From contig NZ_JBEGII010000001.1 of the NCBI RefSeq assembly GCF_040675875.1, positions 434,001 through 498,000 on the forward strand: a stretch of 64,000 nucleotides of DNA, given 5' to 3'. The notes under the pieces are model-generated. The model was given only the letters and a program-made list of their open reading frames with translations, searched no databases and had not been told where the DNA came from. The position numbers and the translations under genes were made by a program. This document shows, piece by piece, positions 1 to 64,000 of this stretch. The stretch is from Microbacterium sp. LWO12-1.2 (GTDB lineage Bacteria; Actinomycetota; Actinomycetes; Actinomycetales; Microbacteriaceae). Position 1 is the first letter of the stretch. Every line of letters starts with the position of its first letter.

Positions 1-654
1 CTCGCCGAGGCCGTTCACGAGGTTGAAGACGCCCTTCGGCAGGCCGGCCTCCTCGAAGATGCCTGCCCAGAGGGATGCCGACAGCGGCGTGAACTCGGCG
101 GGCTTGAGCACGACCGTGTTGCCGGTCGCGAGCGCGGGACCGAGCTTCCACGACTCGAGCATGAACGGCGTGTTCCAGGGCGTGATGAGCCCGGCGACGC
201 CGATCGGCTTGCGGTTGACGTAGTTCATCTGCCGGCCCGGCACCTTGAAGGCGTCGTCGGACTGGGCGACGATCAGGTCGGCGAAGAAGCGGAAGTTCTC
301 GGCCGCGCGACGCGCCTGGCCCAGCGCCTGCGTGATCGGCAGACCGGAGTCGTAGGACTCGAGCTCGGCGAGACGCGCGTCGCGGGACTCCACCAGGTCG
401 GCGATGCGGTGCAGCACCCGGGAGCGCTCGCGCGGCAGCATCCGCGGCCAGGGGCCTTCATCGAAGGCGCGCTTGGCAGCGGCGACCGCGAGCTCGATGT
501 CGGCCTTCTTGCCGGCGGCGGCGGTCGTGTAGGTCTGGTTCGTCACCGGATCGAGCACGTCGAAGGTGTCGCCGTCGACCGAGTCGACGAAGGCGCCGTC
601 GATGTAGTGCTGGATGTGGTCAGGAAGGTCGGCGGGGATGCGCGAGTCGGTCAT
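1..654 (-). CDS. hpaE: HpaE-type 5-carboxymethyl-2-hydroxymuconate semialdehyde dehydrogenase, N-terminal part (cut by window edge)
   Basis: This is the N-terminal ~218 residues of an NAD-dependent aldehyde dehydrogenase; the catalytic half lies beyond base 1. The protein starts MTDSRIPADLPDHIQHYIDG and contains the family's PWNTPFMLESWKLGPALATG and NTVVLKPAEFTPLSA segments that shape the NAD pocket. It closely resembles HpaE of the homoprotocatechuate meta-cleavage pathway, which oxidises the ring-cleavage semialdehyde to the dicarboxylic acid. The start ATG (654-652) overlaps the GntR stop in an ATGA, so it is the third gene of an operon behind the HpaG-RraA fusion and GntR. The FAH-type isomerase/decarboxylase in the same operon supports the HpaE reading over a generic aldehyde dehydrogenase. 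The substrate is inferred from context. Confidence 0.82.
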   Translation of the reverse strand, partial: MTDSRIPADLPDHIQHYIDGAFVDSVDGDTFDVLDPVTNQTYTTAAAGKKADIELAVAAAKRAFDEGPWPRMLPRERSRVLHRIADLVESRDARLAELESYDSGLPITQALGQARRAAENFRFFADLIVAQSDDAFKVPGRQMNYVNRKPIGVAGLITPWNTPFMLESWKLGPALATGNTVVLKPAEFTPLSASLWAGIFEEAGLPKGVFNLVNGLGE

Positions 655-1337
655 GAGACTTCTCCAAGTGTCTGGTGGGAACGGTTGTGCAGGGCGTCGA
701 GGAACGCGTCCCTCGTGCGCCAGCGATGGTTGCGGGCGGCGAGCTCGATCTCGAGGGGCTCTGCGCCCGATCTGATCAGCTCGAGGATCTGGGTGTGCTC
801 CTCGACCGAATGCTGCGCGCGGCCGGGCACGTAGGCGAAGGTGGAGTCGCGGATGCCGGACAGCCGCGCCCATCCGCGGTGCACGAGGTCGAGCAGGTGC
901 GGGTTCGGGCACGGCTCGAACAGCACCGAGTGGAACTGCCGGTTCAGCTCTGTGAAGGCGTGCGCGTCGAGGTGTCCGAGCATGCGAGACATCTGCTCGT
1001 TGACCTCGGCGGCCGTATCGAGCGCCGCAGCGTCGAGCAGGGGAGCGGACAGCGCGGTCGCCGCCCCCTCGACCAGGCCGAGCGTCTGCATCGTGTGGGC
1101 GTACTCGCTCTCGTCGACCAGCGTGACGCGGGCGCCGACGTTGCGTTCGAACGTGACGAGTCCTTCGGCCTCGAGCCGGCGGATCGCTTCCCGCACAGGC
1201 ACCACGCTCATGCCGAGTTCCTCGGCGATCGAGCCGAGCACCAGACGGTAGCCGGGCCCGAAGGCATGACCCGAGATCCGCGAGCGGATCCAGGCGTACG
1301 CCTGCTCCGACTTGCTCGCGCTGCCGACGGAGGTCAT
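651..1337 (-). CDS. GntR/FadR-family transcriptional regulator of the hpa-type operon
   Basis: This is a 228-aa regulator with an N-terminal winged helix-turn-helix (about residues 10-70; the segment ELGMSVVPVREAIRRLEAEG is the recognition-helix region typical of GntR) and an all-alpha FCD ligand domain (about 90-220). The FCD domain keeps the metal/ligand-binding histidines (FTELNRQFHSVLF and the later HTQILELIRSG). The ATG overlaps the stop of the upstream HpaG-RraA gene, and its own stop overlaps the hpaE start, so the regulator is embedded in the operon it probably controls. FadR-type members usually repress and are released by an organic acid, here perhaps a hydroxyphenylacetate-pathway intermediate (inference). 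A candidate operator is the near-palindromic AT-rich site at 3012-3023. Confidence 0.87.
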   Translation of the reverse strand: MTSVGSASKSEQAYAWIRSRISGHAFGPGYRLVLGSIAEELGMSVVPVREAIRRLEAEGLVTFERNVGARVTLVDESEYAHTMQTLGLVEGAATALSAPLLDAAALDTAAEVNEQMSRMLGHLDAHAFTELNRQFHSVLFEPCPNPHLLDLVHRGWARLSGIRDSTFAYVPGRAQHSVEEHTQILELIRSGAEPLEIELAARNHRWRTRDAFLDALHNRSHQTLGEVS

Positions 1338-2962
1338 CGCCCTGCCTCTGAGTCGTCCTGGATCCCTGAGCCGTCGTGGGTCCCTGAGTCGTCCTGGGTC
1401 CCTGAGCTTTCCTGGGTCCCTGAGTCGTCCTGGGTCCCTGAGTCGTCCTGGATCCCTGAGCCGTCGTGGGTCCCTGAGCCTGTCGAAGGGCCGGTGGCCG
1501 CGACGTAGCGCGCGCGCCACTCGGCGTTCAACGGGAACAGTCCGTCGACGGGGTGACCGGCGGCGACCTGCTCGGCGATCCAGGCGTCCTCGATCTCCTG
1601 CGCGATGGCGTCGTCGGCGATCTGCTCGGCCAGGGACGGTGGGATGACGATCACGCCGTCGCCGTCGCCGACGATGATGTCGCCCGGCTGCACGGTCGCA
1701 CCGCCGCAGGAGATCGTGATGTCGACGTCCCACGGCACATGCTTGCGGCCGAGGACCGAGGGGTGCGCGCCCTGCGAGAACACCGGCAGACCGATCTCGG
1801 CCACGGCGTCGAAGTCGCGGATGCCGCCATCGGTGACGACGCCCGCCGCGCCGCGCGCACGGGCGCGGAGGGCGAGGATGTCGCCCAGGGTGCCGGTTGT
1901 CGCGTCGCCGCGGGCTTCGATCACGATGATCTCGCCCCCGTCCACGGCATCGAAGGCGCGCTTCTGGGCGTTGTACCCGCCGCCGTGCGAGGCGAACAGG
2001 TCTTCGCGGAACGGCACGAACCGCAGCGTCTTGGCCGTGCCGACGATCTTGCTGCCGGGGATGTTGGCGTGCACGCCGTCGATGAAGCAGGAGTGGTGAC
2101 CGCGTTTGCGCAGCTGCGCCGAGAGGCCGGCGGTCGGGGCCTCCAGGAGCTTGGCGCGGAGCGCGGGGGAGATTCCTGCGTTCGCCTGGGTCTCTGAGCT
2201 TGTCGAAGCGACGGGCGGGAGCCCGGCCTCTTCCCGAGAGCCCCAGGCCTCGGTGCGCTGCAGGTCGTCGACGGCGGGGAGCGAACCGATCTCCCCATCG
2301 AAGGGGACGTCGCCCTGCGTGACCGTCGTGACGAGCCGACCGGAGGACGGTGCTCCTTCGGCATCGGGCGCGTCGACCTCGACCTCGACGACGTCGCCGG
2401 GGACGATCACGGAGGACCCGGCGGGGGTGCCAGTGAGGATCACGTCGCCCGGCTCGAGCGTGAAGTGCTGCGAGAGGTCGGCGACCAGCTGCGCGAGCGG
2501 GAAGATCAGCCCGGCCGTGGTGTCGTCCTGGCGGAGTTCGCCGTTGACCCAGGTGCGCACGCGCAGGGCTGCGGGGTCGACCTTGCGCGCGTCGATCAGC
2601 TGCGGTCCGAGCGGGGTGTAGCCGTCTCCACCCTTGGAGCGGACGTTCGAGCCCTTGTCGTTCGCACGCAGGTCGTACAGGCCGAGGTCGTTCGACGCGG
2701 TGACGGCGCCCACGTGCGCCCAGGCCTCGCTGACCGGCACCCGGCGGGCGGCGGTGCCCATGATCAGGGCGATCTCGCCCTCGAACGCGAGCAGCTCGGT
2801 GCCGGCCGGACGTTCGACAGTGCCACCGGAGGAGGCGACGGAGCTCGCCGGCTTGAAGAAGTAGGAGGGGGCTGCCGGGCGTCGGCCCCGCTGATCCGCC
2901 CGTGAGGCATAGCTCAGGTGGATCGCGATGATCTTGCCGGGGCGGTCGATGGGATCCGTCAC
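1334..2962 (-). CDS. Fused fumarylacetoacetate-hydrolase-type isomerase/decarboxylase (HpaG-like) and RraA-type aldolase
   Basis: This 542-aa protein has two enzyme domains. The N-terminal ~225 residues are an FAH-fold domain with the metal-binding LLAFEGEIALIMG segment and the GDVILTGTPAG loop, as in HpaG and other isomerase/decarboxylases. Residues ~270-490 are an RraA-like domain with the GVVTDGGIRDFD metal/substrate motif found in 4-hydroxy-4-methyl-2-oxoglutarate and related pyruvate aldolases. An RraA aldolase here could replace HpaI, so decarboxylation/isomerisation and the final C-C cleavage may sit on one chain (inference). GTG at 2962 is chosen because GAGGAGG lies just upstream; an ATG at 3016 has no comparable site and sits in the promoter. 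The interdomain linker carries a REP-like sequence (2190-2210) and the C-terminus is an 18-bp-repeat tail. It diverges from the transporter gene. Confidence 0.85.
   Translation of the reverse strand: MTDPIDRPGKIIAIHLSYASRADQRGRRPAAPSYFFKPASSVASSGGTVERPAGTELLAFEGEIALIMGTAARRVPVSEAWAHVGAVTASNDLGLYDLRANDKGSNVRSKGGDGYTPLGPQLIDARKVDPAALRVRTWVNGELRQDDTTAGLIFPLAQLVADLSQHFTLEPGDVILTGTPAGSSVIVPGDVVEVEVDAPDAEGAPSSGRLVTTVTQGDVPFDGEIGSLPAVDDLQRTEAWGSREEAGLPPVASTSSETQANAGISPALRAKLLEAPTAGLSAQLRKRGHHSCFIDGVHANIPGSKIVGTAKTLRFVPFREDLFASHGGGYNAQKRAFDAVDGGEIIVIEARGDATTGTLGDILALRARARGAAGVVTDGGIRDFDAVAEIGLPVFSQGAHPSVLGRKHVPWDVDITISCGGATVQPGDIIVGDGDGVIVIPPSLAEQIADDAIAQEIEDAWIAEQVAAGHPVDGLFPLNAEWRARYVAATGPSTGSGTHDGSGIQDDSGTQDDSGTQESSGTQDDSGTHDGSGIQDDSEAGR
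1347..1490. repeat. Eight tandem 18-bp repeats encoding the C-terminal tail of the HpaG-RraA fusion
   Basis: Eight consecutive 18-base units of the form CCTGAGTCGTCCTGGGTC, with few substitutions, run through the 3' end of the fusion gene. The last unit (1473-1490, CCTGAGCCTGTCGAAGGG) is a copy of the REP-like sequence found elsewhere in the window. Because 18 is a multiple of three the reading frame is kept, giving a degenerate acidic, Ser/Thr/Gly-rich tail of SGTQDD-like hexapeptides. The array looks like expansion from a REP-like copy that landed at the gene's end. Copy number is likely to vary between strains. Confidence 0.85.
2190..2210. repeat. REP-like dispersed sequence in the interdomain linker
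   Basis: Reads GTCTCTGAGCTTGTCGAAGCG. It is a member of the TCCCTGAGCTTGTCGAAGGG family and lies exactly in the linker between the FAH and RraA domains of the fusion gene. Confidence 0.7.
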
Positions 2963-3103
2963 GGGGCGCCTCCTCGCGCTCGTCTGCAACGCCTTGTGCG
3001 TCGTATTCGAAATCATATATCATCGGTTCACCCCTCGGCAAGCATCCGGATTCACGTCCTTCGCACGCCGTGACAGTGCAGTCACAATCAAAGGAGACAC
3101 CCC
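2963..3103. promoter_or_regulatory. Divergent promoter region between the hpa-type operon and the MHS transporter, with a candidate GntR operator
   Basis: A 141-bp intergenic region separates the left-running operon from the right-running transporter. It contains the only strongly AT-rich patch nearby. ATCATATATCAT (3012-3023) is palindromic at 10 of 12 positions, a plausible FadR/GntR operator overlapping a -10 element. A clear Shine-Dalgarno (AAAGGAG, 3089-3095) serves the transporter. The operator role is inference. Confidence 0.5.
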
Positions 3104-4483
3104 ATGAGCGGGCAGTCACAGGTTGGGTTCACGCCCACCGGAACCATCGCGACGGCGGCCGATCGGCGTCGCGTCGTGTTCGCCACCGTCGTCGGAACCA
3201 CCGTGGAGTGGTACGACTTCTTCATCTACGCCACCGCGGTGGGGCTCGTCTTCGGACAGCTCTTCTTCGAGCCGCTGGGGGCGAACAGCGCCCTGATCGC
3301 GTTCGCGACCGTCGGTGTGAGCTTCCTCTTCCGTCCCCTCGGAGCGTTCCTCGCCGGGCACTACGGAGACAAGTTCGGACGCAAGACCGTATTGATGTGG
3401 ACGCTGATCCTGATGGGCGCCGCGACCGCGCTGATCGGTATCCTGCCCACCTATGAGGCCATCGGAATCGCCGCTCCGATCCTCCTCGTGCTCCTGCGCA
3501 TCCTCCAGGGCATCTCGGCCGGTGGCGAGTGGGGTGGCGCCGTGCTGATGGCTGTCGAGCACGCTCCGCGCGCGAAGCGCGGCATCTTCGGCGCCTCGCC
3601 GCAGATCGGCGTGCCACTGGGTCTGCTGCTCGCCTCGGGCGTCATGGCGCTGATGACGGCGATCGCGCCAGGAGAGCAGTTCGCGATCTGGGGCTGGCGG
3701 GTCCCGTTCCTGCTCAGCGTCGTGCTGATCCTGGTCGGCTACTACGTGCGCCGCAAGGTCGAGGAGAGCCCGGTGTTCACCGAGCTCGCCGCCCGCAAGG
3801 AGAAGGCGCGCATGCCGATCGTGCAGCTGTTCCGCAAGCACGCCCTGCTCGTGGTGATCGCCGCATTCGTCTTCGCGGGCAACAACGCGGTCGGCTACAT
3901 GACCACCGGCGGCTACATCCAGGGCTACGCCACGAACCCCGAAGGACCGATCGGCCTCGATCGCGGCCCGGTGCTGTGGGCCGTCGCCGGCTCCGCCGTC
4001 ACCTGGCTGCTCACGACGCTCCTGGCCGGATGGGTGTCCGACCGCATCGGTCGCCGCTCGACGTACGTCATCGGCTGGGTGCTGCAGCTGGTGGGTGTCT
4101 TCACCCTGTTCCCGCTCGTGAACACCGGTGACATCGGTCTGCTGTTCGCCGGACTCGCGATCCTCACGATCGGCCTCGGCTTCACCTACGGGCCGCAGGC
4201 GGCGCTGTACACCGAGCTGTTCCCCGCCAGCATCCGCTTCTCGGGAGTCTCGATCTCGTACGCGATCGGCGCCATCGCCGGCGGCGCATTCGCTCCGACC
4301 ATCGCCACGGCGATCGTGCAGGCGACCGGCTCGACGCAGGCGGTCACCTGGTACCTCGCCGGGATGACGGTGCTCGGCCTGATCGCGACGCTGTTGCTGC
4401 GCGACCGCTCCGGCATCCCGCTCGGACCCGACCATGAGGATGAGCAGTCCGTGAGCCCGATCCGCGGGCTCGCGAAGGTCTGA
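3104..4483 (+). CDS. MHS-type major facilitator superfamily transporter, probably for an aromatic or carboxylic acid
   Basis: This is a 459-aa, twelve-helix MFS permease of the metabolite:H+ symporter branch. Features are the N-terminal TTVEWYDFFIYATAVGLVFG signature, the loop 2-3 motif GHYGDKFGRKTVLMWTL (about residues 85-101), RILQGISAGGEWGGAVL in helix 4, and a repeat loop WVSDRIGRRSTY in the second half. Members carry dicarboxylates, shikimate, proline/betaine or aromatic acids into the cell with protons. Its divergent position opposite the HpaG-RraA operon suggests it imports the substrate of that pathway, such as a hydroxyphenylacetate (inference). A good ribosome-binding site supports the ATG at 3104. 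The gene is followed by a long inverted repeat (4495-4582) that separates it from the convergent IclR gene. Confidence 0.85.
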   Translation: MSGQSQVGFTPTGTIATAADRRRVVFATVVGTTVEWYDFFIYATAVGLVFGQLFFEPLGANSALIAFATVGVSFLFRPLGAFLAGHYGDKFGRKTVLMWTLILMGAATALIGILPTYEAIGIAAPILLVLLRILQGISAGGEWGGAVLMAVEHAPRAKRGIFGASPQIGVPLGLLLASGVMALMTAIAPGEQFAIWGWRVPFLLSVVLILVGYYVRRKVEESPVFTELAARKEKARMPIVQLFRKHALLVVIAAFVFAGNNAVGYMTTGGYIQGYATNPEGPIGLDRGPVLWAVAGSAVTWLLTTLLAGWVSDRIGRRSTYVIGWVLQLVGVFTLFPLVNTGDIGLLFAGLAILTIGLGFTYGPQAALYTELFPASIRFSGVSISYAIGAIAGGAFAPTIATAIVQATGSTQAVTWYLAGMTVLGLIATLLLRDRSGIPLGPDHEDEQSVSPIRGLAKV

Positions 4484-4494
4484 CCGAACCCTGA

Positions 4495-4582
4495 CGTCCA
4501 CAACTCAGGCGCGATCGGGCGATGTCCCGGCGGATCGGCCGTGGTCCGCGGATCGACTCCGATTCCGCCTGAGTTGTGGACG
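4495..4582. repeat. Perfect 17-bp inverted repeat in the convergent intergenic region
   Basis: CGTCCACAACTCAGGCG (4495-4511) is repeated as its exact reverse complement at 4566-4582 around a 54-base GC-rich interior that can itself pair. It fills the space between two convergent genes. It lacks a T-run and is larger than a typical terminator. It could be a bidirectional terminator or a small REP/BIME-type element. Confidence 0.75.
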
Positions 4583-4592
4583 GCCACTGACC

Positions 4593-5300
4593 TCAGCCGT
4601 CGAGGGCGTCGCGGATGACGGATGCTGAGTGCTGCAGACGTGCGGCGATCGCGGCATCATTCAGGTCGGTGGCCACATGCACCACGGCGATCGCGGCCGG
4701 ACGCTGGCCACGGAGGACGAGCGGGACGGCGACGGACTGCACGGTCGGGATCACCTCGTCGTGGCTGGTCGCATATCCGCGGTGCTCCGTCAGGGTGATC
4801 GCCTCACGGAGGGCGGGGGAGACGTCGGCGGGCCAGTCAATCGACCGCAGCTGCGCCAGGATCGCCTTGCCGGGCGCGCCGACGGTCACCGGATGCCGCG
4901 CGCCGGGGCGCTGGGCCACGCTCGCGACCGCATGTCGCGGCTCGACACTCGCCAGCGTGATGCACTCCGCCCCGTCGAGCACAGCGAGGAAGCAGGTCAT
5001 CCCGAGCTCGTTCGCGATCGCCGTCAGCTCGGGGAGGGCCTCGGCCTGCAGATCGTGCGCCACACCTGCCGCGAGAGCTGCCATGCGGGCGCCGAGGCTC
5101 ACGGCGCCGGCTGCGTCTCGGGAGACGAGCCCGTGGTCTTCGAGCGTGCGCAGCAGGCGATAGGCGATCGAGCGGTGCACGCCGAGGCGGAGGGCGATCT
5201 CATCGATCGTAAGCGGGGTGCGCGCGTCGGCCAGCACCTCGAGGATGCGGATGCCGCGGCTCAGGGTCTGCGAGGCGGGCGAAGTCGTGGTCTCTGCCAT
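4593..5300 (-). CDS. IclR-family transcriptional regulator of the divergent hydroxylase
   Basis: This 235-aa regulator has an N-terminal winged helix (about residues 12-75; TIDEIALRLGVHRSIAYRLL is the helix-turn-helix) and a C-terminal IclR effector-binding domain (about 85-230) with the usual GAPGKAILA loop. It is transcribed away from the MobA-like hydroxylase, 158 bp apart. IclR members commonly control aromatic catabolic genes from such a position (PcaR, PobR, MhpR types). The intergenic region holds two GTTC-N7-GAAC palindromes 20 bp apart (5369-5405), very likely its binding sites. The effector is probably a hydroxybenzoate or product (inference). Confidence 0.88.
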   Translation of the reverse strand: MAETTTSPASQTLSRGIRILEVLADARTPLTIDEIALRLGVHRSIAYRLLRTLEDHGLVSRDAAGAVSLGARMAALAAGVAHDLQAEALPELTAIANELGMTCFLAVLDGAECITLASVEPRHAVASVAQRPGARHPVTVGAPGKAILAQLRSIDWPADVSPALREAITLTEHRGYATSHDEVIPTVQSVAVPLVLRGQRPAAIAVVHVATDLNDAAIAARLQHSASVIRDALDG

Positions 5301-5368
5301 GCGGGCGCTCCTCTGCGTCGCTCGCGCCGGTTCTTCCTTGCGTTCTCAGAGGGGCGCGAATATGCTGT

Positions 5369-5405
5369 GTTCAATAGTAGAACGTCGTGTTCGAATATAG
5401 AACAC
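5369..5405. promoter_or_regulatory. Two tandem IclR-type operators
   Basis: Site 1 is GTTC-AATAGTA-GAAC (5369-5383). Site 2 is the longer perfect palindrome GTGTTC-GAATATA-GAACAC (5387-5405). Both have a 7-base AT-rich spacer and their centres are 20 bp apart, two helical turns, so two dimers could bind on the same face. They lie between the divergent IclR and hydroxylase starts and probably overlap one or both promoters. Confidence 0.7.
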
Positions 5406-5458
5406 GCCCAAGCGCAACGCAACACCCAGACAGTGCAGTCCGGAAGGAATCGACGACG

Positions 5459-7330
5459 ATGCAGTTCCACCACCACGGTTACGTGTCCGGCAATCCTCGC
5501 GTGCAGGATGCGGCAGGCGTCGGCATCGACCGTCCCGCCGAACTGCCGGAGCATGTCGACGTGCTCATCGTCGGATCCGGCCCCGCCGGCATGCTGCTCG
5601 CCGCGCAGATGTCGCAGTACCCCGGCGTGACCACCCGCATCATCGAGAAGCGCGAAGGGCGACTGGTGCTCGGTCAGGCTGACGGTATCCAGCCCCGCAG
5701 CGTCGAGACGTTCCAGGCGTTCGGGTTCGCGGAGCGGATCGTCGCCGAGGCGTACAACATCGGTTGGATGAACTTCTGGGGTCCGAACCCGGAGAACCCG
5801 CGCGAGATCGTCCGTACCTCGCGCACCGCCGACTACGCCTACGACATCTGCGAGTTCCCGCATCTGATCGTGAACCAGGCGCGCGTGCTCGACTACTTCG
5901 CCGAAGCCGCTGTCAACGGTCCCGGCCGCATCGTCCCGGACTACGGCGTGGAGTTCCTCGGCCTCACCGTGCACGACGACGGCGAGTACCCGGTCGAAGT
6001 GCGCGTGCGGCATGTCGCCGGCGAGCAGGCCGGGGAGGAGCGCGTGATCCACGCGAAGTACGTCGCCGGCTGCGACGGTGCGCGCAGTGGTGTGCGCGAG
6101 GCCATCGGTCGCACGCATGTCGGCGGCAGCGCGGCGCACGCCTGGGGTGTCATGGACGTGCTCGTGAACACGGACTTCCCGGACTGGCGCACCAAGTGCG
6201 CGATCAACTCCGAGGCGGGGAACATCCTGCACATCCCCCGCGAGGGCGGCTACCTCTCGCGCATGTACATCGATCTCGGCGAGGTCGCGGCGGACGACGA
6301 CCATCGCGTGCGCAAGACGCCGGTCGAGGAGATCATCCGCAAGGCGAACGACATCCTGCACCCGTACTCGATCGACGTGCAGCAGGTCGCGTGGCACAGC
6401 GTGTACGAGGTCGGGCACCGGGTCACGGACGGCTTCGACGACGTGATCGACGAGTCGGGGCGCACGCCGCGCGTGTTCCTCACCGGTGACGCCTGCCACA
6501 CGCACAGCGCAAAGGCCGGACAGGGCATGAACGTCTCGATGCAGGACGGGTTCAACCTCGGGTGGAAGCTCGGCTCGGTGCTCACCGGCCGGGCGGGCGA
6601 GGCGCTGCTGTCGACCTACGGCGCCGAGCGGCGTCCGGTGGCTCAGCAGCTCATCGACTTCGATCGCGAGTGGTCGACTCTGATGGCGCGCAAGCCGGAG
6701 GAGATCTCCGACCCGAACGAGCTCGCGACGTACTACCTGGCGACAGCGGAGTTCCCCTCCGGGTTCATGACGCAGTACACCGCGTCGATGATCACGGGAT
6801 CCGACGCGCATCAGGCGCTCGCCGGGGGCTACCCGTTGGGGAAGAGGTTCAAGTCCGCCGAGGTGATCCGGGTCGGCGACGGGAACGTCGTGCACCTCGG
6901 GCACCACGCGAAGGCGGATGGACGGTGGCGCGTGTACGCGTTCGGCGACCGCACCGGTGAGACCCTCGCCGCGTGGGCCGCCCAGGCCGAGCCGCTGTTC
7001 GCGCGCTTCACCCCGGCCGATGCCGATGTCGACGCCGTATTCGATGTCAAGGCGGTCTACCAGCAGCCGTTCGAAGAGGTCGAGGTGACGTCGGCGCCGG
7101 CGCTGTTCCAGCCGAAGACCGGTCCGCTCGGGCTGACGGACTGGGAGAAGGTGTACGCGGCAGGGCCGAGCAAGTGGACGGAGACCGACATCTTCGCCGC
7201 CCGCGAGCTCTCGCGCGATGGCGTCGTGATCGTCGTGCGGCCTGACCAGTATGTCGCCGCGATCCTGCCCCTGGACGACACGTCGGAGCTCGCTGAGTTC
7301 CTGGAAGGTGCGCTCCTGCCCGCCCGCTGA
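5459..7330 (+). CDS. mobA: FAD-dependent aromatic hydroxylase, 3-hydroxybenzoate 4-monooxygenase type
   Basis: This is a 623-aa class A flavoprotein monooxygenase. It shows the FAD dinucleotide fold VLIVGSGPAGMLLAAQM (about residue 34), the DGARSGVREAIG motif (about 205) that contacts FAD and NADPH, and the GDACHTHSAKAGQGMN motif (about 342) for the FAD ribityl chain. A C-terminal thioredoxin-like domain is typical of phenol 2-monooxygenase and MobA proteins, and the length fits that family (~620-640). MobA converts 3-hydroxybenzoate to protocatechuate with NADPH and oxygen in the cytoplasm; other meta-substituted phenols are possible. ATG at 5459 is preferred over upstream starts because GGAAGGA precedes it and upstream codons run through the operators. 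No protocatechuate dioxygenase is in the window. Confidence 0.83.
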   Translation: MQFHHHGYVSGNPRVQDAAGVGIDRPAELPEHVDVLIVGSGPAGMLLAAQMSQYPGVTTRIIEKREGRLVLGQADGIQPRSVETFQAFGFAERIVAEAYNIGWMNFWGPNPENPREIVRTSRTADYAYDICEFPHLIVNQARVLDYFAEAAVNGPGRIVPDYGVEFLGLTVHDDGEYPVEVRVRHVAGEQAGEERVIHAKYVAGCDGARSGVREAIGRTHVGGSAAHAWGVMDVLVNTDFPDWRTKCAINSEAGNILHIPREGGYLSRMYIDLGEVAADDDHRVRKTPVEEIIRKANDILHPYSIDVQQVAWHSVYEVGHRVTDGFDDVIDESGRTPRVFLTGDACHTHSAKAGQGMNVSMQDGFNLGWKLGSVLTGRAGEALLSTYGAERRPVAQQLIDFDREWSTLMARKPEEISDPNELATYYLATAEFPSGFMTQYTASMITGSDAHQALAGGYPLGKRFKSAEVIRVGDGNVVHLGHHAKADGRWRVYAFGDRTGETLAAWAAQAEPLFARFTPADADVDAVFDVKAVYQQPFEEVEVTSAPALFQPKTGPLGLTDWEKVYAAGPSKWTETDIFAARELSRDGVVIVVRPDQYVAAILPLDDTSELAEFLEGALLPAR

Positions 7331-7421
7331 TCGTTCGTGGTGGACGAGTCCTGGAGGATGTCGGTGCCGCGGCGTACCGTGGACGCCGACGGGCGACGAC
7401 GCCCGACAGGAGGAGCGTGTG

Positions 7422-7796
7422 ATGACCTGGAAGATCGAACTCATCTTCATGCCGGTGAGCGATGTCGACCGTTCGAAGGAGTTCTACACGAAGATCGGAT
7501 TCAACCCCGACCACGATCAGACGCCGACCGAGGGCTTGCGGTTCGTGCAGATGACGCCGCCGGGCTCGGCCTGCTCGATCGCGTTCGGCACCGGGCTCGA
7601 CATCCCGCTCGAGCCCGGGCAGCAGAAGACGATCCAGGTGGTCGTGCCGAACGCCGACGAGGCGAAGGCGCAGCTCGAGGCGGTCGGCGTCGCGACCAAG
7701 GGCGTCGAGGATCTCGGATGGGGGCGGTTCGTCTGGTTCGACGACCCGGACGGCAACACTTGGACGCTGCAGGAGCTTCCGGACTACGCGGCCTGA
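7422..7796 (+). CDS. VOC (glyoxalase/bleomycin resistance/dioxygenase) superfamily protein
   Basis: This 124-aa single VOC-domain protein starts MTWKIELIFMPVSDVDRSKE and ends in WFDDPDGNTWTLQEL, the classic pair of beta-alpha-beta-beta-beta half-motifs, with the DPDGN turn near the C-terminus. AGGAGG precedes the ATG. It follows the MobA-like hydroxylase by 91 bp and may be co-transcribed with it. VOC proteins of this length are isomerases, lyases, dioxygenase-like or binding proteins; the sequence does not fix the reaction. A 10-bp hairpin follows the gene. Confidence 0.8.
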   Translation: MTWKIELIFMPVSDVDRSKEFYTKIGFNPDHDQTPTEGLRFVQMTPPGSACSIAFGTGLDIPLEPGQQKTIQVVVPNADEAKAQLEAVGVATKGVEDLGWGRFVWFDDPDGNTWTLQELPDYAA

Positions 7797-7804
7797 GACC
7801 CGGG

Positions 7805-7845
7805 GGAGTGCGCGCGGCGTCGACTCGCGTCAGCCCGCGCACTCC
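7805..7845. terminator. Hairpin between two convergent genes
   Basis: GGAGTGCGCG (7805-7814) pairs exactly with CGCGCACTCC (7836-7845), giving a 10-bp GC-rich stem between the convergent VOC and lipoprotein genes. There is no T-run on either side. A bidirectional terminator is the likeliest role. Confidence 0.5.
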
Positions 7846-8369
7846 GTCGACTGGTCGGTGATGATCCACTCGGTCGCCGGGCGGGTCATCACCACGGTGC
7901 CGCAGTCGCCTGAGGCGAGGTAGGTCACGAAGAGGGTGGCATCGGTGTCGGTCTCGTCCTGCACGGCGATGTCGACGTCAGCGCTCTGATCGAGTGAGCG
8001 ATAGAGCTCGGCGGTGGTCGTGATCATCTGCTCGCAGCTGTCGATCCCGGCGACTCCGTTGGCCTCGAGCTCGGCGATCATGCGGGTCACGAGCTCCGGG
8101 GTGAGACGTGCGCAGGCGGTGTCGACATCGGGAAGTCGCGACGCCTCCAGCCATTCGCGGAATCCGTCGGTGGCGCTCTGGGGCGATTCGGTCTCCGCTG
8201 GTTCGGGAACCTCGGTTGCCACCGGGGTGGGGGAAGCCGCGGCCGGTGTCGCGGTCGCCGAGCCTGCAGTGTCCGTGCCCGGAGCGCACGATGCCAGAGC
8301 CATCATGACGACGAAGACCGCCGCAGTGATCGCCGTCTTGCCGTATCCACTCGCGCGCCACGTAGTCAC
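7830..8369 (-). CDS. Small secreted lipoprotein of unknown function
   Basis: This is a 179-aa protein with a lipoprotein signal: positively charged start, hydrophobic TAITAAVFVVMMALASC with the LASC lipobox, then a Ser/Thr/Ala/Pro-rich linker (about residues 35-60). The mature part (about 65-179) has three cysteines besides the lipid anchor (near DTACARL, IDSCEQM and GDCGT) and ends STECAG, suggesting disulphides. I do not recognise the fold; it is a DUF-type actinobacterial lipoprotein. The GTG start at 8369 overlaps the stop of the HNH gene upstream (GTGA), which favours this start and hints at read-through coupling with that gene. Confidence 0.7.
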   Translation of the reverse strand: MTTWRASGYGKTAITAAVFVVMMALASCAPGTDTAGSATATPAAASPTPVATEVPEPAETESPQSATDGFREWLEASRLPDVDTACARLTPELVTRMIAELEANGVAGIDSCEQMITTTAELYRSLDQSADVDIAVQDETDTDATLFVTYLASGDCGTVVMTRPATEWIITDQSTECAG

Positions 8370-9970
8370 CCGTTGATTCTGGCAGATCGTCGCCCGGTAG
8401 CCGTGCTTGTGCTTGTGCTTGTGCTTGTGCTCCTGCCTGTGCTCTCGGACCGGGGTCGTGGTGTGCGCCATCGTCGGTGTGGGTCCCACCAGGCGGGTCC
8501 GCGGACGGTGGGGAGACCGTTGTCCATGCGGATCTCCCACCCGGAGGTCTCCAGAGTGCGGTGGTGGTGCCAGCACAGTGCGACACCGTTGTCGGTATGG
8601 GTCGGCCCGCCGCGGGCATGTTCCTGGACGTGGTGGATCTCGCACCAGGACGCGGGGACGTGACATCCGGGGATCAGGCACTCGGTGTCGCGGAGGGTGA
8701 TCGCGCGGCGTTGGTGGGTGGTGAAGATGCGGTCCGTGCTCCCGATGCCGACGATGCGGCCTTCGGGGTCGAACAGCACCCGTTGGATGGTGCCGCCGCA
8801 GGCGGTGTGGCGGGCTGCGGCGATCGTGGTCGGGGTGTCGATCCCGTCGATGTGCGCCCACCCGTGGCCGGTCGCATACTCTTCCGCGGTCACGGACACG
8901 ATCAGCGTCGCCGCCGCCCCACCCAGCTTCGGCATCTCGTCATGCCGGGCAGCGATCCCCAGCATCGCCGTGAACGCGTCGTGCTGCTTCTGCGCCCGCG
9001 AGCGGGTGTCGACCTGCCCGCCCGGATCCCCGGATGGCAACACGTCACCATCCCGATCCGCACGATCCCGCGCATCCCGCGCATCCCGCCCGTCCCGCGC
9101 ATCCTGCCCGTCCCGCGCATCACCGTCGTCAGAGGGTACGAACTGCACACCCGGCAGGGGTGGCCCGTCGACTTTCGGGTTCAGATACGCGTCCCAGATC
9201 CGTTGCAACTGCCCCGCGGTCTCCGGCAACAGGTCCCCGTGGATCGGAATCAGCCCGTTCTTGACCCGGCCAAGGATCATGCCGCGGCCCCGCATCGCCG
9301 CTTCTTCGGCGGGTTCGGCGCCGTCGGGGTCGAGGAACATCACGATCCGTTGCGCGAGGATCCGCAGATCCTCCGGCGTCGCCGCAGGGCCGGGTTCCGG
9401 TTCATCCACATCAATACCGGGATCGGCATCCGCATCCGCATCCGCATCCATCTCGACGACGACGGTCCCGCGCGCCCATGCCGCCAGTTCCGCGTCCGCC
9501 CGCAGCCGGTCCACCGCACCGACGCGCCCGCGCGCCTGTTCGATCGGCCCGGTCGCCGCCAACAACCCGGTGATCCCGACCGCCCCGTCCACCAACGCCG
9601 CCCGCAACTGCGGCCACAACGCCGGCAGCCAGCCTCCGGAACTGATGTCCACCTCCCGCCGCACCAGCCGTGCGGCCTTGATCACCCGCCCCGCCCCCGC
9701 CGCGTCCGTACGCAGCACCCGTTGCAGCAACTCGCTCATGCTGCGGCACCCGAACTGTCCACAGAACGCCGCATCCCCCGACCCCGCCGATCGTGCCGGC
9801 ACCGAGGCCACCGTCTCCACGATCAACGCTTCCGCCCGCCGCACCACCTCACCCGCCGCGCGCAGCAGATCCAGCTTCTCGGCATCCGACAACCCCGCCA
9901 CCGACCCCGCACACACCACCCCGTCGAGGTCTCTCACGACCTGATCGAGCACATCCACGGGGTGGTTCAT
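8366..9970 (-). CDS. DUF222/13E12-repeat HNH endonuclease, copy 1
   Basis: This is a 534-aa protein. The N-terminal ~300 residues are the DUF222 (13E12 repeat) domain starting MNHPVDVLDQVVRDLDGVV. The C-terminal part is a complete HNH nuclease with CLIPGCHVPASWCEIHHVQE and ALCWHHHRTLE, keeping the zinc-cysteine pairs and the histidines. Two low-complexity inserts occur: an Asp/Ala run (from about 9420-9455) and a DARDGQDARDG run (9065-9120). The tail is Ser-Thr repeats encoded by a GTGCTT hexamer run (8403-8444). It is nearly identical to copy 2 (57259-58839), including the upstream DNA. Such genes occur in many copies in Actinobacteria; their role is unknown and may be selfish (homing-like) or recombination related. 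Confidence 0.9.
   Translation of the reverse strand: MNHPVDVLDQVVRDLDGVVCAGSVAGLSDAEKLDLLRAAGEVVRRAEALIVETVASVPARSAGSGDAAFCGQFGCRSMSELLQRVLRTDAAGAGRVIKAARLVRREVDISSGGWLPALWPQLRAALVDGAVGITGLLAATGPIEQARGRVGAVDRLRADAELAAWARGTVVVEMDADADADADPGIDVDEPEPGPAATPEDLRILAQRIVMFLDPDGAEPAEEAAMRGRGMILGRVKNGLIPIHGDLLPETAGQLQRIWDAYLNPKVDGPPLPGVQFVPSDDGDARDGQDARDGRDARDARDRADRDGDVLPSGDPGGQVDTRSRAQKQHDAFTAMLGIAARHDEMPKLGGAAATLIVSVTAEEYATGHGWAHIDGIDTPTTIAAARHTACGGTIQRVLFDPEGRIVGIGSTDRIFTTHQRRAITLRDTECLIPGCHVPASWCEIHHVQEHARGGPTHTDNGVALCWHHHRTLETSGWEIRMDNGLPTVRGPAWWDPHRRWRTPRPRSESTGRSTSTSTSTSTATGRRSARING
8403..8444. repeat. Hexamer microsatellite at the 3' end of HNH copy 1
   Basis: About seven GTGCTT-type hexamers in a row (the last ones degenerate) encode the Ser-Thr repeat tail of HNH copy 1. 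Copy 2 does not have this tail, so the run arose or expanded after duplication or was lost from the other copy. Confidence 0.8.
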
Positions 9971-10248
9971 ACCCCCAAGTCAACCCGAGACCACCGACAT
10001 TCCCACCCAAAAACTCCCAGATCAGAGCAATATTCCGGAACGCGATCCGCACCCACTCGTCCTCCACAGGCGCACCCGTGAAGCGATCTCTCTACAGCTG
10101 CCGTCGAGACGCCGTAGCCCCCTCGCATCGCCGTGCCCGTGGCACCTACCGAGTGCACGAGCTCCCATCGAGCGCACGACTTACCCGCGCGAACATCCCG
10201 TGCACTCGGCAACACCCCGTGTGCTCGTCGCCCCGAGCGCCCGCAGCG
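9971..10248. other. Upstream region of HNH copy 1, homologous to that of copy 2, with about two degenerate 19-bp repeats
   Basis: Read on the minus strand, the ~45 bases before the HNH start match those before copy 2 (shared GGGTGGGAATGTCGGTGGTC, then TCGGGTTGACTTGGGGGT). Further out there is patchy similarity (TTCCGGAATA, then CTGTRGAGAGRTCGCTT). The farthest part (about 10150-10235) contains GAGTGCACGGG/GGGGTGTT pieces equivalent to about two units of the 19-bp repeat present eight times at 56881-57032. I see no gene here. Confidence 0.7.
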
Positions 10249-10344
10249 TCAGTACGCGTCGAGGGTGAGCAACAGGTCCGTCGCCCCGTCGGGGAAGAGC
10301 AGCCGCGTGCCGTCGCGCACCTCGGCGATCGGCACCCACCGCAC
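10249..10344 (-). pseudogene. Possible remnant: C-terminal fragment of a lost gene
   Basis: Directly downstream of the PhzF-like gene, a 31-codon frame from a GTG at 10344 to a TGA reads VRWVPIAEVRDGTRLLFPDG and ends LLLTLDAY. The codons have the third-position G/C bias of real coding DNA, and the peptide looks like the C-terminal strand-helix of a Nudix-type or similar enzyme. No in-frame upstream part remains because the PhzF-like gene occupies that space. It may be the tail of a gene truncated by the rearrangement that placed the HNH unit here. Low certainty. Confidence 0.3.
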
Positions 10345-10350
10345 CTGACT

Positions 10351-11205
10351 TCAGGAGATGCGGAAAGCCCCGCCCGAGACCACGATCCCACCATGCGGGG
10401 GGATCGTCACGGTGAGCAGGCTCGGACGCCGCACATGAGCGCCCTGATGGATGCGGATCGTCCGGCCTGCCGCGCCCAGATCGCGCAGGAAGGCGCCGGT
10501 GGATGCCGCCGCGGAACCCGTCGCTGGATCCTCGGTGATGCGGCCGACCGGGAAGAGATTCCGTGCATCGAAGTCGGACTCGCCCGCCGCATACAGCACC
10601 GTGATGGTACCGAGCCACCCCTGCTCGCGCATCAGCGCCGCGACGGGTGCGGGGGAGAAGCGGAACTGATCGAACAGCTCGCGATCCCGGATGACGATAG
10701 TCGGATGCCAGTTCCCGGCGAACGCCTCCTTCGGCGGGAAGCGCGGATCGAGATCGGACAGCTCGAGACCGAGCAGCCCGAGCAGTCGTGCGAGCACCCT
10801 CTGGTCGAGGTCCCGCACTTCCGGTTCGACACTCGTGAACGACACGGTGACCGTGCCCTCGTCGTCCGACGCGGAACGCAGCGACACCGCGCCGGCGCCG
10901 GTCTCGAACACCACCTCGCCGGTCCCGGTCCGCTCCGCCAGGGCCACCGCCGTCGCGACCGTCGCGTGGCCGCAGAACGGCACCTCCGCTGCCGGCGACC
11001 AGAACCGCACGTGATACCGAGGCGTGGCGGCGTCGTCGCGGCGGGAGGTGACGAACGCGGTCTCGGAGTATCCGACCTCCGCGGCGATCTGCAGCATCCG
11101 CTCGTCGCTCAGGTCGGCAGCGTCGAGCACGACACCGGCGGGGTTGCCTCCGCTCGGATCGGCCGCGAAGGCGCTGTAGCGAAGGACTTCGGGATCTCGG
11201 GCCAT
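10351..11205 (-). CDS. PhzF-family isomerase-like protein
   Basis: This is a 284-aa member of the PhzF/diaminopimelate-epimerase fold. It begins VLRYSAFAADPSGGNPAGVV and keeps the catalytic glutamate in GYSETAFVT (about residue 48) and the FCGHATVATAVAL motif (about 78). The second lobe carries ITEDPATGSAAASTGAFLRDLG, matching the family's DPATGSAA signature. PhzF proteins catalyse isomerisations of small acids; outside phenazine loci, as here, the substrate is unknown. ATG at 11205 aligns with family N-termini; a GTG at 11229, directly after the stop of the TPP enzyme gene, would add 8 residues. The two genes are adjacent and co-oriented, so they probably form an operon. Confidence 0.85.
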   Translation of the reverse strand: MARDPEVLRYSAFAADPSGGNPAGVVLDAADLSDERMLQIAAEVGYSETAFVTSRRDDAATPRYHVRFWSPAAEVPFCGHATVATAVALAERTGTGEVVFETGAGAVSLRSASDDEGTVTVSFTSVEPEVRDLDQRVLARLLGLLGLELSDLDPRFPPKEAFAGNWHPTIVIRDRELFDQFRFSPAPVAALMREQGWLGTITVLYAAGESDFDARNLFPVGRITEDPATGSAAASTGAFLRDLGAAGRTIRIHQGAHVRRPSLLTVTIPPHGGIVVSGGAFRIS

Positions 11206-11230
11206 GACGAGGAGCCTAGCCACTTCCACA

Positions 11231-12880
11231 TCAGGAGTTCACGCGGATGATCTCCTGCTGGTACGGCGCGATCACGTCTCCGGAGATGCGCAGGTCGAGC
11301 AGGAGGAAGCGGCGGGTGGCGGCATCCTCCTCGGTCCACGTGGCCAGGCGATCGAGGTCGGCGAGCGTGCGCACCACGACGCCCTCGGCGCCGACCGCCG
11401 CACCGAATGCGGCGAAGTCGACCTCGGGGATACGCATCGGTCCTTCGGCGAGCCCCTTCAGCCCGTAGAGGTTCACCTCGGCGCCGTAGGCCGCGTCGTT
11501 CCAGATGACGGCGATACCGCGACCACCCGCAGCGCGGACCGCGGACTCGAGGTCGGCGATGGCCATCAGCCCACCGCCGTCTCCCGAGGTCAGCACCACA
11601 GTCGATTCGCGCCGGGCAAGGGTGGCGCCGACGACGCTGGGCCATCCCTGGCCGATGGACTGGAACGCGGTGCCGATCATCATCATGCGATCAGGAGCCG
11701 CGACGGGCCAGTACATGTTCGCCCAGCCGATGAAGTGTCCGCCGTCGGAGACCACGACGCGGTCTTCCGGCAGCAGCTCGGCGATGCGGCGGGCGGCGGA
11801 ACGGGGGTCGAGGCGTCCGTCCGGCGCGAGGTCGTCTCCCGCGTCATAGCTGCGGGCGGCGGCGACATCGACGCTCTCGCGCCACGGTGCTGCGGCGCCG
11901 GCGGCGGTCAGGCGCGACACCAGGGCCTCGGCGGCCACGCGCGCGTCGGCCCGCACGAAGCCGCCGATGTGCGCATGGGTCGCCGCCGGGGCGATGTCGA
12001 CCTGGAAGACGCGGGTTCCAGGGGCGAAGAGCTCGCCGAAGCGCATCGTGAACTGGTTCAGGGACGCGCCGAAGACCACTGCGACGTCGGCGGAGCGGAT
12101 GAGCTCCATGGCCCCGTCCGCTCCGAAGCCGCCGGTGACGCCGAGGTCGTAGCGGCTGTCCGGGAAGACGCCGCGTCCGAGAGCCGAGGACGCGGTGAGG
12201 GCACCCGTCGCGTCTGCGAGCTCACCCAGCGCGGTGCTCGCCCCCGCGAGCCAGGCCCCGCGACCGGCGAGGAGGAACGGACGCTCGGCGGTGCGGAGCG
12301 CGTCGGCGATCTCGTCGAGCATCCCTTCGGCGAACTCGCCCTTCGGCGCCAGCGGAGCGGGCACACGCGGCGATGGCGCGTTGGCCACCGGCCCGGCCTC
12401 CAGAGCGGCGACGTCGTAGGGGATCGCGAGCACCACGGGCACCCGGTACGTGAGCGCGTGCTCGATCGCGATCACGGTGGTGGCGGCGGCATCCGCTCGT
12501 CCGACCGTATAGGTACGCGCTCCCACGGCAGAAGCGAGCGCGATCTGGTCGACGTCCCACGGACGCGGCCCCGAGGTCGGCTCGTCGCCCACCACGAGGA
12601 CGAGTGGCACGTGCGCCTGCACGGCCTCGGCGAGTGCTGTGAGGGTGTTCGTGAATCCGGCGCCGTAGGTCGACGTGCCGGCGGCGATGCGTCCGGAAGC
12701 CCGGAAGTGCGCGTCCGCGGCCACCACGGCGCCCTGCTCGTGCCGGACGGCCGTGAACACTGCGGAGGTCTGGGTCTCGATCGCGTCGAGGAAGTAGGCG
12801 TTGCCGTTGCCCATCACGCCGAAGACGGCATCGATGTGCTGTGCGAGGGTGAGCGCGACGTGCGCAGAGACAGTGGGCAT
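11231..12880 (-). CDS. Thiamine-diphosphate-dependent enzyme (acetolactate synthase/decarboxylase-like)
   Basis: This is a 549-aa TPP enzyme of the pyruvate-oxidase/acetolactate-synthase/2-oxoacid-decarboxylase superfamily. It has a Pyr domain with the catalytic glutamate in AVRHEQGAVVAADAHFRASG (Glu48), a central domain (about 190-330), and a PP domain with the Mg/TPP motif GDGGGLMAIADLE...VIWND (about 430-460). It is short of some acetolactate-synthase features and is not next to ilvN/ilvC, so it is unlikely to serve branched-chain biosynthesis. A 2-oxoacid decarboxylase or benzoylformate-decarboxylase-like role is possible. GAAAGG precedes the ATG at 12880. The divergent 206-bp region before it holds CGAGACA/TGTCTCG arms (12893-12899 and 12926-12932), a weak operator candidate. 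Confidence 0.83.
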   Translation of the reverse strand: MPTVSAHVALTLAQHIDAVFGVMGNGNAYFLDAIETQTSAVFTAVRHEQGAVVAADAHFRASGRIAAGTSTYGAGFTNTLTALAEAVQAHVPLVLVVGDEPTSGPRPWDVDQIALASAVGARTYTVGRADAAATTVIAIEHALTYRVPVVLAIPYDVAALEAGPVANAPSPRVPAPLAPKGEFAEGMLDEIADALRTAERPFLLAGRGAWLAGASTALGELADATGALTASSALGRGVFPDSRYDLGVTGGFGADGAMELIRSADVAVVFGASLNQFTMRFGELFAPGTRVFQVDIAPAATHAHIGGFVRADARVAAEALVSRLTAAGAAAPWRESVDVAAARSYDAGDDLAPDGRLDPRSAARRIAELLPEDRVVVSDGGHFIGWANMYWPVAAPDRMMMIGTAFQSIGQGWPSVVGATLARRESTVVLTSGDGGGLMAIADLESAVRAAGGRGIAVIWNDAAYGAEVNLYGLKGLAEGPMRIPEVDFAAFGAAVGAEGVVVRTLADLDRLATWTEEDAATRRFLLLDLRISGDVIAPYQQEIIRVNS

Positions 12881-13086
12881 GCGAAAGCCTTTCGAGACAG
12901 TGACGGAGAACGGGGTATCCGTATGTGTCTCGCCTCCGCGGCTGTGCGGAGTGCTTCGTGCCCCTTTTTCGGGCACCGGCCGCCGAACGGCCGGACAGAT
13001 GAATTCTACCGCTCTCGCCCGGCGCTGTCGCCGCGCCGACTTCCTTCGGAAACATCGTCGAAACCGCCCCACGGAAGTATTCCGAC

Positions 13087-14778
13087 ATGGAGTCGCTGTT
13101 CAACGGATACACCTCACGACGGTCCCCGGTACGGAGCGGACCACAACCCTGGGACGAGATGTTCCCCTCAGAGGTGCCGCCGGGTGGCAGCGAGGTACGT
13201 CTGCCGTACCAGGAGATGTACCCCGCGCTGGCCGGGATGGATGACGCGGAGCTGCGGGCGCGGACGGATGCGCTGGCCAGCTCCTACCTCGCGCAGGGAG
13301 TGACGTTCGACTTCGCCGGGGAGGAGCGGCCGTTCCCGCTCGACGTGGTGCCGCGCGTGCTCGCGGCGGATGATTGGACCTACGTCGAATCCGGGGTGAA
13401 GCAGCGGGTGCGCGCGCTGGAGGCGTTCCTGGCAGACGTGTACGGCCCGCAGCTCGCGGTGCACGACGGCGTGATCCCGGCGTCGCTGATCAGCTCGTCG
13501 TCGCACTTCCACCGCCAGGCTGCGGGCATCGTCGGGGCGAACGGTGTGCGCATCCATGTCGCCGGGATCGATGTCATCCGCGATGAGAAAGGTGCCTGGC
13601 GGGTGCTGGAGGACAACGTCCGGGTGCCCAGCGGCGTGAGTTACGTGCTCGCCAACAGGCGGGTGATGGCGCAGACGCTCCCCGAGCTGTTCACCAGTCT
13701 GCGGGTCCGTCCCGTCGTCGACTATCCGGGGCGGCTGCTGCAGGCACTGCGCGCCGCGGCTCCCGCGGGGGTCGAGGATCCGACTGTCGTCGTGCTCACC
13801 CCCGGCGTCTACAACTCCGCGTACTACGAGCACACCCTGCTGGCGCGCATGATGGGCATCGAACTCGTCGAAGGCCGCGACCTGTTCTGCTCGGGCGGCC
13901 GGGTGTGGATGCATACGACAGCCGGACCGACGCGGGTGGACGTCATCTATCGCCGTGTCGACGACGAGTTCCTCGACCCGCAGCACTTCCGGCCGGACTC
14001 GGTGCTGGGCGCACCGGGGCTGATGCTCGCGGCGCGCTTGGGCAACGTCACGCTGGCCAACGCGATCGGCAACGGCGTCGCCGACGACAAGCTCGTCTAC
14101 ACGTATGTGCCCGAGCTCATCCGCTACTACCTGGGCGAGGACCCGATCATCCCCAACGTCGACACCTGGCGTCTGGAGGAGCCGGATGCGTTGGCAGAGG
14201 TGCTGGACCGGCTGGACGAACTGGTCGTGAAGCCGGTCGACGGCTCCGGCGGGAAGGGACTCGTGGTCGGCCCCGACGCCTCGCGCGCGACGCTCGAGGC
14301 GCTGAGGGCGACTCTGCTGGCGGATCCGCGCGGATGGATCGCGCAGCCCGTGGTGCAGCTGTCGACGATCCCCACGCTGGTCGAAGACGGATTCCGGCCG
14401 CGGCACGTCGATCTGCGTCCGTTCGCCGTGAACGACGGGAACGACATCTGGGTGCTGCCCGGAGGGCTCACCCGTGTCGCGTTGCCCGAGGGACAGCTCG
14501 TCGTGAACTCCAGCCAGGGCGGAGGGTCGAAAGACACCTGGGTGCTGGATCCCTCCCTGTTCACCGGCCCGACGACCACGGTCGCCGGCCGCTCCGATCC
14601 CGCCTCCGACGAGGTCTCGATCGCCACCGGAGCGATCGCGGTCGTGACCTCGCCGCCGCGGGAAGAGCCGCATCCGCCGTTCCTCTCCTCGCCCCAGGAC
14701 GAAGATCTCGAGGTGCGCCACCACCAGCAACAACAGCAACAGCAGCAGCAACGGACGGAGGGGGACCTCACATGCTGA
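13087..14778 (+). CDS. Circularly permuted ATP-grasp type 2 protein
   Basis: This is a 563-aa CP-ATP-grasp protein (former DUF404/DUF407). Recognisable segments are DDWTYVESGVKQRVRALEAF (about 98-117), GIDVIRDEKGAWRVLEDNVR (about 160), the PTVVVLTPGVYNSAYYEHTL strand, and the ATP-grasp-like VVKPVDGSGGKGLVVGP loop (about 380). The family is predicted to ligate amino acids or peptides; no substrate has been established to my knowledge. It overlaps the alpha-E gene by 7 bases and forms the conserved trio with alpha-E and transglutaminase-like proteins. The last ~35 residues are unusual: HH followed by nine glutamines (14725-14751) and a short polar tail. Confidence 0.88.
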   Translation: MESLFNGYTSRRSPVRSGPQPWDEMFPSEVPPGGSEVRLPYQEMYPALAGMDDAELRARTDALASSYLAQGVTFDFAGEERPFPLDVVPRVLAADDWTYVESGVKQRVRALEAFLADVYGPQLAVHDGVIPASLISSSSHFHRQAAGIVGANGVRIHVAGIDVIRDEKGAWRVLEDNVRVPSGVSYVLANRRVMAQTLPELFTSLRVRPVVDYPGRLLQALRAAAPAGVEDPTVVVLTPGVYNSAYYEHTLLARMMGIELVEGRDLFCSGGRVWMHTTAGPTRVDVIYRRVDDEFLDPQHFRPDSVLGAPGLMLAARLGNVTLANAIGNGVADDKLVYTYVPELIRYYLGEDPIIPNVDTWRLEEPDALAEVLDRLDELVVKPVDGSGGKGLVVGPDASRATLEALRATLLADPRGWIAQPVVQLSTIPTLVEDGFRPRHVDLRPFAVNDGNDIWVLPGGLTRVALPEGQLVVNSSQGGGSKDTWVLDPSLFTGPTTTVAGRSDPASDEVSIATGAIAVVTSPPREEPHPPFLSSPQDEDLEVRHHQQQQQQQQQRTEGDLTC

Positions 14779-15698
14779 GTCGCATCGCCGAAGCCCTCTT
14801 CTGGATCGGTCGTTACGTCGAGCGTGCCGATGGAACCGCGCGCATCCTCGACGTGCACCTGCAGCTGCTCCTGGAAGACCCGTGGGTCGACGAGGACACC
14901 GCGTGCCGTGCCCTGCTCTCGGTCATGGGTACGACGGTCGACGGTGACGCGGCGCTCGGACGCGATGACGTGGTGCGGCTGCTCGCACTGGATAGAGAGC
15001 ATTCGGCGTCGATCGCGCACTCGATCGCCGCCGCCCGCGAGAACGCCCGTCGCGCACGCGAGATCATCTCGACCGACCTGTGGGAGACCCTCAACGAGTC
15101 CAACGCGCGGATGCCGCGGTGGATCGCCTCCGACAAGACGCACCCCTTCTTCCGCTGGGTCCGCGATCGGTCGGCGCTGGCTTTCGGCGTGGTCGACTCC
15201 TCGACGAGTCGCGACGAGGCCTGGCAGTTCTTCGTGCTCGGACGGTCGATCGAACGGGCGGACATGACCGCGCGGCTGCTCGCGACGCGGTCTCTCACGG
15301 AGGCCGGCGGCCCGAGCTGGACGACCCTGCTGCGCAGTTGCGGCGCGTACGAGGCCCACCTGCGCAGTCATCGCGCCGTGCCGACGGCCGCATCGGCCGT
15401 GGAGTTCCTGCTCGTGGATCGACTGTTCCCGCGGTCCGTGCTCTCCAGCATCCTGCAGGCGGAGGAGTGCCTGCGCGGTATCGATCCGGCAGGAGCGTTC
15501 GGCGCCCCCGACCGCGCCCATCGGGTGCTCGGGCGGATGCGTTCGGAGCTGGAGTACCGACCGGTCGGCGACATCGTGCACCGGCTCTCGGAGAGCATGG
15601 AAGAGGTGCAGGTGGGGATGTCGGAGGCGAGCGATGCGATCAGAGAGCGGTACTTCCCCTCGATAGCGATGCCGGTGTGGATCGGAGAAGCGCTGTGA
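14772..15698 (+). CDS. Alpha-E domain protein (DUF403)
   Basis: This is a 308-aa all-helical alpha-E protein starting MLSRIAEALFWIGRYVERAD, the hallmark N-terminus. It continues with long helices including REIISTDLWETLNESN, the mid motif FFVLGRSIERADMTARLL and the C-terminal RVLGRMRSELEYRP segment. The family always travels with CP-ATP-grasp and transglutaminase-like proteins and is thought to act with them in a peptide-ligating or peptide-processing system of unknown product. The ATG at 14772 lies inside the end of the ATP-grasp gene, and its stop overlaps the next GTG (GTGA), so the trio is translationally coupled. Confidence 0.9.
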   Translation: MLSRIAEALFWIGRYVERADGTARILDVHLQLLLEDPWVDEDTACRALLSVMGTTVDGDAALGRDDVVRLLALDREHSASIAHSIAAARENARRAREIISTDLWETLNESNARMPRWIASDKTHPFFRWVRDRSALAFGVVDSSTSRDEAWQFFVLGRSIERADMTARLLATRSLTEAGGPSWTTLLRSCGAYEAHLRSHRAVPTAASAVEFLLVDRLFPRSVLSSILQAEECLRGIDPAGAFGAPDRAHRVLGRMRSELEYRPVGDIVHRLSESMEEVQVGMSEASDAIRERYFPSIAMPVWIGEAL

Positions 15699-16540
15699 GC
15701 CGTCTGCGCATCGTTCATCGGACCGGGTTCCGCTACGAGAAGCCGGCGACCGCGTCGTACAACGAGGCGCGGATGCTGCCGCATTCGCGCGAGGGCCAGT
15801 TCGTGCTGCAGGCGACACTCGACATCTCCCCGGCCGCGACACAGCACTCGTACGCCGACTACTGGGACACCCGGGTGTCGACCTTCGAGGTGCTCACCCC
15901 GCATCAGCTGCTCTCGGTCACGGCGACGAGCATCGTCGACGTGCGAGCGACGCCCCCGGCGACCGGTGTCATCGACTGGGATGAACTCGCCGCGCGCATC
16001 CCTCTGTCGCTCTCGCTGGCCGAGGGCGTCACGCAGACAGCCGCAACTGCACCGGATGCCGAGATGATCGCGCTCGCCCAGCGGATCAGAGCCGAAGGCC
16101 GCGATGTCGACGCCACCGCGTTCGAGATCTGCCGCACGGTCGGCGAGGCCATGGAGTACCGGAGCGGGGTCACCGGGGTGAACTCCACCGCACGCGACGC
16201 CTGGCCCGCGCGCTCGGGCGTCTGCCAGGACATCGCCCATGTCGCACTCGGTGTGCTGCGCGCGATCGGCATCCCGGCGCGCTATGTCTCGGGCTACCTG
16301 CATCCTGATCCGACCGCGCCGATCGGGCAGCCCGTGATCGGGGAATCGCACGCCTGGGTCGAGTGGTACTCGGGGGAGTGGCGAGGGTACGACCCGACCA
16401 ACCTCGCTGAGATCGGGGAGTCGCACGTGTATGTCGGCCATGGTCGCGACTACGGCGACGTGCCGCCGCTGCGGGGCGTGTATGCCGGGCCGAGCGCCTC
16501 GGAGCTGTTCGTGTCCGTCGAGGTCACGCGGCTGGAGTGA
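15695..16540 (+). CDS. Transglutaminase-like cysteine peptidase-fold protein
   Basis: This is a 281-aa transglutaminase-like protein with an N-terminal beta domain (RLRIVHRTGFRYEKPATASY) and a catalytic core. The Cys-His-Asp triad is visible: Cys in ARSGVCQDIAHVAL (about residue 177), His in GESHAWVEWYSGEW (about 219) and Asp in YDPTN (about 231). No signal peptide is present, so it acts in the cytoplasm. Bacterial homologues in this trio probably cleave or form isopeptide bonds. The start is GTG at 15695 overlapping the alpha-E stop. A long hairpin follows (16552-16605), which probably ends the transcript. Confidence 0.9.
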   Translation: MSRLRIVHRTGFRYEKPATASYNEARMLPHSREGQFVLQATLDISPAATQHSYADYWDTRVSTFEVLTPHQLLSVTATSIVDVRATPPATGVIDWDELAARIPLSLSLAEGVTQTAATAPDAEMIALAQRIRAEGRDVDATAFEICRTVGEAMEYRSGVTGVNSTARDAWPARSGVCQDIAHVALGVLRAIGIPARYVSGYLHPDPTAPIGQPVIGESHAWVEWYSGEWRGYDPTNLAEIGESHVYVGHGRDYGDVPPLRGVYAGPSASELFVSVEVTRLE

Positions 16541-16551
16541 CCAAGCCCCTG

Positions 16552-16605
16552 AGGGGTCAAGACACGCCGCGCCACGGACGGGCTGTGCGGCGTGTCTTGA
16601 CCCCT
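16552..16605. terminator. Long 19-bp perfect hairpin after the transglutaminase gene
   Basis: AGGGGTCAAGACACGCCGC (16552-16570) is followed by its exact reverse complement (16587-16605) with a 16-base loop. It lies between two co-oriented genes and ends only ~44 bases before the phosphoribosyltransferase start. It has no T-run. It may terminate or attenuate, or be a REP-like element. Confidence 0.6.
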
Positions 16606-16648
16606 CGACGTGGAACGGGCCACCGCCCGCATGCAGGAGAATGAATCG

Positions 16649-17158
16649 GTGACTGATGCAACGATCGAGCGCGAGACGCTCACCTGGGACGGATTCGGCG
16701 CGGCGACCCGCGAGCTCGCACGCACCATCGTCGACAGCGGGTTCGCGCCCGAGGTCGTCGTGGCGATCGCGCGAGGCGGTCTGCTGCCGGCGGGCGCCAT
16801 CGCCTACGGCCTGGGTGCGAAGAACTGCGGCGCGATCAACGTCGAGTTCTACACCGGCATCGGCACCGTGCTCGATGCGCCGGAGGTGCTGCCTCCCGAG
16901 CTCGACATGGCCTACCTCGACGGTCGCCGCGTGCTGCTGGTCGACGATGTCGCAGACTCCGGCCGCACCCTCGCCCTCGCAGTGCAGCTGCTGAAGGACA
17001 AGGGCGCCGACGTGCGTTCGGTCACCATCTACACGAAGCCGACGACGATCATCCAGCCCGACTATGCCTGGAAGGACACCGACCTCTGGATCAACTTCCC
17101 GTGGTCGTTCCAGGGCACCGTGGTCGAAGAGGACCAAGGGCTCGCTCCTTCGGCCTGA
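16649..17158 (+). CDS. Type I phosphoribosyltransferase (hypoxanthine/xanthine-guanine type)
   Basis: This is a 169-aa phosphoribosyltransferase with the PRPP-binding motif RRVLLVDDVADSGRTLALAV (about residues 94-113), the N-terminal VAIARGGLLPAG PPi loop (about 42) and the C-terminal KDTDLWINFPWSF segment seen in xanthine-guanine-type enzymes. It likely salvages a purine base with PRPP in the cytoplasm. GTG at 16649 is chosen because AGGAGA lies 8 bases upstream; an ATG 18 bases earlier contains that site within the gene. It is a single-gene unit after the long hairpin and faces the DNA ligase gene. Confidence 0.87.
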   Translation: MTDATIERETLTWDGFGAATRELARTIVDSGFAPEVVVAIARGGLLPAGAIAYGLGAKNCGAINVEFYTGIGTVLDAPEVLPPELDMAYLDGRRVLLVDDVADSGRTLALAVQLLKDKGADVRSVTIYTKPTTIIQPDYAWKDTDLWINFPWSFQGTVVEEDQGLAPSA

Positions 17159-17184
17159 GCGCCAGAGCCTGCGGGCTCCGCGGG

Positions 17185-18708
17185 TCAGCTCGGCAGGAGT
17201 GCGCGCAGCGTCTGGATCGTGTCGGCCTCGGCGGCGGTCTTGTCGGTGCGGTAGCCCTTGACCCGGGCGAAGCGCAGCGCGATTCCGCCGGGATAGCGGG
17301 GCGAGCGCTGCACGCCGTCGATCGCGATCTCGACGACGATCTCCGGCCGGAGGAAGACGGTGCCGGCCGAGCGACGCGTCTCGAACTCGGGGAACGTCTG
17401 GGTCTGCCAGTTCAGCAGCTCGTCGGTGAGGCCTTTGAAGGTCTTGCCGACCATGACGAAGGCGCCGGGCTCTCCGAACTCGCCTTCCGGATCGAGCGCG
17501 CCCAGATGCAGGTTCGACAGCCAGCCCTGTCGGCGACCGGATCCCCACTCCGCCCCGAGCACCACGAGGTCGTAGGTCAGCACGGGTTTGACCTTGATCC
17601 AGGACTTGCCGCGCCTGCCCGCGGTGTACGGCGAGTCGATCGCTTTGATGACGACGCCCTCATGGCCGGCGGCGAGTGCCTCTCGGGAGAGCGCTTCGGC
17701 CGCGGCGGCATCGGTTGTCACTATGCCCGGGATGCGCCAGTCCGCCGCGATGCGCTCGAGCTCGGCGAGACGAGTGGAGAGCGGCTCGTCGATCAAGTCG
17801 CGCCCGTCGACGTGCAGCAGGTCGAAGAACCAGGGGCGCAGCAGGAGCTCGCGGGAGACATCGGCACCGAAGCGCGACATCGTCTCCTGGAACGGACGCG
17901 GCCCGCCGTCTTCATCGAGCGACAGCGTCTCTCCGTCGAGTATCAGGTCGTGCGCCGGGAGCGATCGCACGATCTCGACCAGCTCGGGCACGCGATGGGT
18001 GATATCGGCCAGGCTGCGTGTGTATACGCCGACCTCCTCGCCGTGTCGATGCACCTGGATGCGCGCACCGTCGAGCTTGAACTCGACCGATGACTCGCCC
18101 GCGAGCTCCAGAGCGGCGGTCGGGGTCGCAGCGGTACCGGCGAGCATCGGCAGCACCGGACGCCCGACCTGCAGACCGACGGCCTCGAGTTCCGCGGCGG
18201 TGCCGGTGAGGGCGAGGTGCGCGGTCGTGCCGAGATCTCCCGAGAGCATGGCCGCGCGACGGACGACGGCCGGCGTGCGACCGGAGGCTCGTGCGATCGC
18301 GTCGAGCAGCACGCCGCCGAGCGCGCCGGTGCGCAGTTCGCCCAGGATCGCCCTGGTCAGGAAGTCCCATTCGCCGGCCGTGGTGCGTGCGGCCAGAGCG
18401 CCGAGGATGCTGCTCCGCGCGGCGTTCGCCCCGGTGCCGGATGCCGCGGCCAGCGCGTCGAGCGCGTGATCGACGTCGGCGATGCGCAGCGTCGATGCCT
18501 CGGCATGGTGCACGTCGAGGGCGGCGATCCCTCGCCAGCCGACCCCGAGGCGCCCCTGCCGCGGTGCCGCGAGCAGCAGGCCGACGAGCGGCGCGATCTC
18601 GGACGGTTCCGCGCGCGCGAGCAACCGGGCCAGCGCGTCGATCTTCGCGAGGCGTGATGAGGTCGCAGCGACCTCTTCTGTCGTGGTGACGAGCTCCGAG
18701 AGCATCAT
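17185..18708 (-). CDS. ligB: ATP-dependent DNA ligase, LigB type
   Basis: This is a 507-aa ATP-dependent ligase. It has an N-terminal helical DNA-binding domain (about 1-190), a nucleotidyltransferase domain with motif I EFKLDGARIQVHRHG (adenylated Lys211), motif III/IIIa in DLILDGETLSL and RPWFFDLLHVDG, motif IV EGVVIKAIDSPY and motif V SWIKVKPVLTYDLVVLGAEW. The OB-fold domain ends LRFARVKGYRTDKTAAEADT. The length and architecture match actinobacterial LigB (Rv3062-like), an accessory nick-sealing enzyme beside the essential NAD-dependent LigA. It is convergent with the phosphoribosyltransferase and divergent from the kinase gene; no other repair gene is adjacent. Confidence 0.92.
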   Translation of the reverse strand: MMLSELVTTTEEVAATSSRLAKIDALARLLARAEPSEIAPLVGLLLAAPRQGRLGVGWRGIAALDVHHAEASTLRIADVDHALDALAAASGTGANAARSSILGALAARTTAGEWDFLTRAILGELRTGALGGVLLDAIARASGRTPAVVRRAAMLSGDLGTTAHLALTGTAAELEAVGLQVGRPVLPMLAGTAATPTAALELAGESSVEFKLDGARIQVHRHGEEVGVYTRSLADITHRVPELVEIVRSLPAHDLILDGETLSLDEDGGPRPFQETMSRFGADVSRELLLRPWFFDLLHVDGRDLIDEPLSTRLAELERIAADWRIPGIVTTDAAAAEALSREALAAGHEGVVIKAIDSPYTAGRRGKSWIKVKPVLTYDLVVLGAEWGSGRRQGWLSNLHLGALDPEGEFGEPGAFVMVGKTFKGLTDELLNWQTQTFPEFETRRSAGTVFLRPEIVVEIAIDGVQRSPRYPGGIALRFARVKGYRTDKTAAEADTIQTLRALLPS

Positions 18709-18767
18709 CCCCGCATTCTGCCACCGGGGTCGGACACCGGGGTCCTCGCAGGCAGCTGCCGTCCCAT

Positions 18768-19463
18768 ATGACAGGATCTGTCATCGACGACAGGAACGAG
18801 GCAGAGGTGGACGACGTACGGAGCGAGTTCTTCTCGGCGCTGACCGGAGCCCTCACGATGCCGGCCGCCGACGGGCCGAATCTCATCGTCGGGATCGATG
18901 GCGTCGATGGCGCGGGCAAGACCCGCCTCGCCGACGACTGGGCGTCGTTCCTACGCGAGCGCTGCCCTGTCGTGAGGGTCTCGATCGACGGGTTCCATCA
19001 CGTGCGTGCGCATCGATACCAGCGGGGTCGGACGTCGCCTGACGGTTTCTGGCTCGACTCGTACGACTACCAGGCGTTCCGCCGCGAGGTGATCGCCCCC
19101 TTCCGGCAGGGGAGCGGGACGTACCTGCCCAGACACCATGACGTGCAGACCGACGAAATCGTGGTCGGTCCTCGTCTGCCCGTTCCCCGAGGAGCTGTGC
19201 TCCTGGTCGACGGGATCTTCCTGCACCGGCCCGAGCTCGATGGCGTGTGGGATCACACCGTCTTCCTCGGCGTGCCGTTCGAAGAATCCATGCGACGAAT
19301 GGCGTTGCGCGACGGTTCCTCGTCGGATCCGGAGGCGGCGGAGAACGTGCGGTACGTGGATGGTCAGCGTCGCTATCTTGCGGAGTGCCGACCGGAGGAG
19401 CGTGCCTCCGTGCTCGTCGACTATCGCGATCTCGCGCACCCTGTCATCCTCCGGGGCGCATAG
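18768..19463 (+). CDS. Uridine-kinase-like P-loop phosphotransferase
   Basis: This is a 231-aa P-loop NTPase of the uridine kinase/phosphoribulokinase group. It has the Walker A GIDGVDGAGKTRLADDW (about residue 43), a VVRVSIDGFHHVRAHRYQRG substrate loop, SPDGFWLDSYDYQAF, and the Walker B-like AVLLVDGIFLHRPEL (about 143). Such proteins phosphorylate nucleosides or related small molecules; the actual substrate is unknown. Two starts are possible: ATG 18768 without a good ribosome site, or GTG 18807 preceded by AGGAACGAGGCAGAG, which would give 218 aa. A short CCGGCC-AACGT-GGCCGG hairpin (19474-19490) follows and separates it from the next pair of genes. Confidence 0.8.
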   Translation: MTGSVIDDRNEAEVDDVRSEFFSALTGALTMPAADGPNLIVGIDGVDGAGKTRLADDWASFLRERCPVVRVSIDGFHHVRAHRYQRGRTSPDGFWLDSYDYQAFRREVIAPFRQGSGTYLPRHHDVQTDEIVVGPRLPVPRGAVLLVDGIFLHRPELDGVWDHTVFLGVPFEESMRRMALRDGSSSDPEAAENVRYVDGQRRYLAECRPEERASVLVDYRDLAHPVILRGA

Positions 19464-19540
19464 ACGCTGTTCCCCGGCCAACGTGGCCGGCAGGAACGAC
19501 ATCCGGATGCGCTGTCTGCGGGTCATGCCAGACTGGCTGC

Positions 19541-19945
19541 ATGATCGTGGAGACGGCCCAACTCGGTGCCCGCGCAGGGGATGTTCGGACCGAGATTCCC
19601 GATATCGAGGGGGAGTTCCGGCTGCGGGACCTTCTGTGCATCCTGATCGAACGTGAGGTCGCGGCGTACTCGGCGCATCGTGCCGCGTCGGAGATGCTGC
19701 GCGTTCTGACGCCCTCCGACATCGCGATCGGCTTCGACACCGGGAGCTTCGCTCGTGAGACGCGGTCGATTCCTGCGGCTCCGACGGTCGCGCGGGCGCA
19801 CGCGCGCGCCGAGGAGGCTTTCGGCGACGGGCTGTTCTTCGCGTTCGTCGACGACGTCCGGATCGAAGATCTCGATCAGATCGTGGCGCTCGGCCCGCTG
19901 TCCCGTATCCGTCTCGTGCGCCTTGTCGCACTGACGGGGCGTTGA
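19541..19945 (+). CDS. 134-aa protein of unknown function, coupled to the DUF4132 gene
   Basis: A 134-aa soluble protein, MIVETAQLGARAGDVRTEIP to ...SRIRLVRLVALTGR, with no signal peptide or membrane segment and no motif I recognise. A predicted helix-rich middle (FRLRDLLCILIEREVAAYSA) leads to a more beta-like C-terminus. Third-position G/C bias is normal, so it is a real gene. Its TGA overlaps the TTG start of the 1593-aa DUF4132 gene (TTGA), which implies translational coupling and stoichiometric partnership with that protein. It may be a partner, chaperone or regulatory subunit of it (inference). No strong ribosome-binding site is visible before the ATG. Confidence 0.72.
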   Translation: MIVETAQLGARAGDVRTEIPDIEGEFRLRDLLCILIEREVAAYSAHRAASEMLRVLTPSDIAIGFDTGSFARETRSIPAAPTVARAHARAEEAFGDGLFFAFVDDVRIEDLDQIVALGPLSRIRLVRLVALTGR

Positions 19946-22900
19946 GCGTGCTCGACCGGGAACAGGCGCACGCGCGGCTCAGCACCTTCAGTACCGTCCA
20001 CGAGTGGACGCGACCGACGATCAAGGCCAGGGGACTGATGGCCCCGCAGCTCGCGCAGCGCATCGCCCGTGCGATCAGCGCTCGTCAGAAACACGAGCAT
20101 CTCGACTCAGCGGAGATCGAGTCGATCATCGGCGAGCTCGACGAGATGCCGACGAGAACCCGCACCAAGGTATTCAAGGGCCTGGCCGCGCCGATCAGCG
20201 AAGAGCTCTCACAGTGGTGGGCCTGGGCGATCTCCATGCCCTATCAACGCGGATGGACACGTCGCGCCTACCGCACGAGCGATCCCCGCCCTACGCGCAC
20301 GTCTCGGTGGAATGATCTGTGCGCGTTGATCGAGCACGCGGCACGGTATCCGCAGCCCATCGAGTGGCATGCGACCTGGCTGGCCTATGTCTCGGAGAAT
20401 GTGCCTCTGGGCCCACTGCTCGCCTCATCGGTCGATGCGGGTGACGCCGAGGTCCGACGGATACTCTGCGAGAGCGTGGAAGGGACACACCCGGTCGGGG
20501 CGCCGTCACGGGAGGGGTATATCGCCCTACTGGCGTGTGCAGATCCTTCGGCGTGGAACCTCGTCGTGCAGATGCTTCTCGAGGCGGAGCGCGAGGAAGG
20601 CCGGCGCCAGACGATCCTCGATGCGGCCGATGTCGGGCACGTGGGTGCTCTCGCGTTCGTGCTCCAGGCTATCGTCGACCACGGGCTCATCCGATTCTCG
20701 AGCACGGTGCGCGCCTTCGGCGTCTGGGTGGGCGAGCCGACGATGATGTCGCACGCCGAAGATGCCGAGATCGCCATCAGGATGCTCGCAAGGTTCCTGG
20801 CGCAGCCGCCGACCGTGAGCCAGCTGCAGAGCGCAGACGCCGTCGAGGTGTTCCTCGGCCTGTGGGCTCTCGCGGTGCGGGATGTCGGCACGGCGATAGA
20901 TGCGGCCGAGGCGCTTCTCGGTGATGCTGATGAGAAGCGCCGCCTGGCAGCGGTGCGCATCCTGGTCGACCTGGCGATCGACGATACCCACGGCGCTCTC
21001 GCCGTCGCTGTCGACGACCCGAGTCTTCCGGTGCTCGCCGCCGCACTCGCCGAGTGGCCGACCGGTCACGCCGGCAAGCTGAGAGACGTCGATCTCCCCG
21101 AGGCCGTCAGGGCGCGGCTGCGCCGTCGGGTGACGGACCTCGGGCCGCAGCGGACCGTCGACATCGGAATCCTTGTCCCCATGAACAGGGAGGTCGGGAT
21201 CGCCACGGTCGCCGACATCCTCTTGGCGTACTCGCTCGACGAGCTGGATCCTGAGCTGCTCCTGAGTTCGACACCGCACGGGCGGTGGCTGGCCGCGCGA
21301 CACCTCGCGCGGGACGCTGCGCGTCACCGGGCGCCGTTGTTCACTCTGCTGCTGGACTCGTCGTCATCGGTGCGACGTGAGGCCCGCGCCATCATGGACG
21401 TCATCGACACGCCGACGCCGGAAGAGACGGCGGCGCTGGAGACCGCGCTGACCCGCAAGCCGGCGGACGTGCGCAAGACCGCACTCCGACTGCTGGGGCG
21501 GCAGGCTCCTCCGCATATCTCGGAGTCGGTCGGCCGGTTGCGTGCGGGCACGGCCGAGCAGCGCCGCGCGGCAGACGAGCTCGCAGACCTCGCGGGGCCG
21601 GCGGAGCCGACCGCTGACGAGCTGCTCCCCGTGCTGCGATACGCCCCCGATGCGCGCACGTCGGCGACGCGGCCGACGCCATCCGCCTCGGTCGATTGGA
21701 CGCAGTACCACGCCGGCGCCCGGCACATCTGGCGGTCGTTGGGTGCGTGGCTGGATGAGCATGCCGACACGGAGGTGCAGCGATCCAGCGGCGTGTCTCT
21801 CCTGGCCAACGTGGAGTGGCTCCCCGAGATCACGCCCGATGGGTCGATGCCGCTCGCCGAGATCATCGATCCATGGTGGGAGCGGATCCGGCACGGTCTT
21901 GTCGACGGCGGGGTCGAGGTCGCACTGCTCGCGCTCCGGAGCAGCAGCCAGGAACGGTGGGCTTCGCGAGTCGACGCTGCCGTCCTGGGGCAGTTCGCAG
22001 ACGAGAAGCGAAGGCGCACCCATACCGAGAACCTGCGTGACACGATCCTCCGGCATCTCGCGCAACGCGAATGGCGTGCTTCCTGGACGGCGCCCGTGAT
22101 CGACATGCTCGAGCTGGCGGCGGCTGCCGTGCCCGTCAAGGAGCTGACCGGTCCGAGGAGACTGCCGCACGGGCCCGATGGTACGCAGGTGCGGTGGGAT
22201 CCGCGCGAGCTCTTCGAGCAGTTGTTCTCCGGCGCTCCGCGCTACCTCGATCCCGGAGTGCTCGACGACGGGCAGCTGGCAAGACTCTGGAACGCGGTCA
22301 GGTTCCTGGATGAGCCGGAGGGAGCGGTCGACCGCTGGAACGGCGAGATGATCGACTTCGACGACGGGCGCTACCGCAAGACGACGCACCGCGTGCCCGA
22401 CCAGCCGTTCCGGTTCCCACCGATGACGCGCGTCGTGGTGGAGGCGTTCGAACGTGGACGGGCGACCGAGGCCGACCTCATCGACCACCTCTTCCTCGGA
22501 CCGTCGGCGCGTGGGCTGCCGCAGCGCCGTGAAGGTGTGCCGCTCGGCATCCTCTCGAGACCGGCGCCGGCGGAGTGGGCATCGCGATCCGCCACGCAGC
22601 GAGTGGTCGAGCGGGTCCGCCGAGACGTGATCACTGTCGAGATGGCCCGTGGTGAGATGGCGACGCCGTACTCGGAGATGGTCAGGTCGCTGGCGAGCGT
22701 GCGCGGCGCGAAGGGACTGGTGACTGTGCTCAGCGCGATCGGACGACGCCCGTTCGTGCGCAGCCAGATGTGGGATGAGACACGGGAAAGCGCGTTCTCC
22801 TACCTGGTGCAGATCCATTACCCCGCTCCCGATGACACGGCGGAGACGCTCCGTCGCCTGTTCGCGGAGGCGAAGATCCCGGAGAGTCGTATCGCGGAGA

Positions 22901-24723
22901 CGGCGATGTACGCCCCGCAATGGGCGCCGCTGATCGAAGAGGTGCTCGGCTGGCCGGGGCTGGAGTCCGCGGTGTGGTGGTTCCACGCCCACACCAAGGA
23001 AGACGGCTGGTCGAATGACCGGTCATATCGCGATGTCTGGGCGACGGAGATCAGTCGGCGCACGCCGCTCGACAGCGTGGACCTGGAACGCGGAGCGGTC
23101 GACGTCGAGTGGTTCCGACATGTGCGAGACGAACTGGGAGATGAGCGGCTCGACAGTGTCGTCAAGGCCGCCAGATTCTCTTCCCAGGCAGGGGGTCATA
23201 AGCGCGCGGAGTTGTTCTCCGATGCGCTGCGTGGCCGGATCGACGAAGAGGCGCTGATCGCGCGGGCCGTCGAGAAGCGCCAGCAGGATCCGGTGCGGGC
23301 GATCGGTCTGCTCGCGCTCCCGGAGGGCGAGGAGCAGCTTCTCGCCAGGTACACGTTCCTCCGCGGGTACGTCGCCGGGGGGAAGTCGTCGGGGTCGGCG
23401 AGGCGAGCCTCCGAGACGGCGGCTGTGCACATCGCCCTGGAGAACCTGGCGCGCACGGCGGGCTATCGCGACCCGCAGCGCTTGACCTGGGCCATGGAGG
23501 CGCGCTCCGCCGCGGACCTCGCCGACGGAGCGGTCACGGCGACGGATGGCGACCTCGAGGTCAGCCTGACGATCGATGAGGAGGGGCAACCGCGCATCGA
23601 GGCCACCCGAGCGGGTGAGCGCCTGTCCGCCGTGCCGGCGAAGAGCCGCAAGCTCCCGCAGATCGCCGCGCTCGTCGAGCGGTCCAAGGAGTTGCGGAAG
23701 CAGGTGTCGCGCATGCGCAAGTCGCTCGAGGAGGCGTGCGTCCTGGGAGACGTGTTCGAGTCCGACGAGCTGGAGACGCTGCGCACCCACCCGATGCTCG
23801 GCCGGATGCTCGCGGAGCTCATCCTGGTCGATGCGGAGGGGCGGGTCGGGTTCCTGAGAGAGGCCGGCTCGGAGCTGATCGCTGCCGATGGCGTCCCGTT
23901 CGCGCTCATCAACGGAGTGCGTATCGCGCATCCCCACGATCTCCTCGCCAGTGGAGACTGGCCGGAACTTCAACACGAGGTCATGCTCCGTGGGCGGGCG
24001 CAACCGTTCAAGCAGGCGTTCCGTGAGCTGTACATCCTCAACCAGAATGAGCAGGGCGAGAAGGGCATGTTCTCGCGGAGGTACGCGGGTCATCAGCTCA
24101 ACGAGCATCGAGCGTCCGGACTGTTCTCCGCCAGAGGGTGGGTCGTTGACGTCGGGAACGGGTACACACGCACCTTCCACCACGAGAAGATCACCGCATT
24201 CTGCGATGTGATGAACGGGTGGGGGACGGCGGCCGCCGTCGAGAGCGCGGCGATCGAGGATGTCACTTTCTACCGCTCGGGGACCTGGAGTCCGCTTCCG
24301 CTGGCGGATGTTCCCGCACGGGTCTTCTCGGAGACGATGCGAGACCTCGACCTCGTCGTCTCCGTCGCGCATGCGAGTGGCGTCGACCCGGAGGCGTCGG
24401 AGTCCTCTGTCGAGGTGCGCAGGCGCATCGTCGATGAGACCGCCCAGCTCCTGGATCTGAACAACGTCGAGGTCGGCGGGCATCATGTGCGGATCAAGGG
24501 ATCGCTCGGCACCTACTCCGTGCACCTCGGATCCGGGGTGGTGCACCTGATCCCCGGGAACGCGCTGTTCGTCATCCCGGTCGGAGCGCAGCACCGCGGC
24601 CGCATCTTCCTGCCGTTCGTGGATGACGATCCTCGAACGGCCGAGATCGTATCGAAGGTGGTGCTGCTCGCCCGCGATCAGCAGATCAAGGATCCGACGA
24701 TCCTGAGTCAGCTGGTGCGCTGA
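19942..24723 (+). CDS. Very large DUF4132-family protein with HEAT-like repeats
   Basis: This is a 1593-aa cytoplasmic protein. About residues 250-560 contain alpha-solenoid (HEAT-like) units such as LFTLLLDSSSSVRREARAIM and VRKTALRLLGRQAP. The middle (about 850-1250) is an alpha-helical region of the type fused to DUF4132. The DUF4132 core is around residue 1346 (EVMLRGRAQPFKQAFRELYI, then YAGHQLNEHRASGLFSARGW). The C-terminus (about 1500-1593) is a beta-rich domain (VRIKGSLGTYSVHLGSGVVH). E. coli YehI is a relative, found beside a MoxR-type AAA+ ATPase and a VWA protein; neither is present here, and function is unknown. The TTG at 19942 overlaps the upstream stop; GTG 19948 is an alternative. 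The gene ends 9 bp from the convergent paaG end. Confidence 0.82.
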   Translation: MSVLDREQAHARLSTFSTVHEWTRPTIKARGLMAPQLAQRIARAISARQKHEHLDSAEIESIIGELDEMPTRTRTKVFKGLAAPISEELSQWWAWAISMPYQRGWTRRAYRTSDPRPTRTSRWNDLCALIEHAARYPQPIEWHATWLAYVSENVPLGPLLASSVDAGDAEVRRILCESVEGTHPVGAPSREGYIALLACADPSAWNLVVQMLLEAEREEGRRQTILDAADVGHVGALAFVLQAIVDHGLIRFSSTVRAFGVWVGEPTMMSHAEDAEIAIRMLARFLAQPPTVSQLQSADAVEVFLGLWALAVRDVGTAIDAAEALLGDADEKRRLAAVRILVDLAIDDTHGALAVAVDDPSLPVLAAALAEWPTGHAGKLRDVDLPEAVRARLRRRVTDLGPQRTVDIGILVPMNREVGIATVADILLAYSLDELDPELLLSSTPHGRWLAARHLARDAARHRAPLFTLLLDSSSSVRREARAIMDVIDTPTPEETAALETALTRKPADVRKTALRLLGRQAPPHISESVGRLRAGTAEQRRAADELADLAGPAEPTADELLPVLRYAPDARTSATRPTPSASVDWTQYHAGARHIWRSLGAWLDEHADTEVQRSSGVSLLANVEWLPEITPDGSMPLAEIIDPWWERIRHGLVDGGVEVALLALRSSSQERWASRVDAAVLGQFADEKRRRTHTENLRDTILRHLAQREWRASWTAPVIDMLELAAAAVPVKELTGPRRLPHGPDGTQVRWDPRELFEQLFSGAPRYLDPGVLDDGQLARLWNAVRFLDEPEGAVDRWNGEMIDFDDGRYRKTTHRVPDQPFRFPPMTRVVVEAFERGRATEADLIDHLFLGPSARGLPQRREGVPLGILSRPAPAEWASRSATQRVVERVRRDVITVEMARGEMATPYSEMVRSLASVRGAKGLVTVLSAIGRRPFVRSQMWDETRESAFSYLVQIHYPAPDDTAETLRRLFAEAKIPESRIAETAMYAPQWAPLIEEVLGWPGLESAVWWFHAHTKEDGWSNDRSYRDVWATEISRRTPLDSVDLERGAVDVEWFRHVRDELGDERLDSVVKAARFSSQAGGHKRAELFSDALRGRIDEEALIARAVEKRQQDPVRAIGLLALPEGEEQLLARYTFLRGYVAGGKSSGSARRASETAAVHIALENLARTAGYRDPQRLTWAMEARSAADLADGAVTATDGDLEVSLTIDEEGQPRIEATRAGERLSAVPAKSRKLPQIAALVERSKELRKQVSRMRKSLEEACVLGDVFESDELETLRTHPMLGRMLAELILVDAEGRVGFLREAGSELIAADGVPFALINGVRIAHPHDLLASGDWPELQHEVMLRGRAQPFKQAFRELYILNQNEQGEKGMFSRRYAGHQLNEHRASGLFSARGWVVDVGNGYTRTFHHEKITAFCDVMNGWGTAAAVESAAIEDVTFYRSGTWSPLPLADVPARVFSETMRDLDLVVSVAHASGVDPEASESSVEVRRRIVDETAQLLDLNNVEVGGHHVRIKGSLGTYSVHLGSGVVHLIPGNALFVIPVGAQHRGRIFLPFVDDDPRTAEIVSKVVLLARDQQIKDPTILSQLVR

Positions 24724-24732
24724 CCGGCTCGC

Positions 24733-25503
24733 TCAGCGTCCCCGGAAGACCGGCTTCCGCTTCTCCTGGAACGCCGCGAAGCCCTCGCGGTAGTCGTCGG
24801 TGTCGCACAGCGCGGCCTGAGCGGCGTTCTCGATCCCGACGGCATCCCAGAGCGCGAGACGCTCGTCGCGGATACGGGCGATGAGCTGCTTGCTCGCGAG
24901 GAAGGCGGCGGTGGCGCCCCGGGCTGCGGTGGTCGCGGCATCCGTCGTCGCCTCGACGACCTGGTCGTCGGGGAACACCCGTGAGAACAGGCCAGAGGTC
25001 ACCGCCTCCTCTCCGGTCATCAGCCGTCCCGTGTAGATCAGATCGAGGGTCTTGTGCGCGCCCAGCCGGTCGAGGAACAGTGCATGCCCGCCCGAGTCGA
25101 GCGTCGCCCCGAGCGCGGCGAACGGAGAGCCGATCTTCGCGGACTCGGCGACGTACACGACGTCGGTGGCGATCAACAGGCCGAGCCCGACACCCAGGCA
25201 CGCGCCGTGCGCGACGGCGAATGTCGGAGCCGGAAAGCGCGACATGCGCTGCAGCAGCGGAGTCACGAGGCCGCCGAGGTAGCCGATCACGTCGTCGTCG
25301 CGCGGGTCGACGCCGGAGATGTCGCGACCGGCGCAGAACGCGCGCCCCTCGCCGCGGAGCACCAGGGCGCGGACTCCGGCCTGCTCTGCCTCGTCGTAGG
25401 CCGCGCCGAGATCTCGGAGCGCCTGTTCGTCGAGGGAGTTCAGCTTCGCCGGGGCGTTCAGGGTGATGTGCGCGACGTCGTCGGCGATGGTCAGGTCGAT
25501 CAT
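24733..25503 (-). CDS. paaG: Phenylacetate-pathway enoyl-CoA hydratase/isomerase, PaaG type
   Basis: This is a 256-aa crotonase-fold protein with the two oxyanion-hole segments RAFCAGRDISG (about residue 55) and AHGACLGVGLGLLIATDVVY (about 98), and a C-terminal helix ending FQEKRKPVFRGR. Located last in the paaABCDE operon, it most likely isomerises ring-1,2-epoxyphenylacetyl-CoA to oxepin-CoA (PaaG) or acts as another crotonase of the pathway. Close crotonases are hard to assign, so the symbol is tentative. A 50-bp gap to paaE contains a degenerate REP-like copy. The reaction is cytoplasmic. Confidence 0.75.
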   Translation of the reverse strand: MIDLTIADDVAHITLNAPAKLNSLDEQALRDLGAAYDEAEQAGVRALVLRGEGRAFCAGRDISGVDPRDDDVIGYLGGLVTPLLQRMSRFPAPTFAVAHGACLGVGLGLLIATDVVYVAESAKIGSPFAALGATLDSGGHALFLDRLGAHKTLDLIYTGRLMTGEEAVTSGLFSRVFPDDQVVEATTDAATTAARGATAAFLASKQLIARIRDERLALWDAVGIENAAQAALCDTDDYREGFAAFQEKRKPVFRGR

Positions 25504-25520
25504 GCGTGTGTCCTTCCGGC

Positions 25521-25546
25521 GGGCCCTTCGGCGGGCTCAGATACCC
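25521..25546. repeat. Degenerate REP-like copy between paaE and paaG
   Basis: GGGCCCTTCGGCGGGCTCAG followed by ATACCC resembles the complement of the TCCCTGAGCTTGTCGAAGGG family with several changes. It is intergenic, in the only sizeable gap of the paaA-G operon. Confidence 0.4.
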
Positions 25547-25553
25547 AGGCTGT

Positions 25554-26717
25554 TCAGACGTCGTAGTCGACGACCACGCGGTCGCTGGTCGGGTGGGACT
25601 GGCAGGTGAGCACGAAGCCGCGCTCGAGCTCGTCGGGTTCCAGGGCGTAGTTCTCGGTCATGGTCACGCTGCCCTCAACGACCCGCGCCCGACAGGTGCC
25701 GCACACACCGCCCGCGCAGGCGAACGGGGCATCGGGCCGCACGCGCAGCGCGGCGTTCAACACCGACTCGTGCGCGTCGACCGGGCTCTCCACCGTCGAC
25801 GACACGCCGTCGAGCGTGACCTCGATGCGCACGGTCTTCTGCCCTGCGCGCACCTCCACCGGCCTGGCAGCACGAGCGGGCTCGTCGCCGGTCGTGAACA
25901 GCTCGAAGCGGATGTGCGAGCGATCGACGCCGAGATCGGCGAGCACCTCGCGGCACAGGTCGACCAGGGCCAACGGCCCGCACAGGAACCACTCGTCGAC
26001 GGTCGACGGCAGGATCAGCGTGCCGAGGATCGTCCGCAGCTTCTCCTCGTCGATCCGACCGGACAGCACGGGGGCCGTGCGCTGCTCGCGCGAGAGCACG
26101 TGGTGCAGCACGAGTCGCGTGGGGTAGCGGTCCTTGAGATCGGCGAGGTCCTCGAGGAACATCACGTCGAGCGTCGCCCTGTTCGTGTAGAGCAGCGTGA
26201 ACCGCGAGGTCTCGGACCGCGTCAGCACCGTGTGCGCCAGCGCCATCAGCGGTGTGATGCCGGAGCCTGCCGCGATGCCGACGATGTGCCGGTGGTCGAG
26301 GTCGTCGAGTGCCGAGGTGAACGTGCCCTGGGGGCTCATCACGTCGATCTCGAATCCGGCGTGCAGCCCGGTCTGCGCCCACGTGGAGAACAGCCCGCCT
26401 TCGTCGCGCTTCACGGCCACGCTCAGGCGCGTGTCACTGCCGTCGACGCGGTGCTCGGGCGCGCGGCATAGCGAGTACGAGCGCCGCACCTCGACGCCGT
26501 CGAGCGTGGTGCGCAGGGCGACGTACTGACCGGGAAGGTGGTCGTACTCGTCGGCCAGTGCGGCCGGCACCGTGAACGTGACCTCGACGGCGTCGTCGGT
26601 GAGGGGTCGCACGTCCTCGACGGTGAGGGTATGGAAGCGGGCACGTTTTCGCGGCGCGGCATCGCGGGGCGTGGTCGCGCGAGCGACGGCGGCCGGCGCA
26701 GAGGAGAAGAGCGACAT
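25554..26717 (-). CDS. paaE: Phenylacetyl-CoA 1,2-epoxidase reductase subunit
   Basis: This is a 387-aa ferredoxin-NADP-reductase-like protein with an FAD domain (about 25-125; RRSYSLCRAPEH is the FAD motif), an NAD(P) domain (about 130-250; GIAAGSGITPLMALAHTVL), and a C-terminal plant-type [2Fe-2S] domain with the cysteine cluster CAGGVCGTCRARV (about 337-349) plus a distal Cys in VLTCQSHP. It passes electrons from NADPH to the di-iron PaaA. It sits directly downstream of paaD (1-bp gap) in the canonical ABCDE order, which makes the assignment firm. Confidence 0.95.
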   Translation of the reverse strand: MSLFSSAPAAVARATTPRDAAPRKRARFHTLTVEDVRPLTDDAVEVTFTVPAALADEYDHLPGQYVALRTTLDGVEVRRSYSLCRAPEHRVDGSDTRLSVAVKRDEGGLFSTWAQTGLHAGFEIDVMSPQGTFTSALDDLDHRHIVGIAAGSGITPLMALAHTVLTRSETSRFTLLYTNRATLDVMFLEDLADLKDRYPTRLVLHHVLSREQRTAPVLSGRIDEEKLRTILGTLILPSTVDEWFLCGPLALVDLCREVLADLGVDRSHIRFELFTTGDEPARAARPVEVRAGQKTVRIEVTLDGVSSTVESPVDAHESVLNAALRVRPDAPFACAGGVCGTCRARVVEGSVTMTENYALEPDELERGFVLTCQSHPTSDRVVVDYDV

Positions 26718-26718
26718 G

Positions 26719-27252
26719 TCAGTGCACCTTGAAGTGATCGAAGGGCTCGAGGCACGCGCGGCACTCGAACAGAGCCTTGCAGGAGGTCGAGCCGAATCGC
26801 GAGACCTCGTGGGTATCGAGGGATCCGCAGCGCGGGCAGCGCACGCTCAGCGCCACGCGGATGGGTCCGGCGCCCCTCGACGAGCTCAGAGACCCCACGG
26901 CAGCACGACCCGAGGGTGGTGCGATGCCGTACTCGGCGAGTTTGGTCTTGCCGGCATCCGTCATCCAGTCCGTCGTCCAGGCGGGGGAGAGCACGAGGCG
27001 CACGTCGACCTCGTCGTATCCGGCAGCGGTGAGCGCGAGGATGACGTCGTCGCGGATCGTGTCCATCGCGGGGCATCCGCTGTAGGTCGGGGTGATGTCG
27101 ACCTGCACGCGCGAGCCGTCGACCGTGACAGCCCGCAGCACGCCGAGGTCCTCGATCGTGAGCACGGGCACTTCGGGGTCGGGCACGGCAGCGGCGATGC
27201 GCCAGGCATCCTGTGTCGGCGTCGTGTCGGGGGTGCGCATCGAGGTCACCAT
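26719..27252 (-). CDS. paaD: PaaD, maturation factor of the phenylacetyl-CoA epoxidase
   Basis: This is a 177-aa protein with an N-terminal DUF59/MIP18 domain (IPTYSGCPAMDTI-like segment in ITPTYSGCPAMDTIRDDV, about residue 57-75) and a C-terminal zinc-ribbon-like tail CPRCGS...CKALFECRACLEPFDHFK. PaaD is thought to help insert iron or iron-sulphur centres for PaaABCE. A REP-like sequence (26873-26896) is inserted in frame at about residues 118-128, giving GSLSSSRGAG in the linker before the zinc tail without breaking either domain. ATG 27252 overlaps the paaC stop; an alternative ATG is at 27240. Confidence 0.92.
   Translation of the reverse strand: MVTSMRTPDTTPTQDAWRIAAAVPDPEVPVLTIEDLGVLRAVTVDGSRVQVDITPTYSGCPAMDTIRDDVILALTAAGYDEVDVRLVLSPAWTTDWMTDAGKTKLAEYGIAPPSGRAAVGSLSSSRGAGPIRVALSVRCPRCGSLDTHEVSRFGSTSCKALFECRACLEPFDHFKVH
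26873..26896. repeat. REP-like copy inside paaD
   Basis: CCCCTCGACGAGCTCAGAGA followed by CCCC is the REP-like family sequence in reverse orientation. It encodes the variable linker between the DUF59 domain and the cysteine-rich tail of PaaD. Confidence 0.65.
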
Positions 27253-28097
27253 GTCGCCCCCGGATGCCGTCGGGCGAGCACCTGCATCTCGGCGAGGATG
27301 TGGCCGAGCGGGGTGGCGTGTGCGCCGTGACGGCCACCGGCGGACGAAGCGGCGACCGCGGGCACCGTCAGCTCGGCTTCGCCGAAGACCGTGTCGACGA
27401 CCGCGTCGAAGCCCGGGCGCAGACTCGACGGTCGCACCGCGGCGCCGCCGAGGCGTTCGATCAGTTCGTCGTCGCGGAACAGCTCATCCACGTACGGCCA
27501 GACGTCGGTGTTCGCGCGGATGATCCGGGCCCGTGACTCCGCGGTGCCTCCGGCCAGGCGCAGCATCCACTGCACGGCGTGGTCGCGGTGGTAGTCGACC
27601 TCTTTGAGCGACTTCTCGGCGATCGCCGCGAAGGTCTCGTCACTGCTCGTCCGCAACGCGGAGTACAGCTCGAACATGTAGGTCGCGACCACGAACTGCC
27701 GCGCGATGGTCTGGGCGAAGTCGCCGTTCGGCTGCTGCACGATCCACGCGCAGCGGAACTCCGGCTCATCGCGGAAGAAGGCCAGATCGTCTTCGCTACG
27801 GCCATCGAACGAGCCGGCGTAGTGCAGGAACGAGCGGGCATGACCGAGAAGGTCGAGGGCGATGTTGCCCAGCGCGACGTCCTCCTCCAGCTCGGGCGCC
27901 CGCGAGATCCATTCGCCCAGCTGCTGCGACAGGATCAGCGCATCGTCGCCGAGGCGCAGCGCGTACTCGGCGATGTCGGCGGATGCGGCGACGGCGCCGG
28001 TACCGGACAGCTCCTGAGACAGCTGGAGCTCATCGACCGAGACATCGCCGTGCACGTCGGCATCCGGGATGGGTCCCTGAGCTTGTCGAAGGGTCAC
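27246..28097 (-). CDS. paaC: Phenylacetyl-CoA 1,2-epoxidase structural subunit
   Basis: This is a 283-aa ferritin-like four-helix protein, the inactive structural partner of PaaA in the PaaABCE epoxidase. Typical segments are YALRLGDDALILSQQLGEWI, EEDVALGNIALDLLGHARSF and EKSLKEVDYHRDHAVQWMLRLAGG. It starts at a GTG overlapping the paaB stop (GTGA). The first residues (TLRQAQGP) are encoded by a REP-like copy (28071-28093), so the N-terminal ~25 residues are unlike the family and probably disordered; a later GTG in that region could be the ancestral start. Confidence 0.94.
   Translation of the reverse strand: MTLRQAQGPIPDADVHGDVSVDELQLSQELSGTGAVAASADIAEYALRLGDDALILSQQLGEWISRAPELEEDVALGNIALDLLGHARSFLHYAGSFDGRSEDDLAFFRDEPEFRCAWIVQQPNGDFAQTIARQFVVATYMFELYSALRTSSDETFAAIAEKSLKEVDYHRDHAVQWMLRLAGGTAESRARIIRANTDVWPYVDELFRDDELIERLGGAAVRPSSLRPGFDAVVDTVFGEAELTVPAVAASSAGGRHGAHATPLGHILAEMQVLARRHPGATW
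28071..28093. repeat. REP-like copy at the start of paaC
   Basis: GGGTCCCTGAGCTTGTCGAA followed by GGG is the best-preserved copy of the dispersed element in this window. It covers codons 2-9 of paaC. Confidence 0.8.
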
Positions 28098-28402
28098 AGG
28101 TGCGGCACCCCCTCGGACGCCGTGTAGTACACGGCGTGACGGTAGTTCTTGCCGGCGGGGCTCTCGAAGTACGCGCCCTTGGCATCGGGGTCGCTCGTGG
28201 TGATGGCATCCGCGGGGGCGACCCAGATCGAGACGCCCTCACCGCGACGCGTGTAGAGGTCGCGCGCGTTGCGGATCGCCATCTCGGCGTCCGGCGCGTG
28301 CAGCGACCCGACGTGCACATGGCTCAGACCACGGTTCGCGCGCACGAAGACCTCCCACAGCGGCCACGGTTCGCGCTGGTCGGCGCCCGGGGTCGCCATC
28401 AC
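28094..28402 (-). CDS. paaB: Phenylacetyl-CoA 1,2-epoxidase subunit PaaB
   Basis: This is a 102-aa PaaB with the characteristic [20 protein letters not shown] start, [20 protein letters not shown] and the end [17 protein letters not shown]. PaaB is a small non-catalytic component that bridges the epoxidase complex. It overlaps paaA (ATGA) and paaC (GTGA) in the order A-B-C-D-E. Confidence 0.95.
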
Positions 28403-29418
28403 GCCACCGCCCCTTCGACAGGCCCTTCGACAGGCTCAGGACAGGCCCCAGGGGCCCAGGGGCGGGCCTGCTTGCGGGCATACTCGGCCGCGGCCTCGCG
28501 CACCCACGCGCCCTCCTCGTGCGCCGTGCGGCGGCGCTCCAGGCGCTCGGCGTTGCAGGGGCCGTTGCCGCGCAGCACCTCGAAGAACTCGTCCCAGTCG
28601 ATCTCGCCGATCACGTACTGACCGGTCTCGTCGTCGAACCGCAGATCGGGATCGGGCAGCGTGACCCCGAGGATCTCGGCCTGCGGCACCAGCATCCCGA
28701 CGAAACGCTGGCGCAGGTCGTCGTTCGAGAAGCGCTTGATCTTCCACTTCATCGACTGCGCGGAGTTCGGCGACTGCTCATCCGGCGGTCCGAACATCGC
28801 CAGGCTCGGCCAGTACCAGCGGTTCACGGCATCCTGTGCCATCTGCCGCTGCTCCTCGGAGCCCTGCATGAGGCTGAGCAGGATCTCGAACCCCTGGCGC
28901 TGGTGGAACGACTCCTCCTTGCACACCCGCACCATCGCGCGGCCGTACGGCCCGTACGACGCCCGGCACAGCGGCACCTGGTTGACGATCGCGGCGCCGT
29001 CGACGAGCCAGCCGATCGCACCCATGTCGGCCCAGGTCGGGGTGGGGTAGTTGAAGATCGAGGAGTACTTGGCCTTGCCGCTGATGAGCTGGTCCATCAT
29101 CTCGTCGCGGGTGATGCCAAGGGTCTGTGCGGCGGAGTAGAGGTAGAGCCCGTGGCCGGCCTCGTCCTGCACCTTCGCCATCAGGATCGCCTTGCGCTTG
29201 AGGCTGGGTGCGCGCGTGATCCAGTTGCCTTCCGGCTGCATCCCGATGATCTCGGAGTGCGCGTGCTGGGAGATCTGGCGGATCAGAGTCTTGCGGTACG
29301 CGTCGGGCATCCAGTCGCGGGGCTCGATGCGCTGTTCATTCGCGATGAGCTCGTCGAACATGCGCTCCTCGTCGGAGATCTCGCCCGACACGAGGCTGAG
29401 GTCTGCGGGGCTGGTCAT
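28399..29418 (-). CDS. paaA: Phenylacetyl-CoA 1,2-epoxidase catalytic subunit
   Basis: This is a 339-aa di-iron oxygenase subunit. The iron ligands are visible in [17 protein letters not shown] (ExxH) and [18 protein letters not shown] (ExxH). It epoxidises the ring of phenylacetyl-CoA with oxygen. The second of two adjacent ATGs (29418) is preferred because GAGGAG lies 6 bases before it; a longer upstream frame would run through the promoter and PaaR box. The last ~12 residues ([11 protein letters not shown]) come from a doubled REP-like sequence. It is the first gene of paaABCDE-G. Confidence 0.95.
28411..28441. repeat. REP-like copy, partly doubled, at the 3' end of paaA
   Basis: CCCTTCGACAGG occurs twice in succession, the second followed by CTCAGG, giving one and a half copies of the dispersed element. 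It encodes the last residues of PaaA beyond the conserved end of the family. Confidence 0.75.
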
Positions 29419-29443
29419 CATCGACTCCTCGTCTCCGATCTTT

Positions 29444-29465
29444 ACTGACCGGTCGTTGGGTAATT
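29444..29465. promoter_or_regulatory. PaaR-type operator upstream of paaA
   Basis: The site reads ACTGACCGGTCG then TTGGGTAATT. It agrees at 14 of 16 fixed positions with the actinobacterial PaaR box as I recall it (half-sites ACTNACCG and CGGTNAGT flanking NNCGNN). The core GACCGGTC is a perfect palindrome. It lies 26 bases upstream of the paaA start, where a TetR repressor would block transcription until phenylacetyl-CoA accumulates. Confidence 0.65.
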
Positions 29466-29501
29466 CTGACATGACGATGCGCGACATGCAAGGCGGGTCG
29501 G

Positions 29502-29921
29502 TCAACGCGAGCGGGAGACCAGCTCGAGCAGGGCCCTACCGTAGGCCTCGGACGGATCTGGATGCTCGAACCGGAGCGTCTCGCCGGCGAGCTCGATCTC
29601 CACCAGGAACGTGTCGGTCAACCGGGACAGGCGGCGGAAGGTCCCGCGCAGGAGATCGCGAAGCTGATCCTCCCGCGGCAGCCAGACGGCATCGGCGAGT
29701 GTGACCGCGTCGAGCGCCCACTCGGTGGTTCCGTTGAACGCCAGGTCGGTCCCGCTCGGCGTCTGCCGTGCCTCGATGGTCATCGCGCTGACCGTGAATA
29801 CGTCGGCCTCGGCGTCGAGTTCGATCTCCTCCGGCAGGTCGAGCTGGAACCGATCGCCGTCGGCCGGATGCCACACGAGACCCGCATCACGCAGGGCGAC
29901 GGCGAGTTCTCGGGTGATCAC
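29502..29921 (-). CDS. Conserved 139-aa protein of unknown function
   Basis: A 139-aa soluble, acidic protein, [20 protein letters not shown] to ...[15 protein letters not shown]. No signal peptide, membrane span or catalytic motif is visible. The N-terminal '[16 protein letters not shown]' phrase recalls a small family common in Actinobacteria and often mislabelled as pilus-assembly protein; I cannot assign a function. It lies upstream of the paa operon on the same strand, with the PaaR site after it, so it is probably separate from the paa genes. Codon bias is typical of the chromosome. Confidence 0.75.
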
Positions 29922-29984
29922 AGCTCCACGCTAGACGACCACGTGTGCGCGAGGGCCCCGTCAGGCATGTCGGTGGAGTGATGC

Positions 29985-32153
29985 ATGTCGGTAGGGGTGA
30001 GGCAGAGTGTGGGCATGGCCTCCACTGCTCCGTCCGACACCCGCGAGGGCGACACCCGAGGAGCCGCACTCGCCGCGCTGCGCGAACTCGTCGGTCGTCC
30101 CGATGCCGATTTCCATGACGGGCAGTACGAGGCGATCGAGGCGCTGGTCGCCGGGAGGCGCCGGGCGCTCGTGGTGCAGCGCACCGGATGGGGCAAGTCG
30201 GCGGTGTACTTCGTCGCCACCCTGCTGCTGCGGCGCCAGGGGGCTGGGCCTACCGTGCTGGTCTCGCCGCTGCTGGCGCTCATGCGCGACCAGATCTCGG
30301 CGGCCGAACGCGCCGGCGTACGCGCGGTCGCGATCAACTCCACGAACGCCCATGACTGGAGCGATGTGCTGGCGCGCCTCGATCGCGACGAGGTCGACGT
30401 GCTGCTGGTCTCTCCCGAGCGCCTGAACAACCCGTCCTTCCGTGAGGAACAGCTGCCGGCGCTCGTCCGCCGCATCGGCATGCTGGTCGTCGACGAGGCG
30501 CACTGCATCAGCGACTGGGGCCACGACTTCCGTCCCGACTACCGGCGGCTGCGCGACCTGATCGCGCAGATGCCGGCCGATGTGCCGGTGCTCGCGACGA
30601 CGGCGACCGCGAACAGCCGCGTCGTGGCCGATGTCGCGGAGCAACTGGACAGCCTGCACGGTGGCGGCGGGGCAGGAGCGGCCGAGGTGCTCACGATCCG
30701 CGGCCCGCTCGCCCGTACCTCGCTGCGTCTGGGTGTGCTGCGGCTGCGCGACTCGGCGAGTCGGCTCGCCTGGTTGCTCAGTCATCTCGACGACCTGCCC
30801 GGCTCCGGCATCATCTACACGCTGACCGTCGCTGCCGCCGTCGACACCGCGAGGTTGCTCCGCGAGCACGGCCACGATGTCCGTGCCTACACGGGGCAGA
30901 CCGACACCGACGAGCGCGCCGAGTCCGAGGGGATGCTGAAGCGCAACGAGGTCAAGGCGCTCGTCGCGACCAGCGCCCTCGGCATGGGGTTCGACAAGCC
31001 CGATCTCGGGTTCGTGCTGCACCTGGGCGCACCGTCGTCTCCCGTCGCCTACTACCAGCAGGTCGGACGCGCCGGCCGTGCCAGCGAGAGCGCCGACGTG
31101 CTGCTCCTCCCCGGCGTGGAGGATCGCGACATCTGGCACTACTTCGCGACCGCGTCGATGCCAGACCGGGAGCGTGCCGAGCGAGTCATCGCCGCGCTCG
31201 GCGACGCCCCGATCTCGACACCGGCGCTCGAAGCCATGGTCGACATCCGGCGCACACCGCTCGAGTTGCTGCTGAAGGTGCTCGACGTCGACGGCGCCGT
31301 GCGAAGGGTGCAGGGCGGGTGGGTCGCCACGGGCGAGCCCTGGGTCTACGACGCCGAGCGCTACGAGCGCATCGCGGCCGAGCGCGTCGCCGAGCAGCAG
31401 CACATGCTCGACTACGAGCAGACCGAGGGGTGCCGGATGGAGTTCCTGCAACGCTCACTCGACGACGAGACCGCGGCGCCGTGCGGTCGCTGCGACAACT
31501 GCGCCGGCGGATGGTTCCCCCGCGAGATCGGTGCGGCGGCGACCACCCAGGCGTCGGAGTCGCTCGACCGGGTCGGTGTGCCGATCGAGCCGCGTCGGGC
31601 CTGGCCGACCGGTGCCGATCGCCTCGACGTGCCGGTGCGTGGTCGTATCGCGCCCGACGAGCAGGCGGGCGAGGGCAGAGCGCTCGCCCGCCTCACGGAC
31701 CTCGGTTGGGGAGGCGCGCTGCGCGAGATCTTCGCGGCGGGCACTCCGGATGCCCCGGTGTCGCCGCAACTGCTCGCCGCCTGCGTCCGCGTGCTCGCCG
31801 GGTGGAAGTGGGAACAGCGCCCTGTGGCCGTGATCGCGATGCCGTCGCGATCGCATCCGCAGCTCGTGGACTCGCTCGCCCGCGGTCTCGCCGAGGTAGG
31901 GCGGCTGCCGTACCTCGGCGCGCTCGAACCCACGGGTGGCGGCCCGAGCGGTCAGCCCGGCGGCAACAGCGTGTTCCGACTCGCGGGCCTCTGGGATCGA
32001 CTGAGTGCAGAGCACCTCGACGTTCCTCCGGGACCCGTGCTGCTCATCGACGACCTGGTCGACAGCCGGTGGACCGTGACGGTCGCGGCACGCACGCTCC
32101 GTCGGGCGGGCGCGACCGAGGTGCTGCCCTTCACCCTCGCTCTGCGCGGCTGA
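29985..32153 (+). CDS. RecQ-family DNA helicase fused to a C-terminal phosphoribosyltransferase-like domain
   Basis: This is a 722-aa protein. Residues ~30-350 are a RecQ-type SF2 helicase: Walker A RTGWGKSAVYF, DEAH box VVDEAHCISDWGHDFRPDYRRL, and motif VI QQVGRAGRASESADV. A RecQ zinc-binding module follows (CRMEFLQRSL...CGRCDNCAGGW, about 485-510). There is no HRDC domain; instead the last ~160 residues end in a PRPP-binding-type motif VLLIDDLVDSRWTVTVAART (about 684). It probably unwinds recombination or replication intermediates; the role of the PRT-like part is unknown. ATG 29985 has GGTGGAG upstream; ATG 30015 is an alternative. Its last 17 bases, including the stop, are repeated at 34237-34253. 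Confidence 0.9.
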   Translation: MSVGVRQSVGMASTAPSDTREGDTRGAALAALRELVGRPDADFHDGQYEAIEALVAGRRRALVVQRTGWGKSAVYFVATLLLRRQGAGPTVLVSPLLALMRDQISAAERAGVRAVAINSTNAHDWSDVLARLDRDEVDVLLVSPERLNNPSFREEQLPALVRRIGMLVVDEAHCISDWGHDFRPDYRRLRDLIAQMPADVPVLATTATANSRVVADVAEQLDSLHGGGGAGAAEVLTIRGPLARTSLRLGVLRLRDSASRLAWLLSHLDDLPGSGIIYTLTVAAAVDTARLLREHGHDVRAYTGQTDTDERAESEGMLKRNEVKALVATSALGMGFDKPDLGFVLHLGAPSSPVAYYQQVGRAGRASESADVLLLPGVEDRDIWHYFATASMPDRERAERVIAALGDAPISTPALEAMVDIRRTPLELLLKVLDVDGAVRRVQGGWVATGEPWVYDAERYERIAAERVAEQQHMLDYEQTEGCRMEFLQRSLDDETAAPCGRCDNCAGGWFPREIGAAATTQASESLDRVGVPIEPRRAWPTGADRLDVPVRGRIAPDEQAGEGRALARLTDLGWGGALREIFAAGTPDAPVSPQLLAACVRVLAGWKWEQRPVAVIAMPSRSHPQLVDSLARGLAEVGRLPYLGALEPTGGGPSGQPGGNSVFRLAGLWDRLSAEHLDVPPGPVLLIDDLVDSRWTVTVAARTLRRAGATEVLPFTLALRG
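32137..32153. repeat. Left 17-bp direct repeat of the restriction-modification island (recQ 3' end)
   Basis: TCGCTCTGCGCGGCTGA covers the last codons and stop of the recQ fusion gene. An identical copy occurs exactly 2100 bp downstream, bracketing the two-gene restriction-modification insert. Confidence 0.85.
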
Positions 32154-32172
32154 AGGGCAGCACCGCCGCAGG

Positions 32173-33021
32173 TCAGAGCAGACCGCGCAGCTGCGCAGCT
32201 TCCTTCATATTGCTACGGAACGAGCCGAGCGTCGCCAAGGTATACATGCCATCGATCTCGTCGGCGGCCCAGAGATCGTGGATGCGACGAAGGTCGGCGA
32301 TTCGTGACTTCCATCCGATTCCATCGATCACGGCCATGACGAATTGGTTCGGCTTTCGGATCGCGGCCATCTCCTGAATCTCGCGCACTGCGTCGGTCAA
32401 CTTCGAGCCGGTCGAGTCGAAGCCTTTTGCTGCCACAACAATCTTGGCGTCGGTCGTGTCCGGGACGACGAGATCGCACGGCGCGGTCGAGCCGTTTCGA
32501 CCCGTGAACCGGGTTCGCGTTTGGTACGGCAACCCTAGACTCTCGGCGATCGCCTCAATCTCGTCTTCAACCTTCCGCCCGGACACGCCCGCCCGGGTAG
32601 CAGTAGCGCGTGTGCCCGCGCGAGCGATAAGGATGTCCCCGAAGTCGTAGGTCTTCAACCGCTGAGTCTCTAGGGCCGCAATCAGGTCGAACTCCGTGTC
32701 GAACCAGTCGACGAGCTCAGGGCCACGGGTGCGTGCGAGAGTTGTCCAACCGCTGGAGTCGAAGCGGTTGCGTAGAACGTTCTTCAGTCGCTCCCTGCTG
32801 AGCCCTACCGTCAGGCCAAGAACGGGCACCCACGTCGGGTGCGCCTCAATCCATGCGGTGATTGCTTCGGCACTCAGCTCATCGGCTGGAATCTCGCTCA
32901 AGGAGCGTGAAGCAAGCTTTATGGCCGCAGACTCGGCGGTTACCGCCGTTGGATCTACGTGCGGCGTCAACTGGCCGAGAGAAAGCACGTACTCCTCGAA
33001 CGACGGGACGGGGGCCGGCAT
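32173..33021 (-). CDS. Probable type II restriction endonuclease of the island
   Basis: This is a 282-aa protein directly after the methyltransferase (TGATG overlap). The C-terminal half contains TAPCDLVVPDTTDAKIVVAA followed by KGFDSTGSKLTD, which looks like a variant PD-(D/E)xK core (D...A-x-K) with the GSKLTD loop seen in DpnII/MboI-like enzymes. The N-terminal half (about 1-150) is helical and probably reads DNA. With the adjacent adenine methyltransferase it forms a type II system that would cut unmethylated foreign DNA. The recognition sequence cannot be read from the protein. Codon use is visibly more AT-rich than in flanking genes, supporting recent transfer. Confidence 0.75.
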   Translation of the reverse strand: MPAPVPSFEEYVLSLGQLTPHVDPTAVTAESAAIKLASRSLSEIPADELSAEAITAWIEAHPTWVPVLGLTVGLSRERLKNVLRNRFDSSGWTTLARTRGPELVDWFDTEFDLIAALETQRLKTYDFGDILIARAGTRATATRAGVSGRKVEDEIEAIAESLGLPYQTRTRFTGRNGSTAPCDLVVPDTTDAKIVVAAKGFDSTGSKLTDAVREIQEMAAIRKPNQFVMAVIDGIGWKSRIADLRRIHDLWAADEIDGMYTLATLGSFRSNMKEAAQLRGLL

Positions 33022-34127
33022 CAGTCACGTCCGACGAAGATGTACTCGGACGCTGACCGCCTGGTAGCAGCAGCGTGCGTGCCGAAGGAATACTTGTGAT
33101 CGATTGCTTGCACCTCGACATGCGGCTTGACCTCGCGCAGGAGTTCGGTGATGCGCTCAGGTCCGGGCAGCGCGTTGGAACCGTAGCTCATGACTATTGC
33201 ACCCGCGTCGGAGAATTTCTCGAAGGTGCGCATGAGCGCATCCTCGACGGTTCTCTTGTAGGCGAATGGGGTAAACCTCTTTGCGATCTTCTGCGTCTTG
33301 GTGTGGGCCATGATCTCCACTCCACGCCAATAGACGCTGAGTCCTTCGAGGAAGTGGTATCGCTTCATGTAGTCCGTGTCGTCACGCGGCGGGGCGTATG
33401 GCGGATCGAGGTACGCGATGTCCGGAGTTTGGACATCGAGCTCGAACACGTCTCCGGTCACTGCGCGGTTCGAGGTACCCATGTCGAAGACCGTGGCGTT
33501 GTACTCGGCGACTCGTTCGCGAAAGTGCTCGGCCATTGAGAGCTGAAGATCGCGCCGTCCATCCACATAGCGAGTGCCGACGTATGAGAAAACCCCTCTG
33601 GGCTGCTTGCGCGCCGCGGAGAGAATCAGCGCGGAGATCGCGATATCCCTTTGGTACCCATCGAGCAGATCGATGTGTGACCAGGCCGAGTCGAGGAAAT
33701 TCAGGTCCTCGCGATTGAAGAAGATGCCCGAAAAGGTTCGCTGAATGAAGTCTCGATCATCCGCTGCGGGGCCACAGATCTTGTCGACGAGGTCGAGGCC
33801 GAGTCGCTGCTGTGAGTTCTCCGTCGTCGCACGCGCCACCGTCGAAGAAAACGCCATGAAGTCGTTGGAAGTAGTGCTGAAGCCCTGTGCCTTAAGGAGA
33901 TAGCTCACAACACCGGACCCGGAGAAAGCATCGACCGCGGTTGCGCCACCCACTGCGGCAAACGTTCTCTCGAGATGGGGCAGCAAAGCCCACTTCGATC
34001 CCATGTATCGCATGCGTGGGTACTGCTGGGCGCGAGCAAGAACGTCTGCCGTCGTCGCGTTTCGCCTGGTCGGCCGCCGGCCTGAGTCCGTCAGAGCAAA
34101 GGCGGTGGAGACTGTACGGGTCGGCAT
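33021..34127 (-). CDS. Type II N6-adenine DNA methyltransferase (D12/Dam class)
   Basis: This is a 368-aa methyltransferase with SAM motif I in TAVDAFSGSGVVSYLLKAQG (about residue 63) and catalytic motif IV in DIAYLDPPYAPPRDDTDYM (about 238), in the D12 alpha-class order. It starts with RMRYMGSKWALLPHLE, the usual motif X region (MGSK). It methylates adenine in a site shared with the downstream nuclease. An ACTGTAC/GTACAGT inverted repeat brackets the start codon (34111-34136), suggesting autoregulation. Base composition is lower in G+C than neighbouring genes. The ATG at 34127 has little Shine-Dalgarno, so the message may be nearly leaderless. Confidence 0.87.
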   Translation of the reverse strand: MPTRTVSTAFALTDSGRRPTRRNATTADVLARAQQYPRMRYMGSKWALLPHLERTFAAVGGATAVDAFSGSGVVSYLLKAQGFSTTSNDFMAFSSTVARATTENSQQRLGLDLVDKICGPAADDRDFIQRTFSGIFFNREDLNFLDSAWSHIDLLDGYQRDIAISALILSAARKQPRGVFSYVGTRYVDGRRDLQLSMAEHFRERVAEYNATVFDMGTSNRAVTGDVFELDVQTPDIAYLDPPYAPPRDDTDYMKRYHFLEGLSVYWRGVEIMAHTKTQKIAKRFTPFAYKRTVEDALMRTFEKFSDAGAIVMSYGSNALPGPERITELLREVKPHVEVQAIDHKYSFGTHAAATRRSASEYIFVGRD

Positions 34128-34136
34128 GGGTACAGT
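34111..34136. promoter_or_regulatory. Inverted repeat over the methyltransferase start (possible operator)
   Basis: ACTGTAC (34111-34117) and GTACAGT (34130-34136) are perfect inverted arms separated by 12 bases containing the methyltransferase start codon. No separate controller gene is present, so binding by the methyltransferase's own N-terminus is a possibility. Confidence 0.5.
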
Positions 34137-34267
34137 TTGCCAGCCCCCTCGGACACTCGAGTGGCGGCGCGCTCGTCATCGAACCACATCGGCTTTCCGG
34201 TGTCGCACGGTTCCCTCACCGCCTGCGTCCGCACGATCGCTCTGCGCGGCTGAGGTACTCCGGGACC
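34137..34267. other. Right junction of the island, with the second 17-bp direct repeat at 34237-34253
   Basis: This non-coding stretch lies between the methyltransferase start and the paaK stop. It contains TCGCTCTGCGCGGCTGA (34237-34253), identical to the end of the recQ fusion gene. The sequence before the repeat does not match recQ, so only the 17 bases are duplicated. No integrase or transposase is present. Confidence 0.75.
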
Positions 34268-35566
34268 TCAGCGCAGGTCGTAGACGCGCTTGTACTTGCC
34301 CTCGCTGCGCGGCAGGGCTCCCGGTTCCTCCAGGTGCACGTCGACGGTCGTGCCGATGTGCACCTTGATGCGCTGCTGCAGCACGGCGGCCGCAGCCTCG
34401 CACACGGAGCGGTCGAGCTGCGGATGCCGTTCGATGCGCACGGTCATCGAGTCCATCCGGCCCTCGCGGCGCAGCTCCAGCACGAAGTGAGGCGTCAGCG
34501 TCTCGATCCCCATCACGAGCTCCTCGATCTGCGTCGGGAACAGGTTCACTCCGCGGAGGATGATCATGTCATCGTTGCGCCCCGTGATCTTCTCGATCCG
34601 CCGCGCGGCCGGGAAGGTCGTACCGGGGAGAAGGCGGGTGAGGTCGCGTGTGCGGTAGCGGATCACGGGGAACGCCTCCTTCGTGAGCGAGGTGAAGACG
34701 AGCTCCCCGAGTTCGCCGTCGCCCACGGGATCACCCGAGTCGGCGTCGATCGTCTCCGGGAGGAAGTGGTCCTCCCACACGTGCGGGCCGTCCGTGGTGA
34801 GCACGCTCTCGCTCGCCACACCCGGCCCCATCACCTCGCTGAGCCCGTAGATGTCGACCGCGTCGAGGTCCATCCGTCGCTCGATCTCGCGGCGCATCTC
34901 GTTCGTCCAGGGTTCTGCGCCGAGCACCGCGATGCGCAGCGAGGTCGAGCGCGGGTCCACGCCCGCCTCCTCCAGGGCATCGGCGATCGTCAGCAGATAG
35001 CTCGGGGTGCACAGGATCGCATCCGGCTCGAAGTCGCAGATCATCTGCACCTGGCGCGCGGTCTGTCCGCCCGACATCGGGATCACGGTCGCGCCGAGCC
35101 GTTCGATCCCCGCGTGCGCGCCGAGACCTCCCGTGAACAGGCCGTAGCCGTAGGCGTTGTGCACGCGCATGCCCGGACGGATGCCGGCGGCGTGGAGCGA
35201 ACGGGCGACGAGGTCGGCCCAGCGGTCGAGGTCCCCCTGCGTGTAGGCCACGACGGTCGGTCGTCCGGTGGTGCCCGATGACGCGTGCACGCGCCGCACA
35301 TCCTCCATCGGAACCGCGACCATGCCGAACGGATACGTCTCGCGCAGATCCGCCTTGGTCGTGAAGGGCAACAGGCGGATATCGTTGAGCGTGCGGATGT
35401 CGTCGGGGGTGACGCCGTGCTCCGTGAAGCGACGGTGGTAGTGCGGCACGTTCTCGTACGCGTGGCGCACGGTCCACTGCAGGCGGCGGAGCTGGAGCTC
35501 TTCGAGTTCCGGACGCGAGTGCAGCACGGATTCGCCGGCACCGGTCAGCAGTTCGATCGTCGTCAT
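34268..35566 (-). CDS. paaK: Phenylacetate-CoA ligase
   Basis: This is a 432-aa AMP-forming ligase of the PaaK branch. Motifs are the P-loop RVHASSGTTGRPTVVAYT (about residue 95), DIYGLSEVMGPGVASE (about 236), the RYRTRDLTRLLPGT hinge region, and RRIEKITGRNDDMIILRGVN with the C-terminal catalytic lysine region SEGKYKRVYDLR. It activates phenylacetate to phenylacetyl-CoA, the first step and source of the PaaR inducer. ATG 35566 is supported by AAGGAG 7 bases upstream. It is a separate transcription unit, flanked by the restriction-modification island downstream and a divergent aldehyde dehydrogenase upstream. Confidence 0.95.
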   Translation of the reverse strand: MTTIELLTGAGESVLHSRPELEELQLRRLQWTVRHAYENVPHYHRRFTEHGVTPDDIRTLNDIRLLPFTTKADLRETYPFGMVAVPMEDVRRVHASSGTTGRPTVVAYTQGDLDRWADLVARSLHAAGIRPGMRVHNAYGYGLFTGGLGAHAGIERLGATVIPMSGGQTARQVQMICDFEPDAILCTPSYLLTIADALEEAGVDPRSTSLRIAVLGAEPWTNEMRREIERRMDLDAVDIYGLSEVMGPGVASESVLTTDGPHVWEDHFLPETIDADSGDPVGDGELGELVFTSLTKEAFPVIRYRTRDLTRLLPGTTFPAARRIEKITGRNDDMIILRGVNLFPTQIEELVMGIETLTPHFVLELRREGRMDSMTVRIERHPQLDRSVCEAAAAVLQQRIKVHIGTTVDVHLEEPGALPRSEGKYKRVYDLR

Positions 35567-35791
35567 CGTGACTCCTTCATCACTTCTCCCGGCCCGCGGC
35601 GGTGCGGGCACAGGACCGTTCATCGTCATCTCATCAATCCCTCAGCGGCCCCGGTCCGCGGCGTGCGTACGAGCCTGTGCGCCACGCGCACGATGGCCTG
35701 ATTCCGACGCCGGCGCTCTGTACGCATCGCCGACGGCGCTCCTAGGCTCCGAACAACCGGACAGAGCGGTCCGCGGAATGAGGAGGATGCT

Positions 35792-37201
35792 GTGACCACG
35801 ACAACGACGATCCTGGAAGCCGTCGGCGTGCCCGAGAGCGTGGGCCGCGCGATCCCGGATGCCGCCACGAGAGAGACCATCGGCTACGCGCCGGTCCACA
35901 CGGTCGCCGACCTGGACGACGCGGTCGCGGCTGCGCGTGCGGCGCAGCCGGCCTGGGCGGCGCTCGGTCATGCGGAGCGCAGCCGCATCCTGAACGCGAT
36001 CGCGGACGACATCGAGGCGAACAGCGAGGAACTCGCGGTGCTGCTGTCGCGGGAGCAGGGGAAGCCGCTGAACGGACCCAACGCCCGCTTCGAGGTGGGC
36101 GCGTGCGCACTCTGGACCCGCACGGCCGCCGACACCCCGATCGAACCGGAGGTCGTGTTCGAGGCGGGGGAGTCCCGTGCCGAGGTGCACTACGACCCTC
36201 TGGGCGTGGTCGGCGCGATCGGGCCCTGGAACTGGCCCATGATGATCACCGTCTGGCAGATCGCCCCCTCGCTGCGGATGGGCAACACCGTGGTGGTGAA
36301 GCCCAGCGAGTACACGCCGCTGTCGGTGCTCGCGCTCGCCGAGATCTACAACCGGCACCTGCCGGAGGGTGTGCTCGCCGTGATATCGGGCGATCGCGAG
36401 GTCGGAGCGGCCATCGCGGCGCATCCCGATCTCGACAAGATCATGTTCACCGGCTCGACGGCCACCGGCCGCCGCATCGTCGAGGCCTCGGCCGGGAGCC
36501 TCGCGCGGCTCACGCTCGAACTCGGTGGCAACGACGCGGGGATCATCCTGCCCGGCACCGACATCGACGCCATCGCCGAGAACCTGTTCTGGGGCATCTT
36601 CATCAACACCGGCCAGACCTGTGCCGCGCTCAAGCGCCTCTACGTGCACGAGTCGCAGTACGAGCAGGTCGTCGACACGCTCGCCCGGCTGGCGCGCACC
36701 ATGCCGCTCGGCAACGGCCTCGACGAGGGCAATGTGCTGGGACCGCTGCAGAACGAGAAGCAGTTCGACATCGTCAGCGCACTCGTCGACGACGCCAGGG
36801 CGAACGGCGCACGCATCGTCGCGGGTGGCGCCGCGGCCCCCGAGCACGGTCCGCTGTTCTATCAGACCACGGTGGTCGCCGACATCTCCGACGGTGCGCG
36901 CCTGGTCGACGAGGAGCAGTTCGGCCCGGTCATCCCGGTCATCCGCTACTCGGACGTCGACGATGCCGTGCGTCGGGCCAACGCCTCCACGCAGGGGCTC
37001 GGCGGATCGGTGTGGTCCCAGGACGTCGACACCGCGACCGAGGTCGCCCGGCGGGTGCAGGCCGGCACCGTGTGGATCAACCAGCACGGCGCGATCAACC
37101 CGCACGTGCCGTTCGGCGGCATCAAGGCGTCGGGCTACGGGCAGGAGTTCGGAGTCGCAGGGCTGAAGGCGGTGTCGGCGCCGAAGGTCATCCAGCGCTG
37201 A
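35792..37201 (+). CDS. NAD-dependent aldehyde dehydrogenase, paralogue 1
   Basis: This is a 469-aa aldehyde dehydrogenase. It shows VVGAIGPWNWPMMITVWQIA and GNTVVVKPSEYTPLSVL in the NAD domain, the glutamate motif LTLELGGNDAGIILPG (about 243), and the catalytic cysteine in FINTGQTCAALKRLYVHE (about 275). It is strikingly similar to the enzyme at 59066-60505, which sits beside a GMC oxidoreductase. It may oxidise phenylacetaldehyde to phenylacetate (its neighbours are paaK and paa genes) or aldehydes made by the GMC enzyme at 44503. The start is GTG 35792 after GAGGAGG. A strong bidirectional terminator follows. Confidence 0.87.
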   Translation: MTTTTTILEAVGVPESVGRAIPDAATRETIGYAPVHTVADLDDAVAAARAAQPAWAALGHAERSRILNAIADDIEANSEELAVLLSREQGKPLNGPNARFEVGACALWTRTAADTPIEPEVVFEAGESRAEVHYDPLGVVGAIGPWNWPMMITVWQIAPSLRMGNTVVVKPSEYTPLSVLALAEIYNRHLPEGVLAVISGDREVGAAIAAHPDLDKIMFTGSTATGRRIVEASAGSLARLTLELGGNDAGIILPGTDIDAIAENLFWGIFINTGQTCAALKRLYVHESQYEQVVDTLARLARTMPLGNGLDEGNVLGPLQNEKQFDIVSALVDDARANGARIVAGGAAAPEHGPLFYQTTVVADISDGARLVDEEQFGPVIPVIRYSDVDDAVRRANASTQGLGGSVWSQDVDTATEVARRVQAGTVWINQHGAINPHVPFGGIKASGYGQEFGVAGLKAVSAPKVIQR

Positions 37202-37212
37202 GGAGCGGAGGC

Positions 37213-37250
37213 GCGAGAGGGCGGAGGGATCACTCCCTCCACCCTCTCGC
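37213..37250. terminator. Bidirectional terminator between aldehyde dehydrogenase and paaI
   Basis: GCGAGAGGG-C-GGAGGGA (37213-37229) pairs with TCCCTCC-A-CCCTCTCGC (37234-37250) around a TCAC tetraloop: a 17-bp stem with one mismatch between two convergent genes. Confidence 0.8.
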
Positions 37251-37274
37251 TGCACCCGCGCGATCCGCACAGGA

Positions 37275-37667
37275 TCACTCCGCGGGGCGACGGTCCGTCG
37301 TGAGCGAGCGGCCGCGCACCTCGGCGACCACGTCGCCCGCGTCATCCGTGACCGTGATGTCGTAGACCCCGGTGCGGCCGACGACCGTGCGGCGGCGGGC
37401 GTGCGCGGTCAGGCGCTGTCCCGCGGTCGTCGACTTCACGAACACGATGTCGGCGCCGGCGGCGACCGTGACCCGTTCGTCTTCGTTGCAGGCGATCGCG
37501 AAGGCCGTGTCGGCGAGCGTGAACACCAAGCCGCCGTGCGTGATGGCGTGGCCGTTGAGCATGTCGTCGCGCACCTCCATCGAGACGACGGCCTCGCCGG
37601 GCTCGTCCTTCTCGACGGTCATGCCGAGCAGCGCAGAGGCGCGGTCCCGCTGCATCATCGGGCGCAT
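37275..37667 (-). CDS. paaI: Phenylacetate-pathway hydroxyphenylacetyl-CoA thioesterase
   Basis: This is a 130-aa hotdog-fold thioesterase, with LNGHAITHGGLVFTLADTAFAIACN (about 35-60), the PaaI signature that carries the catalytic aspartate. PaaI hydrolyses dead-end CoA esters of the pathway to recover CoA. It is the last gene of paaJ-F-H-Z-I, starting 3 bases after the paaZ stop. Confidence 0.92.
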   Translation of the reverse strand: MRPMMQRDRASALLGMTVEKDEPGEAVVSMEVRDDMLNGHAITHGGLVFTLADTAFAIACNEDERVTVAAGADIVFVKSTTAGQRLTAHARRRTVVGRTGVYDITVTDDAGDVVAEVRGRSLTTDRRPAE

Positions 37668-37669
37668 GG

Positions 37670-39763
37670 TCAGGCCGCCGCGTCGGTCGACAGCGGGGCA
37701 TCCGCGGATGCGAGCTCCTTGGCGACGAGGGTGAGCACGTCGTACTCGGCCACCACCTCATCGCGCTCGTTGCGGATCACGGCATCCCACCGCACCTCGC
37801 CGTACTCGTCGGTCTCGCGCGGCGTGATCTGCTTCGCCGTCAGCGCCACCCGGATGCGGTCGCCCGGCGACACCGGGGTGATGAAGCGCAGGTTCTCGAG
37901 GCCGGAGTTGGCGAGCACGGGGCCGGGAGCCGGATCGACGAAGAGCCCTGCCGCCCATGACACCAGCAGGTAGCCGTGTGCCACCCGACCGGGGAAGAGC
38001 GGGTTGGCGGCCGCTGCGGCCTCGTCCATGTGGGCGTAGAACGTGTCGCCGGTGAAGTGCGCGAAGGTCTCGATGTCGTCGAGGGTGACCTCGCGCTCGG
38101 CGGAGTCGACGCGGTCGCCGATCCGCAGCTCCGCGAGCGACTTGCGGAACGGGTGCGTGCCCGTTGCATCCGCAGCTGCTCCCGCGTGCCACACCCCGGT
38201 GATCGCGGTCAGCATGCGCGGGGAGCCCTGCACAGCGGTGCGCTGCATGTAGTGCAGCACGGCCCGGATTCCGCCCAGCTCCTCGCCGCCGCCCGCGCGG
38301 CCGGGGCCGCCGTGCACCAGGTGCGGCACCGGGGCGCCATGGCCGGTCGAGCTGCGGGCGTCGTCGCGGTCGAGGAACAGCACGCGGCCGTTGAACGCGC
38401 CGATGCGGGTGATCAGCTCGGCGGCGGTCTGGGGATCGTGCGTCGCGACACTGGTCACGAGCGACCCGCCGCCGCGTCCGACCAGCTCGGCCGCTTCGGC
38501 GAGCGAGGAGTACGTGAGCACGCTCGTGACCGGTCCGAACGCCTCCACCTCATGCGCCGCATCGGGGGCGACGCCGTCGAAGCCGATCACGAGAGGAGAG
38601 AGGAAGGCGCCGTCGTCTGCGGTGCCCACGGTGCCGTCGGCCCGCGTGACCTCGGGGCGCTCCGTCGAACCGATCAGCAGGGTGCCGCCGGCATCCTGCA
38701 GCACGCCGACCTGGTGCAGCACCTCATCGCGCTGAGCGACCGAGACCAGCGGCCCGAGCGTGACGCCTTCGGCGCGAGGGTCGCCGATCACGACGCGCGA
38801 GGCGATGCTCGCCCGCAGCGCGGAGACCAGGTCGTCGCGGGACCCCGCCGGCACGATCGCGCGACGGATCGCCGTGCACTTCTGGCCGGCCTTGGTCGTG
38901 AGCTCGACCATCAGCTGACGCACGTAGGCGTCGAACTCGGGGGTGCCGGCGACGGCATCAGGCGCGAGCACCGAGGCGTTGATCGAGTCGGTCTCGCTCG
39001 TGAACCGCACAGCAGGGTCGACCTGGCCGCGCAGCCGCGCGGCCGTGGTCGCGCTGCCGGTGAAGCCGACCGTGTCGCCGAGGCCGAGCCGGCCCAGCAG
39101 ATCGTGCACACCGCCGCTGATCAGCTGCAGAGAACCGGCGGGCAGCAGTCCGGAGTCGACCAGGATGCGCACCCAGGCCTCGGCCACGTACGCCGTGGGC
39201 GTCGCGGGCTTCACGATCGACGGCACACCGGCGAGGAAGGCCGGAGCGAACTTCTCCAGCGCCCCCCACATCGGGAAGTTGAACGCGTTGATCTGCACCG
39301 CGGCGCCGGGCAGACGCGTGTAGATGTGGCGGCCGAGGAACGAGCCGTCCTTCGACAGCGGCTCGATCGCGCCGTCGAGGTACACCTGGGAGTTCGGCAT
39401 CTCCCGCCGGCCCTTCGAGGAGTAGGTGAACAGCACCCCGATGCCGCCGTCGATGTCGTTGAGCGAGTCGCGTCTGGTCGATCCGGAGCGCGCCGACAGC
39501 TCGTACAGCTCTTCCTTGTGCGACGTGAGCTCGATCGCGAACTGCTTGAGCAGCACGGCGCGCTGGTGGAACGTCAGCGCGCCGAGGCTCTGCTGTCCGA
39601 CCGTGCGCGCGTGCTGCAGCACCGCCTCGACATCGAGACCACGGGTGCTGACGGCGGCTACAGCCTCGCCGGTCGACGCATCGCGGACGACCGCGGCATC
39701 CGGGTCTGTCTCGGGCGCCCACCAGGCATCGCCGACATAGCTGGGCAGGATCGCAGCAGTCAT
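37670..39763 (-). CDS. paaZ: Bifunctional oxepin-CoA hydrolase / 3-oxo-5,6-dehydrosuberyl-CoA semialdehyde dehydrogenase
   Basis: This is a 697-aa fusion. The N-terminal ~520 residues are an aldehyde dehydrogenase with PGAAVQINAFNFPMWGALEK, GDTVGFTGSATTAARLRG, and the catalytic cysteine in TTKAGQKCTAIRRAIVP (about 295). The C-terminal ~150 residues are a MaoC-like hydratase with FAHFTGDTFYAHMDEAAAAA and FPGRVAHGYLLVSWAAGLF (about 565-605). It opens the oxepin ring by hydrolysis and oxidises the resulting aldehyde. It overlaps paaH (ATGA) and abuts paaI. Confidence 0.95.
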   Translation of the reverse strand: MTAAILPSYVGDAWWAPETDPDAAVVRDASTGEAVAAVSTRGLDVEAVLQHARTVGQQSLGALTFHQRAVLLKQFAIELTSHKEELYELSARSGSTRRDSLNDIDGGIGVLFTYSSKGRREMPNSQVYLDGAIEPLSKDGSFLGRHIYTRLPGAAVQINAFNFPMWGALEKFAPAFLAGVPSIVKPATPTAYVAEAWVRILVDSGLLPAGSLQLISGGVHDLLGRLGLGDTVGFTGSATTAARLRGQVDPAVRFTSETDSINASVLAPDAVAGTPEFDAYVRQLMVELTTKAGQKCTAIRRAIVPAGSRDDLVSALRASIASRVVIGDPRAEGVTLGPLVSVAQRDEVLHQVGVLQDAGGTLLIGSTERPEVTRADGTVGTADDGAFLSPLVIGFDGVAPDAAHEVEAFGPVTSVLTYSSLAEAAELVGRGGGSLVTSVATHDPQTAAELITRIGAFNGRVLFLDRDDARSSTGHGAPVPHLVHGGPGRAGGGEELGGIRAVLHYMQRTAVQGSPRMLTAITGVWHAGAAADATGTHPFRKSLAELRIGDRVDSAEREVTLDDIETFAHFTGDTFYAHMDEAAAAANPLFPGRVAHGYLLVSWAAGLFVDPAPGPVLANSGLENLRFITPVSPGDRIRVALTAKQITPRETDEYGEVRWDAVIRNERDEVVAEYDVLTLVAKELASADAPLSTDAAA

Positions 39764-40617
39764 CTCTCGTCACTCCAGTCGTAGAAACCTCGGCCGCTCT
39801 TGCGGCCCAGCTGTCCGTCGTCCACCATGCGGCGCAGCAGTGCGGGCGGAGCGAAGCGCTCGCCGAAGGCGCGCTCCAACTCCTCCGCGATGCCGAGCCG
39901 TACGTCGAGCCCGACGATGTCGGTGGTGCGCAGCGGGCCGGTCGGATGCCGGTACCCGAGCTCCATGGCCGCGTCGATGTCTGCGGCCGAGGCGACGCCT
40001 TCCTCGAGCATCCGGATCGCCTCCAGCGCGAGCATCACGCCGAGGCGGCTGGAGGCGAAGCCGGGGGAGTCGCGCACGACGACCGCGGTCTTGCCGAGCT
40101 CGGCCACCCAGCCGCGCAGCGTGTCGACGAGGGAGGACAGGGTCTGCGCGCCGATCACGACCTCGATCAGCGTCGATGAGGGCACCGGGTTGAAGAAATG
40201 CATGCCGAGGAAGCGCTCGGGGAAGGCGAGGCCGCCGGCGAGATCGGTGATCGAGATCGAGGAGGTGTTCGTGGCGAGCACGGCGTCGCCCGCGACGACC
40301 GCCTCGATGCGTGACAACGCCTCCGCCTTGAGTTCGCGATCCTCCGGCACGGCCTCGACCACCAGGCCCGCCTGGGCGAAGTCGCCCACCGAGGTCCCGA
40401 CCGTGAGCGCGGAGGCGAGTTCGTCGAGCGAGAGGGCTTCAGCGCCGCGGGCGACTGAACGTTCGAGGCTCGCCTCGATGCGCTGGCGCGCGGCATCCGC
40501 CGAATCCTCATCGCGCTCCACGACGTGCACCCGCGCGCCGGCGAGCAGGAACGCGTGAGCGATCCCGGCGCCCATACGACCCCCGCCCAGCACTCCGACG
40601 TTCTGCGGAAGGCTCAT
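39760..40617 (-). CDS. paaH: 3-hydroxyacyl-CoA dehydrogenase of the phenylacetate pathway
   Basis: This is a 285-aa NAD-dependent dehydrogenase with the Rossmann motif VGVLGGGRMGAGIAHAFLLA (about 8-27), the HFFNPVPSS motif with catalytic histidine (about 140), and the C-terminal YRHPTGPLRTTDIVGLDVRL segment. It oxidises 3-hydroxyadipyl-CoA to 3-oxoadipyl-CoA in the beta-oxidation part of the pathway. It overlaps paaF and paaZ by 4 bases each. Confidence 0.92.
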   Translation of the reverse strand: MSLPQNVGVLGGGRMGAGIAHAFLLAGARVHVVERDEDSADAARQRIEASLERSVARGAEALSLDELASALTVGTSVGDFAQAGLVVEAVPEDRELKAEALSRIEAVVAGDAVLATNTSSISITDLAGGLAFPERFLGMHFFNPVPSSTLIEVVIGAQTLSSLVDTLRGWVAELGKTAVVVRDSPGFASSRLGVMLALEAIRMLEEGVASAADIDAAMELGYRHPTGPLRTTDIVGLDVRLGIAEELERAFGERFAPPALLRRMVDDGQLGRKSGRGFYDWSDER

Positions 40618-41367
40618 CGGTTCTTCTTCCTCTCCAGGAACGCGGTCATCCTCTCGTGCTTCTCTGCGCTGTCGAACAGCTCAGCCTGCACGTCGCCCAC
40701 GATCCCGAGATGTTCGTCGGGCGGCGTGAGCAGCATGTGTTTGGTGAGCTCCGTGGCGCGGGCTCCATTCGCCGCGATGCGGTCGGCCAGGGCGTGCGCG
40801 GCGGGGAGCAGATCGTCGGCGCCGTGTACGGAGGAGATCAGTCCCCAGCGCTGCGCCTCTGCGGCGTCGATCACCCGACCGGTCAGCAGCAGCTCGCTCG
40901 CGCGGGCATGGCCGACGATCTCAGGCAGACGCCAGGTCGCACCGGCCGCCGCGATGATGCCCAGCCCCGTCTCCGGATTGCCGAAGCGCACGCGGTCGGA
41001 GCCGATGCGGATGTCGGCGGCGTATGCCAGTTCGGCGCCCCCACCCAGGGCGTATCCGTCGACCGCGGCGATCACCGGCATCGGAAGGCGTCGGACGCGA
41101 TCGAACACGGTCGCGTTGATGCTCTTGCGGGCATCGGCGGCGGTACGGTCGCGCAGCTGCGCGATATCGGCGCCCGAGGCGAACACGCCCCCGGCTCCGG
41201 TGAGGATCAGGATGCGCGGGGACTGTTCGAGCATCTCGCACAGCGCGTGCAGCTCGTCCACCATCGCCTGGTCGATCGCGTTGCGCACCTCGGGGCGGTC
41301 GAGCGTCGCGATCACGCGGTCGTACTGTTCCTCGACGCGCACGGCCTGTTTCTCGATTCCCCGGGCG

Positions 41368-41375
<8 letters not shown>
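40614..41375 (-). CDS. paaF: Enoyl-CoA hydratase of the phenylacetate pathway
   Basis: This is a 253-aa crotonase with GGVFASGADIAQL (about 63) and VDGYALGGGAELAYAADIRI (about 104-123), plus the catalytic region VRFGNPETGLGIIAAAGATW (Glu near 135). It most likely hydrates 2,3-dehydroadipyl-CoA (PaaF). It overlaps the thiolase gene by 8 bases and paaH by 4. The paralogue at 24733 is the other crotonase of the set; the PaaF/PaaG split between them is assigned from position and could be reversed. Confidence 0.85.
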
Positions 41376-42558
<1,183 letters not shown>

Positions 42559-42594
42559 CGTCATCCTCTCGTCCGCCCACATCGGCGGGTCTTT

Positions 42595-42616
42595 GCAGAC
42601 CGATCGTTCAGGAATG
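42595..42616. promoter_or_regulatory. PaaR-like operator between paaJ and its regulator
   Basis: The core GACCGATCGTTC (42598-42609) shares ACCGRTCGTT with the sites upstream of paaA and near the bkd operon. Agreement with the full PaaR box is weaker on the right half. It lies in the 120-bp divergent region and could repress both directions. Confidence 0.5.
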
Positions 42617-42678
42617 ATCGCAGATCGCGCCGCGCTTGGCAACCCGGCCCGGTACGCGCCCGATGCCAGACTGGGGGC

Positions 42679-43290
42679 ATGGCTGCATACGACGACCCGC
42701 CCACGCCCGCACGACGCGGGCGGCCGGGGTACGACCGCGATCAGGTGCTCACGGTCGCCGTCACGGTGTTCAACGAGCAGGGGTACGACGCCACATCGAT
42801 CGCGGATCTCGCCGCGAAGCTCGGGCTGACCAAGTCCGCGCTCTATCACCACTTCGAGTCCAAGTCGGCGATCCTCGCCCTTGCGCTGGATGACGCGCTC
42901 GACGCGCTGGAGGCCGTGGTCGACGAGGCCGAGGCTGCGCACAGCGAGGCATCGGAACGGGTGCGGTCGATCGTGCGAGGCGCGGTGCGTGTGCTGACGG
43001 CGAAGCTCCCCTCGGTCACGCTGCTGCTGCGAGTGCGCGGCAACAGTGACGTCGAGCTGGCCGCGTTGGCCCGCCGTCGTGTGTTCGACCAGCGGGTGAC
43101 CGCGATCGTGCGCGAGGCGCAGCGCGAGGGGCTCATCCGCGACGACATCTCGGCCGCTGTCGCCACCAGGCTCCTGTTCGGAATGATCAACTCGGTCGTC
43201 GAGTGGTACCGCCCCGGTGGTGCGGTGGACCCGGCGGAGCTCGGCGAAGACATCCTGCGCGTCACACTCGACGGGCTGCAGTCGCGGTGA
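42679..43290 (+). CDS. paaR: TetR-family regulator, probably PaaR
   Basis: This is a 203-aa TetR protein with an N-terminal helix-turn-helix (VFNEQGYDATSIADLAAKLG, then LTKSALYHHFESKSAILALA, residues about 30-70) and a C-terminal all-helical ligand domain. It is divergent from paaJ with a PaaR-like box in the shared promoter. PaaR proteins of Actinobacteria and Firmicutes are TetR repressors of paa genes released by phenylacetyl-CoA. The match of position, family and operators makes this the best assignment, though the symbol rests on context. Confidence 0.8.
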   Translation: MAAYDDPPTPARRGRPGYDRDQVLTVAVTVFNEQGYDATSIADLAAKLGLTKSALYHHFESKSAILALALDDALDALEAVVDEAEAAHSEASERVRSIVRGAVRVLTAKLPSVTLLLRVRGNSDVELAALARRRVFDQRVTAIVREAQREGLIRDDISAAVATRLLFGMINSVVEWYRPGGAVDPAELGEDILRVTLDGLQSR

Positions 43291-43322
43291 CGCTGCGCGA
43301 GACGTGACCCGGTCGTTCTGAC

Positions 43323-43336
43323 CCCCACAAGTGGGG
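43323..43336. promoter_or_regulatory. Perfect CCCCAC-AA-GTGGGG palindrome upstream of the AraC gene
   Basis: A 14-base perfect palindrome with a 2-base centre lies 39 bases before the AraC start and 32 after the TetR stop. The loop is too small for a hairpin terminator, so a protein operator is likelier. Confidence 0.45.
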
Positions 43337-43374
43337 CGTATGCTGTCCGTCACGCGATGAGGCGAGGAGGACGC

Positions 43375-44376
43375 ATGCACGACACGACGGGTTCAGCCCT
43401 GGCCGATCGCGTCGTCATCGACACCAGCGCCGTCGCGTCGACCGAGCGGTTCGAGATGTGGACGGATGCCGTCAACCGCAGTTTCGTGCCGCTGCGCGCC
43501 TGGTCGGCCGACCCCGAGACGAGGGCCCTGTTCGACGGCCGCCTGATCGCCCAGACCCTCGGGCCGATGTCGGTCAGCAGCGTCGCCGGATCGGCCGTGC
43601 GCGTGAGCAGGACCCGCTCGGAGATCGCCCGCGACGACCCCGGACACATCAAGCTCGGCGTGCAGCTGCGCGGGCACAGCACGATCATCCAGGACGGGCG
43701 GGATGCGGTGCTCGCGCCAGGGGACTTCGCGCTGTACGACACCACGCGCCCGTACTCGCTCGATTTCGACTCGTCCTTCCGCATGCTCGTCGTGATGTTC
43801 CCGATCGAGGCGTTGCGCATCGATCGCGGCAGGCTCCGGGGTCTGACGGCCTCCCGATTCTCCGGGCAGAGCGGCTCTGGCGCGATCGCGTCGGCGCTGC
43901 TCCGCGCATTCGACGGCGCGCTCGCTGACGGCACCCTGCAGAACCGGCTGCCGCTTTCAGACGCCGTGTTCGACATGGTCGCCGCCGCGTTGGGCGAGCG
44001 ACTCGACAGTGAGGGCGGTGTCGGCGAGGAGGCGCGGCGGCGTTCCCTGCTCGCCCGGGTCGAGCTCTACATCGCGGATCACCTCGGAGATGCCGAGCTC
44101 AGCGTCTCGGGGGTCGCTGCCGCGCACCATGTCTCGGTGCGCTACCTGCAGAAGCTGTTCGAGGAGAACAGCGACACCGTCAGCGGCTGGATCCGCGCGC
44201 GTCGTCTGGACGCCGCACGTCGTGACCTCGGCAACGTCACCCAGAACGAGCAGCAGATCTCCGCGATCGGTGCGCGCTGGGGCTTCACAGACGCCGCGTC
44301 CTTCGCCCGTGCGTTCCGCCAGCAGTTCGGCGTCTCGCCGAGCGAGTTCCGCGCCCATTCCGCCCCGGAGCACTGA
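43375..44376 (+). CDS. AraC-family transcriptional regulator
   Basis: This is a 333-aa regulator with an AraC-binding-like N-terminal domain (about 25-200, containing GVQLRGHSTIIQDGRDAVL and PGDFALYDTTRPYSLDFD) and a C-terminal double helix-turn-helix (about 225-330; LSVSGVAAAHHVSVRYLQKL and ISAIGARWGFTDAASFARAF, then FGVSPSEFR). ATG 43375 is chosen for GAGGAGG upstream. It precedes a GMC oxidoreductase on the same strand and probably activates it in response to an alcohol or its product. Regulators of this subtype accompany polyethylene-glycol and other primary-alcohol oxidation genes. Confidence 0.88.
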   Translation: MHDTTGSALADRVVIDTSAVASTERFEMWTDAVNRSFVPLRAWSADPETRALFDGRLIAQTLGPMSVSSVAGSAVRVSRTRSEIARDDPGHIKLGVQLRGHSTIIQDGRDAVLAPGDFALYDTTRPYSLDFDSSFRMLVVMFPIEALRIDRGRLRGLTASRFSGQSGSGAIASALLRAFDGALADGTLQNRLPLSDAVFDMVAAALGERLDSEGGVGEEARRRSLLARVELYIADHLGDAELSVSGVAAAHHVSVRYLQKLFEENSDTVSGWIRARRLDAARRDLGNVTQNEQQISAIGARWGFTDAASFARAFRQQFGVSPSEFRAHSAPEH

Positions 44377-44502
44377 CCGCCGGCATCCGTGCACGTGCGG
44401 CACACCGCCGTGCGCGCTGGAGCGGCCCCGTGCGCCTTACTCCGCGGGATGCTGGCCTCGTCAGCGGGCGAATCCGACGCCTGCCGTTCGAGGAGGAACG
44501 AG

Positions 44503-46035
44503 ATGACTGAGCTCACAGAGGTCGCCGACTACGTGGTCGTCGGCGCAGGTTCGGCCGGCAGCGCGATCGCGCGCCGGCTGGTGGATGCGGGCCGCACGGT
44601 CCACGTGATCGAGGCGGGCGCGCCGGATGTCGACCCGAACATCCACTCGCCGCAGGGATGGCCCGCGCTGCTGATGTCCGGCGACGACTGGGCGGTGATG
44701 ACCACCCCGCAGCAGCATCTGGGAGGGCGGGTGCTGTACTGGCCCCGCGGCAAGACGCTGGGCGGATCGAGCTCGCTCAACGGCATGATCTACATGCGGG
44801 GCGACCGCACCGACTACGACGGCTGGGTCGAGGCCGGCGCCGAGGGCTGGTCGTGGGACGAGGTGCAGCCGTACTTCCGCAAGTCAGAGGATCATGCCGA
44901 CGGCGCCGATGAGCACCACGGCGCTGGTGGACCGCTGCACGTCGAGCGCATCCCCGAGGATCACCGCAACCCGGTCGCCGCAGCGTTCGTGGAGGCCGCG
45001 ATCGCGAGCGGCATCCCCGCCACCGACGACTTCAATCGTGACACCCTCGACGGTGCCGGGTTCAACCACACCACCACCAAGGACGGCAAGCGCGCCTCCG
45101 CCTGGCAGGCGTTCGTGGCCCCGATCCTCGGGAACCCCGCGCTCGCCGTCACCACCGGCGCCCTCGTGCATCGCGTGCTCGTCGAGGACGGCGTCGCCGT
45201 CGGGGTGGAGTACTCGCTGGACGGCGTCGTGCATGTGGCCAGGGCGAACGCCGAGATCGTGCTGAGCGCGGGTGCGATCGGCTCCCCGGCCGTGCTGCTG
45301 CGCTCGGGCATCGGACCGCGGGCGCATCTCGACGAGCTCGGTATCGCTGTCGTCGCCGACCTGCCAGGGGTGGGGGAGAACCTGCACGACCATCTGCTGG
45401 TGAGCGTGATGTACGAGTCGATCGACCCGGTGCCGGCCGGCCGCTGGAACCTGCTGGAGAGCCAGCTCTACGCGCGCTCCTCGCAGGTCGAGGGGTCGGC
45501 GCCCGACCTGCAGCCGCTCTTCATCCACGTGCCGTACCCCACGGACGGCGGTGCCGCTCCGGCGCAGGGTTACACGATCGCCGCGGGGATCGTGCGTCCG
45601 TACTCGCGCGGCACGATCCGTCTCGCCTCGCCGGACGCCGCTGTGCCGCCGTTGACCGATCCGAACGTGTTCGCCGATGAGCGCGACCTCGAGGCCATGG
45701 TCGATGCGATCGAGCTGGTGCGCGGGGTGGGCGCGCAGGAGGCGTTCGCGCCGTTCCGCAAGGCGGAGTTCGCGCCGGGTTCCGCGGTGACGACGCGTGA
45801 TGAGCTGCGCGACTTCGCGCGGCGCACGGTCGGCACCTATCACCACCAGGTCGGCACATGCCGGATGGGTGTCGACGAGCAGGCGGTGGTCGATCCGCAG
45901 CTGCGCGTGCGCGAGGTGCGCGGACTCCGTGTCGCCGATGCGTCGGTGATGCCGTTCGTGCCGAGCGCCAACACGAACGCGCCGTCGATCATGATCGGCG
46001 AGCGAGCGGCGGATTTCCTGCTCGCCGCGGTCTGA
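44503..46035 (+). CDS. GMC-family FAD-dependent alcohol oxidase/dehydrogenase, paralogue 1
   Basis: This is a 510-aa flavoprotein with the FAD fold YVVVGAGSAGSAIARRLVDA (about 9-28), the GMC signature 1 region GKTLGGSSSLNGMIYMRGD (about 85) and signature 2 GAIGSPAVLLRSGIGP (about 260). The C-terminal catalytic region reads YHHQVGTCRMG, with the active His, followed by VADASVMPFVPSANTNAPSI. It oxidises a primary alcohol to an aldehyde (choline- or PEG-dehydrogenase-like). GAGGAGG precedes the ATG. It is preceded by an AraC regulator; aldehyde dehydrogenase paralogues at 35792 and 59066 could take the next step. Confidence 0.88.
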   Translation: MTELTEVADYVVVGAGSAGSAIARRLVDAGRTVHVIEAGAPDVDPNIHSPQGWPALLMSGDDWAVMTTPQQHLGGRVLYWPRGKTLGGSSSLNGMIYMRGDRTDYDGWVEAGAEGWSWDEVQPYFRKSEDHADGADEHHGAGGPLHVERIPEDHRNPVAAAFVEAAIASGIPATDDFNRDTLDGAGFNHTTTKDGKRASAWQAFVAPILGNPALAVTTGALVHRVLVEDGVAVGVEYSLDGVVHVARANAEIVLSAGAIGSPAVLLRSGIGPRAHLDELGIAVVADLPGVGENLHDHLLVSVMYESIDPVPAGRWNLLESQLYARSSQVEGSAPDLQPLFIHVPYPTDGGAAPAQGYTIAAGIVRPYSRGTIRLASPDAAVPPLTDPNVFADERDLEAMVDAIELVRGVGAQEAFAPFRKAEFAPGSAVTTRDELRDFARRTVGTYHHQVGTCRMGVDEQAVVDPQLRVREVRGLRVADASVMPFVPSANTNAPSIMIGERAADFLLAAV

Positions 46036-46089
46036 TCCAGCGCGGTCCGCTCCGGGCCTGCTGACCGGCCCGCGCCCGTCGGGGACGAT

Positions 46090-46857
46090 TCAGTCCTCGG
46101 CGGGCGCCACGCGTGGCGGCCACGATGTCGCCCCGAGTTCGCGGGAGATGTTGCGCGCCGTCTCGCGCAGCGCGTTGAGCACAGCATCCGACGCGGGGGC
46201 GTGCGACGTCGGCATCACCACGGCGACCGCGGCGACGATGTCGTTCGAGGCATCCGCGACGGGAGCGGCGACCGAGGACTCGCCCAGCACGGCCTCGTCC
46301 ATCTCGCTCGCGCTGCCGCGTTCGGCGATCGCCGGCAGTTCCAGGATGAGTCGTGCGACGTCGGTGATGGTGTCGCCGGTGAGGCTGCGCAGCGGCTGTT
46401 CGAACACGCTCCGCTGGAAGTCCTGGTCGTAGGCGAGCAGCACCTTGCCCATCGCCGAGGCGTGTGCGGGGATCGCGACGCCGGTCTCCAGCATCTGCTG
46501 GCTGTCGTCGGGGCGCAGGTCGTGATGGATCACGAGCACCTCGTGGAAGTGCGGTGCGCCGAGTCGTACCGGCAGGCTGGTGCGTCGCGCGAGCTCCTGC
46601 GTCCAGCGCATCGCCCTCGCGCGCACGTCGAGCGTGTCTAGGTAGACGTTGCTGAGCCGCAGCAGCGTGGGGCCGAGCATGTACCGCTGCCCACCGCGCT
46701 CCTTGGCGACGAGCCCGTGCGCGCGGAGCGACTTGACGATGCCGTGCACGGTCGACGGCGGAAGGCTCAGCGCGGCCGCGAGATCGGTGATGCCGAGGTG
46801 GCGGGCGCCCTGCAGCAGTTCGAGCACCTTCGCGGCGCGGTCGATGGCCTGGATCAC
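46090..46857 (-). CDS. IclR-family regulator divergent from the dha operon
   Basis: This is a 255-aa IclR protein with an N-terminal winged helix (MIQAIDRAAKVLELLQGARH, then LAAALSLPPSTVHGIVKSL, about 1-65) and an effector domain with IPAHASAMGKVLLA (about 128). GTG 46857 with AGAGGA upstream is the likely start; longer frames run through the dha promoter. Its divergent position to dhaK suggests control of dihydroxyacetone use, as glycerol/dihydroxyacetone operons often have an IclR or AraC regulator. Confidence 0.87.
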   Translation of the reverse strand: MIQAIDRAAKVLELLQGARHLGITDLAAALSLPPSTVHGIVKSLRAHGLVAKERGGQRYMLGPTLLRLSNVYLDTLDVRARAMRWTQELARRTSLPVRLGAPHFHEVLVIHHDLRPDDSQQMLETGVAIPAHASAMGKVLLAYDQDFQRSVFEQPLRSLTGDTITDVARLILELPAIAERGSASEMDEAVLGESSVAAPVADASNDIVAAVAVVMPTSHAPASDAVLNALRETARNISRELGATSWPPRVAPAED

Positions 46858-46920
46858 TCGGCCGTCCTCTCTTCCGGTTCCTCGTCGAGCCGGCGTCTGC
46901 GTCGGGCTTCCGGATTGATC

Positions 46921-46984
46921 TTGACAAGCCGACTGGCTCCGAGCATATTCGACATTAACGAATTGCTTTCCGATTTTCGCGAAA
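46921..46984 (+). promoter_or_regulatory. Candidate dha promoter and operator
   Basis: TTGACA (46921-46926), a 17-base spacer and CATATT (46944-46949) make a good vegetative promoter reading toward dhaK. Downstream, TTTCGCGAAA (46975-46984) is a perfect 10-base palindrome well placed to block it, possibly the IclR site. Confidence 0.6.
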
Positions 46985-47005
46985 GAGATCAAAGGAGATC
47001 GCACG

Positions 47006-47998
<993 letters not shown>

Positions 47999-48097
47999 GC
48001 AGACCTCGTTGAGCAGCTCCGGTCGCGGGAAGGCACCGGTTCGGCTTCATGAGCATCATCTTCCGCGCCCCGGAACCGACAGAAGGATAGAACCTGC

Positions 48098-48742
48098 ATG
48101 ACTGACACCATCGGAACCACCACCCTGCTCGACTGGATCACTCGCTTCCGTGACGCGGTGGTCGAGAAGCGGGACTGGCTCACCGAGCTCGACTCCGCGA
48201 TCGGCGACGCGGACCACGGCTCGAACATGGCGCGCGGCATGACCGCCGTCGTCGAGAAGCTGGATGCGGGTGCGCCCGCCACCGCGGACGAACTGCTCAA
48301 AGGCGTCGGCATGACGCTAGTCAGCTCGGTCGGCGGCGCGAGCGGTCCGCTCTACGGCACGCTCTTCCTGCGGATGGGGATGACGGCGGGCGCGGTGAGT
48401 GAACTGGATGCGGCGGGCCTCGCCGGCGCGCTGCGGGCGGGGCTCGAGGGCATCGTCGCGCGCGGCAAGGCGGAAGCCGGGGACAAGACGATGTTCGACG
48501 CGATGTCTCCCGCGGTCGATGCCTTCGACGCTGCGATCGCCGGGGGAGCGGATCTCGCATCCGCTTCTCGCAGCGCTGCCGACGCCGCGGCGGCAGGGCG
48601 CGATGCGACCCTCCCGCTGGTCGCCCGCAAGGGCCGCGCCAGCTACTTGGGTGAGCGGAGCGCCGGCCACCTCGACCCGGGGGCGGCATCGACCGCGATC
48701 CTGTTCGACACGCTCGCCGCCGCGATCGCCGGCAGTTCCTGA
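48098..48742 (+). CDS. dhaL: PTS-dependent dihydroxyacetone kinase, ADP-binding subunit
   Basis: This is a 214-aa DhaL with the nucleotide/Mg loop LDSAIGDADHGSNMARGM (about 31-48), VGGASGPLYGTLFLRMG (about 74) and the C-terminal RASYLGERSAGHLDPGAAST segment. It holds a permanently bound ADP/ATP that phosphorylates dihydroxyacetone on DhaK. Its stop overlaps the dhaM start by one base. Confidence 0.95.
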   Translation: MTDTIGTTTLLDWITRFRDAVVEKRDWLTELDSAIGDADHGSNMARGMTAVVEKLDAGAPATADELLKGVGMTLVSSVGGASGPLYGTLFLRMGMTAGAVSELDAAGLAGALRAGLEGIVARGKAEAGDKTMFDAMSPAVDAFDAAIAGGADLASASRSAADAAAAGRDATLPLVARKGRASYLGERSAGHLDPGAASTAILFDTLAAAIAGSS

Positions 48743-51216
48743 TGATCGGCATCGTCGCCGTCTCCCACAGCGCACGGCTCGGGGAGGCGGCTCTCGAGCT
48801 TGCCCTCCAGATGGTGCAGGGCGCAGGGGTGCGCGTGCAGGTGGCTGCCGGGGCGGGGACGGATGCCGATGGCACGCCGATCCTCGGAACGGATGCCGTC
48901 GCGGTCGCTGCCGCGATCGATGAGCTGGCCGGAGACTGCGACGGGGTGCTGGTGCTGATGGACCTCGGCTCCGCGGTGCTCAGCGCAGAGCTCGCACTGG
49001 AGCTGCGCATGAGCGACGTGCCCGTGCGCCTGGCGCCGGCGCCGTTCGTCGAGGGACTGCTCGCCGCCGTGGTGTCGGCCGCAGCGGGAGGTTCCCTCGA
49101 TGCGGTCGCCGCCGAGGCCTCAGCGGCACTCGGGGCGAAGACGGGGCAGCTCGGGGAAGAGGCCCCGGTGCCCACCTCCGCGGATACGCGGCCCGCCTCG
49201 GGCGAGGCGCAGACGCTCCGCGTGCGGGTGCGCAATCCGCTCGGCATCCATGCACGGCCCGCGGCACTGATCGCCGAGGCGTCCGCCGGTGCGGATGTGC
49301 GGCTGCGTCGTCTGCCCGACGGTCCTGAGGCTTCGGCGGCGAGCCTGTCGCGCCTGCTCGTGCTGGGCGCGCGGCAGGGTGACGAACTCGAGCTCTCGGC
49401 GCACGGCCCCGCAGCGGCGGCTGCCCTCGAGCGACTCGCGACCCTGTTCGACGACGGATTCGGTGAGGGGACGGCGGTCGCGTCTGCTCCTGCCGGGGCG
49501 GTGTCGGTCTCGGAGCCAGTGGTGGCGCCGGTGCCGCACGAGCCGATCGCTTCCGGAACGGTGCTCCGAGGGCGCGGAGTGAGCCCTGGCAGCGTCGCCG
49601 CGCCGGTGCGGCATCTCGCTCCCGCGCTTCCGGAACCCGATGCCGCCGTGACCATCCCGGCGGATGAGCGCGAGACCGAGGCCTCGGCGATCGAATGGGC
49701 CGCCGTGGCCGTCGCCGATCAGCTGCGATCTCGCACTGCGCAGGCGACTGGCGAGACGAGGGCGATCCTCGACGCGTCCCGCCTGCTGGCCTCGGACCCC
49801 GAGCTGGTGTCGGAGGCGACCGCGCTCGTGCGCGGCAAGGGCCGGAGCGCTGCCAGAGCCGTCTGGGAGACGGCCGGTGCGCACGAGAAGAGCATCGCTG
49901 CACTCGGCGGACGGATGGCGGAGCGCGTCGCCGACATCCGCGACGTCCGCGACCGGATCATCGCCGAGATCCTCGAGGTCGACATGCCCGGAGTGCCCGA
50001 GAGCGATGAGCCCTTCGTGCTCGTGGCAGCAGATCTCGCTCCCGCCGACACCGCCGCCCTGGAGGGCGGCCAGTGCGTGGCGCTCGTCACCGAACAGGGC
50101 GGTCCGACGTCGCACACCGCGATCATCGCCCGATCGCTCGGGTTGCCCGCCATCGTCGGCGTCTCCGGCGCGACAGTGATCCTCGACGCGGCCGTGGTGC
50201 TGGTGGACGGCGATCGAGGCACGGTCGAGGTGGACCCGGCGGAGTCGAGTATCGCGGCGGCCATGGCCGCCGCGACCGTCGTGCCTTTCGACGGTGAGGG
50301 AGCACTCGCAGACGGACGCCGTGTGGCGCTGCTCGCGAACGTCGGTGGCGCGACGGATGCCGTGAACGCCGCAGCGGCGAACGCCGAGGGCGTCGGCCTG
50401 TTCCGCACCGAGTTCTGCTTTCTCGACCGTGTGGATGCCCCGACCGTCGATGAGCAGGTCGCTGCCTACCGCGGCGTGCTCGCCGCGTTCCCCGGCCGTA
50501 AGGTCGTCGTCCGCACTCTCGACGCCGGCAGCGACAAGCCCCTCCCGTTCGCGAACGCAGATCATGAGGACAACCCGGCGCTCGGCGTGCGTGGCCTGCG
50601 CATCGCGCGACGCACCCCCGCCCTGCTCGACGATCAGCTCCGCGCGCTCGCGCAGGCGGCCGAAGCGGAATCCGCGCTGGTCGAGGTGATGGCCCCCATG
50701 GTCGCGACTGTGGATGAGGCGAGAGAGTTCGCCGACCGTGCGCGCGCGGTCGGCCTCACCCGCGTCGGCATCATGATCGAGACGCCCTCCGCCGCTCTGC
50801 TGGCCGCCGAGCTGTTCGAGGTCGTCGACTTCGTCAGTCTGGGCACCAACGACCTGGCGCAGTACACGCTCGCGGCGGATCGGCTGCTCAGCGACCTCGG
50901 TGATCTGAACGATCCGTGGCAGCCGGCCGTGCTCCGTCTGATCGGCATGGTCGGGGAGGCGGGGCGTGCGGCCGGGAAGCCGGTCGGTGTCTGCGGAGAG
51001 GCAGGGGGAGACCCCGCACTGGCGGCGGTGCTCATCGGGCTCGGCGTCACGTCCCTGTCGATGACTCCGCGCTCGCTCGGACGCGTGGCCGCAGCGCTCG
51101 CCGCAGTGACCGAAGACGTCTGCCGGACGGCCGCAGAGGCGGTGTTGGAGGCGGCTACAGCGGATGATGCCAGGGCTGCGACGTCCGCCGTTCTCGCCGG
51201 CTCAGACCGCCCCTGA
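48742..51216 (+). CDS. dhaM: DhaM-HPr-enzyme I fusion phosphotransferase
   Basis: This is an 824-aa three-part phosphotransferase. Residues 1-135 are a DhaM (EIIA-mannose-like) domain with phospho-His in VAVSHSARLGE (His9). Residues ~155-245 are HPr with NPLGIHARPAALIAEASA (His170). Residues ~270-824 are enzyme I: the swivelling domain with EQGGPTSHTAIIARSLGLPA (His459) and the PEP-binding barrel with GLFRTEFCFL and SLGTNDLAQYTLAADR. It moves phosphate from PEP to ADP on DhaL through a single chain, so it needs no general PTS proteins. All three histidines are present, so it looks functional. Confidence 0.94.
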   Translation: MIGIVAVSHSARLGEAALELALQMVQGAGVRVQVAAGAGTDADGTPILGTDAVAVAAAIDELAGDCDGVLVLMDLGSAVLSAELALELRMSDVPVRLAPAPFVEGLLAAVVSAAAGGSLDAVAAEASAALGAKTGQLGEEAPVPTSADTRPASGEAQTLRVRVRNPLGIHARPAALIAEASAGADVRLRRLPDGPEASAASLSRLLVLGARQGDELELSAHGPAAAAALERLATLFDDGFGEGTAVASAPAGAVSVSEPVVAPVPHEPIASGTVLRGRGVSPGSVAAPVRHLAPALPEPDAAVTIPADERETEASAIEWAAVAVADQLRSRTAQATGETRAILDASRLLASDPELVSEATALVRGKGRSAARAVWETAGAHEKSIAALGGRMAERVADIRDVRDRIIAEILEVDMPGVPESDEPFVLVAADLAPADTAALEGGQCVALVTEQGGPTSHTAIIARSLGLPAIVGVSGATVILDAAVVLVDGDRGTVEVDPAESSIAAAMAAATVVPFDGEGALADGRRVALLANVGGATDAVNAAAANAEGVGLFRTEFCFLDRVDAPTVDEQVAAYRGVLAAFPGRKVVVRTLDAGSDKPLPFANADHEDNPALGVRGLRIARRTPALLDDQLRALAQAAEAESALVEVMAPMVATVDEAREFADRARAVGLTRVGIMIETPSAALLAAELFEVVDFVSLGTNDLAQYTLAADRLLSDLGDLNDPWQPAVLRLIGMVGEAGRAAGKPVGVCGEAGGDPALAAVLIGLGVTSLSMTPRSLGRVAAALAAVTEDVCRTAAEAVLEAATADDARAATSAVLAGSDRP

Positions 51217-51380
51217 CGGCATCACACCGACCGCTCGCGGCACTATATACGTCGCGCGGCATGGGATCCGTATCGTTGTGATCGCGACACTCCTGAAAGC
51301 ATGCGCTTCGCCGTGCGCGACCCCTAAGCTCGGAGCCATACGCGCCCAGGAGCGCGACTCGAGAAGCCGGGGGGCTCCGC
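51217..51380. other. Intergenic region between dhaM and a lipoprotein gene
   Basis: 164 bases with no recognisable gene. A more AT-rich stretch (CACTATATACG, 51240-51250) may contain a promoter for the following lipoprotein gene. Confidence 0.4.
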
Positions 51381-52667
51381 ATGACACGGTCCACATCCAT
51401 CCGCACGATCGGGGTCATCGGAGCCGTTCTGGCTGCCGCGGCTCTGGGGCTCGCGGCTTGCGCCCCGGAACCCGTGCCCGCGACCTCGCCGTCTCCTTCC
51501 GCGTCCACGAGTCCGGAACCGTACAACGGGCCAGCGGTCTTCGTCGGGGACGAGCTCGACCTGCTGCTGCTCACGCCTGAGGAGATCGCGCGGGTGCTGC
51601 CAGGGGCCACCGAGATCAGCGACCCGTCATCGACTCTGGAACAGATCTCGGATGGAGGAGGACCGGAACCGGCACCCGCGATCTGCTTCGCGTTGTTCGC
51701 CGAGCAGTCGCTGCGGAGCGTCGGTTCGCGCACGGTGTCGTGGGACGTCCCCGCAGACCCGGAGGTGGGCATCGGGCGACTGCACGTCCTCCAGTTCGCG
51801 GACGAGGCCCAAGCACAGGCCCGGATGGACCAGCTCGTGGCCGCGGCGGAGCAATGCGCGAGGTTCGACTACAACGGGCCGGCGATCTTCGACTCCGTCA
51901 CAGCTGAACCCGGTGACAACGCTCGCGCCTTCGCAGGCACTCTCAGCATCGACGAGATCGAGGGCGGAGGGAGCATGTTCCATGCCTTCGCTGCCGTCGG
52001 CAACGTGATCGTGCAGCTGTGGCACCCCACACTTCCAGAGAGCCCGGCCGATGCGCAGGCGACCGCCGACCTTCTCCGCGACCGCGCGGAGGAAGCGCGC
52101 GCGGCGCTCTTCGAAGATCTGACGGCGAACCCGCCCACGCCCGAGCAGCCGCCCACGACAGACGCCGCGGCGCCGTGGGGCGAATGGCCCATCACAGCGG
52201 ACGGCGTGGGACCGATCCTCCTCTCGGACACCGTCGACGTAGCACTCGCCGCTGTCGAAGGCGCTCAGGTCCAGGAGCCGACGTATGACGGCGGCCCGTG
52301 GACGCTCACCAACGCCGACGGATCCGCGTCGATGCAGATCGACGTGCAGGAGGAGGACGACACCAAGATCTCCTCGATCACTGTCGGCAACTCGCGCACG
52401 CACGACGAGGCCGTCCAGGACGGAACCGTGCTCCCGTCGCGCGGCGATGTGCGGGTCGGAGCTCTCGTCGCCGACGCCGTCGCCGCCTATCCCGGCGGCA
52501 CTTCGGTGAGCGTCGTGTCGTCCGGCGACGAATGGTATGACGCGTCCACACGGGACGGGCATGTGTTCCGCTTCCGCACCGATCGGGCTGCATCGGATCC
52601 TGCTGCTGTCATCGTCGGGATCACGGTCGCGGATGCGACAATGTGGCCGACGCCCGACTTCAGGTGA
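51381..52667 (+). CDS. Secreted lipoprotein, sensor- or binding-domain-like, function unknown
   Basis: This is a 428-aa lipoprotein with a twin-charged N-terminus and hydrophobic segment IGVIGAVLAAAALGLAAC, giving the LAAC lipobox at about residue 26, followed by a Pro/Ser linker. The body has two parts. About residues 60-240 (DLLLLTPEEIARVLPGATEI onwards) resemble the PknH-like extracellular sensor fold. About 265-428 (WPITADGVGPILLSDTVDVA, then GDVRVGALVADAVAAYPGGT) form two small alpha-beta repeats found in actinobacterial secreted proteins. No catalytic motif is visible. It is monocistronic, convergent with the bkd operon. Confidence 0.78.
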   Translation: MTRSTSIRTIGVIGAVLAAAALGLAACAPEPVPATSPSPSASTSPEPYNGPAVFVGDELDLLLLTPEEIARVLPGATEISDPSSTLEQISDGGGPEPAPAICFALFAEQSLRSVGSRTVSWDVPADPEVGIGRLHVLQFADEAQAQARMDQLVAAAEQCARFDYNGPAIFDSVTAEPGDNARAFAGTLSIDEIEGGGSMFHAFAAVGNVIVQLWHPTLPESPADAQATADLLRDRAEEARAALFEDLTANPPTPEQPPTTDAAAPWGEWPITADGVGPILLSDTVDVALAAVEGAQVQEPTYDGGPWTLTNADGSASMQIDVQEEDDTKISSITVGNSRTHDEAVQDGTVLPSRGDVRVGALVADAVAAYPGGTSVSVVSSGDEWYDASTRDGHVFRFRTDRAASDPAAVIVGITVADATMWPTPDFR

Positions 52668-52688
52668 CCCTGCGGCGTCGGCTTCGCC

Positions 52689-54080
52689 TCAGATCCGCCC
52701 GAACACGCGGAGCGGATGCTCGATGAGGTCTGTCACGCGGCGGAGGAACCCCGCCGCGTAACCGCCGTCACAGACCCGGTGGTCGAACACCAGTGAGAGC
52801 TGGGCGATGCGTCGGGCGACGATCGCACCGTCGACCACCCACGGGCGTTCGATGATGCGACCGATCCCGAGGATCGCGACGTCGGGATGATTGATGATCG
52901 CTGCCGAGCCGTCGACTCCGAGCCCACCGTAGTTGTTGAGCGTGAAGGTCGATCCGCGCAGTCGATCGGGCGGCATCGACCCCGAGCGCGCTGTCGCGGC
53001 GAGCTCGCGCAGACTCACGTCGAGCTGCTCGATCGTGAGGGTGTGCGCGCTCGGGATCACCGGCACCATGAGTCCGCGCTCTGTGTCGGCGGCGACCCCG
53101 AGATTGACACCGTCGAACGAGATGAGCTCTTCGCCGTCGTCGCTGAGGCGCGAGGCGAGAACCGGGTACTCCTCGAGGGCGAGCAGCACGAAGCGGGCGA
53201 TCAGTGCCGTGACTGACGGGGCTTTTCCGTCGACCGGCGCCATCTGCGCGCGCAGGGTCCACAGCTCGGTGGCATCCACATCGACCCAGACCGTGGCCTC
53301 GGGGATCTCGCTCCGGCTGCGGCTGAGCTTCGCGCTCACTGCCCGCCGCAGTGGCGACATCCGCTCTCGTGCGTGCACGGTGAGCCCATCGAGTGTGTCG
53401 CCGGGGGGTGGCAGAGTGCGCGCCGCGGCGTCGCGCTGATGCGCGGCGGCGCCGTCCACGGCATTGTCGACCGCGGCCCGCAGCACGTCGGCGCGAGTGA
53501 TGGCGCCGTCGGCACCGGTGGCGGCGATCAGGTGCACGTCGAGGCCGAGATCGCGCGCCAGGCGCCGGACGAGAGGAGAGCGCACGGCCACGGGGCGTCG
53601 ATCCGCTGCGAGAGTTCGATCAGCTGCAGGTTCCGTCGGAGCGGCCGGGACCGGCGCCGACGGGGTCGCGCCGGAGCGGATACCCGCGGCAGCCGGTCGA
53701 CGACGACGTCCCTTCGACCGGCTCTCCGTGGTGCCGTAGCCGATCAGGACGTTGCCGGACCCGGCGCGCTCCTCTTCGCGATAGGCCTCATGCTCCACCT
53801 CGTTCTGCGCCGTGGAGGTCGGTGCGGCATCCGCCACCTCGAGCACAGGCGCACCGACATCGATCGTGTCACCGGCCTCTCCGTGCAGCGCCGTCACGAT
53901 GCCAGCAAAGGGGGAGGGGAGCTCGACGACGCTCTTGGCGGTCTCGACCTCGGCGATCGGCTGGTCGGTCGCGATGGTGTCGCCGACCGCCACGAGCCAT
54001 TGCACGAGTCCGGCCTCGGTCAGTCCCTCTCCGAGGTCGGGCAGGCGGAAGACATGGGTGGTGGTGCTCGGCGCGCTCAT
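52689..54080 (-). CDS. Branched-chain 2-oxoacid dehydrogenase E2 (dihydrolipoamide acyltransferase)
   Basis: This is a 463-aa E2. The lipoyl domain has the lipoylated lysine in AEVETAKSVVELPSPFAGIV (Lys49). A peripheral-subunit-binding domain (about 165-205) reads SPLVRRLARDLGLDVHLIAA. The catalytic domain ends with LVFDHRVCDGGYAAGFLRRV (HxxxDG, about 435). It transfers the acyl group from E1 to CoA. A degenerate REP-like sequence lies in the linker around 53711. Its ATG overlaps the E1beta stop (ATGA). No E3 (lipoamide dehydrogenase) gene is nearby, so a shared E3 elsewhere is implied. Confidence 0.92.
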   Translation of the reverse strand: MSAPSTTTHVFRLPDLGEGLTEAGLVQWLVAVGDTIATDQPIAEVETAKSVVELPSPFAGIVTALHGEAGDTIDVGAPVLEVADAAPTSTAQNEVEHEAYREEERAGSGNVLIGYGTTESRSKGRRRRPAAAGIRSGATPSAPVPAAPTEPAADRTLAADRRPVAVRSPLVRRLARDLGLDVHLIAATGADGAITRADVLRAAVDNAVDGAAAHQRDAAARTLPPPGDTLDGLTVHARERMSPLRRAVSAKLSRSRSEIPEATVWVDVDATELWTLRAQMAPVDGKAPSVTALIARFVLLALEEYPVLASRLSDDGEELISFDGVNLGVAADTERGLMVPVIPSAHTLTIEQLDVSLRELAATARSGSMPPDRLRGSTFTLNNYGGLGVDGSAAIINHPDVAILGIGRIIERPWVVDGAIVARRIAQLSLVFDHRVCDGGYAAGFLRRVTDLIEHPLRVFGRI

Positions 54081-55108
54081 GCGTCCTCATCCCAGTGCAG
54101 AGTGTCGATCGCGTCGAGAACGCGGTCGACATCGGGCAGATACCAGTGCTCGAGCTTCGGGGGCGCATAGGGCACATCGAAACCGGTGACCTTTCGGACC
54201 GGCGCGGCGAGGAACTCGAAACAGCGCTCGAAGACGCGCGCCTGGATCTCGGAGGCGACCGAGGCGTACCCCGGGGCTTCGGCGATCACGACGGCCCTTC
54301 CCGTGGATCTCACGGCCGCCGTCACGGTCGCGTCGTCGAAGGGCGAGAGCGAGCGCACGTCGACCACCTGCACGCTGCGCCCCTCTGCGGCGGCAGCATC
54401 CGCGACTTCCAGTGCCAAGGCGACGGACGCGCCATAGGCGAGCAGCGTGACATCGGTGCCATCGCGGGCGATGCGGGCGGAGCCGAGCGCGGCCGTGACC
54501 GTGGTGTCGACCTCGCCCTTGGTCCAGTAGAGCTTCTTCGGCTCCAGGAAGATCACGGGGTCTGGCGAGGCGATCGCCGCTCGGAGCAGCGAGTACGCAT
54601 CCTGCGGAGTGGACGGGCTGACCACCGTGAGCCCTGGCGTGTGCGCGTAGTACGCCTCGGAGGAGTCGCAGTGGTGCTCGACCCCGCCGATGCCTCCGCC
54701 GAACGGGATGCGGATCACCATCGGCATCCGCATCCCGCCCCGCGTGCGGTTGCCGAGCTTGGCGACATGACTGACGACCTGCTCGAAGGCGGGGAGCGCG
54801 AACGCATCGAACTGCAGTTCGACCACGGGGCGCATGCCGTTCATTGCCATCCCTACGGCGGTGCCGACGATGCCGGACTCCGCGAGGGGAGTGTCGAAGC
54901 AGCGGTCTTCACCGAAGCGCGCGGTGAGTCCGTCGGTGATGCGGAACACCCCGCCGAGTGCGCCGACGTCCTCGCCGAAAACCACCACGTCGGGGTCGTG
55001 CTCGATCGCGTCGGCCAGGGCCAGGTTCAGGGCCGCCGCCATGCTGAGGGTGGCCACTTCGCGCTCCGATCGGTCGGTGAGGCGGATGTCGTCGTGTGCG
55101 ATGGTCAT
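54077..55108 (-). CDS. Branched-chain 2-oxoacid dehydrogenase E1 beta subunit
   Basis: This is a 343-aa E1beta with VVVFGEDVGALGGVFRITDG (about 38), DTPLAESGIVGTAVGMAMNG (about 70) and the RIPFGGGIGGVEHHCDSSEA segment (about 120) that is characteristic of branched-chain rather than pyruvate enzymes. It forms the decarboxylase heterotetramer with E1alpha. ATG 55108 is preceded by GGAGG; the frame extends further upstream only into E1alpha coding DNA. Confidence 0.92.
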   Translation of the reverse strand: MTIAHDDIRLTDRSEREVATLSMAAALNLALADAIEHDPDVVVFGEDVGALGGVFRITDGLTARFGEDRCFDTPLAESGIVGTAVGMAMNGMRPVVELQFDAFALPAFEQVVSHVAKLGNRTRGGMRMPMVIRIPFGGGIGGVEHHCDSSEAYYAHTPGLTVVSPSTPQDAYSLLRAAIASPDPVIFLEPKKLYWTKGEVDTTVTAALGSARIARDGTDVTLLAYGASVALALEVADAAAAEGRSVQVVDVRSLSPFDDATVTAAVRSTGRAVVIAEAPGYASVASEIQARVFERCFEFLAAPVRKVTGFDVPYAPPKLEHWYLPDVDRVLDAIDTLHWDEDA

Positions 55109-56229
55109 CGGTGGCCTCCGGTCGCTATCGGTGCAGTCTGTGTGGCATCGAGCTGTCCGCGCTCGATCTCTCCGCGCAGCAGGGTCCATTGCTCCTCGAG
55201 CTGCGGTGAGCGCGTCTCGGTGACGAAGCGGAACAGGTCCTCAGGGTCGAGGTCGGTGTCGGTGTTCAGCGCTGCGCGCATCGCGGCGGCGATGGTCTCG
55301 GCGCCGGCAGCGAACTGCGCGTCAACCTCGTCATCGAGTGCGCCGATGCCGGTGAGGTGGGCGCGCAGACGCACCAGCGGATCCCGCGCCACCCATGCCT
55401 GCACCTCTTCGCGCTCGCGGTAGCGGGTGTCGTCGTCGGCGTTGGTGTGCGCCTGCATCCGGTAGGTGTGCGCTTCGACGAGCGAGGGACCTCCGCCGCT
55501 GCGGGCACGGTCGACGGCCGCGCCGAGCACGGCCAGCACGGCGGCGACGTCGTTGCCGTCGACCCGCTGGCCTGGCATCCCGTAGCCGATCGCCTTGTGT
55601 GCCAGCGACGGCGCCGCCGTCTGCCGGGACAGGGGCACCGAGATCGCGAACTCGTTGTTCTGCACGAAGAAGACGACCGGCACGTGGAACACTGCCGCGA
55701 AGTTCATGGCCTCGTGGAAGTCGCCCTCGCTCGTCGCGCCGTCGCCGCAGAGCGCGAGCACGACCGTGTCCTCTCCACGATGCTTCGCGGCCTGGGCGAA
55801 CCCGACCGCATGCAGCAGCTGGGTCGCGAGGGGGGTGGTCTGCGGAGCGACGCGGTGCGCGCGGACGTCGTAGCCGGAGTGCCAGTCGCCCTTGAGGAGC
55901 ACCAGCGCATCGGCTGGCTCGACGCCGCGGGCGATCACGGCGACCGAATCGCGGTAGGTCGGGAACAGCCAGTCCGCGTCACCGATCGCCATCGACGCTC
56001 CCACCTGGCAGGCCTCCTGGCCGTGCGATGAGGGGTAGACCGCGAGGCGACCCTGGCGCACGAGAGCGCCGGCCTGATCGTTGATGCGGCGGCCCTCGAC
56101 CAGGCCGCGGTAGGCACGCACCAGGGTGTCGGTGTCGGGTAGTGCGTAGTGCGCATCCGCGACGACGGTGCCGTTCTCGTCGATCAGACGCACCGTGGTG
56201 TCTCGCGGGAGCAGGTCAGCGTGCAGCAT
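55105..56229 (-). CDS. Branched-chain 2-oxoacid dehydrogenase E1 alpha subunit
   Basis: This is a 374-aa E1alpha with the TPP motif ALCGDGATSEGDFHEAMNFA (about 165-184) followed by VFFVQNNEFAISVP, and the phosphorylation-loop-like region AHTYRMQAHTNADDDTRYRE (about 262). It decarboxylates 2-oxoacids from valine, leucine and isoleucine. AAGGAGGG precedes the ATG. It heads E1alpha-E1beta-E2, with all junctions overlapping by 4 bases, divergent from an Lrp/AsnC regulator and with a PaaR-like box in the promoter region. Confidence 0.92.
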   Translation of the reverse strand: MLHADLLPRDTTVRLIDENGTVVADAHYALPDTDTLVRAYRGLVEGRRINDQAGALVRQGRLAVYPSSHGQEACQVGASMAIGDADWLFPTYRDSVAVIARGVEPADALVLLKGDWHSGYDVRAHRVAPQTTPLATQLLHAVGFAQAAKHRGEDTVVLALCGDGATSEGDFHEAMNFAAVFHVPVVFFVQNNEFAISVPLSRQTAAPSLAHKAIGYGMPGQRVDGNDVAAVLAVLGAAVDRARSGGGPSLVEAHTYRMQAHTNADDDTRYREREEVQAWVARDPLVRLRAHLTGIGALDDEVDAQFAAGAETIAAAMRAALNTDTDLDPEDLFRFVTETRSPQLEEQWTLLRGEIERGQLDATQTAPIATGGHR

Positions 56230-56306
56230 CCGTTCGCCCTCCTTGCCGAACTCGATGGGGCAAGCTTGCCTCTTTCGCGACAGTCGTCCAAGACAAGGCT
56301 CGGAAT

Positions 56307-56328
56307 ACTGGATGAACGACCGGTAATT
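56307..56328. promoter_or_regulatory. PaaR-like box between the bkd operon and its Lrp-type regulator
   Basis: On the minus strand the site reads AATTACCGGTCG then TTCATCCAGT. It agrees at 12 of 16 fixed positions with the recalled actinobacterial PaaR box and shares ACCGGTCGTT with the paaA site. It lies between divergent genes, 78 bases from E1alpha and 54 from the Lrp gene. Confidence 0.45.
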
Positions 56329-56381
56329 GCCGTTTCCCGTGCCGAAGTGTCAGAATTCGGTGACAGAACGAGGGGGTTCCC

Positions 56382-56819
56382 ATGGCCGTGCTGGACGAGG
56401 TCGACCACGCGATCCTCGAGGAGTTGCGCCGCGACGCACGCGCCTCGATGACGGCGATCGCGGATGCCGTGCACATCTCGCGTGCCGGCGCACACGCGCG
56501 CATCAAACGGCTCACGGATGCTGGAGTGATCACCGGGTACTCGGTGCGCACGGATCCGGTGCTGCTCGGGCACCACGCCAGCGCCTACGTGACCCTCGCG
56601 ATCGAGCAGGCGACGTGGCAGGACGTGAGCGCCCGGCTGCGCGCGATCCCCGAGATCGAGCACATGGCACTGGTCGGCGGAGACTACGACGTCATCCTGC
56701 TGGTACGCGCCAGCGACGCCCGTGACCTGCGCCGCATCGTGCTGGAGGACATCCAGGCGATCCCGTCGATCCGCTCGACCCGCACGATCCTGATCTTCGA
56801 GGACTTCACCCGGGTGTGA
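56382..56819 (+). CDS. Lrp/AsnC-family regulator
   Basis: This is a 145-aa Lrp/AsnC protein with an N-terminal helix-turn-helix (DHAILEELRRDARASMTAIA, then VHISRAGAHARIKRLTDAG, about 8-50) and a RAM ligand domain (about 65-140; EIEHMALVGGDYDVILLVRA). Such proteins sense amino acids. Its divergent position to the branched-chain 2-oxoacid dehydrogenase fits BkdR, which activates the operon in response to branched-chain amino acids. The gene is followed by the 19-bp repeat array. Confidence 0.9.
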   Translation: MAVLDEVDHAILEELRRDARASMTAIADAVHISRAGAHARIKRLTDAGVITGYSVRTDPVLLGHHASAYVTLAIEQATWQDVSARLRAIPEIEHMALVGGDYDVILLVRASDARDLRRIVLEDIQAIPSIRSTRTILIFEDFTRV

Positions 56820-56880
56820 GGGTGGGGTTCTGTGGTCACTCGTCGCCCGTAGGTTGTGGCCTGTCGCCGGGTAGGCGGGC

Positions 56881-57032
56881 TGTTCGCGAGTGGACGGGGT
56901 GTTCGCGAGTGCACGGGGTGTTCGCGAGTGTACGGGGTGTTCGCGAGTGTACGGGGTGTTCGCGAGTGGACGGGGTGTTCGCGAGTGGACGGGCTGTTCG
57001 CGAGTGGACGGGGTGTTCGCGAGTGCACGGGA
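56881..57032. repeat. Array of eight 19-bp tandem repeats upstream of HNH copy 2
   Basis: Eight head-to-tail units of TGTTCGCGAGTGGACGGGG, differing mainly at two bases (GTGGAC, GTGCAC, GTGTAC) and with a degenerate last unit. There are no spacers, so it is not CRISPR. Around the equivalent position of HNH copy 1 only about two degenerate units remain (10150-10235), so the array is a variable-number repeat belonging to the duplicated unit. Confidence 0.88.
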
Positions 57033-57258
57033 AGCCTGCGCGAAGAGGTCGTGCACTCGACGGGATGCCGTGCAGTCGGCGACTGCCGCTGGATCGAGTG
57101 CGCGGGTGTCCGGGCGAAGACTGTGGAGAGGTCGCTTTTCGGGGTCGCTGTGCAGGGTGAGTGGGTCGGCATCGTGTTCCGGAATACTAGCCTGACCTGG
57201 GCTGTTTTCGGGTGAATCTGGGGTGGGAATGTCGGTGGTCTCGGGTTGACTTGGGGGT
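57033..57258. promoter_or_regulatory. Upstream region of HNH copy 2, conserved with copy 1
   Basis: This region matches the DNA before copy 1 in blocks: GTGCACTCGACGGG-like, then CTGTGGAGAGGTCGCTT, TTCCGGAATACT and the final ~40 bases up to the ATG. Conservation outside the coding region suggests a promoter or site that moves with the gene. The final block contains TTGACTTGGGGGT directly before the start codon. Confidence 0.6.
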
Positions 57259-58839
57259 ATGAACCACCCCGTGGATGTGCTCGACCAGGTCGTCAGCGAC
57301 CTCGACGGGGTGGTGCGTGCGGGGTCGGTGGCGGGGTCGTCGGATGCCGAGAAGTTCGCGGTGCTGCGCGCGGCGGGTGAGGTGGTGCGGCGGGCGGAAG
57401 CGTTGATCGTGGAGACGGTGGCCTCGGTACCGGCACGACCGGCGGGGTCGGGGGATGCGGCGTTCTGTGGACAGTTCGGGTGCCGCAGCATGAGCGAACT
57501 GCTGCAACGGGTGCTGCGCACGGACGCGGCGGGGGCGGGACGGGTGATCAAGGCCGCACGACTGGTGCGGCGGGACGTGGACATCAGTTCCGGAGGCTGG
57601 CTGCCGGCGTTGTGGCCGCAGTTGCGGGCGGCGCTGGTGGACGGGGCGGTCGGGATCACCGGGTTGTTGGCGGCGACCGGGCCGATCGAACAGGCGCGCG
57701 GGCGTGTCGGTGCGGTGGACCGGCTGCGGGCGGACGCGGAACTGGCGGCATGGGCGCGCGGGCGGGACATCGCCGAGGACATCGAGGCTGATGTTGATGT
57801 TGATGTTGATGTTGACGTTGATGTTGATGCGGATGCGGATGCGGATGCGGATGCGGATGTCGACGGTGGGCACGCCGGGCCGGCGGCGACGCCGGAGGAT
57901 CTGCGGATCCTCGCGCAACGCATCGTGATGTTCCTCGACCCCGACGGGGCCGAGCCGGCGGAGGAGATCGCGATGCGGGGTCGCGGGGTGATCCTGGGGC
58001 GGGCGAAGAACGGACTCATCCCCATCCACGGGGACCTGTTGCCGGAGACCGCGGGACAGTTGCAGCGGATCTGGGACGCGTATCTGAACCCGAAAGTCGA
58101 CGGGCCCCCGATGCCGGGTGTGCAGTTCGCACCCTCCGACGACGGTGACGCGCGGGATGCGCAGGATGCGCAGGATCGTGCGGATCGTGCCAGTGACGTG
58201 TTGCCGTCCGGGGATCCGGGCGGGCAGGTCGACCCGCGCACCCGGGCGCAGAAGCAGCACGATGCGTTGGCGGCGGTGCTGGGGATCGCCGCCCGCCATG
58301 ACGAGACACCGAAACTCGGTGGGGCGGCACCGACACTGATCGTGTCCGTGACCGCGGAAGACTACGCGACCGGGCACGGGTGGGCGTCGGTGGACGGGAT
58401 CGACACCCCGACCACGATCACCGCCGCCCGACACACCGCGTGTGGCGGCACCATCCAACGGGTGTTGTTCGACCCGGACGGCCGCATCGTCGGCATCGGG
58501 AGCACGGACCGCATCTTCACCACACCTCAACGCCGAGCGATCGCCCTCCGCGACACGGAATGCCTGATCCCCGGATGCCATGTCCCCGCCTCCTGGTGCG
58601 AGATCCACCACGTGCAAGAACATGCCCGCGGCGGGCCGACCCATACCGACAACGGTGTTGCGTTGTGTTGGCACCACCACCGCACCCTCGACACGTCGGG
58701 GTGGGAGATCCGCATGGACAACGGTCTCCCCACCGTTCGCGGGCCCGCCTGGTGGGACCCCACACGACGATGGCGCACACCACGACCCCCGTCGCCCCTC
58801 ACGCGTGTGACCCGGCAGCGCACCGTGCTCAGACGGTAG
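57259..58839 (+). CDS. DUF222/13E12-repeat HNH endonuclease, copy 2
   Basis: This is a 526-aa protein nearly identical to copy 1 (8366-9970) over the DUF222 domain and the HNH domain (CLIPGCHVPASWCEIHHVQE, ALCWHHHRTLDTSGWEIRMD). It differs in the acidic insert, which here is a long Asp-Val/Asp-Ala run coded by GATGTT and GATGCG hexamers (57790-57864), in a shorter DARDAQDAQDR stretch, and in its C-terminal tail (RVTRQRTVLRR). The nuclease residues are intact. The close identity over 1.5 kb suggests a recent duplication or gene conversion. Confidence 0.9.
   Translation: MNHPVDVLDQVVSDLDGVVRAGSVAGSSDAEKFAVLRAAGEVVRRAEALIVETVASVPARPAGSGDAAFCGQFGCRSMSELLQRVLRTDAAGAGRVIKAARLVRRDVDISSGGWLPALWPQLRAALVDGAVGITGLLAATGPIEQARGRVGAVDRLRADAELAAWARGRDIAEDIEADVDVDVDVDVDVDADADADADADVDGGHAGPAATPEDLRILAQRIVMFLDPDGAEPAEEIAMRGRGVILGRAKNGLIPIHGDLLPETAGQLQRIWDAYLNPKVDGPPMPGVQFAPSDDGDARDAQDAQDRADRASDVLPSGDPGGQVDPRTRAQKQHDALAAVLGIAARHDETPKLGGAAPTLIVSVTAEDYATGHGWASVDGIDTPTTITAARHTACGGTIQRVLFDPDGRIVGIGSTDRIFTTPQRRAIALRDTECLIPGCHVPASWCEIHHVQEHARGGPTHTDNGVALCWHHHRTLDTSGWEIRMDNGLPTVRGPAWWDPTRRWRTPRPPSPLTRVTRQRTVLRR
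57790..57864. repeat. GATGTT/GATGCG hexamer microsatellite encoding a poly-acidic run
   Basis: Roughly a dozen hexamers, first GATGTT then GATGCG, encode an alternating Asp-Val then Asp-Ala segment in HNH copy 2. Copy 1 has a shorter GATGCG-only equivalent. Slippage here would change length in steps of two residues without shifting frame. Confidence 0.85.
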
Positions 58840-58920
58840 GGGTGCAGCGAGTGGGCAAGCCTCAGACCCTGGGGGAGTGCGGCGTCCCGACCACCGCGGA
58901 CCGTGAGTTGCCGCGCGCTC

Positions 58921-58956
58921 GAGCATCCCTTCGCACTGGAGCATCCCTTCGCACTG
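58921..58956. repeat. Two exact 18-bp direct repeats upstream of the aldehyde dehydrogenase
   Basis: GAGCATCCCTTCGCACTG occurs twice head to tail, with a third diverged start (GGACATCTG). It lies in the 226-bp region between HNH copy 2 and the aldehyde dehydrogenase gene and could be a regulator-binding site for the latter. Confidence 0.7.
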
Positions 58957-59065
58957 GGACATCTGCGGCGCGCTCCTCGACAAGTGCGGGAGAAGGGGGC
59001 GATCGAGAATGAGAAGACGACCAGTCTCTTCACGCTGGCCGCATCCCGCTCGAAGGAGAGTCCCG

Positions 59066-60505
59066 ATGTCCGAATCCGCCGCCTCCGCAGCTGCTGCGCT
59101 GCTCGACCGCATCCAGGCGCCGCAGGGCGCAGGACGTGAAATCCCGGATGCCGCGACGCGAGAGATCATCGGTCGCGCGCCGGTGCACTCCGTCGCCGAG
59201 CTCGACGACGCGATCGCGCGCGCGAAGGCCGCGCAGCCCGCTTGGGAGGCGCTCGGGCATGAGAAGCGCATCGAACTGCTGCTCGCCGCCGCCGATGCGA
59301 TCGACGCGAACGCCGAGGGGCTCGCCTACCTCCTCTCGCGCGAACAGGGCAAGCCGCTCAACGGTCCGAACGCGCGGTTCGAACTCGGCGCCTGCTCCGC
59401 CTGGCTGCGCACCAACGCCGCGACCGTGCTGGAATCGCAGGTGCTCGTCGATGACGAGACCCTGCACGCCGAGCTCGTCTACAAGGCCGCCGGCGTCGTC
59501 GGCGCGATCGGCCCGTGGAACTGGCCGCTCATGATCACCATCTGGCAGATCGGGCCGTCGCTGCGCATGGGCAACACGGTCGTTGCCAAGCCCAGCGAGT
59601 ACACGCCGTTGAGCGTGCTGGCGATGCTCGCTGTGATGAACGAACACCTGCCGGCCGATGTGCTGATCGGCGTCTCGGGCGACCGCGAGGTCGGCGCCCG
59701 CTTGGCCTCGCACCCCGACATCGACAAGATCATGTTCACCGGATCGACCGCCACCGGCCGGCGCATCATCGAGAGCTCCGCAGGCAACCTCGCCCGCCTC
59801 ACACTGGAGCTCGGCGGCAACGATGCCGGCATCGTGCTTCCGGATACGGATGTGGCCGGCATCGCTCAGGACCTGTTCTGGGGGGCCTTCATCAACACCG
59901 GGCAGACCTGTGCCGCGCTCAAGCGCCTCTACGTGCACGACTCCGTGTACGACGAGGTCGTCGACGCGCTCGCGGAGATCGCGGCATCCGTCCCGATCGG
60001 CAACGGGCTCGACGAGGACAACGTGCTCGGCCCGCTGCAGAACCGCGCACAGTTCGACATCGTGAGCCGCCTGGTCGACGACGCCAAGAGCCGCGGCGCG
60101 CGCATCGCGACCGGCGGCGAGGCCGCTCCCGAGCTCGGCGAGCTGTTCTACCGCCCCACGATCGTCGCCGACATCGACAATGACGCGGCCCTGGTGCAGG
60201 AGGAGCAGTTCGGTCCCGCGCTCCCCGTGATCCGCTACAGCGACGTCGATGAGGCGTTCGCGCTCGCGAACGCGGTCGATGTGGGCCTCGGAGCCTCGGT
60301 CTGGTCGAGCGATCCCGAGGCGGCACGCGCTGCGGCATCGCGCATGCAGTCCGGCACGGTGTGGATCAACTCACATGGCGGGCTGCACCCGATGGTGCCG
60401 TTCGGCGGTGTGAAGAGCTCGGGCTACGGGCTGGAGTTCGGCGTCGAGGGGCTCAAGTCCGTCGCGGTCACCCAGGTCGTCTCCGGCCCCGGTCGGAAGG
60501 CCTGA
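59066..60505 (+). CDS. NAD-dependent aldehyde dehydrogenase, paralogue 2
   Basis: This is a 479-aa aldehyde dehydrogenase, very similar along its length to the protein at 35792. It has VVGAIGPWNWPLMITIWQIG, GNTVVAKPSEYTPLSVL, the glutamate motif LTLELGGNDAGIVLPD (about 257) and the cysteine in FINTGQTCAALKRLYVHD (about 290). GAAGGAGAG precedes the ATG. It is followed after 3 bases by a GMC oxidoreductase, so the pair would take a primary alcohol to the acid. The substrate is not identifiable from sequence. Confidence 0.88.
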   Translation: MSESAASAAAALLDRIQAPQGAGREIPDAATREIIGRAPVHSVAELDDAIARAKAAQPAWEALGHEKRIELLLAAADAIDANAEGLAYLLSREQGKPLNGPNARFELGACSAWLRTNAATVLESQVLVDDETLHAELVYKAAGVVGAIGPWNWPLMITIWQIGPSLRMGNTVVAKPSEYTPLSVLAMLAVMNEHLPADVLIGVSGDREVGARLASHPDIDKIMFTGSTATGRRIIESSAGNLARLTLELGGNDAGIVLPDTDVAGIAQDLFWGAFINTGQTCAALKRLYVHDSVYDEVVDALAEIAASVPIGNGLDEDNVLGPLQNRAQFDIVSRLVDDAKSRGARIATGGEAAPELGELFYRPTIVADIDNDAALVQEEQFGPALPVIRYSDVDEAFALANAVDVGLGASVWSSDPEAARAAASRMQSGTVWINSHGGLHPMVPFGGVKSSGYGLEFGVEGLKSVAVTQVVSGPGRKA

Positions 60506-60508
60506 CCC

Positions 60509-61972
60509 GTGGGGTCCGTCATCATCGTCGGCGCGGGAACCTCGGGTGCGATCGTCGCGCGGCGTCTGGTGGACGCCGGGGTCGACGTCACGCTCATCGA
60601 GGCGGGAAACTACGACACCAACCCGGCCATCCACGACCCCTCACGCGCAGGAGAGCTGTGGCACTCCGCTGACGACTGGGACTTCTTCACCGTGCCGCAG
60701 AAGCACGCGGCCGACCGCCGACTGCACTTGCCGCGCGGCAAGGTCACGGGCGGATCGCACGCGCTCAACGCCATGATCTGGGTGCGCGGCGCCGCCTCCG
60801 ACTACGACGGCTGGGAGCGCGGCGGGGCCACAGGCTGGGGGTGGTCCGAGGTCGAGCCGGTGTTCACCGCGATCGAGAACGACCTGCTTCCTGTCACCGA
60901 CGACTACCCGCTCTCTCCGATCCAGGCGTCCATCATCGACGCCGCGGTGCAGGAGGGCCTGCCGCGCAATCCGAACTACAACGGCGGAACGCTCGACGGC
61001 ATCTCGCAGGAGCAGGTGACGATGCGCGACGGCCGCCGGGCGAACACCTGGACGACATACGCGCAACCCGTCGCCGACAGGCTGACCATCCTCACCGGCC
61101 GCGAGGTGCACTCCGTGATCGTCGAGGATGGCCGTGCGGTCGGCGTGCGACTGGGGGAGGGCGAGGCGGCGGAGGAGGTGCGTGCCGACGACGTCATCCT
61201 GTCGGCGGGCGCCATCGGCACGCCCGTGATCCTGCTGCGCTCGGGCATCGGCCCCGCAGCCGAGCTCGAGGCGCTGGGCATCCCGGTCGTGCAGGACTCG
61301 CCGGGCGTGGGCAAGAACCTCCACGACCACCTCCTGTCGCCCGTGATCTTCACCACGGAGAAGCCGGTCGGGCCGCCGCAGCCGGGCGTCTCGGTCACGC
61401 AGACGCACCTGTTCTGGCGCAGCCGCGACGACCTCGCCGAGCCCGACACGCAGCCGATCCTGTTCTCGGTACCGATGTGGGGTGAGCTCGAGCCGCGCGG
61501 CGACGACGGGTTCTCGCTGATGGCGGGGCTCGTCACGCCGCACAGCCGCGGTGCTCTGACGCTGTCGGGGCCAGGGCTCGCCGACCCGCCGCTCATCGAC
61601 CTCGCCGCACTCGCGGACGACCGCGATGTGGCGTCGCTCGCCGCGTCGGTGCGCCAGTGCCGGCGGATCGGTGCGCGCCCGGCCCTCGCGGAGGAGTGGG
61701 GAGCGGTTGAGGTGTATCCGGGCCCGGACGTCGCGGATGCGGATGTCGAGGACTGGGTGCGCCGCACCGCCATCACCTACCACCACCAGGTCGGCACGTG
61801 TCGGATGGGGACCGACGCGGAGTCCGTGGTCGACCCGCAGCTGCGCGTGCACGGCATCCAGGGTCTGCGTGTGATCGACGCCTCGGTCATCCCCACGGTG
61901 CCCACCGGCAATACGAACGCCCCCGCCGCGATGATCGGCGAACGCGGCGCTCGATTCGTGCTGGAGGGCTGA
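60509..61972 (+). CDS. GMC-family FAD-dependent alcohol oxidase/dehydrogenase, paralogue 2
   Basis: This is a 487-aa flavoprotein with the N-terminal FAD motif IIVGAGTSGAIVARRLVDAG (about 4-23), the signature GKVTGGSHALNAMIWVRGA (about 78), GAIGTPVILLRSGIGPAAEL and the C-terminal YHHQVGTCRMG with the active-site histidine, then VIDASVIPTVPTGNTNAPAA. It starts at a GTG 3 bases after the aldehyde dehydrogenase stop. It forms an operon with that gene and is related to the enzyme at 44503. A strong terminator follows. Confidence 0.88.
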   Translation: MGSVIIVGAGTSGAIVARRLVDAGVDVTLIEAGNYDTNPAIHDPSRAGELWHSADDWDFFTVPQKHAADRRLHLPRGKVTGGSHALNAMIWVRGAASDYDGWERGGATGWGWSEVEPVFTAIENDLLPVTDDYPLSPIQASIIDAAVQEGLPRNPNYNGGTLDGISQEQVTMRDGRRANTWTTYAQPVADRLTILTGREVHSVIVEDGRAVGVRLGEGEAAEEVRADDVILSAGAIGTPVILLRSGIGPAAELEALGIPVVQDSPGVGKNLHDHLLSPVIFTTEKPVGPPQPGVSVTQTHLFWRSRDDLAEPDTQPILFSVPMWGELEPRGDDGFSLMAGLVTPHSRGALTLSGPGLADPPLIDLAALADDRDVASLAASVRQCRRIGARPALAEEWGAVEVYPGPDVADADVEDWVRRTAITYHHQVGTCRMGTDAESVVDPQLRVHGIQGLRVIDASVIPTVPTGNTNAPAAMIGERGARFVLEG

Positions 61973-61978
61973 GCCGAG

Positions 61979-62022
61979 CAGAGAAGAGCCCCCGCCTGCG
62001 AACAGACGGGGGTTCTTCTCTG
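61979..62022. terminator. Bidirectional terminator
   Basis: CAGAGAAGAGCCCCCG (61979-61994) pairs with CGGGGGTTCTTCTCTG (62007-62022), a 16-bp stem with one G-T wobble and a 12-base loop, between the convergent GMC and amidohydrolase genes. The TTCTTCTCT side gives a partial T-rich tract for the plus strand. Confidence 0.85.
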
Positions 62023-62038
62023 CACCGGGAGCGCGTCC

Positions 62039-63682
62039 TCAGCGCGTGTAGACCTCACGGCCGGCGAACCATGTCGAGATGACCTCGGTGTGCACGATCT
62101 CGTCGGCAGGACCGGCGATCGCGTCGCGTGCGAGCACCACGAAGTCCGCAGACTTGCCCACAGCCAGAGAACCGGTCTCGGCGGCGAGGCCCATGGCGGT
62201 CGCCGCGTTGATCGTGAAGACCTCCAGTGCCTCCTCGGCGGTGATGGCCTGCTCGGGCCACAGCACGCCGGGCGCCCGGCCGAGCGGATCGGCCCTGGTC
62301 ACCAGCCCCTGCAGACCTTCGAGGGTGTTCGGGGACTCGCTCACCGGCCAGTCCGAACCACCGGCGACGAGGGCGCCCGCGTCGATCAACGCCCGGTTCG
62401 GCTGCGAGTGCTCGGCGCGTTCGCCCAGCACATCGGCCAGCGCCTGGGGGATGACTCCGGGGTACCAGATGAAGGGCGAGATGTCGGCCGAGACGTCGAG
62501 TGCGTGCAGACGCGGGATGTCGGAGTCGGCGAGGAACTGTCCATGCGCGATCTGGATCGGCGTGGTGATCCCTTCAGCTCGCAGCGCCTCGGCGACATCG
62601 AGCACCAGCCGAGCCGAGCCGTCTCCGGTGCAGTGCACCTTGGCGCCGAGCCCGCGGGCGGCGACCGCGCGCAGCCATCCGGCGAGCTCGTCGAAGGTCA
62701 TGGTCGTCTCGCCGTGGAAGTGCGCGCCGTGCGCGGCATCCGCCGGGTACGGCTCCAGGAACGAGGCGGTCCGCGCCGGCGGCACCCCGTCGAGGAAGAT
62801 CTTCACGAAGTCCGGGCGGTGGTGCGCGGTGCGGAACTCCTCGCCACGGGCGATAAGTGGCTCGCCGATCGGGTCGACGCCGAAGATCTCGTCGTTGATC
62901 AGCAGCGAGGAGACGACCCACGCGTGGAGCTCGTCTGCGCGGTCCAGGTCGGCCAGTGCCTGCAGGATGTCGATCGAGACTCCGGCGTCCTGGAACGTGG
63001 TGATGCCGAACGAGTTCAGCAGCTCGACGCCACGGCGGGAGGCCGCCGCGTGCTGCGCTGGCGTGAGTCCGCCGCTGCGGTCGTAGGCCTCCTGCACCGG
63101 GATGCCGGCCGCTTCGAGCAGCACGCCGGTCGGGGTGCCGTCGTCGGGGTCGAGCATCGTCACTCCGGACGAGGGGATGCTCCCGGCGGTGATGCCCGCC
63201 AGTTCCAGCGCCCGGGTGTTCGCCCAGCGGTTGTGGCGCGAGTCCTCGACCAGCACGACGGGGCGCCCGCCTGCGGCCTCGTCCAGCCGCAGACGCGAAG
63301 ACGTGTTCGCGAGGTCGGGCAGCAGCGTGGTCGGCACGGCGCCGCCGACGATCCAGGCGTCCTCCGGAAGGGTGGTCGCCTTCTCCCGCACGCGGTCGAG
63401 GATCTCGTCGAGCGTCAGCGACGGCGGCAGCGAGAGCTCGAACAGATCGGTGCGACCGGCGAGCGCGTGGTGGTTGTGCACATCGACGAACCCGGGGTAC
63501 ACGGCGGCGTCGCCGACCTCGAGCATCCGGGTGCGCCGCCCGCGGAAACGCTCGATGTCGGCCGGAGAGCCGACCGCGAGGATTCTGCCGTCGCGCACGG
63601 CGAACGCCTCGACCACCGGATTCGTCCGATCCGCGGTGCGGATCATGGAACCGGTGACGATGAGGTCGGCGACCTCCGTCAT
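62039..63682 (-). CDS. Amidohydrolase family protein (YtcJ/amidohydrolase_3 type)
   Basis: This is a 547-aa metal-dependent hydrolase. It has the N-terminal beta strand-bearing segment then the HxH-like metal motif YPGFVDVHNHHALAG (about 70), a PTTLLPDLANTSS region, FVKIFLDGVPPARTAS with the carboxylated-lysine position (about 290), AKVHCTGDGSARLVLD with His, IQIAHGQFLADSDIPRL, and VAGGSDWPVSESPNTLEGLQ with the catalytic Asp (about 460). YtcJ-like enzymes hydrolyse amide or ester bonds of unknown natural substrates. It starts one base after the MoaF-like gene stop, so the two form an operon. Confidence 0.85.
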   Translation of the reverse strand: MTEVADLIVTGSMIRTADRTNPVVEAFAVRDGRILAVGSPADIERFRGRRTRMLEVGDAAVYPGFVDVHNHHALAGRTDLFELSLPPSLTLDEILDRVREKATTLPEDAWIVGGAVPTTLLPDLANTSSRLRLDEAAGGRPVVLVEDSRHNRWANTRALELAGITAGSIPSSGVTMLDPDDGTPTGVLLEAAGIPVQEAYDRSGGLTPAQHAAASRRGVELLNSFGITTFQDAGVSIDILQALADLDRADELHAWVVSSLLINDEIFGVDPIGEPLIARGEEFRTAHHRPDFVKIFLDGVPPARTASFLEPYPADAAHGAHFHGETTMTFDELAGWLRAVAARGLGAKVHCTGDGSARLVLDVAEALRAEGITTPIQIAHGQFLADSDIPRLHALDVSADISPFIWYPGVIPQALADVLGERAEHSQPNRALIDAGALVAGGSDWPVSESPNTLEGLQGLVTRADPLGRAPGVLWPEQAITAEEALEVFTINAATAMGLAAETGSLAVGKSADFVVLARDAIAGPADEIVHTEVISTWFAGREVYTR

Positions 63683-63683
63683 C

Positions 63684-64000
63684 TCAGGCGTCTCCGAACG
63701 TGGCGGGCTCGAGCTCTGGCGTGTGCAGGGTCGTCGACAGCAGGCGTCCGTGCGCACCGAATGTGAAGTGCGTGGGCACCTCGCCGGTCTCGTCGAGCCC
63801 GAACAGCACACCGTGCGAGCGGATCGCGTTGACGTCGCGGTGGTCGGCGATCGTCACAGAGGCGCAGGGGATGACCTTCTCACGCCACGCGAAGATGTAG
63901 ATGCCGGGGCGCACCTCCCACACGCTGTTCTCATCGGTGTCGGCGAGGCCGCGCTCGGGGCCGGCCAGGCACTGCCACGAGTACCAGCGCGGAGACAGGT
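63684..64000 (-). CDS. MoaF-like protein, C-terminal part (cut by window edge)
   Basis: The last ~105 residues of a protein whose start lies beyond base 64000. The sequence includes RWYSWQCLAGPERGLADTDE, VRPGIYIFAWREKVIPCASV and ends LSTTLHTPELEPATFGDA, which matches the C-terminal beta-barrel (calycin) domain of MoaF-family proteins. MoaF was named for a molybdopterin locus in Arthrobacter, but many homologues sit beside amidohydrolases or aromatic catabolism genes and their role is unknown. It overlaps nothing and lies one base before the amidohydrolase start. Confidence 0.8.
   Translation of the reverse strand, partial: LSPRWYSWQCLAGPERGLADTDENSVWEVRPGIYIFAWREKVIPCASVTIADHRDVNAIRSHGVLFGLDETGEVPTHFTFGAHGRLLSTTLHTPELEPATFGDA

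Follow-up and report, generated by a model that had tools for sequence, protein, structure and literature searches.

A two-gene restriction-modification unit inserted at the 3' end of recQ with a 17-bp duplication of the target

We found that a predicted type II restriction-modification (R-M) unit lies at the 3' end of a recQ-like gene, flanked by two copies of a 17-bp sequence that is present once in the empty site of a relative. The reading that we prefer, with a probability of roughly 0.6, is that a mobile R-M unit encoding no recombinase entered the recQ end and duplicated 17 bp of target, in the manner of known R-M insertions with target duplications of variable length. Since these 17 bp were duplicated, recQ was kept whole. 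The same R-M family recurs with a duplication and an empty site of its own in Mycolicibacter. The features are collected in Table 1, in the coordinates of the window, that is, the whole 64-kb stretch of DNA that was analysed.

Table 1. Features of the recQ-paaK locus, from left to right.
Feature	Position	Strand	Description
recQ-like helicase gene	29985..32153	+	Left neighbour; Pfam DEAD, Helicase_C, RecQ_Zn_bind; last 17 bp are the left repeat copy
Inverted repeat, left arm	32120..32133	+	14 bp, perfect; within recQ
Left 17-bp repeat copy	32137..32153	+	recQ 3' end including stop codon; single in the empty-site stretch L111
Inverted repeat, right arm	32151..32164	+	TGA of the repeat and first 11 bp of the unit
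Inserted unit	32154..34236	.	2083 bp between the repeat copies; missing from the empty site
R	32173..33021	-	Predicted type II restriction endonuclease, 282 aa; DpnII-like by some relatives' names; closest solved folds are restriction enzymes
M	33021..34127	-	D12-class N6-adenine DNA methyltransferase, 368 aa; 1-bp overlap with R start
Stretch from M start to right repeat	34128..34236	.	109 bp
Right 17-bp repeat copy	34237..34253	+	The original recQ-paaK spacer (14 bp) comes next
Original recQ-paaK spacer hairpin	34249..34272	+	Stem of 8 bp; shares bases with the right copy; L111, the empty site, has it too
paaK	34268..35629	-	Phenylacetate-CoA ligase-like; right neighbour

The repeat pair and the empty site

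The repeat TCGCTCTGCGCGGCTGA occurs in two exact copies, and its left copy ends the recQ-like gene, as the initial annotation had reported. No other exact copy is present in the 4.1 Mb genome, where one further match was found at one mismatch and eight more at two mismatches; in the window, the two repeat positions were the sole sites even when up to three mismatches were allowed. The direct repeat is exactly 17 bp long, with different outer bases on both sides. None of 5000 displaced flank pairs, taken from the window at equal spacing with the repeat region itself left out, shared 17 exact bases, and the longest shared stretch was 14; in a 400-pair control that included the region, two pairs reached 17.

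Genome G184 (L011/L111) proved to be an island-free relative of the kind that the initial annotation had suggested looking for: recQ and paaK are convergent neighbours there, and the stretch read contains one 17-mer. Upon comparison with the window, 443 of 500 and 472 of 500 flank bases outside the repeat copies were identical, up to both copies, in contrast to 13 of 30 and 11 of 30 inside the unit ends, and the 17-mer was in exact register with the empty site on both sides. This comparison confirmed the proposed insertion with the recQ end kept. At the original site, the convergent stop codons of recQ and paaK are 14 bp apart. Of 144 other genomes in which RecQ was matched, 70 genus relatives were read, and in 8 of these recQ and paaK converge as neighbours no more than 50 bp apart, in agreement with the claim that the island interrupts the paa cluster between these two genes.

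The exact register and the displaced-pair counts argue against a chance repeat beside an old island since lost in relatives. Nothing favours such a repeat beyond the shortness of 17 bp, M is present in only 3 of 366 genus genomes (its own included), and we regard the probability of this reading as negligible, as the empty site already refutes it.

The inserted genes and their relatives

R and M were the sole genes found between the copies by open reading frames and Pfam, and the unit contains no recombinase, integrase or insertion sequence; the absence of an integrase, as well as the nuclease and adenine methyltransferase named from the first reading, stood. M matched PF02086 at 5e-16 in Pfam, while no Pfam or NCBIfam model was matched by R, and searches of PDB sequences returned nothing for R at E up to 1 or for M at E up to 0.001. 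With a D12 methyltransferase adjacent to a partner of restriction-endonuclease fold, the pair is predicted, from sequence and fold, to be a type II system. This adjacency and the naming of some relatives as DpnII family are shared with the DpnII- and Dam-like systems. In contrast to those systems, R lacks a model match and contains an invariant AAK at the position where an acidic residue is expected in DpnII-like enzymes. Structural look-alikes of R outside the restriction enzymes (Can2/Cdn1 and Rab GTPases) were taken as reflecting a common arrangement. Phage relatives of M were limited to two records, the best at 37%. The enclosed genes are indeed more AT-rich, as had been noted: the GC contents of R and M are 0.616 and 0.594, compared with 0.717 for recQ and 0.681 for paaK, and the corresponding GC3 values are 0.735 and 0.721, compared with 0.873 and 0.888.

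R and M were adjacent in 82 of 85 loci of the family, a set of R-M loci in which four places are counted twice (L105/L145, L106/L154, L108/L204 and L109/L208). An exact flanking repeat of more than 13 bp was absent in 77 of the 80 loci with enough flank. The initial annotation had treated relatives with the island but without repeats as a sign of chance; they are thus common, and they refute a fixed att site but not target duplication. In Mycolicibacter (L196), 73 bp are present in two copies, with a single copy in the empty site of relative G794 (L229); the flanks were identical at 361 of 400 and 359 of 412 positions, and the inside at 7 of 30 and 9 of 30. Locus L197 represents the same event as L196 (91% over 3 kb). 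In Arachnia (L150), the 3' end of yajQ is matched over 46 bp on the far side, with a score of 26 that 0 of 1500 controls reached, and in 14 of 19 relatives, too, the yajQ end gave the best match; this repeat is probably a decayed 46-bp duplication of the yajQ end. When 500-bp flanks of the R-M loci were scored with mismatches tolerated, 11 of 1535 displaced pairs scored at least 17, the value of the window repeat, and 4 scored at least 26, the value of L150, so that in a screen of 75 loci these scores alone are not proof. A flanking repeat at L214 scored 21.5. Comparison of the three duplicated sequences and the inner ends of their units revealed nothing clear in common. Among the empty sites, a duplication was seen in the window and Mycolicibacter events only; G008, with an empty site in G013, had no flanking repeat of at least 11 bp, and for the site in G729 (L119) no empty site was recognised among the 38 genomes searched.

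The left junction

The perfect inverted repeat at the left junction forms a predicted hairpin of -41.9 kcal/mol (z -3.6), or -46.1 kcal/mol (z -5.0) on the other strand, and a 14-bp stem of this kind was found at 0 of 600 control points. As 290 of 1000 random 19-mers matched recQ anywhere as well as the left end of the unit did, the 11-bp recQ match counts solely by its position at the junction. We infer that the first 11 bp of the unit, next to the left copy, arose as snap-back filler templated by recQ or, alternatively, as a terminator selected later; the inverted repeat as a whole may be such a selected terminator. With the recQ allele of G237, the inverted match at the left end gained four bases, to 15 bp instead of 11. 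Because the comparison covered several alleles, these extra bases are weak, and a donor recQ allele like that of G237 was given little weight. We also considered, and set aside, a long duplication of recQ whose right copy had undergone an internal deletion: the likeness of the stretch before the right 17-mer to the recQ interior, at 14 exact bases, was equalled by 53 of 300 control segments.

Routes of entry

The kind of event is known, and we infer its mechanism. The variable target duplication across the family suggests capture at a staggered break. In this mechanism, the chromosome would have broken at the recQ end with its two strands cut 17 nt apart, and the R-M unit would have been captured there, probably by Ku-type end joining. 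Filling in of the staggered ends would then have left a 17-bp copy on each side of the unit, and the adjoining 11 bp at the left end of the unit would stem from snap-back synthesis on recQ or from later selection of a terminator. Snap-back by bacterial LigD is described in part of one source (PMC13201618). We found Ku in the genome itself and in 8 of 8 others queried; its presence in all nine means that it does not discriminate. The repeatless family loci noted above, the lack of a repeat in G008 and the shortness of 17 bp count against capture at a staggered break, as would a 17-bp match present beforehand in the incoming DNA.

Alternatively, the incoming DNA may have brought its own short stretch resembling the end of recQ, such as one derived from a related recQ locus, and crossing over at that stretch would have placed the unit. 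The inverted 15-bp match to the G237 allele and a recQ-like stretch just before the right copy are in line with such homology-assisted entry; however, the first includes the four weak bases, the second is at the chance level given by the control segments, and target duplication accounts for both copies unaided, which makes this route unlikely. Tyrosine-recombinase integrative elements occur at gene 3' ends. The initial annotation had named a site-specific or recombination-mediated insertion, perhaps of a non-autonomous island that uses an outside recombinase. In the site-specific form, the element would have a 17-bp att core identical to the recQ end, and an outside tyrosine recombinase would move it and restore the gene end. 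The geometry suits this form, since here, as in those elements, the gene is left complete and its displaced end lies beyond the unit, and three tyrosine-recombinase domain matches occur elsewhere in the genome. In contrast to such elements, the unit encodes no integrase. A direct repeat of the recQ end of at least 12 bp was absent from all 15 relatives tested, a set in which 11 have a longer recQ-paaK gap, and the relatives of the R-M pair lie at other sites, with other duplication lengths or none and no clear common core. We therefore consider this route quite unlikely, so that the original interpretation is supported in part, for the insertion, the kept recQ end and the missing integrase but not for the site-specific step.

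A DNA transposase acting in trans would also leave a target duplication, its classical trace, and part of PMC3874152 notes R-M units that combine short duplications with imperfect terminal inverted repeats. Unlike those units and unlike DNA transposons or composite IS elements, the bare ends of this unit have no terminal inverted repeats, as their scores over 30, 60 and 100 bp were like those of shuffled sequence; moreover, duplication length varies by event (17, 73 and about 46 bp) and the unit ends are not conserved across events. Such a transposase is highly improbable.

Returning to capture at a staggered break, the movement of two-gene defence systems without a recombinase is not a settled question, and here one family provides two empty-site insertions, with 17- and 73-bp target duplications, and a likely third. 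Junction comparisons, and transfer assays in the presence or absence of end joining, could thus test the break-capture idea. More tentatively, the R-M units of this actinobacterial family might spread without recombinases, end-joined into staggered breaks at convergent gene ends, with the duplication length equal to the stagger and the 11-bp filler a fossil of LigD/Ku-type snap-back; if so, this inverted filler would be a relic of the end-joining repair that delivered the defence system.

Passages of PMC3031569, PMC3874152, PMC1643837 and PMC4978471 cite Nobusato 2000 and Furuta 2010 for the insertion of R-M units accompanied by a long target duplication, a type of event described for Helicobacter. 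R-M insertions of this type are described in passages of the first three, and part of PMC3874152 gives duplications on the order of 100 bp. As in those insertions, the unit lacks a recombinase, is present or absent among relatives and is flanked by repeats of which the empty site has one copy, and duplication length differs by event, the third value being probable. The 17 bp of the window, compared with 73 bp in Mycolicibacter, is well short of that order of length, and the window represents a short variant that works like the long-duplication class rather than a full member of it. Both empty-site cases are further set apart in being actinobacterial and at convergent gene ends, and the window has an extra inverted repeat at one junction.

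An empty site for the restriction-modification unit

The restriction-modification (R-M) unit between recQ and paaK, which encodes a predicted type II restriction endonuclease (R) and a D12-class N6-adenine DNA methyltransferase (M), was inserted there with duplication of 17 bp and is not a segment that relatives have lost. As evident from genome G184, whose RecQ is 95% identical to that of the window, the convergent recQ and paaK genes adjoin at the corresponding locus (L111), where 14 bp separate the stop codons and a single 17-mer was present within the 9-kb stretch read. Upon alignment of the two sequences, the recQ flank, taken through the end of the left 17-mer copy, matched at 443 of 500 positions, and the paaK flank, taken from the right copy onward with that copy included, at 472 of 500; immediately inside the copies, the agreement was only 13/30 and 11/30. 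M was found in 3 of 366 genus genomes and R in 6 of 398 family genomes, the own genome being counted in each case. The initial annotation was therefore right to read an insertion here, and the relative it had proposed to look for, with one 17-mer and no island, is found in G184.

The 17-bp direct repeats that it had described, formed by the recQ 3' end and enclosing two genes, were confirmed as exact copies (see table). The identity between them ends at 17 bp in both directions, and the left copy constitutes the 3' end of the recQ-like gene (29985-32153). The 2083 bp between the copies contain the two genes, R and M. No third copy was found in the window when up to 3 mismatches were allowed; the genome as a whole had two exact occurrences and, with 1 and 2 mismatches, one and eight additional ones, respectively. 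None of 5000 displaced flank pairs of equal spacing in the window had 17 exact bases in common, the longest shared run being 14. The enclosed genes were also AT-richer, as had been claimed, with a lower GC content (R, 0.616; M, 0.594) than recQ (0.717) and paaK (0.681), and a lower GC3 (0.735 and 0.721 versus 0.873 and 0.888).

Features of the insertion in the window
Feature	Position	Strand	Remark
17-mer TCGCTCTGCGCGGCTGA, left copy	32137-32153	same as right copy	exact match
17-mer TCGCTCTGCGCGGCTGA, right copy	34237-34253	same as left copy	exact match
R	32173-33021	minus	gene between the 17-mer copies
M	33021-34127	minus	gene between the 17-mer copies

Residues 196-208 of R form a VAAKGF-STGSKL core, in which 196-201 and 203-208 were invariant in 32 aligned sequences. 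Alanines occupy the place where a catalytic acid would be expected, and the catalytic layout of the predicted enzyme may be unusual. The RecQ-like protein is extended at its C terminus, and this extension weakly matched a ribose-phosphate diphosphokinase model (residues 684-713), far below the cut-off.

Duplications around related units

We compiled 85 R-M loci, comprising 77 from a genome scan, L118, L119, L105-L109 and the window; four were duplicates reached twice. M adjoined R in 82 loci, and the flanks were sufficient in 80 (three lacked M and two were too short). When the 300-bp flanks of each of these 80 loci were compared, the longest exact direct repeats measured 24 bp in L196, 20 bp in L197 and 17 bp in the window, with the remaining 77 at 13 bp or less. 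The best mismatch-tolerant scores from the 500-bp flanks of 75 loci were 50.5 for L196, 45 for L197, 26 for L150, 21.5 for L214 and 17 for the window, with a median of 11. Among 1535 displaced pairs from the same loci, a score of 17 was reached by 11, 26 by four and 45 by one. Because of these control counts, neither the window nor L150 was outstanding by score alone in this screen, so the window rests on its empty site and L150 on its register with yajQ.

For this R-M family, the Mycolicibacter loci document a second event. L196 (M. icosiumassiliensis) and L197 (M. heraklionensis) were counted as one event because they are 91% identical across 3 kb. The L196 unit is bounded by a 73-bp repeat, and in a relative, G794 (L229), both flanks merge over a single 73-bp copy, the two BLAST matches overlapping by exactly 73 bp. 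Between these two loci, 361/400 and 359/412 aligned columns agreed in the flanks, compared with 7/30 and 9/30 inside. The site lies in a convergent pair encoding a small protein without a Pfam match and a luciferase-like monooxygenase; since the gene ends overlap the repeat, both neighbours stayed whole through the duplication.

In L150, a locus of an uncultured Arachnia, yajQ (PF04461) faces the R side of the unit. A 46-bp stretch on the opposite side, before M, agreed with the 3' end of yajQ at 36 positions and scored 26; the highest score among 1500 control segments was 15. The best match of this stretch in relatives fell at the yajQ end in 14 of 19 (scores 12.5 to 27.5) and elsewhere in five, and no clean empty site was found for this locus. 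L150 is likely to be an R-M unit with a duplication of about 46 bp of the yajQ end. Between R and yajQ, L150 also contains an element of roughly 170 bp (4760-4932) that has the appearance of a small mobile repeat: other contigs of that genome carry 91-94% copies, and two relatives carry copies of about 90%.

Two units had no flanking repeat. In G008 (L118:4984-7163), the unit lies between an SRAP gene (Pfam) and a tRNA-looking gene with a terminator hairpin; G013 provides the empty site, where the matches of the two neighbours are 36 bp apart. No direct repeat of at least 11 bp was found around this unit, and none was found around that of G729.

The recQ end and the origin of the duplication

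A RecQ match to the window query (E of 1e-100 or better) was present in 145 of 295 genus genomes, and the stretch after recQ was read in 70 of the 144 others, in some for only a short distance. Among these 70, a convergent paaK followed recQ in 19 relatives, within 50 bp in eight and farther away in 11, where 225 to 6704 bp separated the match ends. Three of the longer gaps (225, 279 and 537 bp) contained no named gene; L045 carried an alpha/beta hydrolase and a WYL regulator, and L113 carried genes that appeared transporter-like from sequence appearance alone. Gap cargo also included HepT with an HTH-containing nucleotidyltransferase (Pfam) in L065 (432-1281), and an AIPR protein, matching the AbiU model in PADLOC, in L076 (548-2200).

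We searched the 11 longer gaps, three short gaps and L064, which lacks a convergent paaK, and none of these 15 relatives repeated 12 bp or more from the terminal 100 bp of recQ on the same strand. The search for other genes inserted at the recQ end, suggested in the initial annotation, yielded differing cargo in the gap and, in these 15 relatives, no such repeat of the recQ end. The gap thus accommodates cargo that is in part defence-like, and it may serve as a small permissive spot for genes of that type, but the recQ end does not resemble a shared integration core. The proposal of the initial annotation, site-specific insertion by an outside recombinase, was not supported.

The three duplicated sequences shared nothing clear (on the better strand per pair, 57, 43 and 39 of 500 shuffles scored equally well), and the inner unit ends of the three events did not match (126 to 500 of 500 shuffles were as good). 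The window's unit had no terminal inverted repeats at its ends and no recombinase within it, and the duplications were 17, 73 and about 46 bp long in the window, Mycolicibacter and L150, respectively. Taken together, these features speak against both a fixed core and a single transposase and favour a duplication length set by the break. A staggered break would capture R-M DNA, and fill-in around the captured DNA would generate the target duplication. Ku was found in the own genome and in all eight further genomes queried, versus 1 of 14 control genomes; end joining is therefore possible, though not proven.

Known insertions and the left junction

Such R-M insertions were reportedly described in primary papers by Nobusato (2000) and Furuta (2010). 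The excerpted text of PMC3874152 distinguishes some R-M units that have imperfect terminal inverted repeats and duplicate a short target upon insertion from others with long, variable target duplications on the order of 100 bp. Excerpts of PMC3031569 and, for Helicobacter, of PMC1643837, PMC3154945 and PMC4978471 state or cite insertions of this kind, and an excerpt of PMC4615327 describes others that replaced segments. No title among the matches listed concerned such insertions in actinobacteria, which is weak evidence of absence. The window's unit works like an R-M insertion with target duplication. However, its 17 bp are too short for the long class, and the inverted repeats that mark the short class are absent; we therefore regard it as a variant and not a plain member.

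A 14-bp perfect inverted repeat spans the left junction: the TGA of the left 17-mer copy, together with the initial 11 bp of the unit, pairs with recQ 32120-32133. Such a stem, with a loop of 3 to 40, occurred at none of 600 random window points (maximum, 10). In the course of end joining, the inverted 11 bp may have been copied back from recQ as filler. This is made possible by snap-back structures, which, according to the excerpted text of PMC13201618, LigD of B. subtilis makes and which, on 3' overhangs of 16 nt, are stabilised by the mycobacterial polymerase domain. The other of the two readings is a terminator selected between recQ and R. The predicted RNA fold of the junction was -41.9 kcal/mol (z -3.6), and that of the other strand was -46.1 (z -5.0). 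The empty site has its own smaller spacer hairpin, which is located at the right end in the window.
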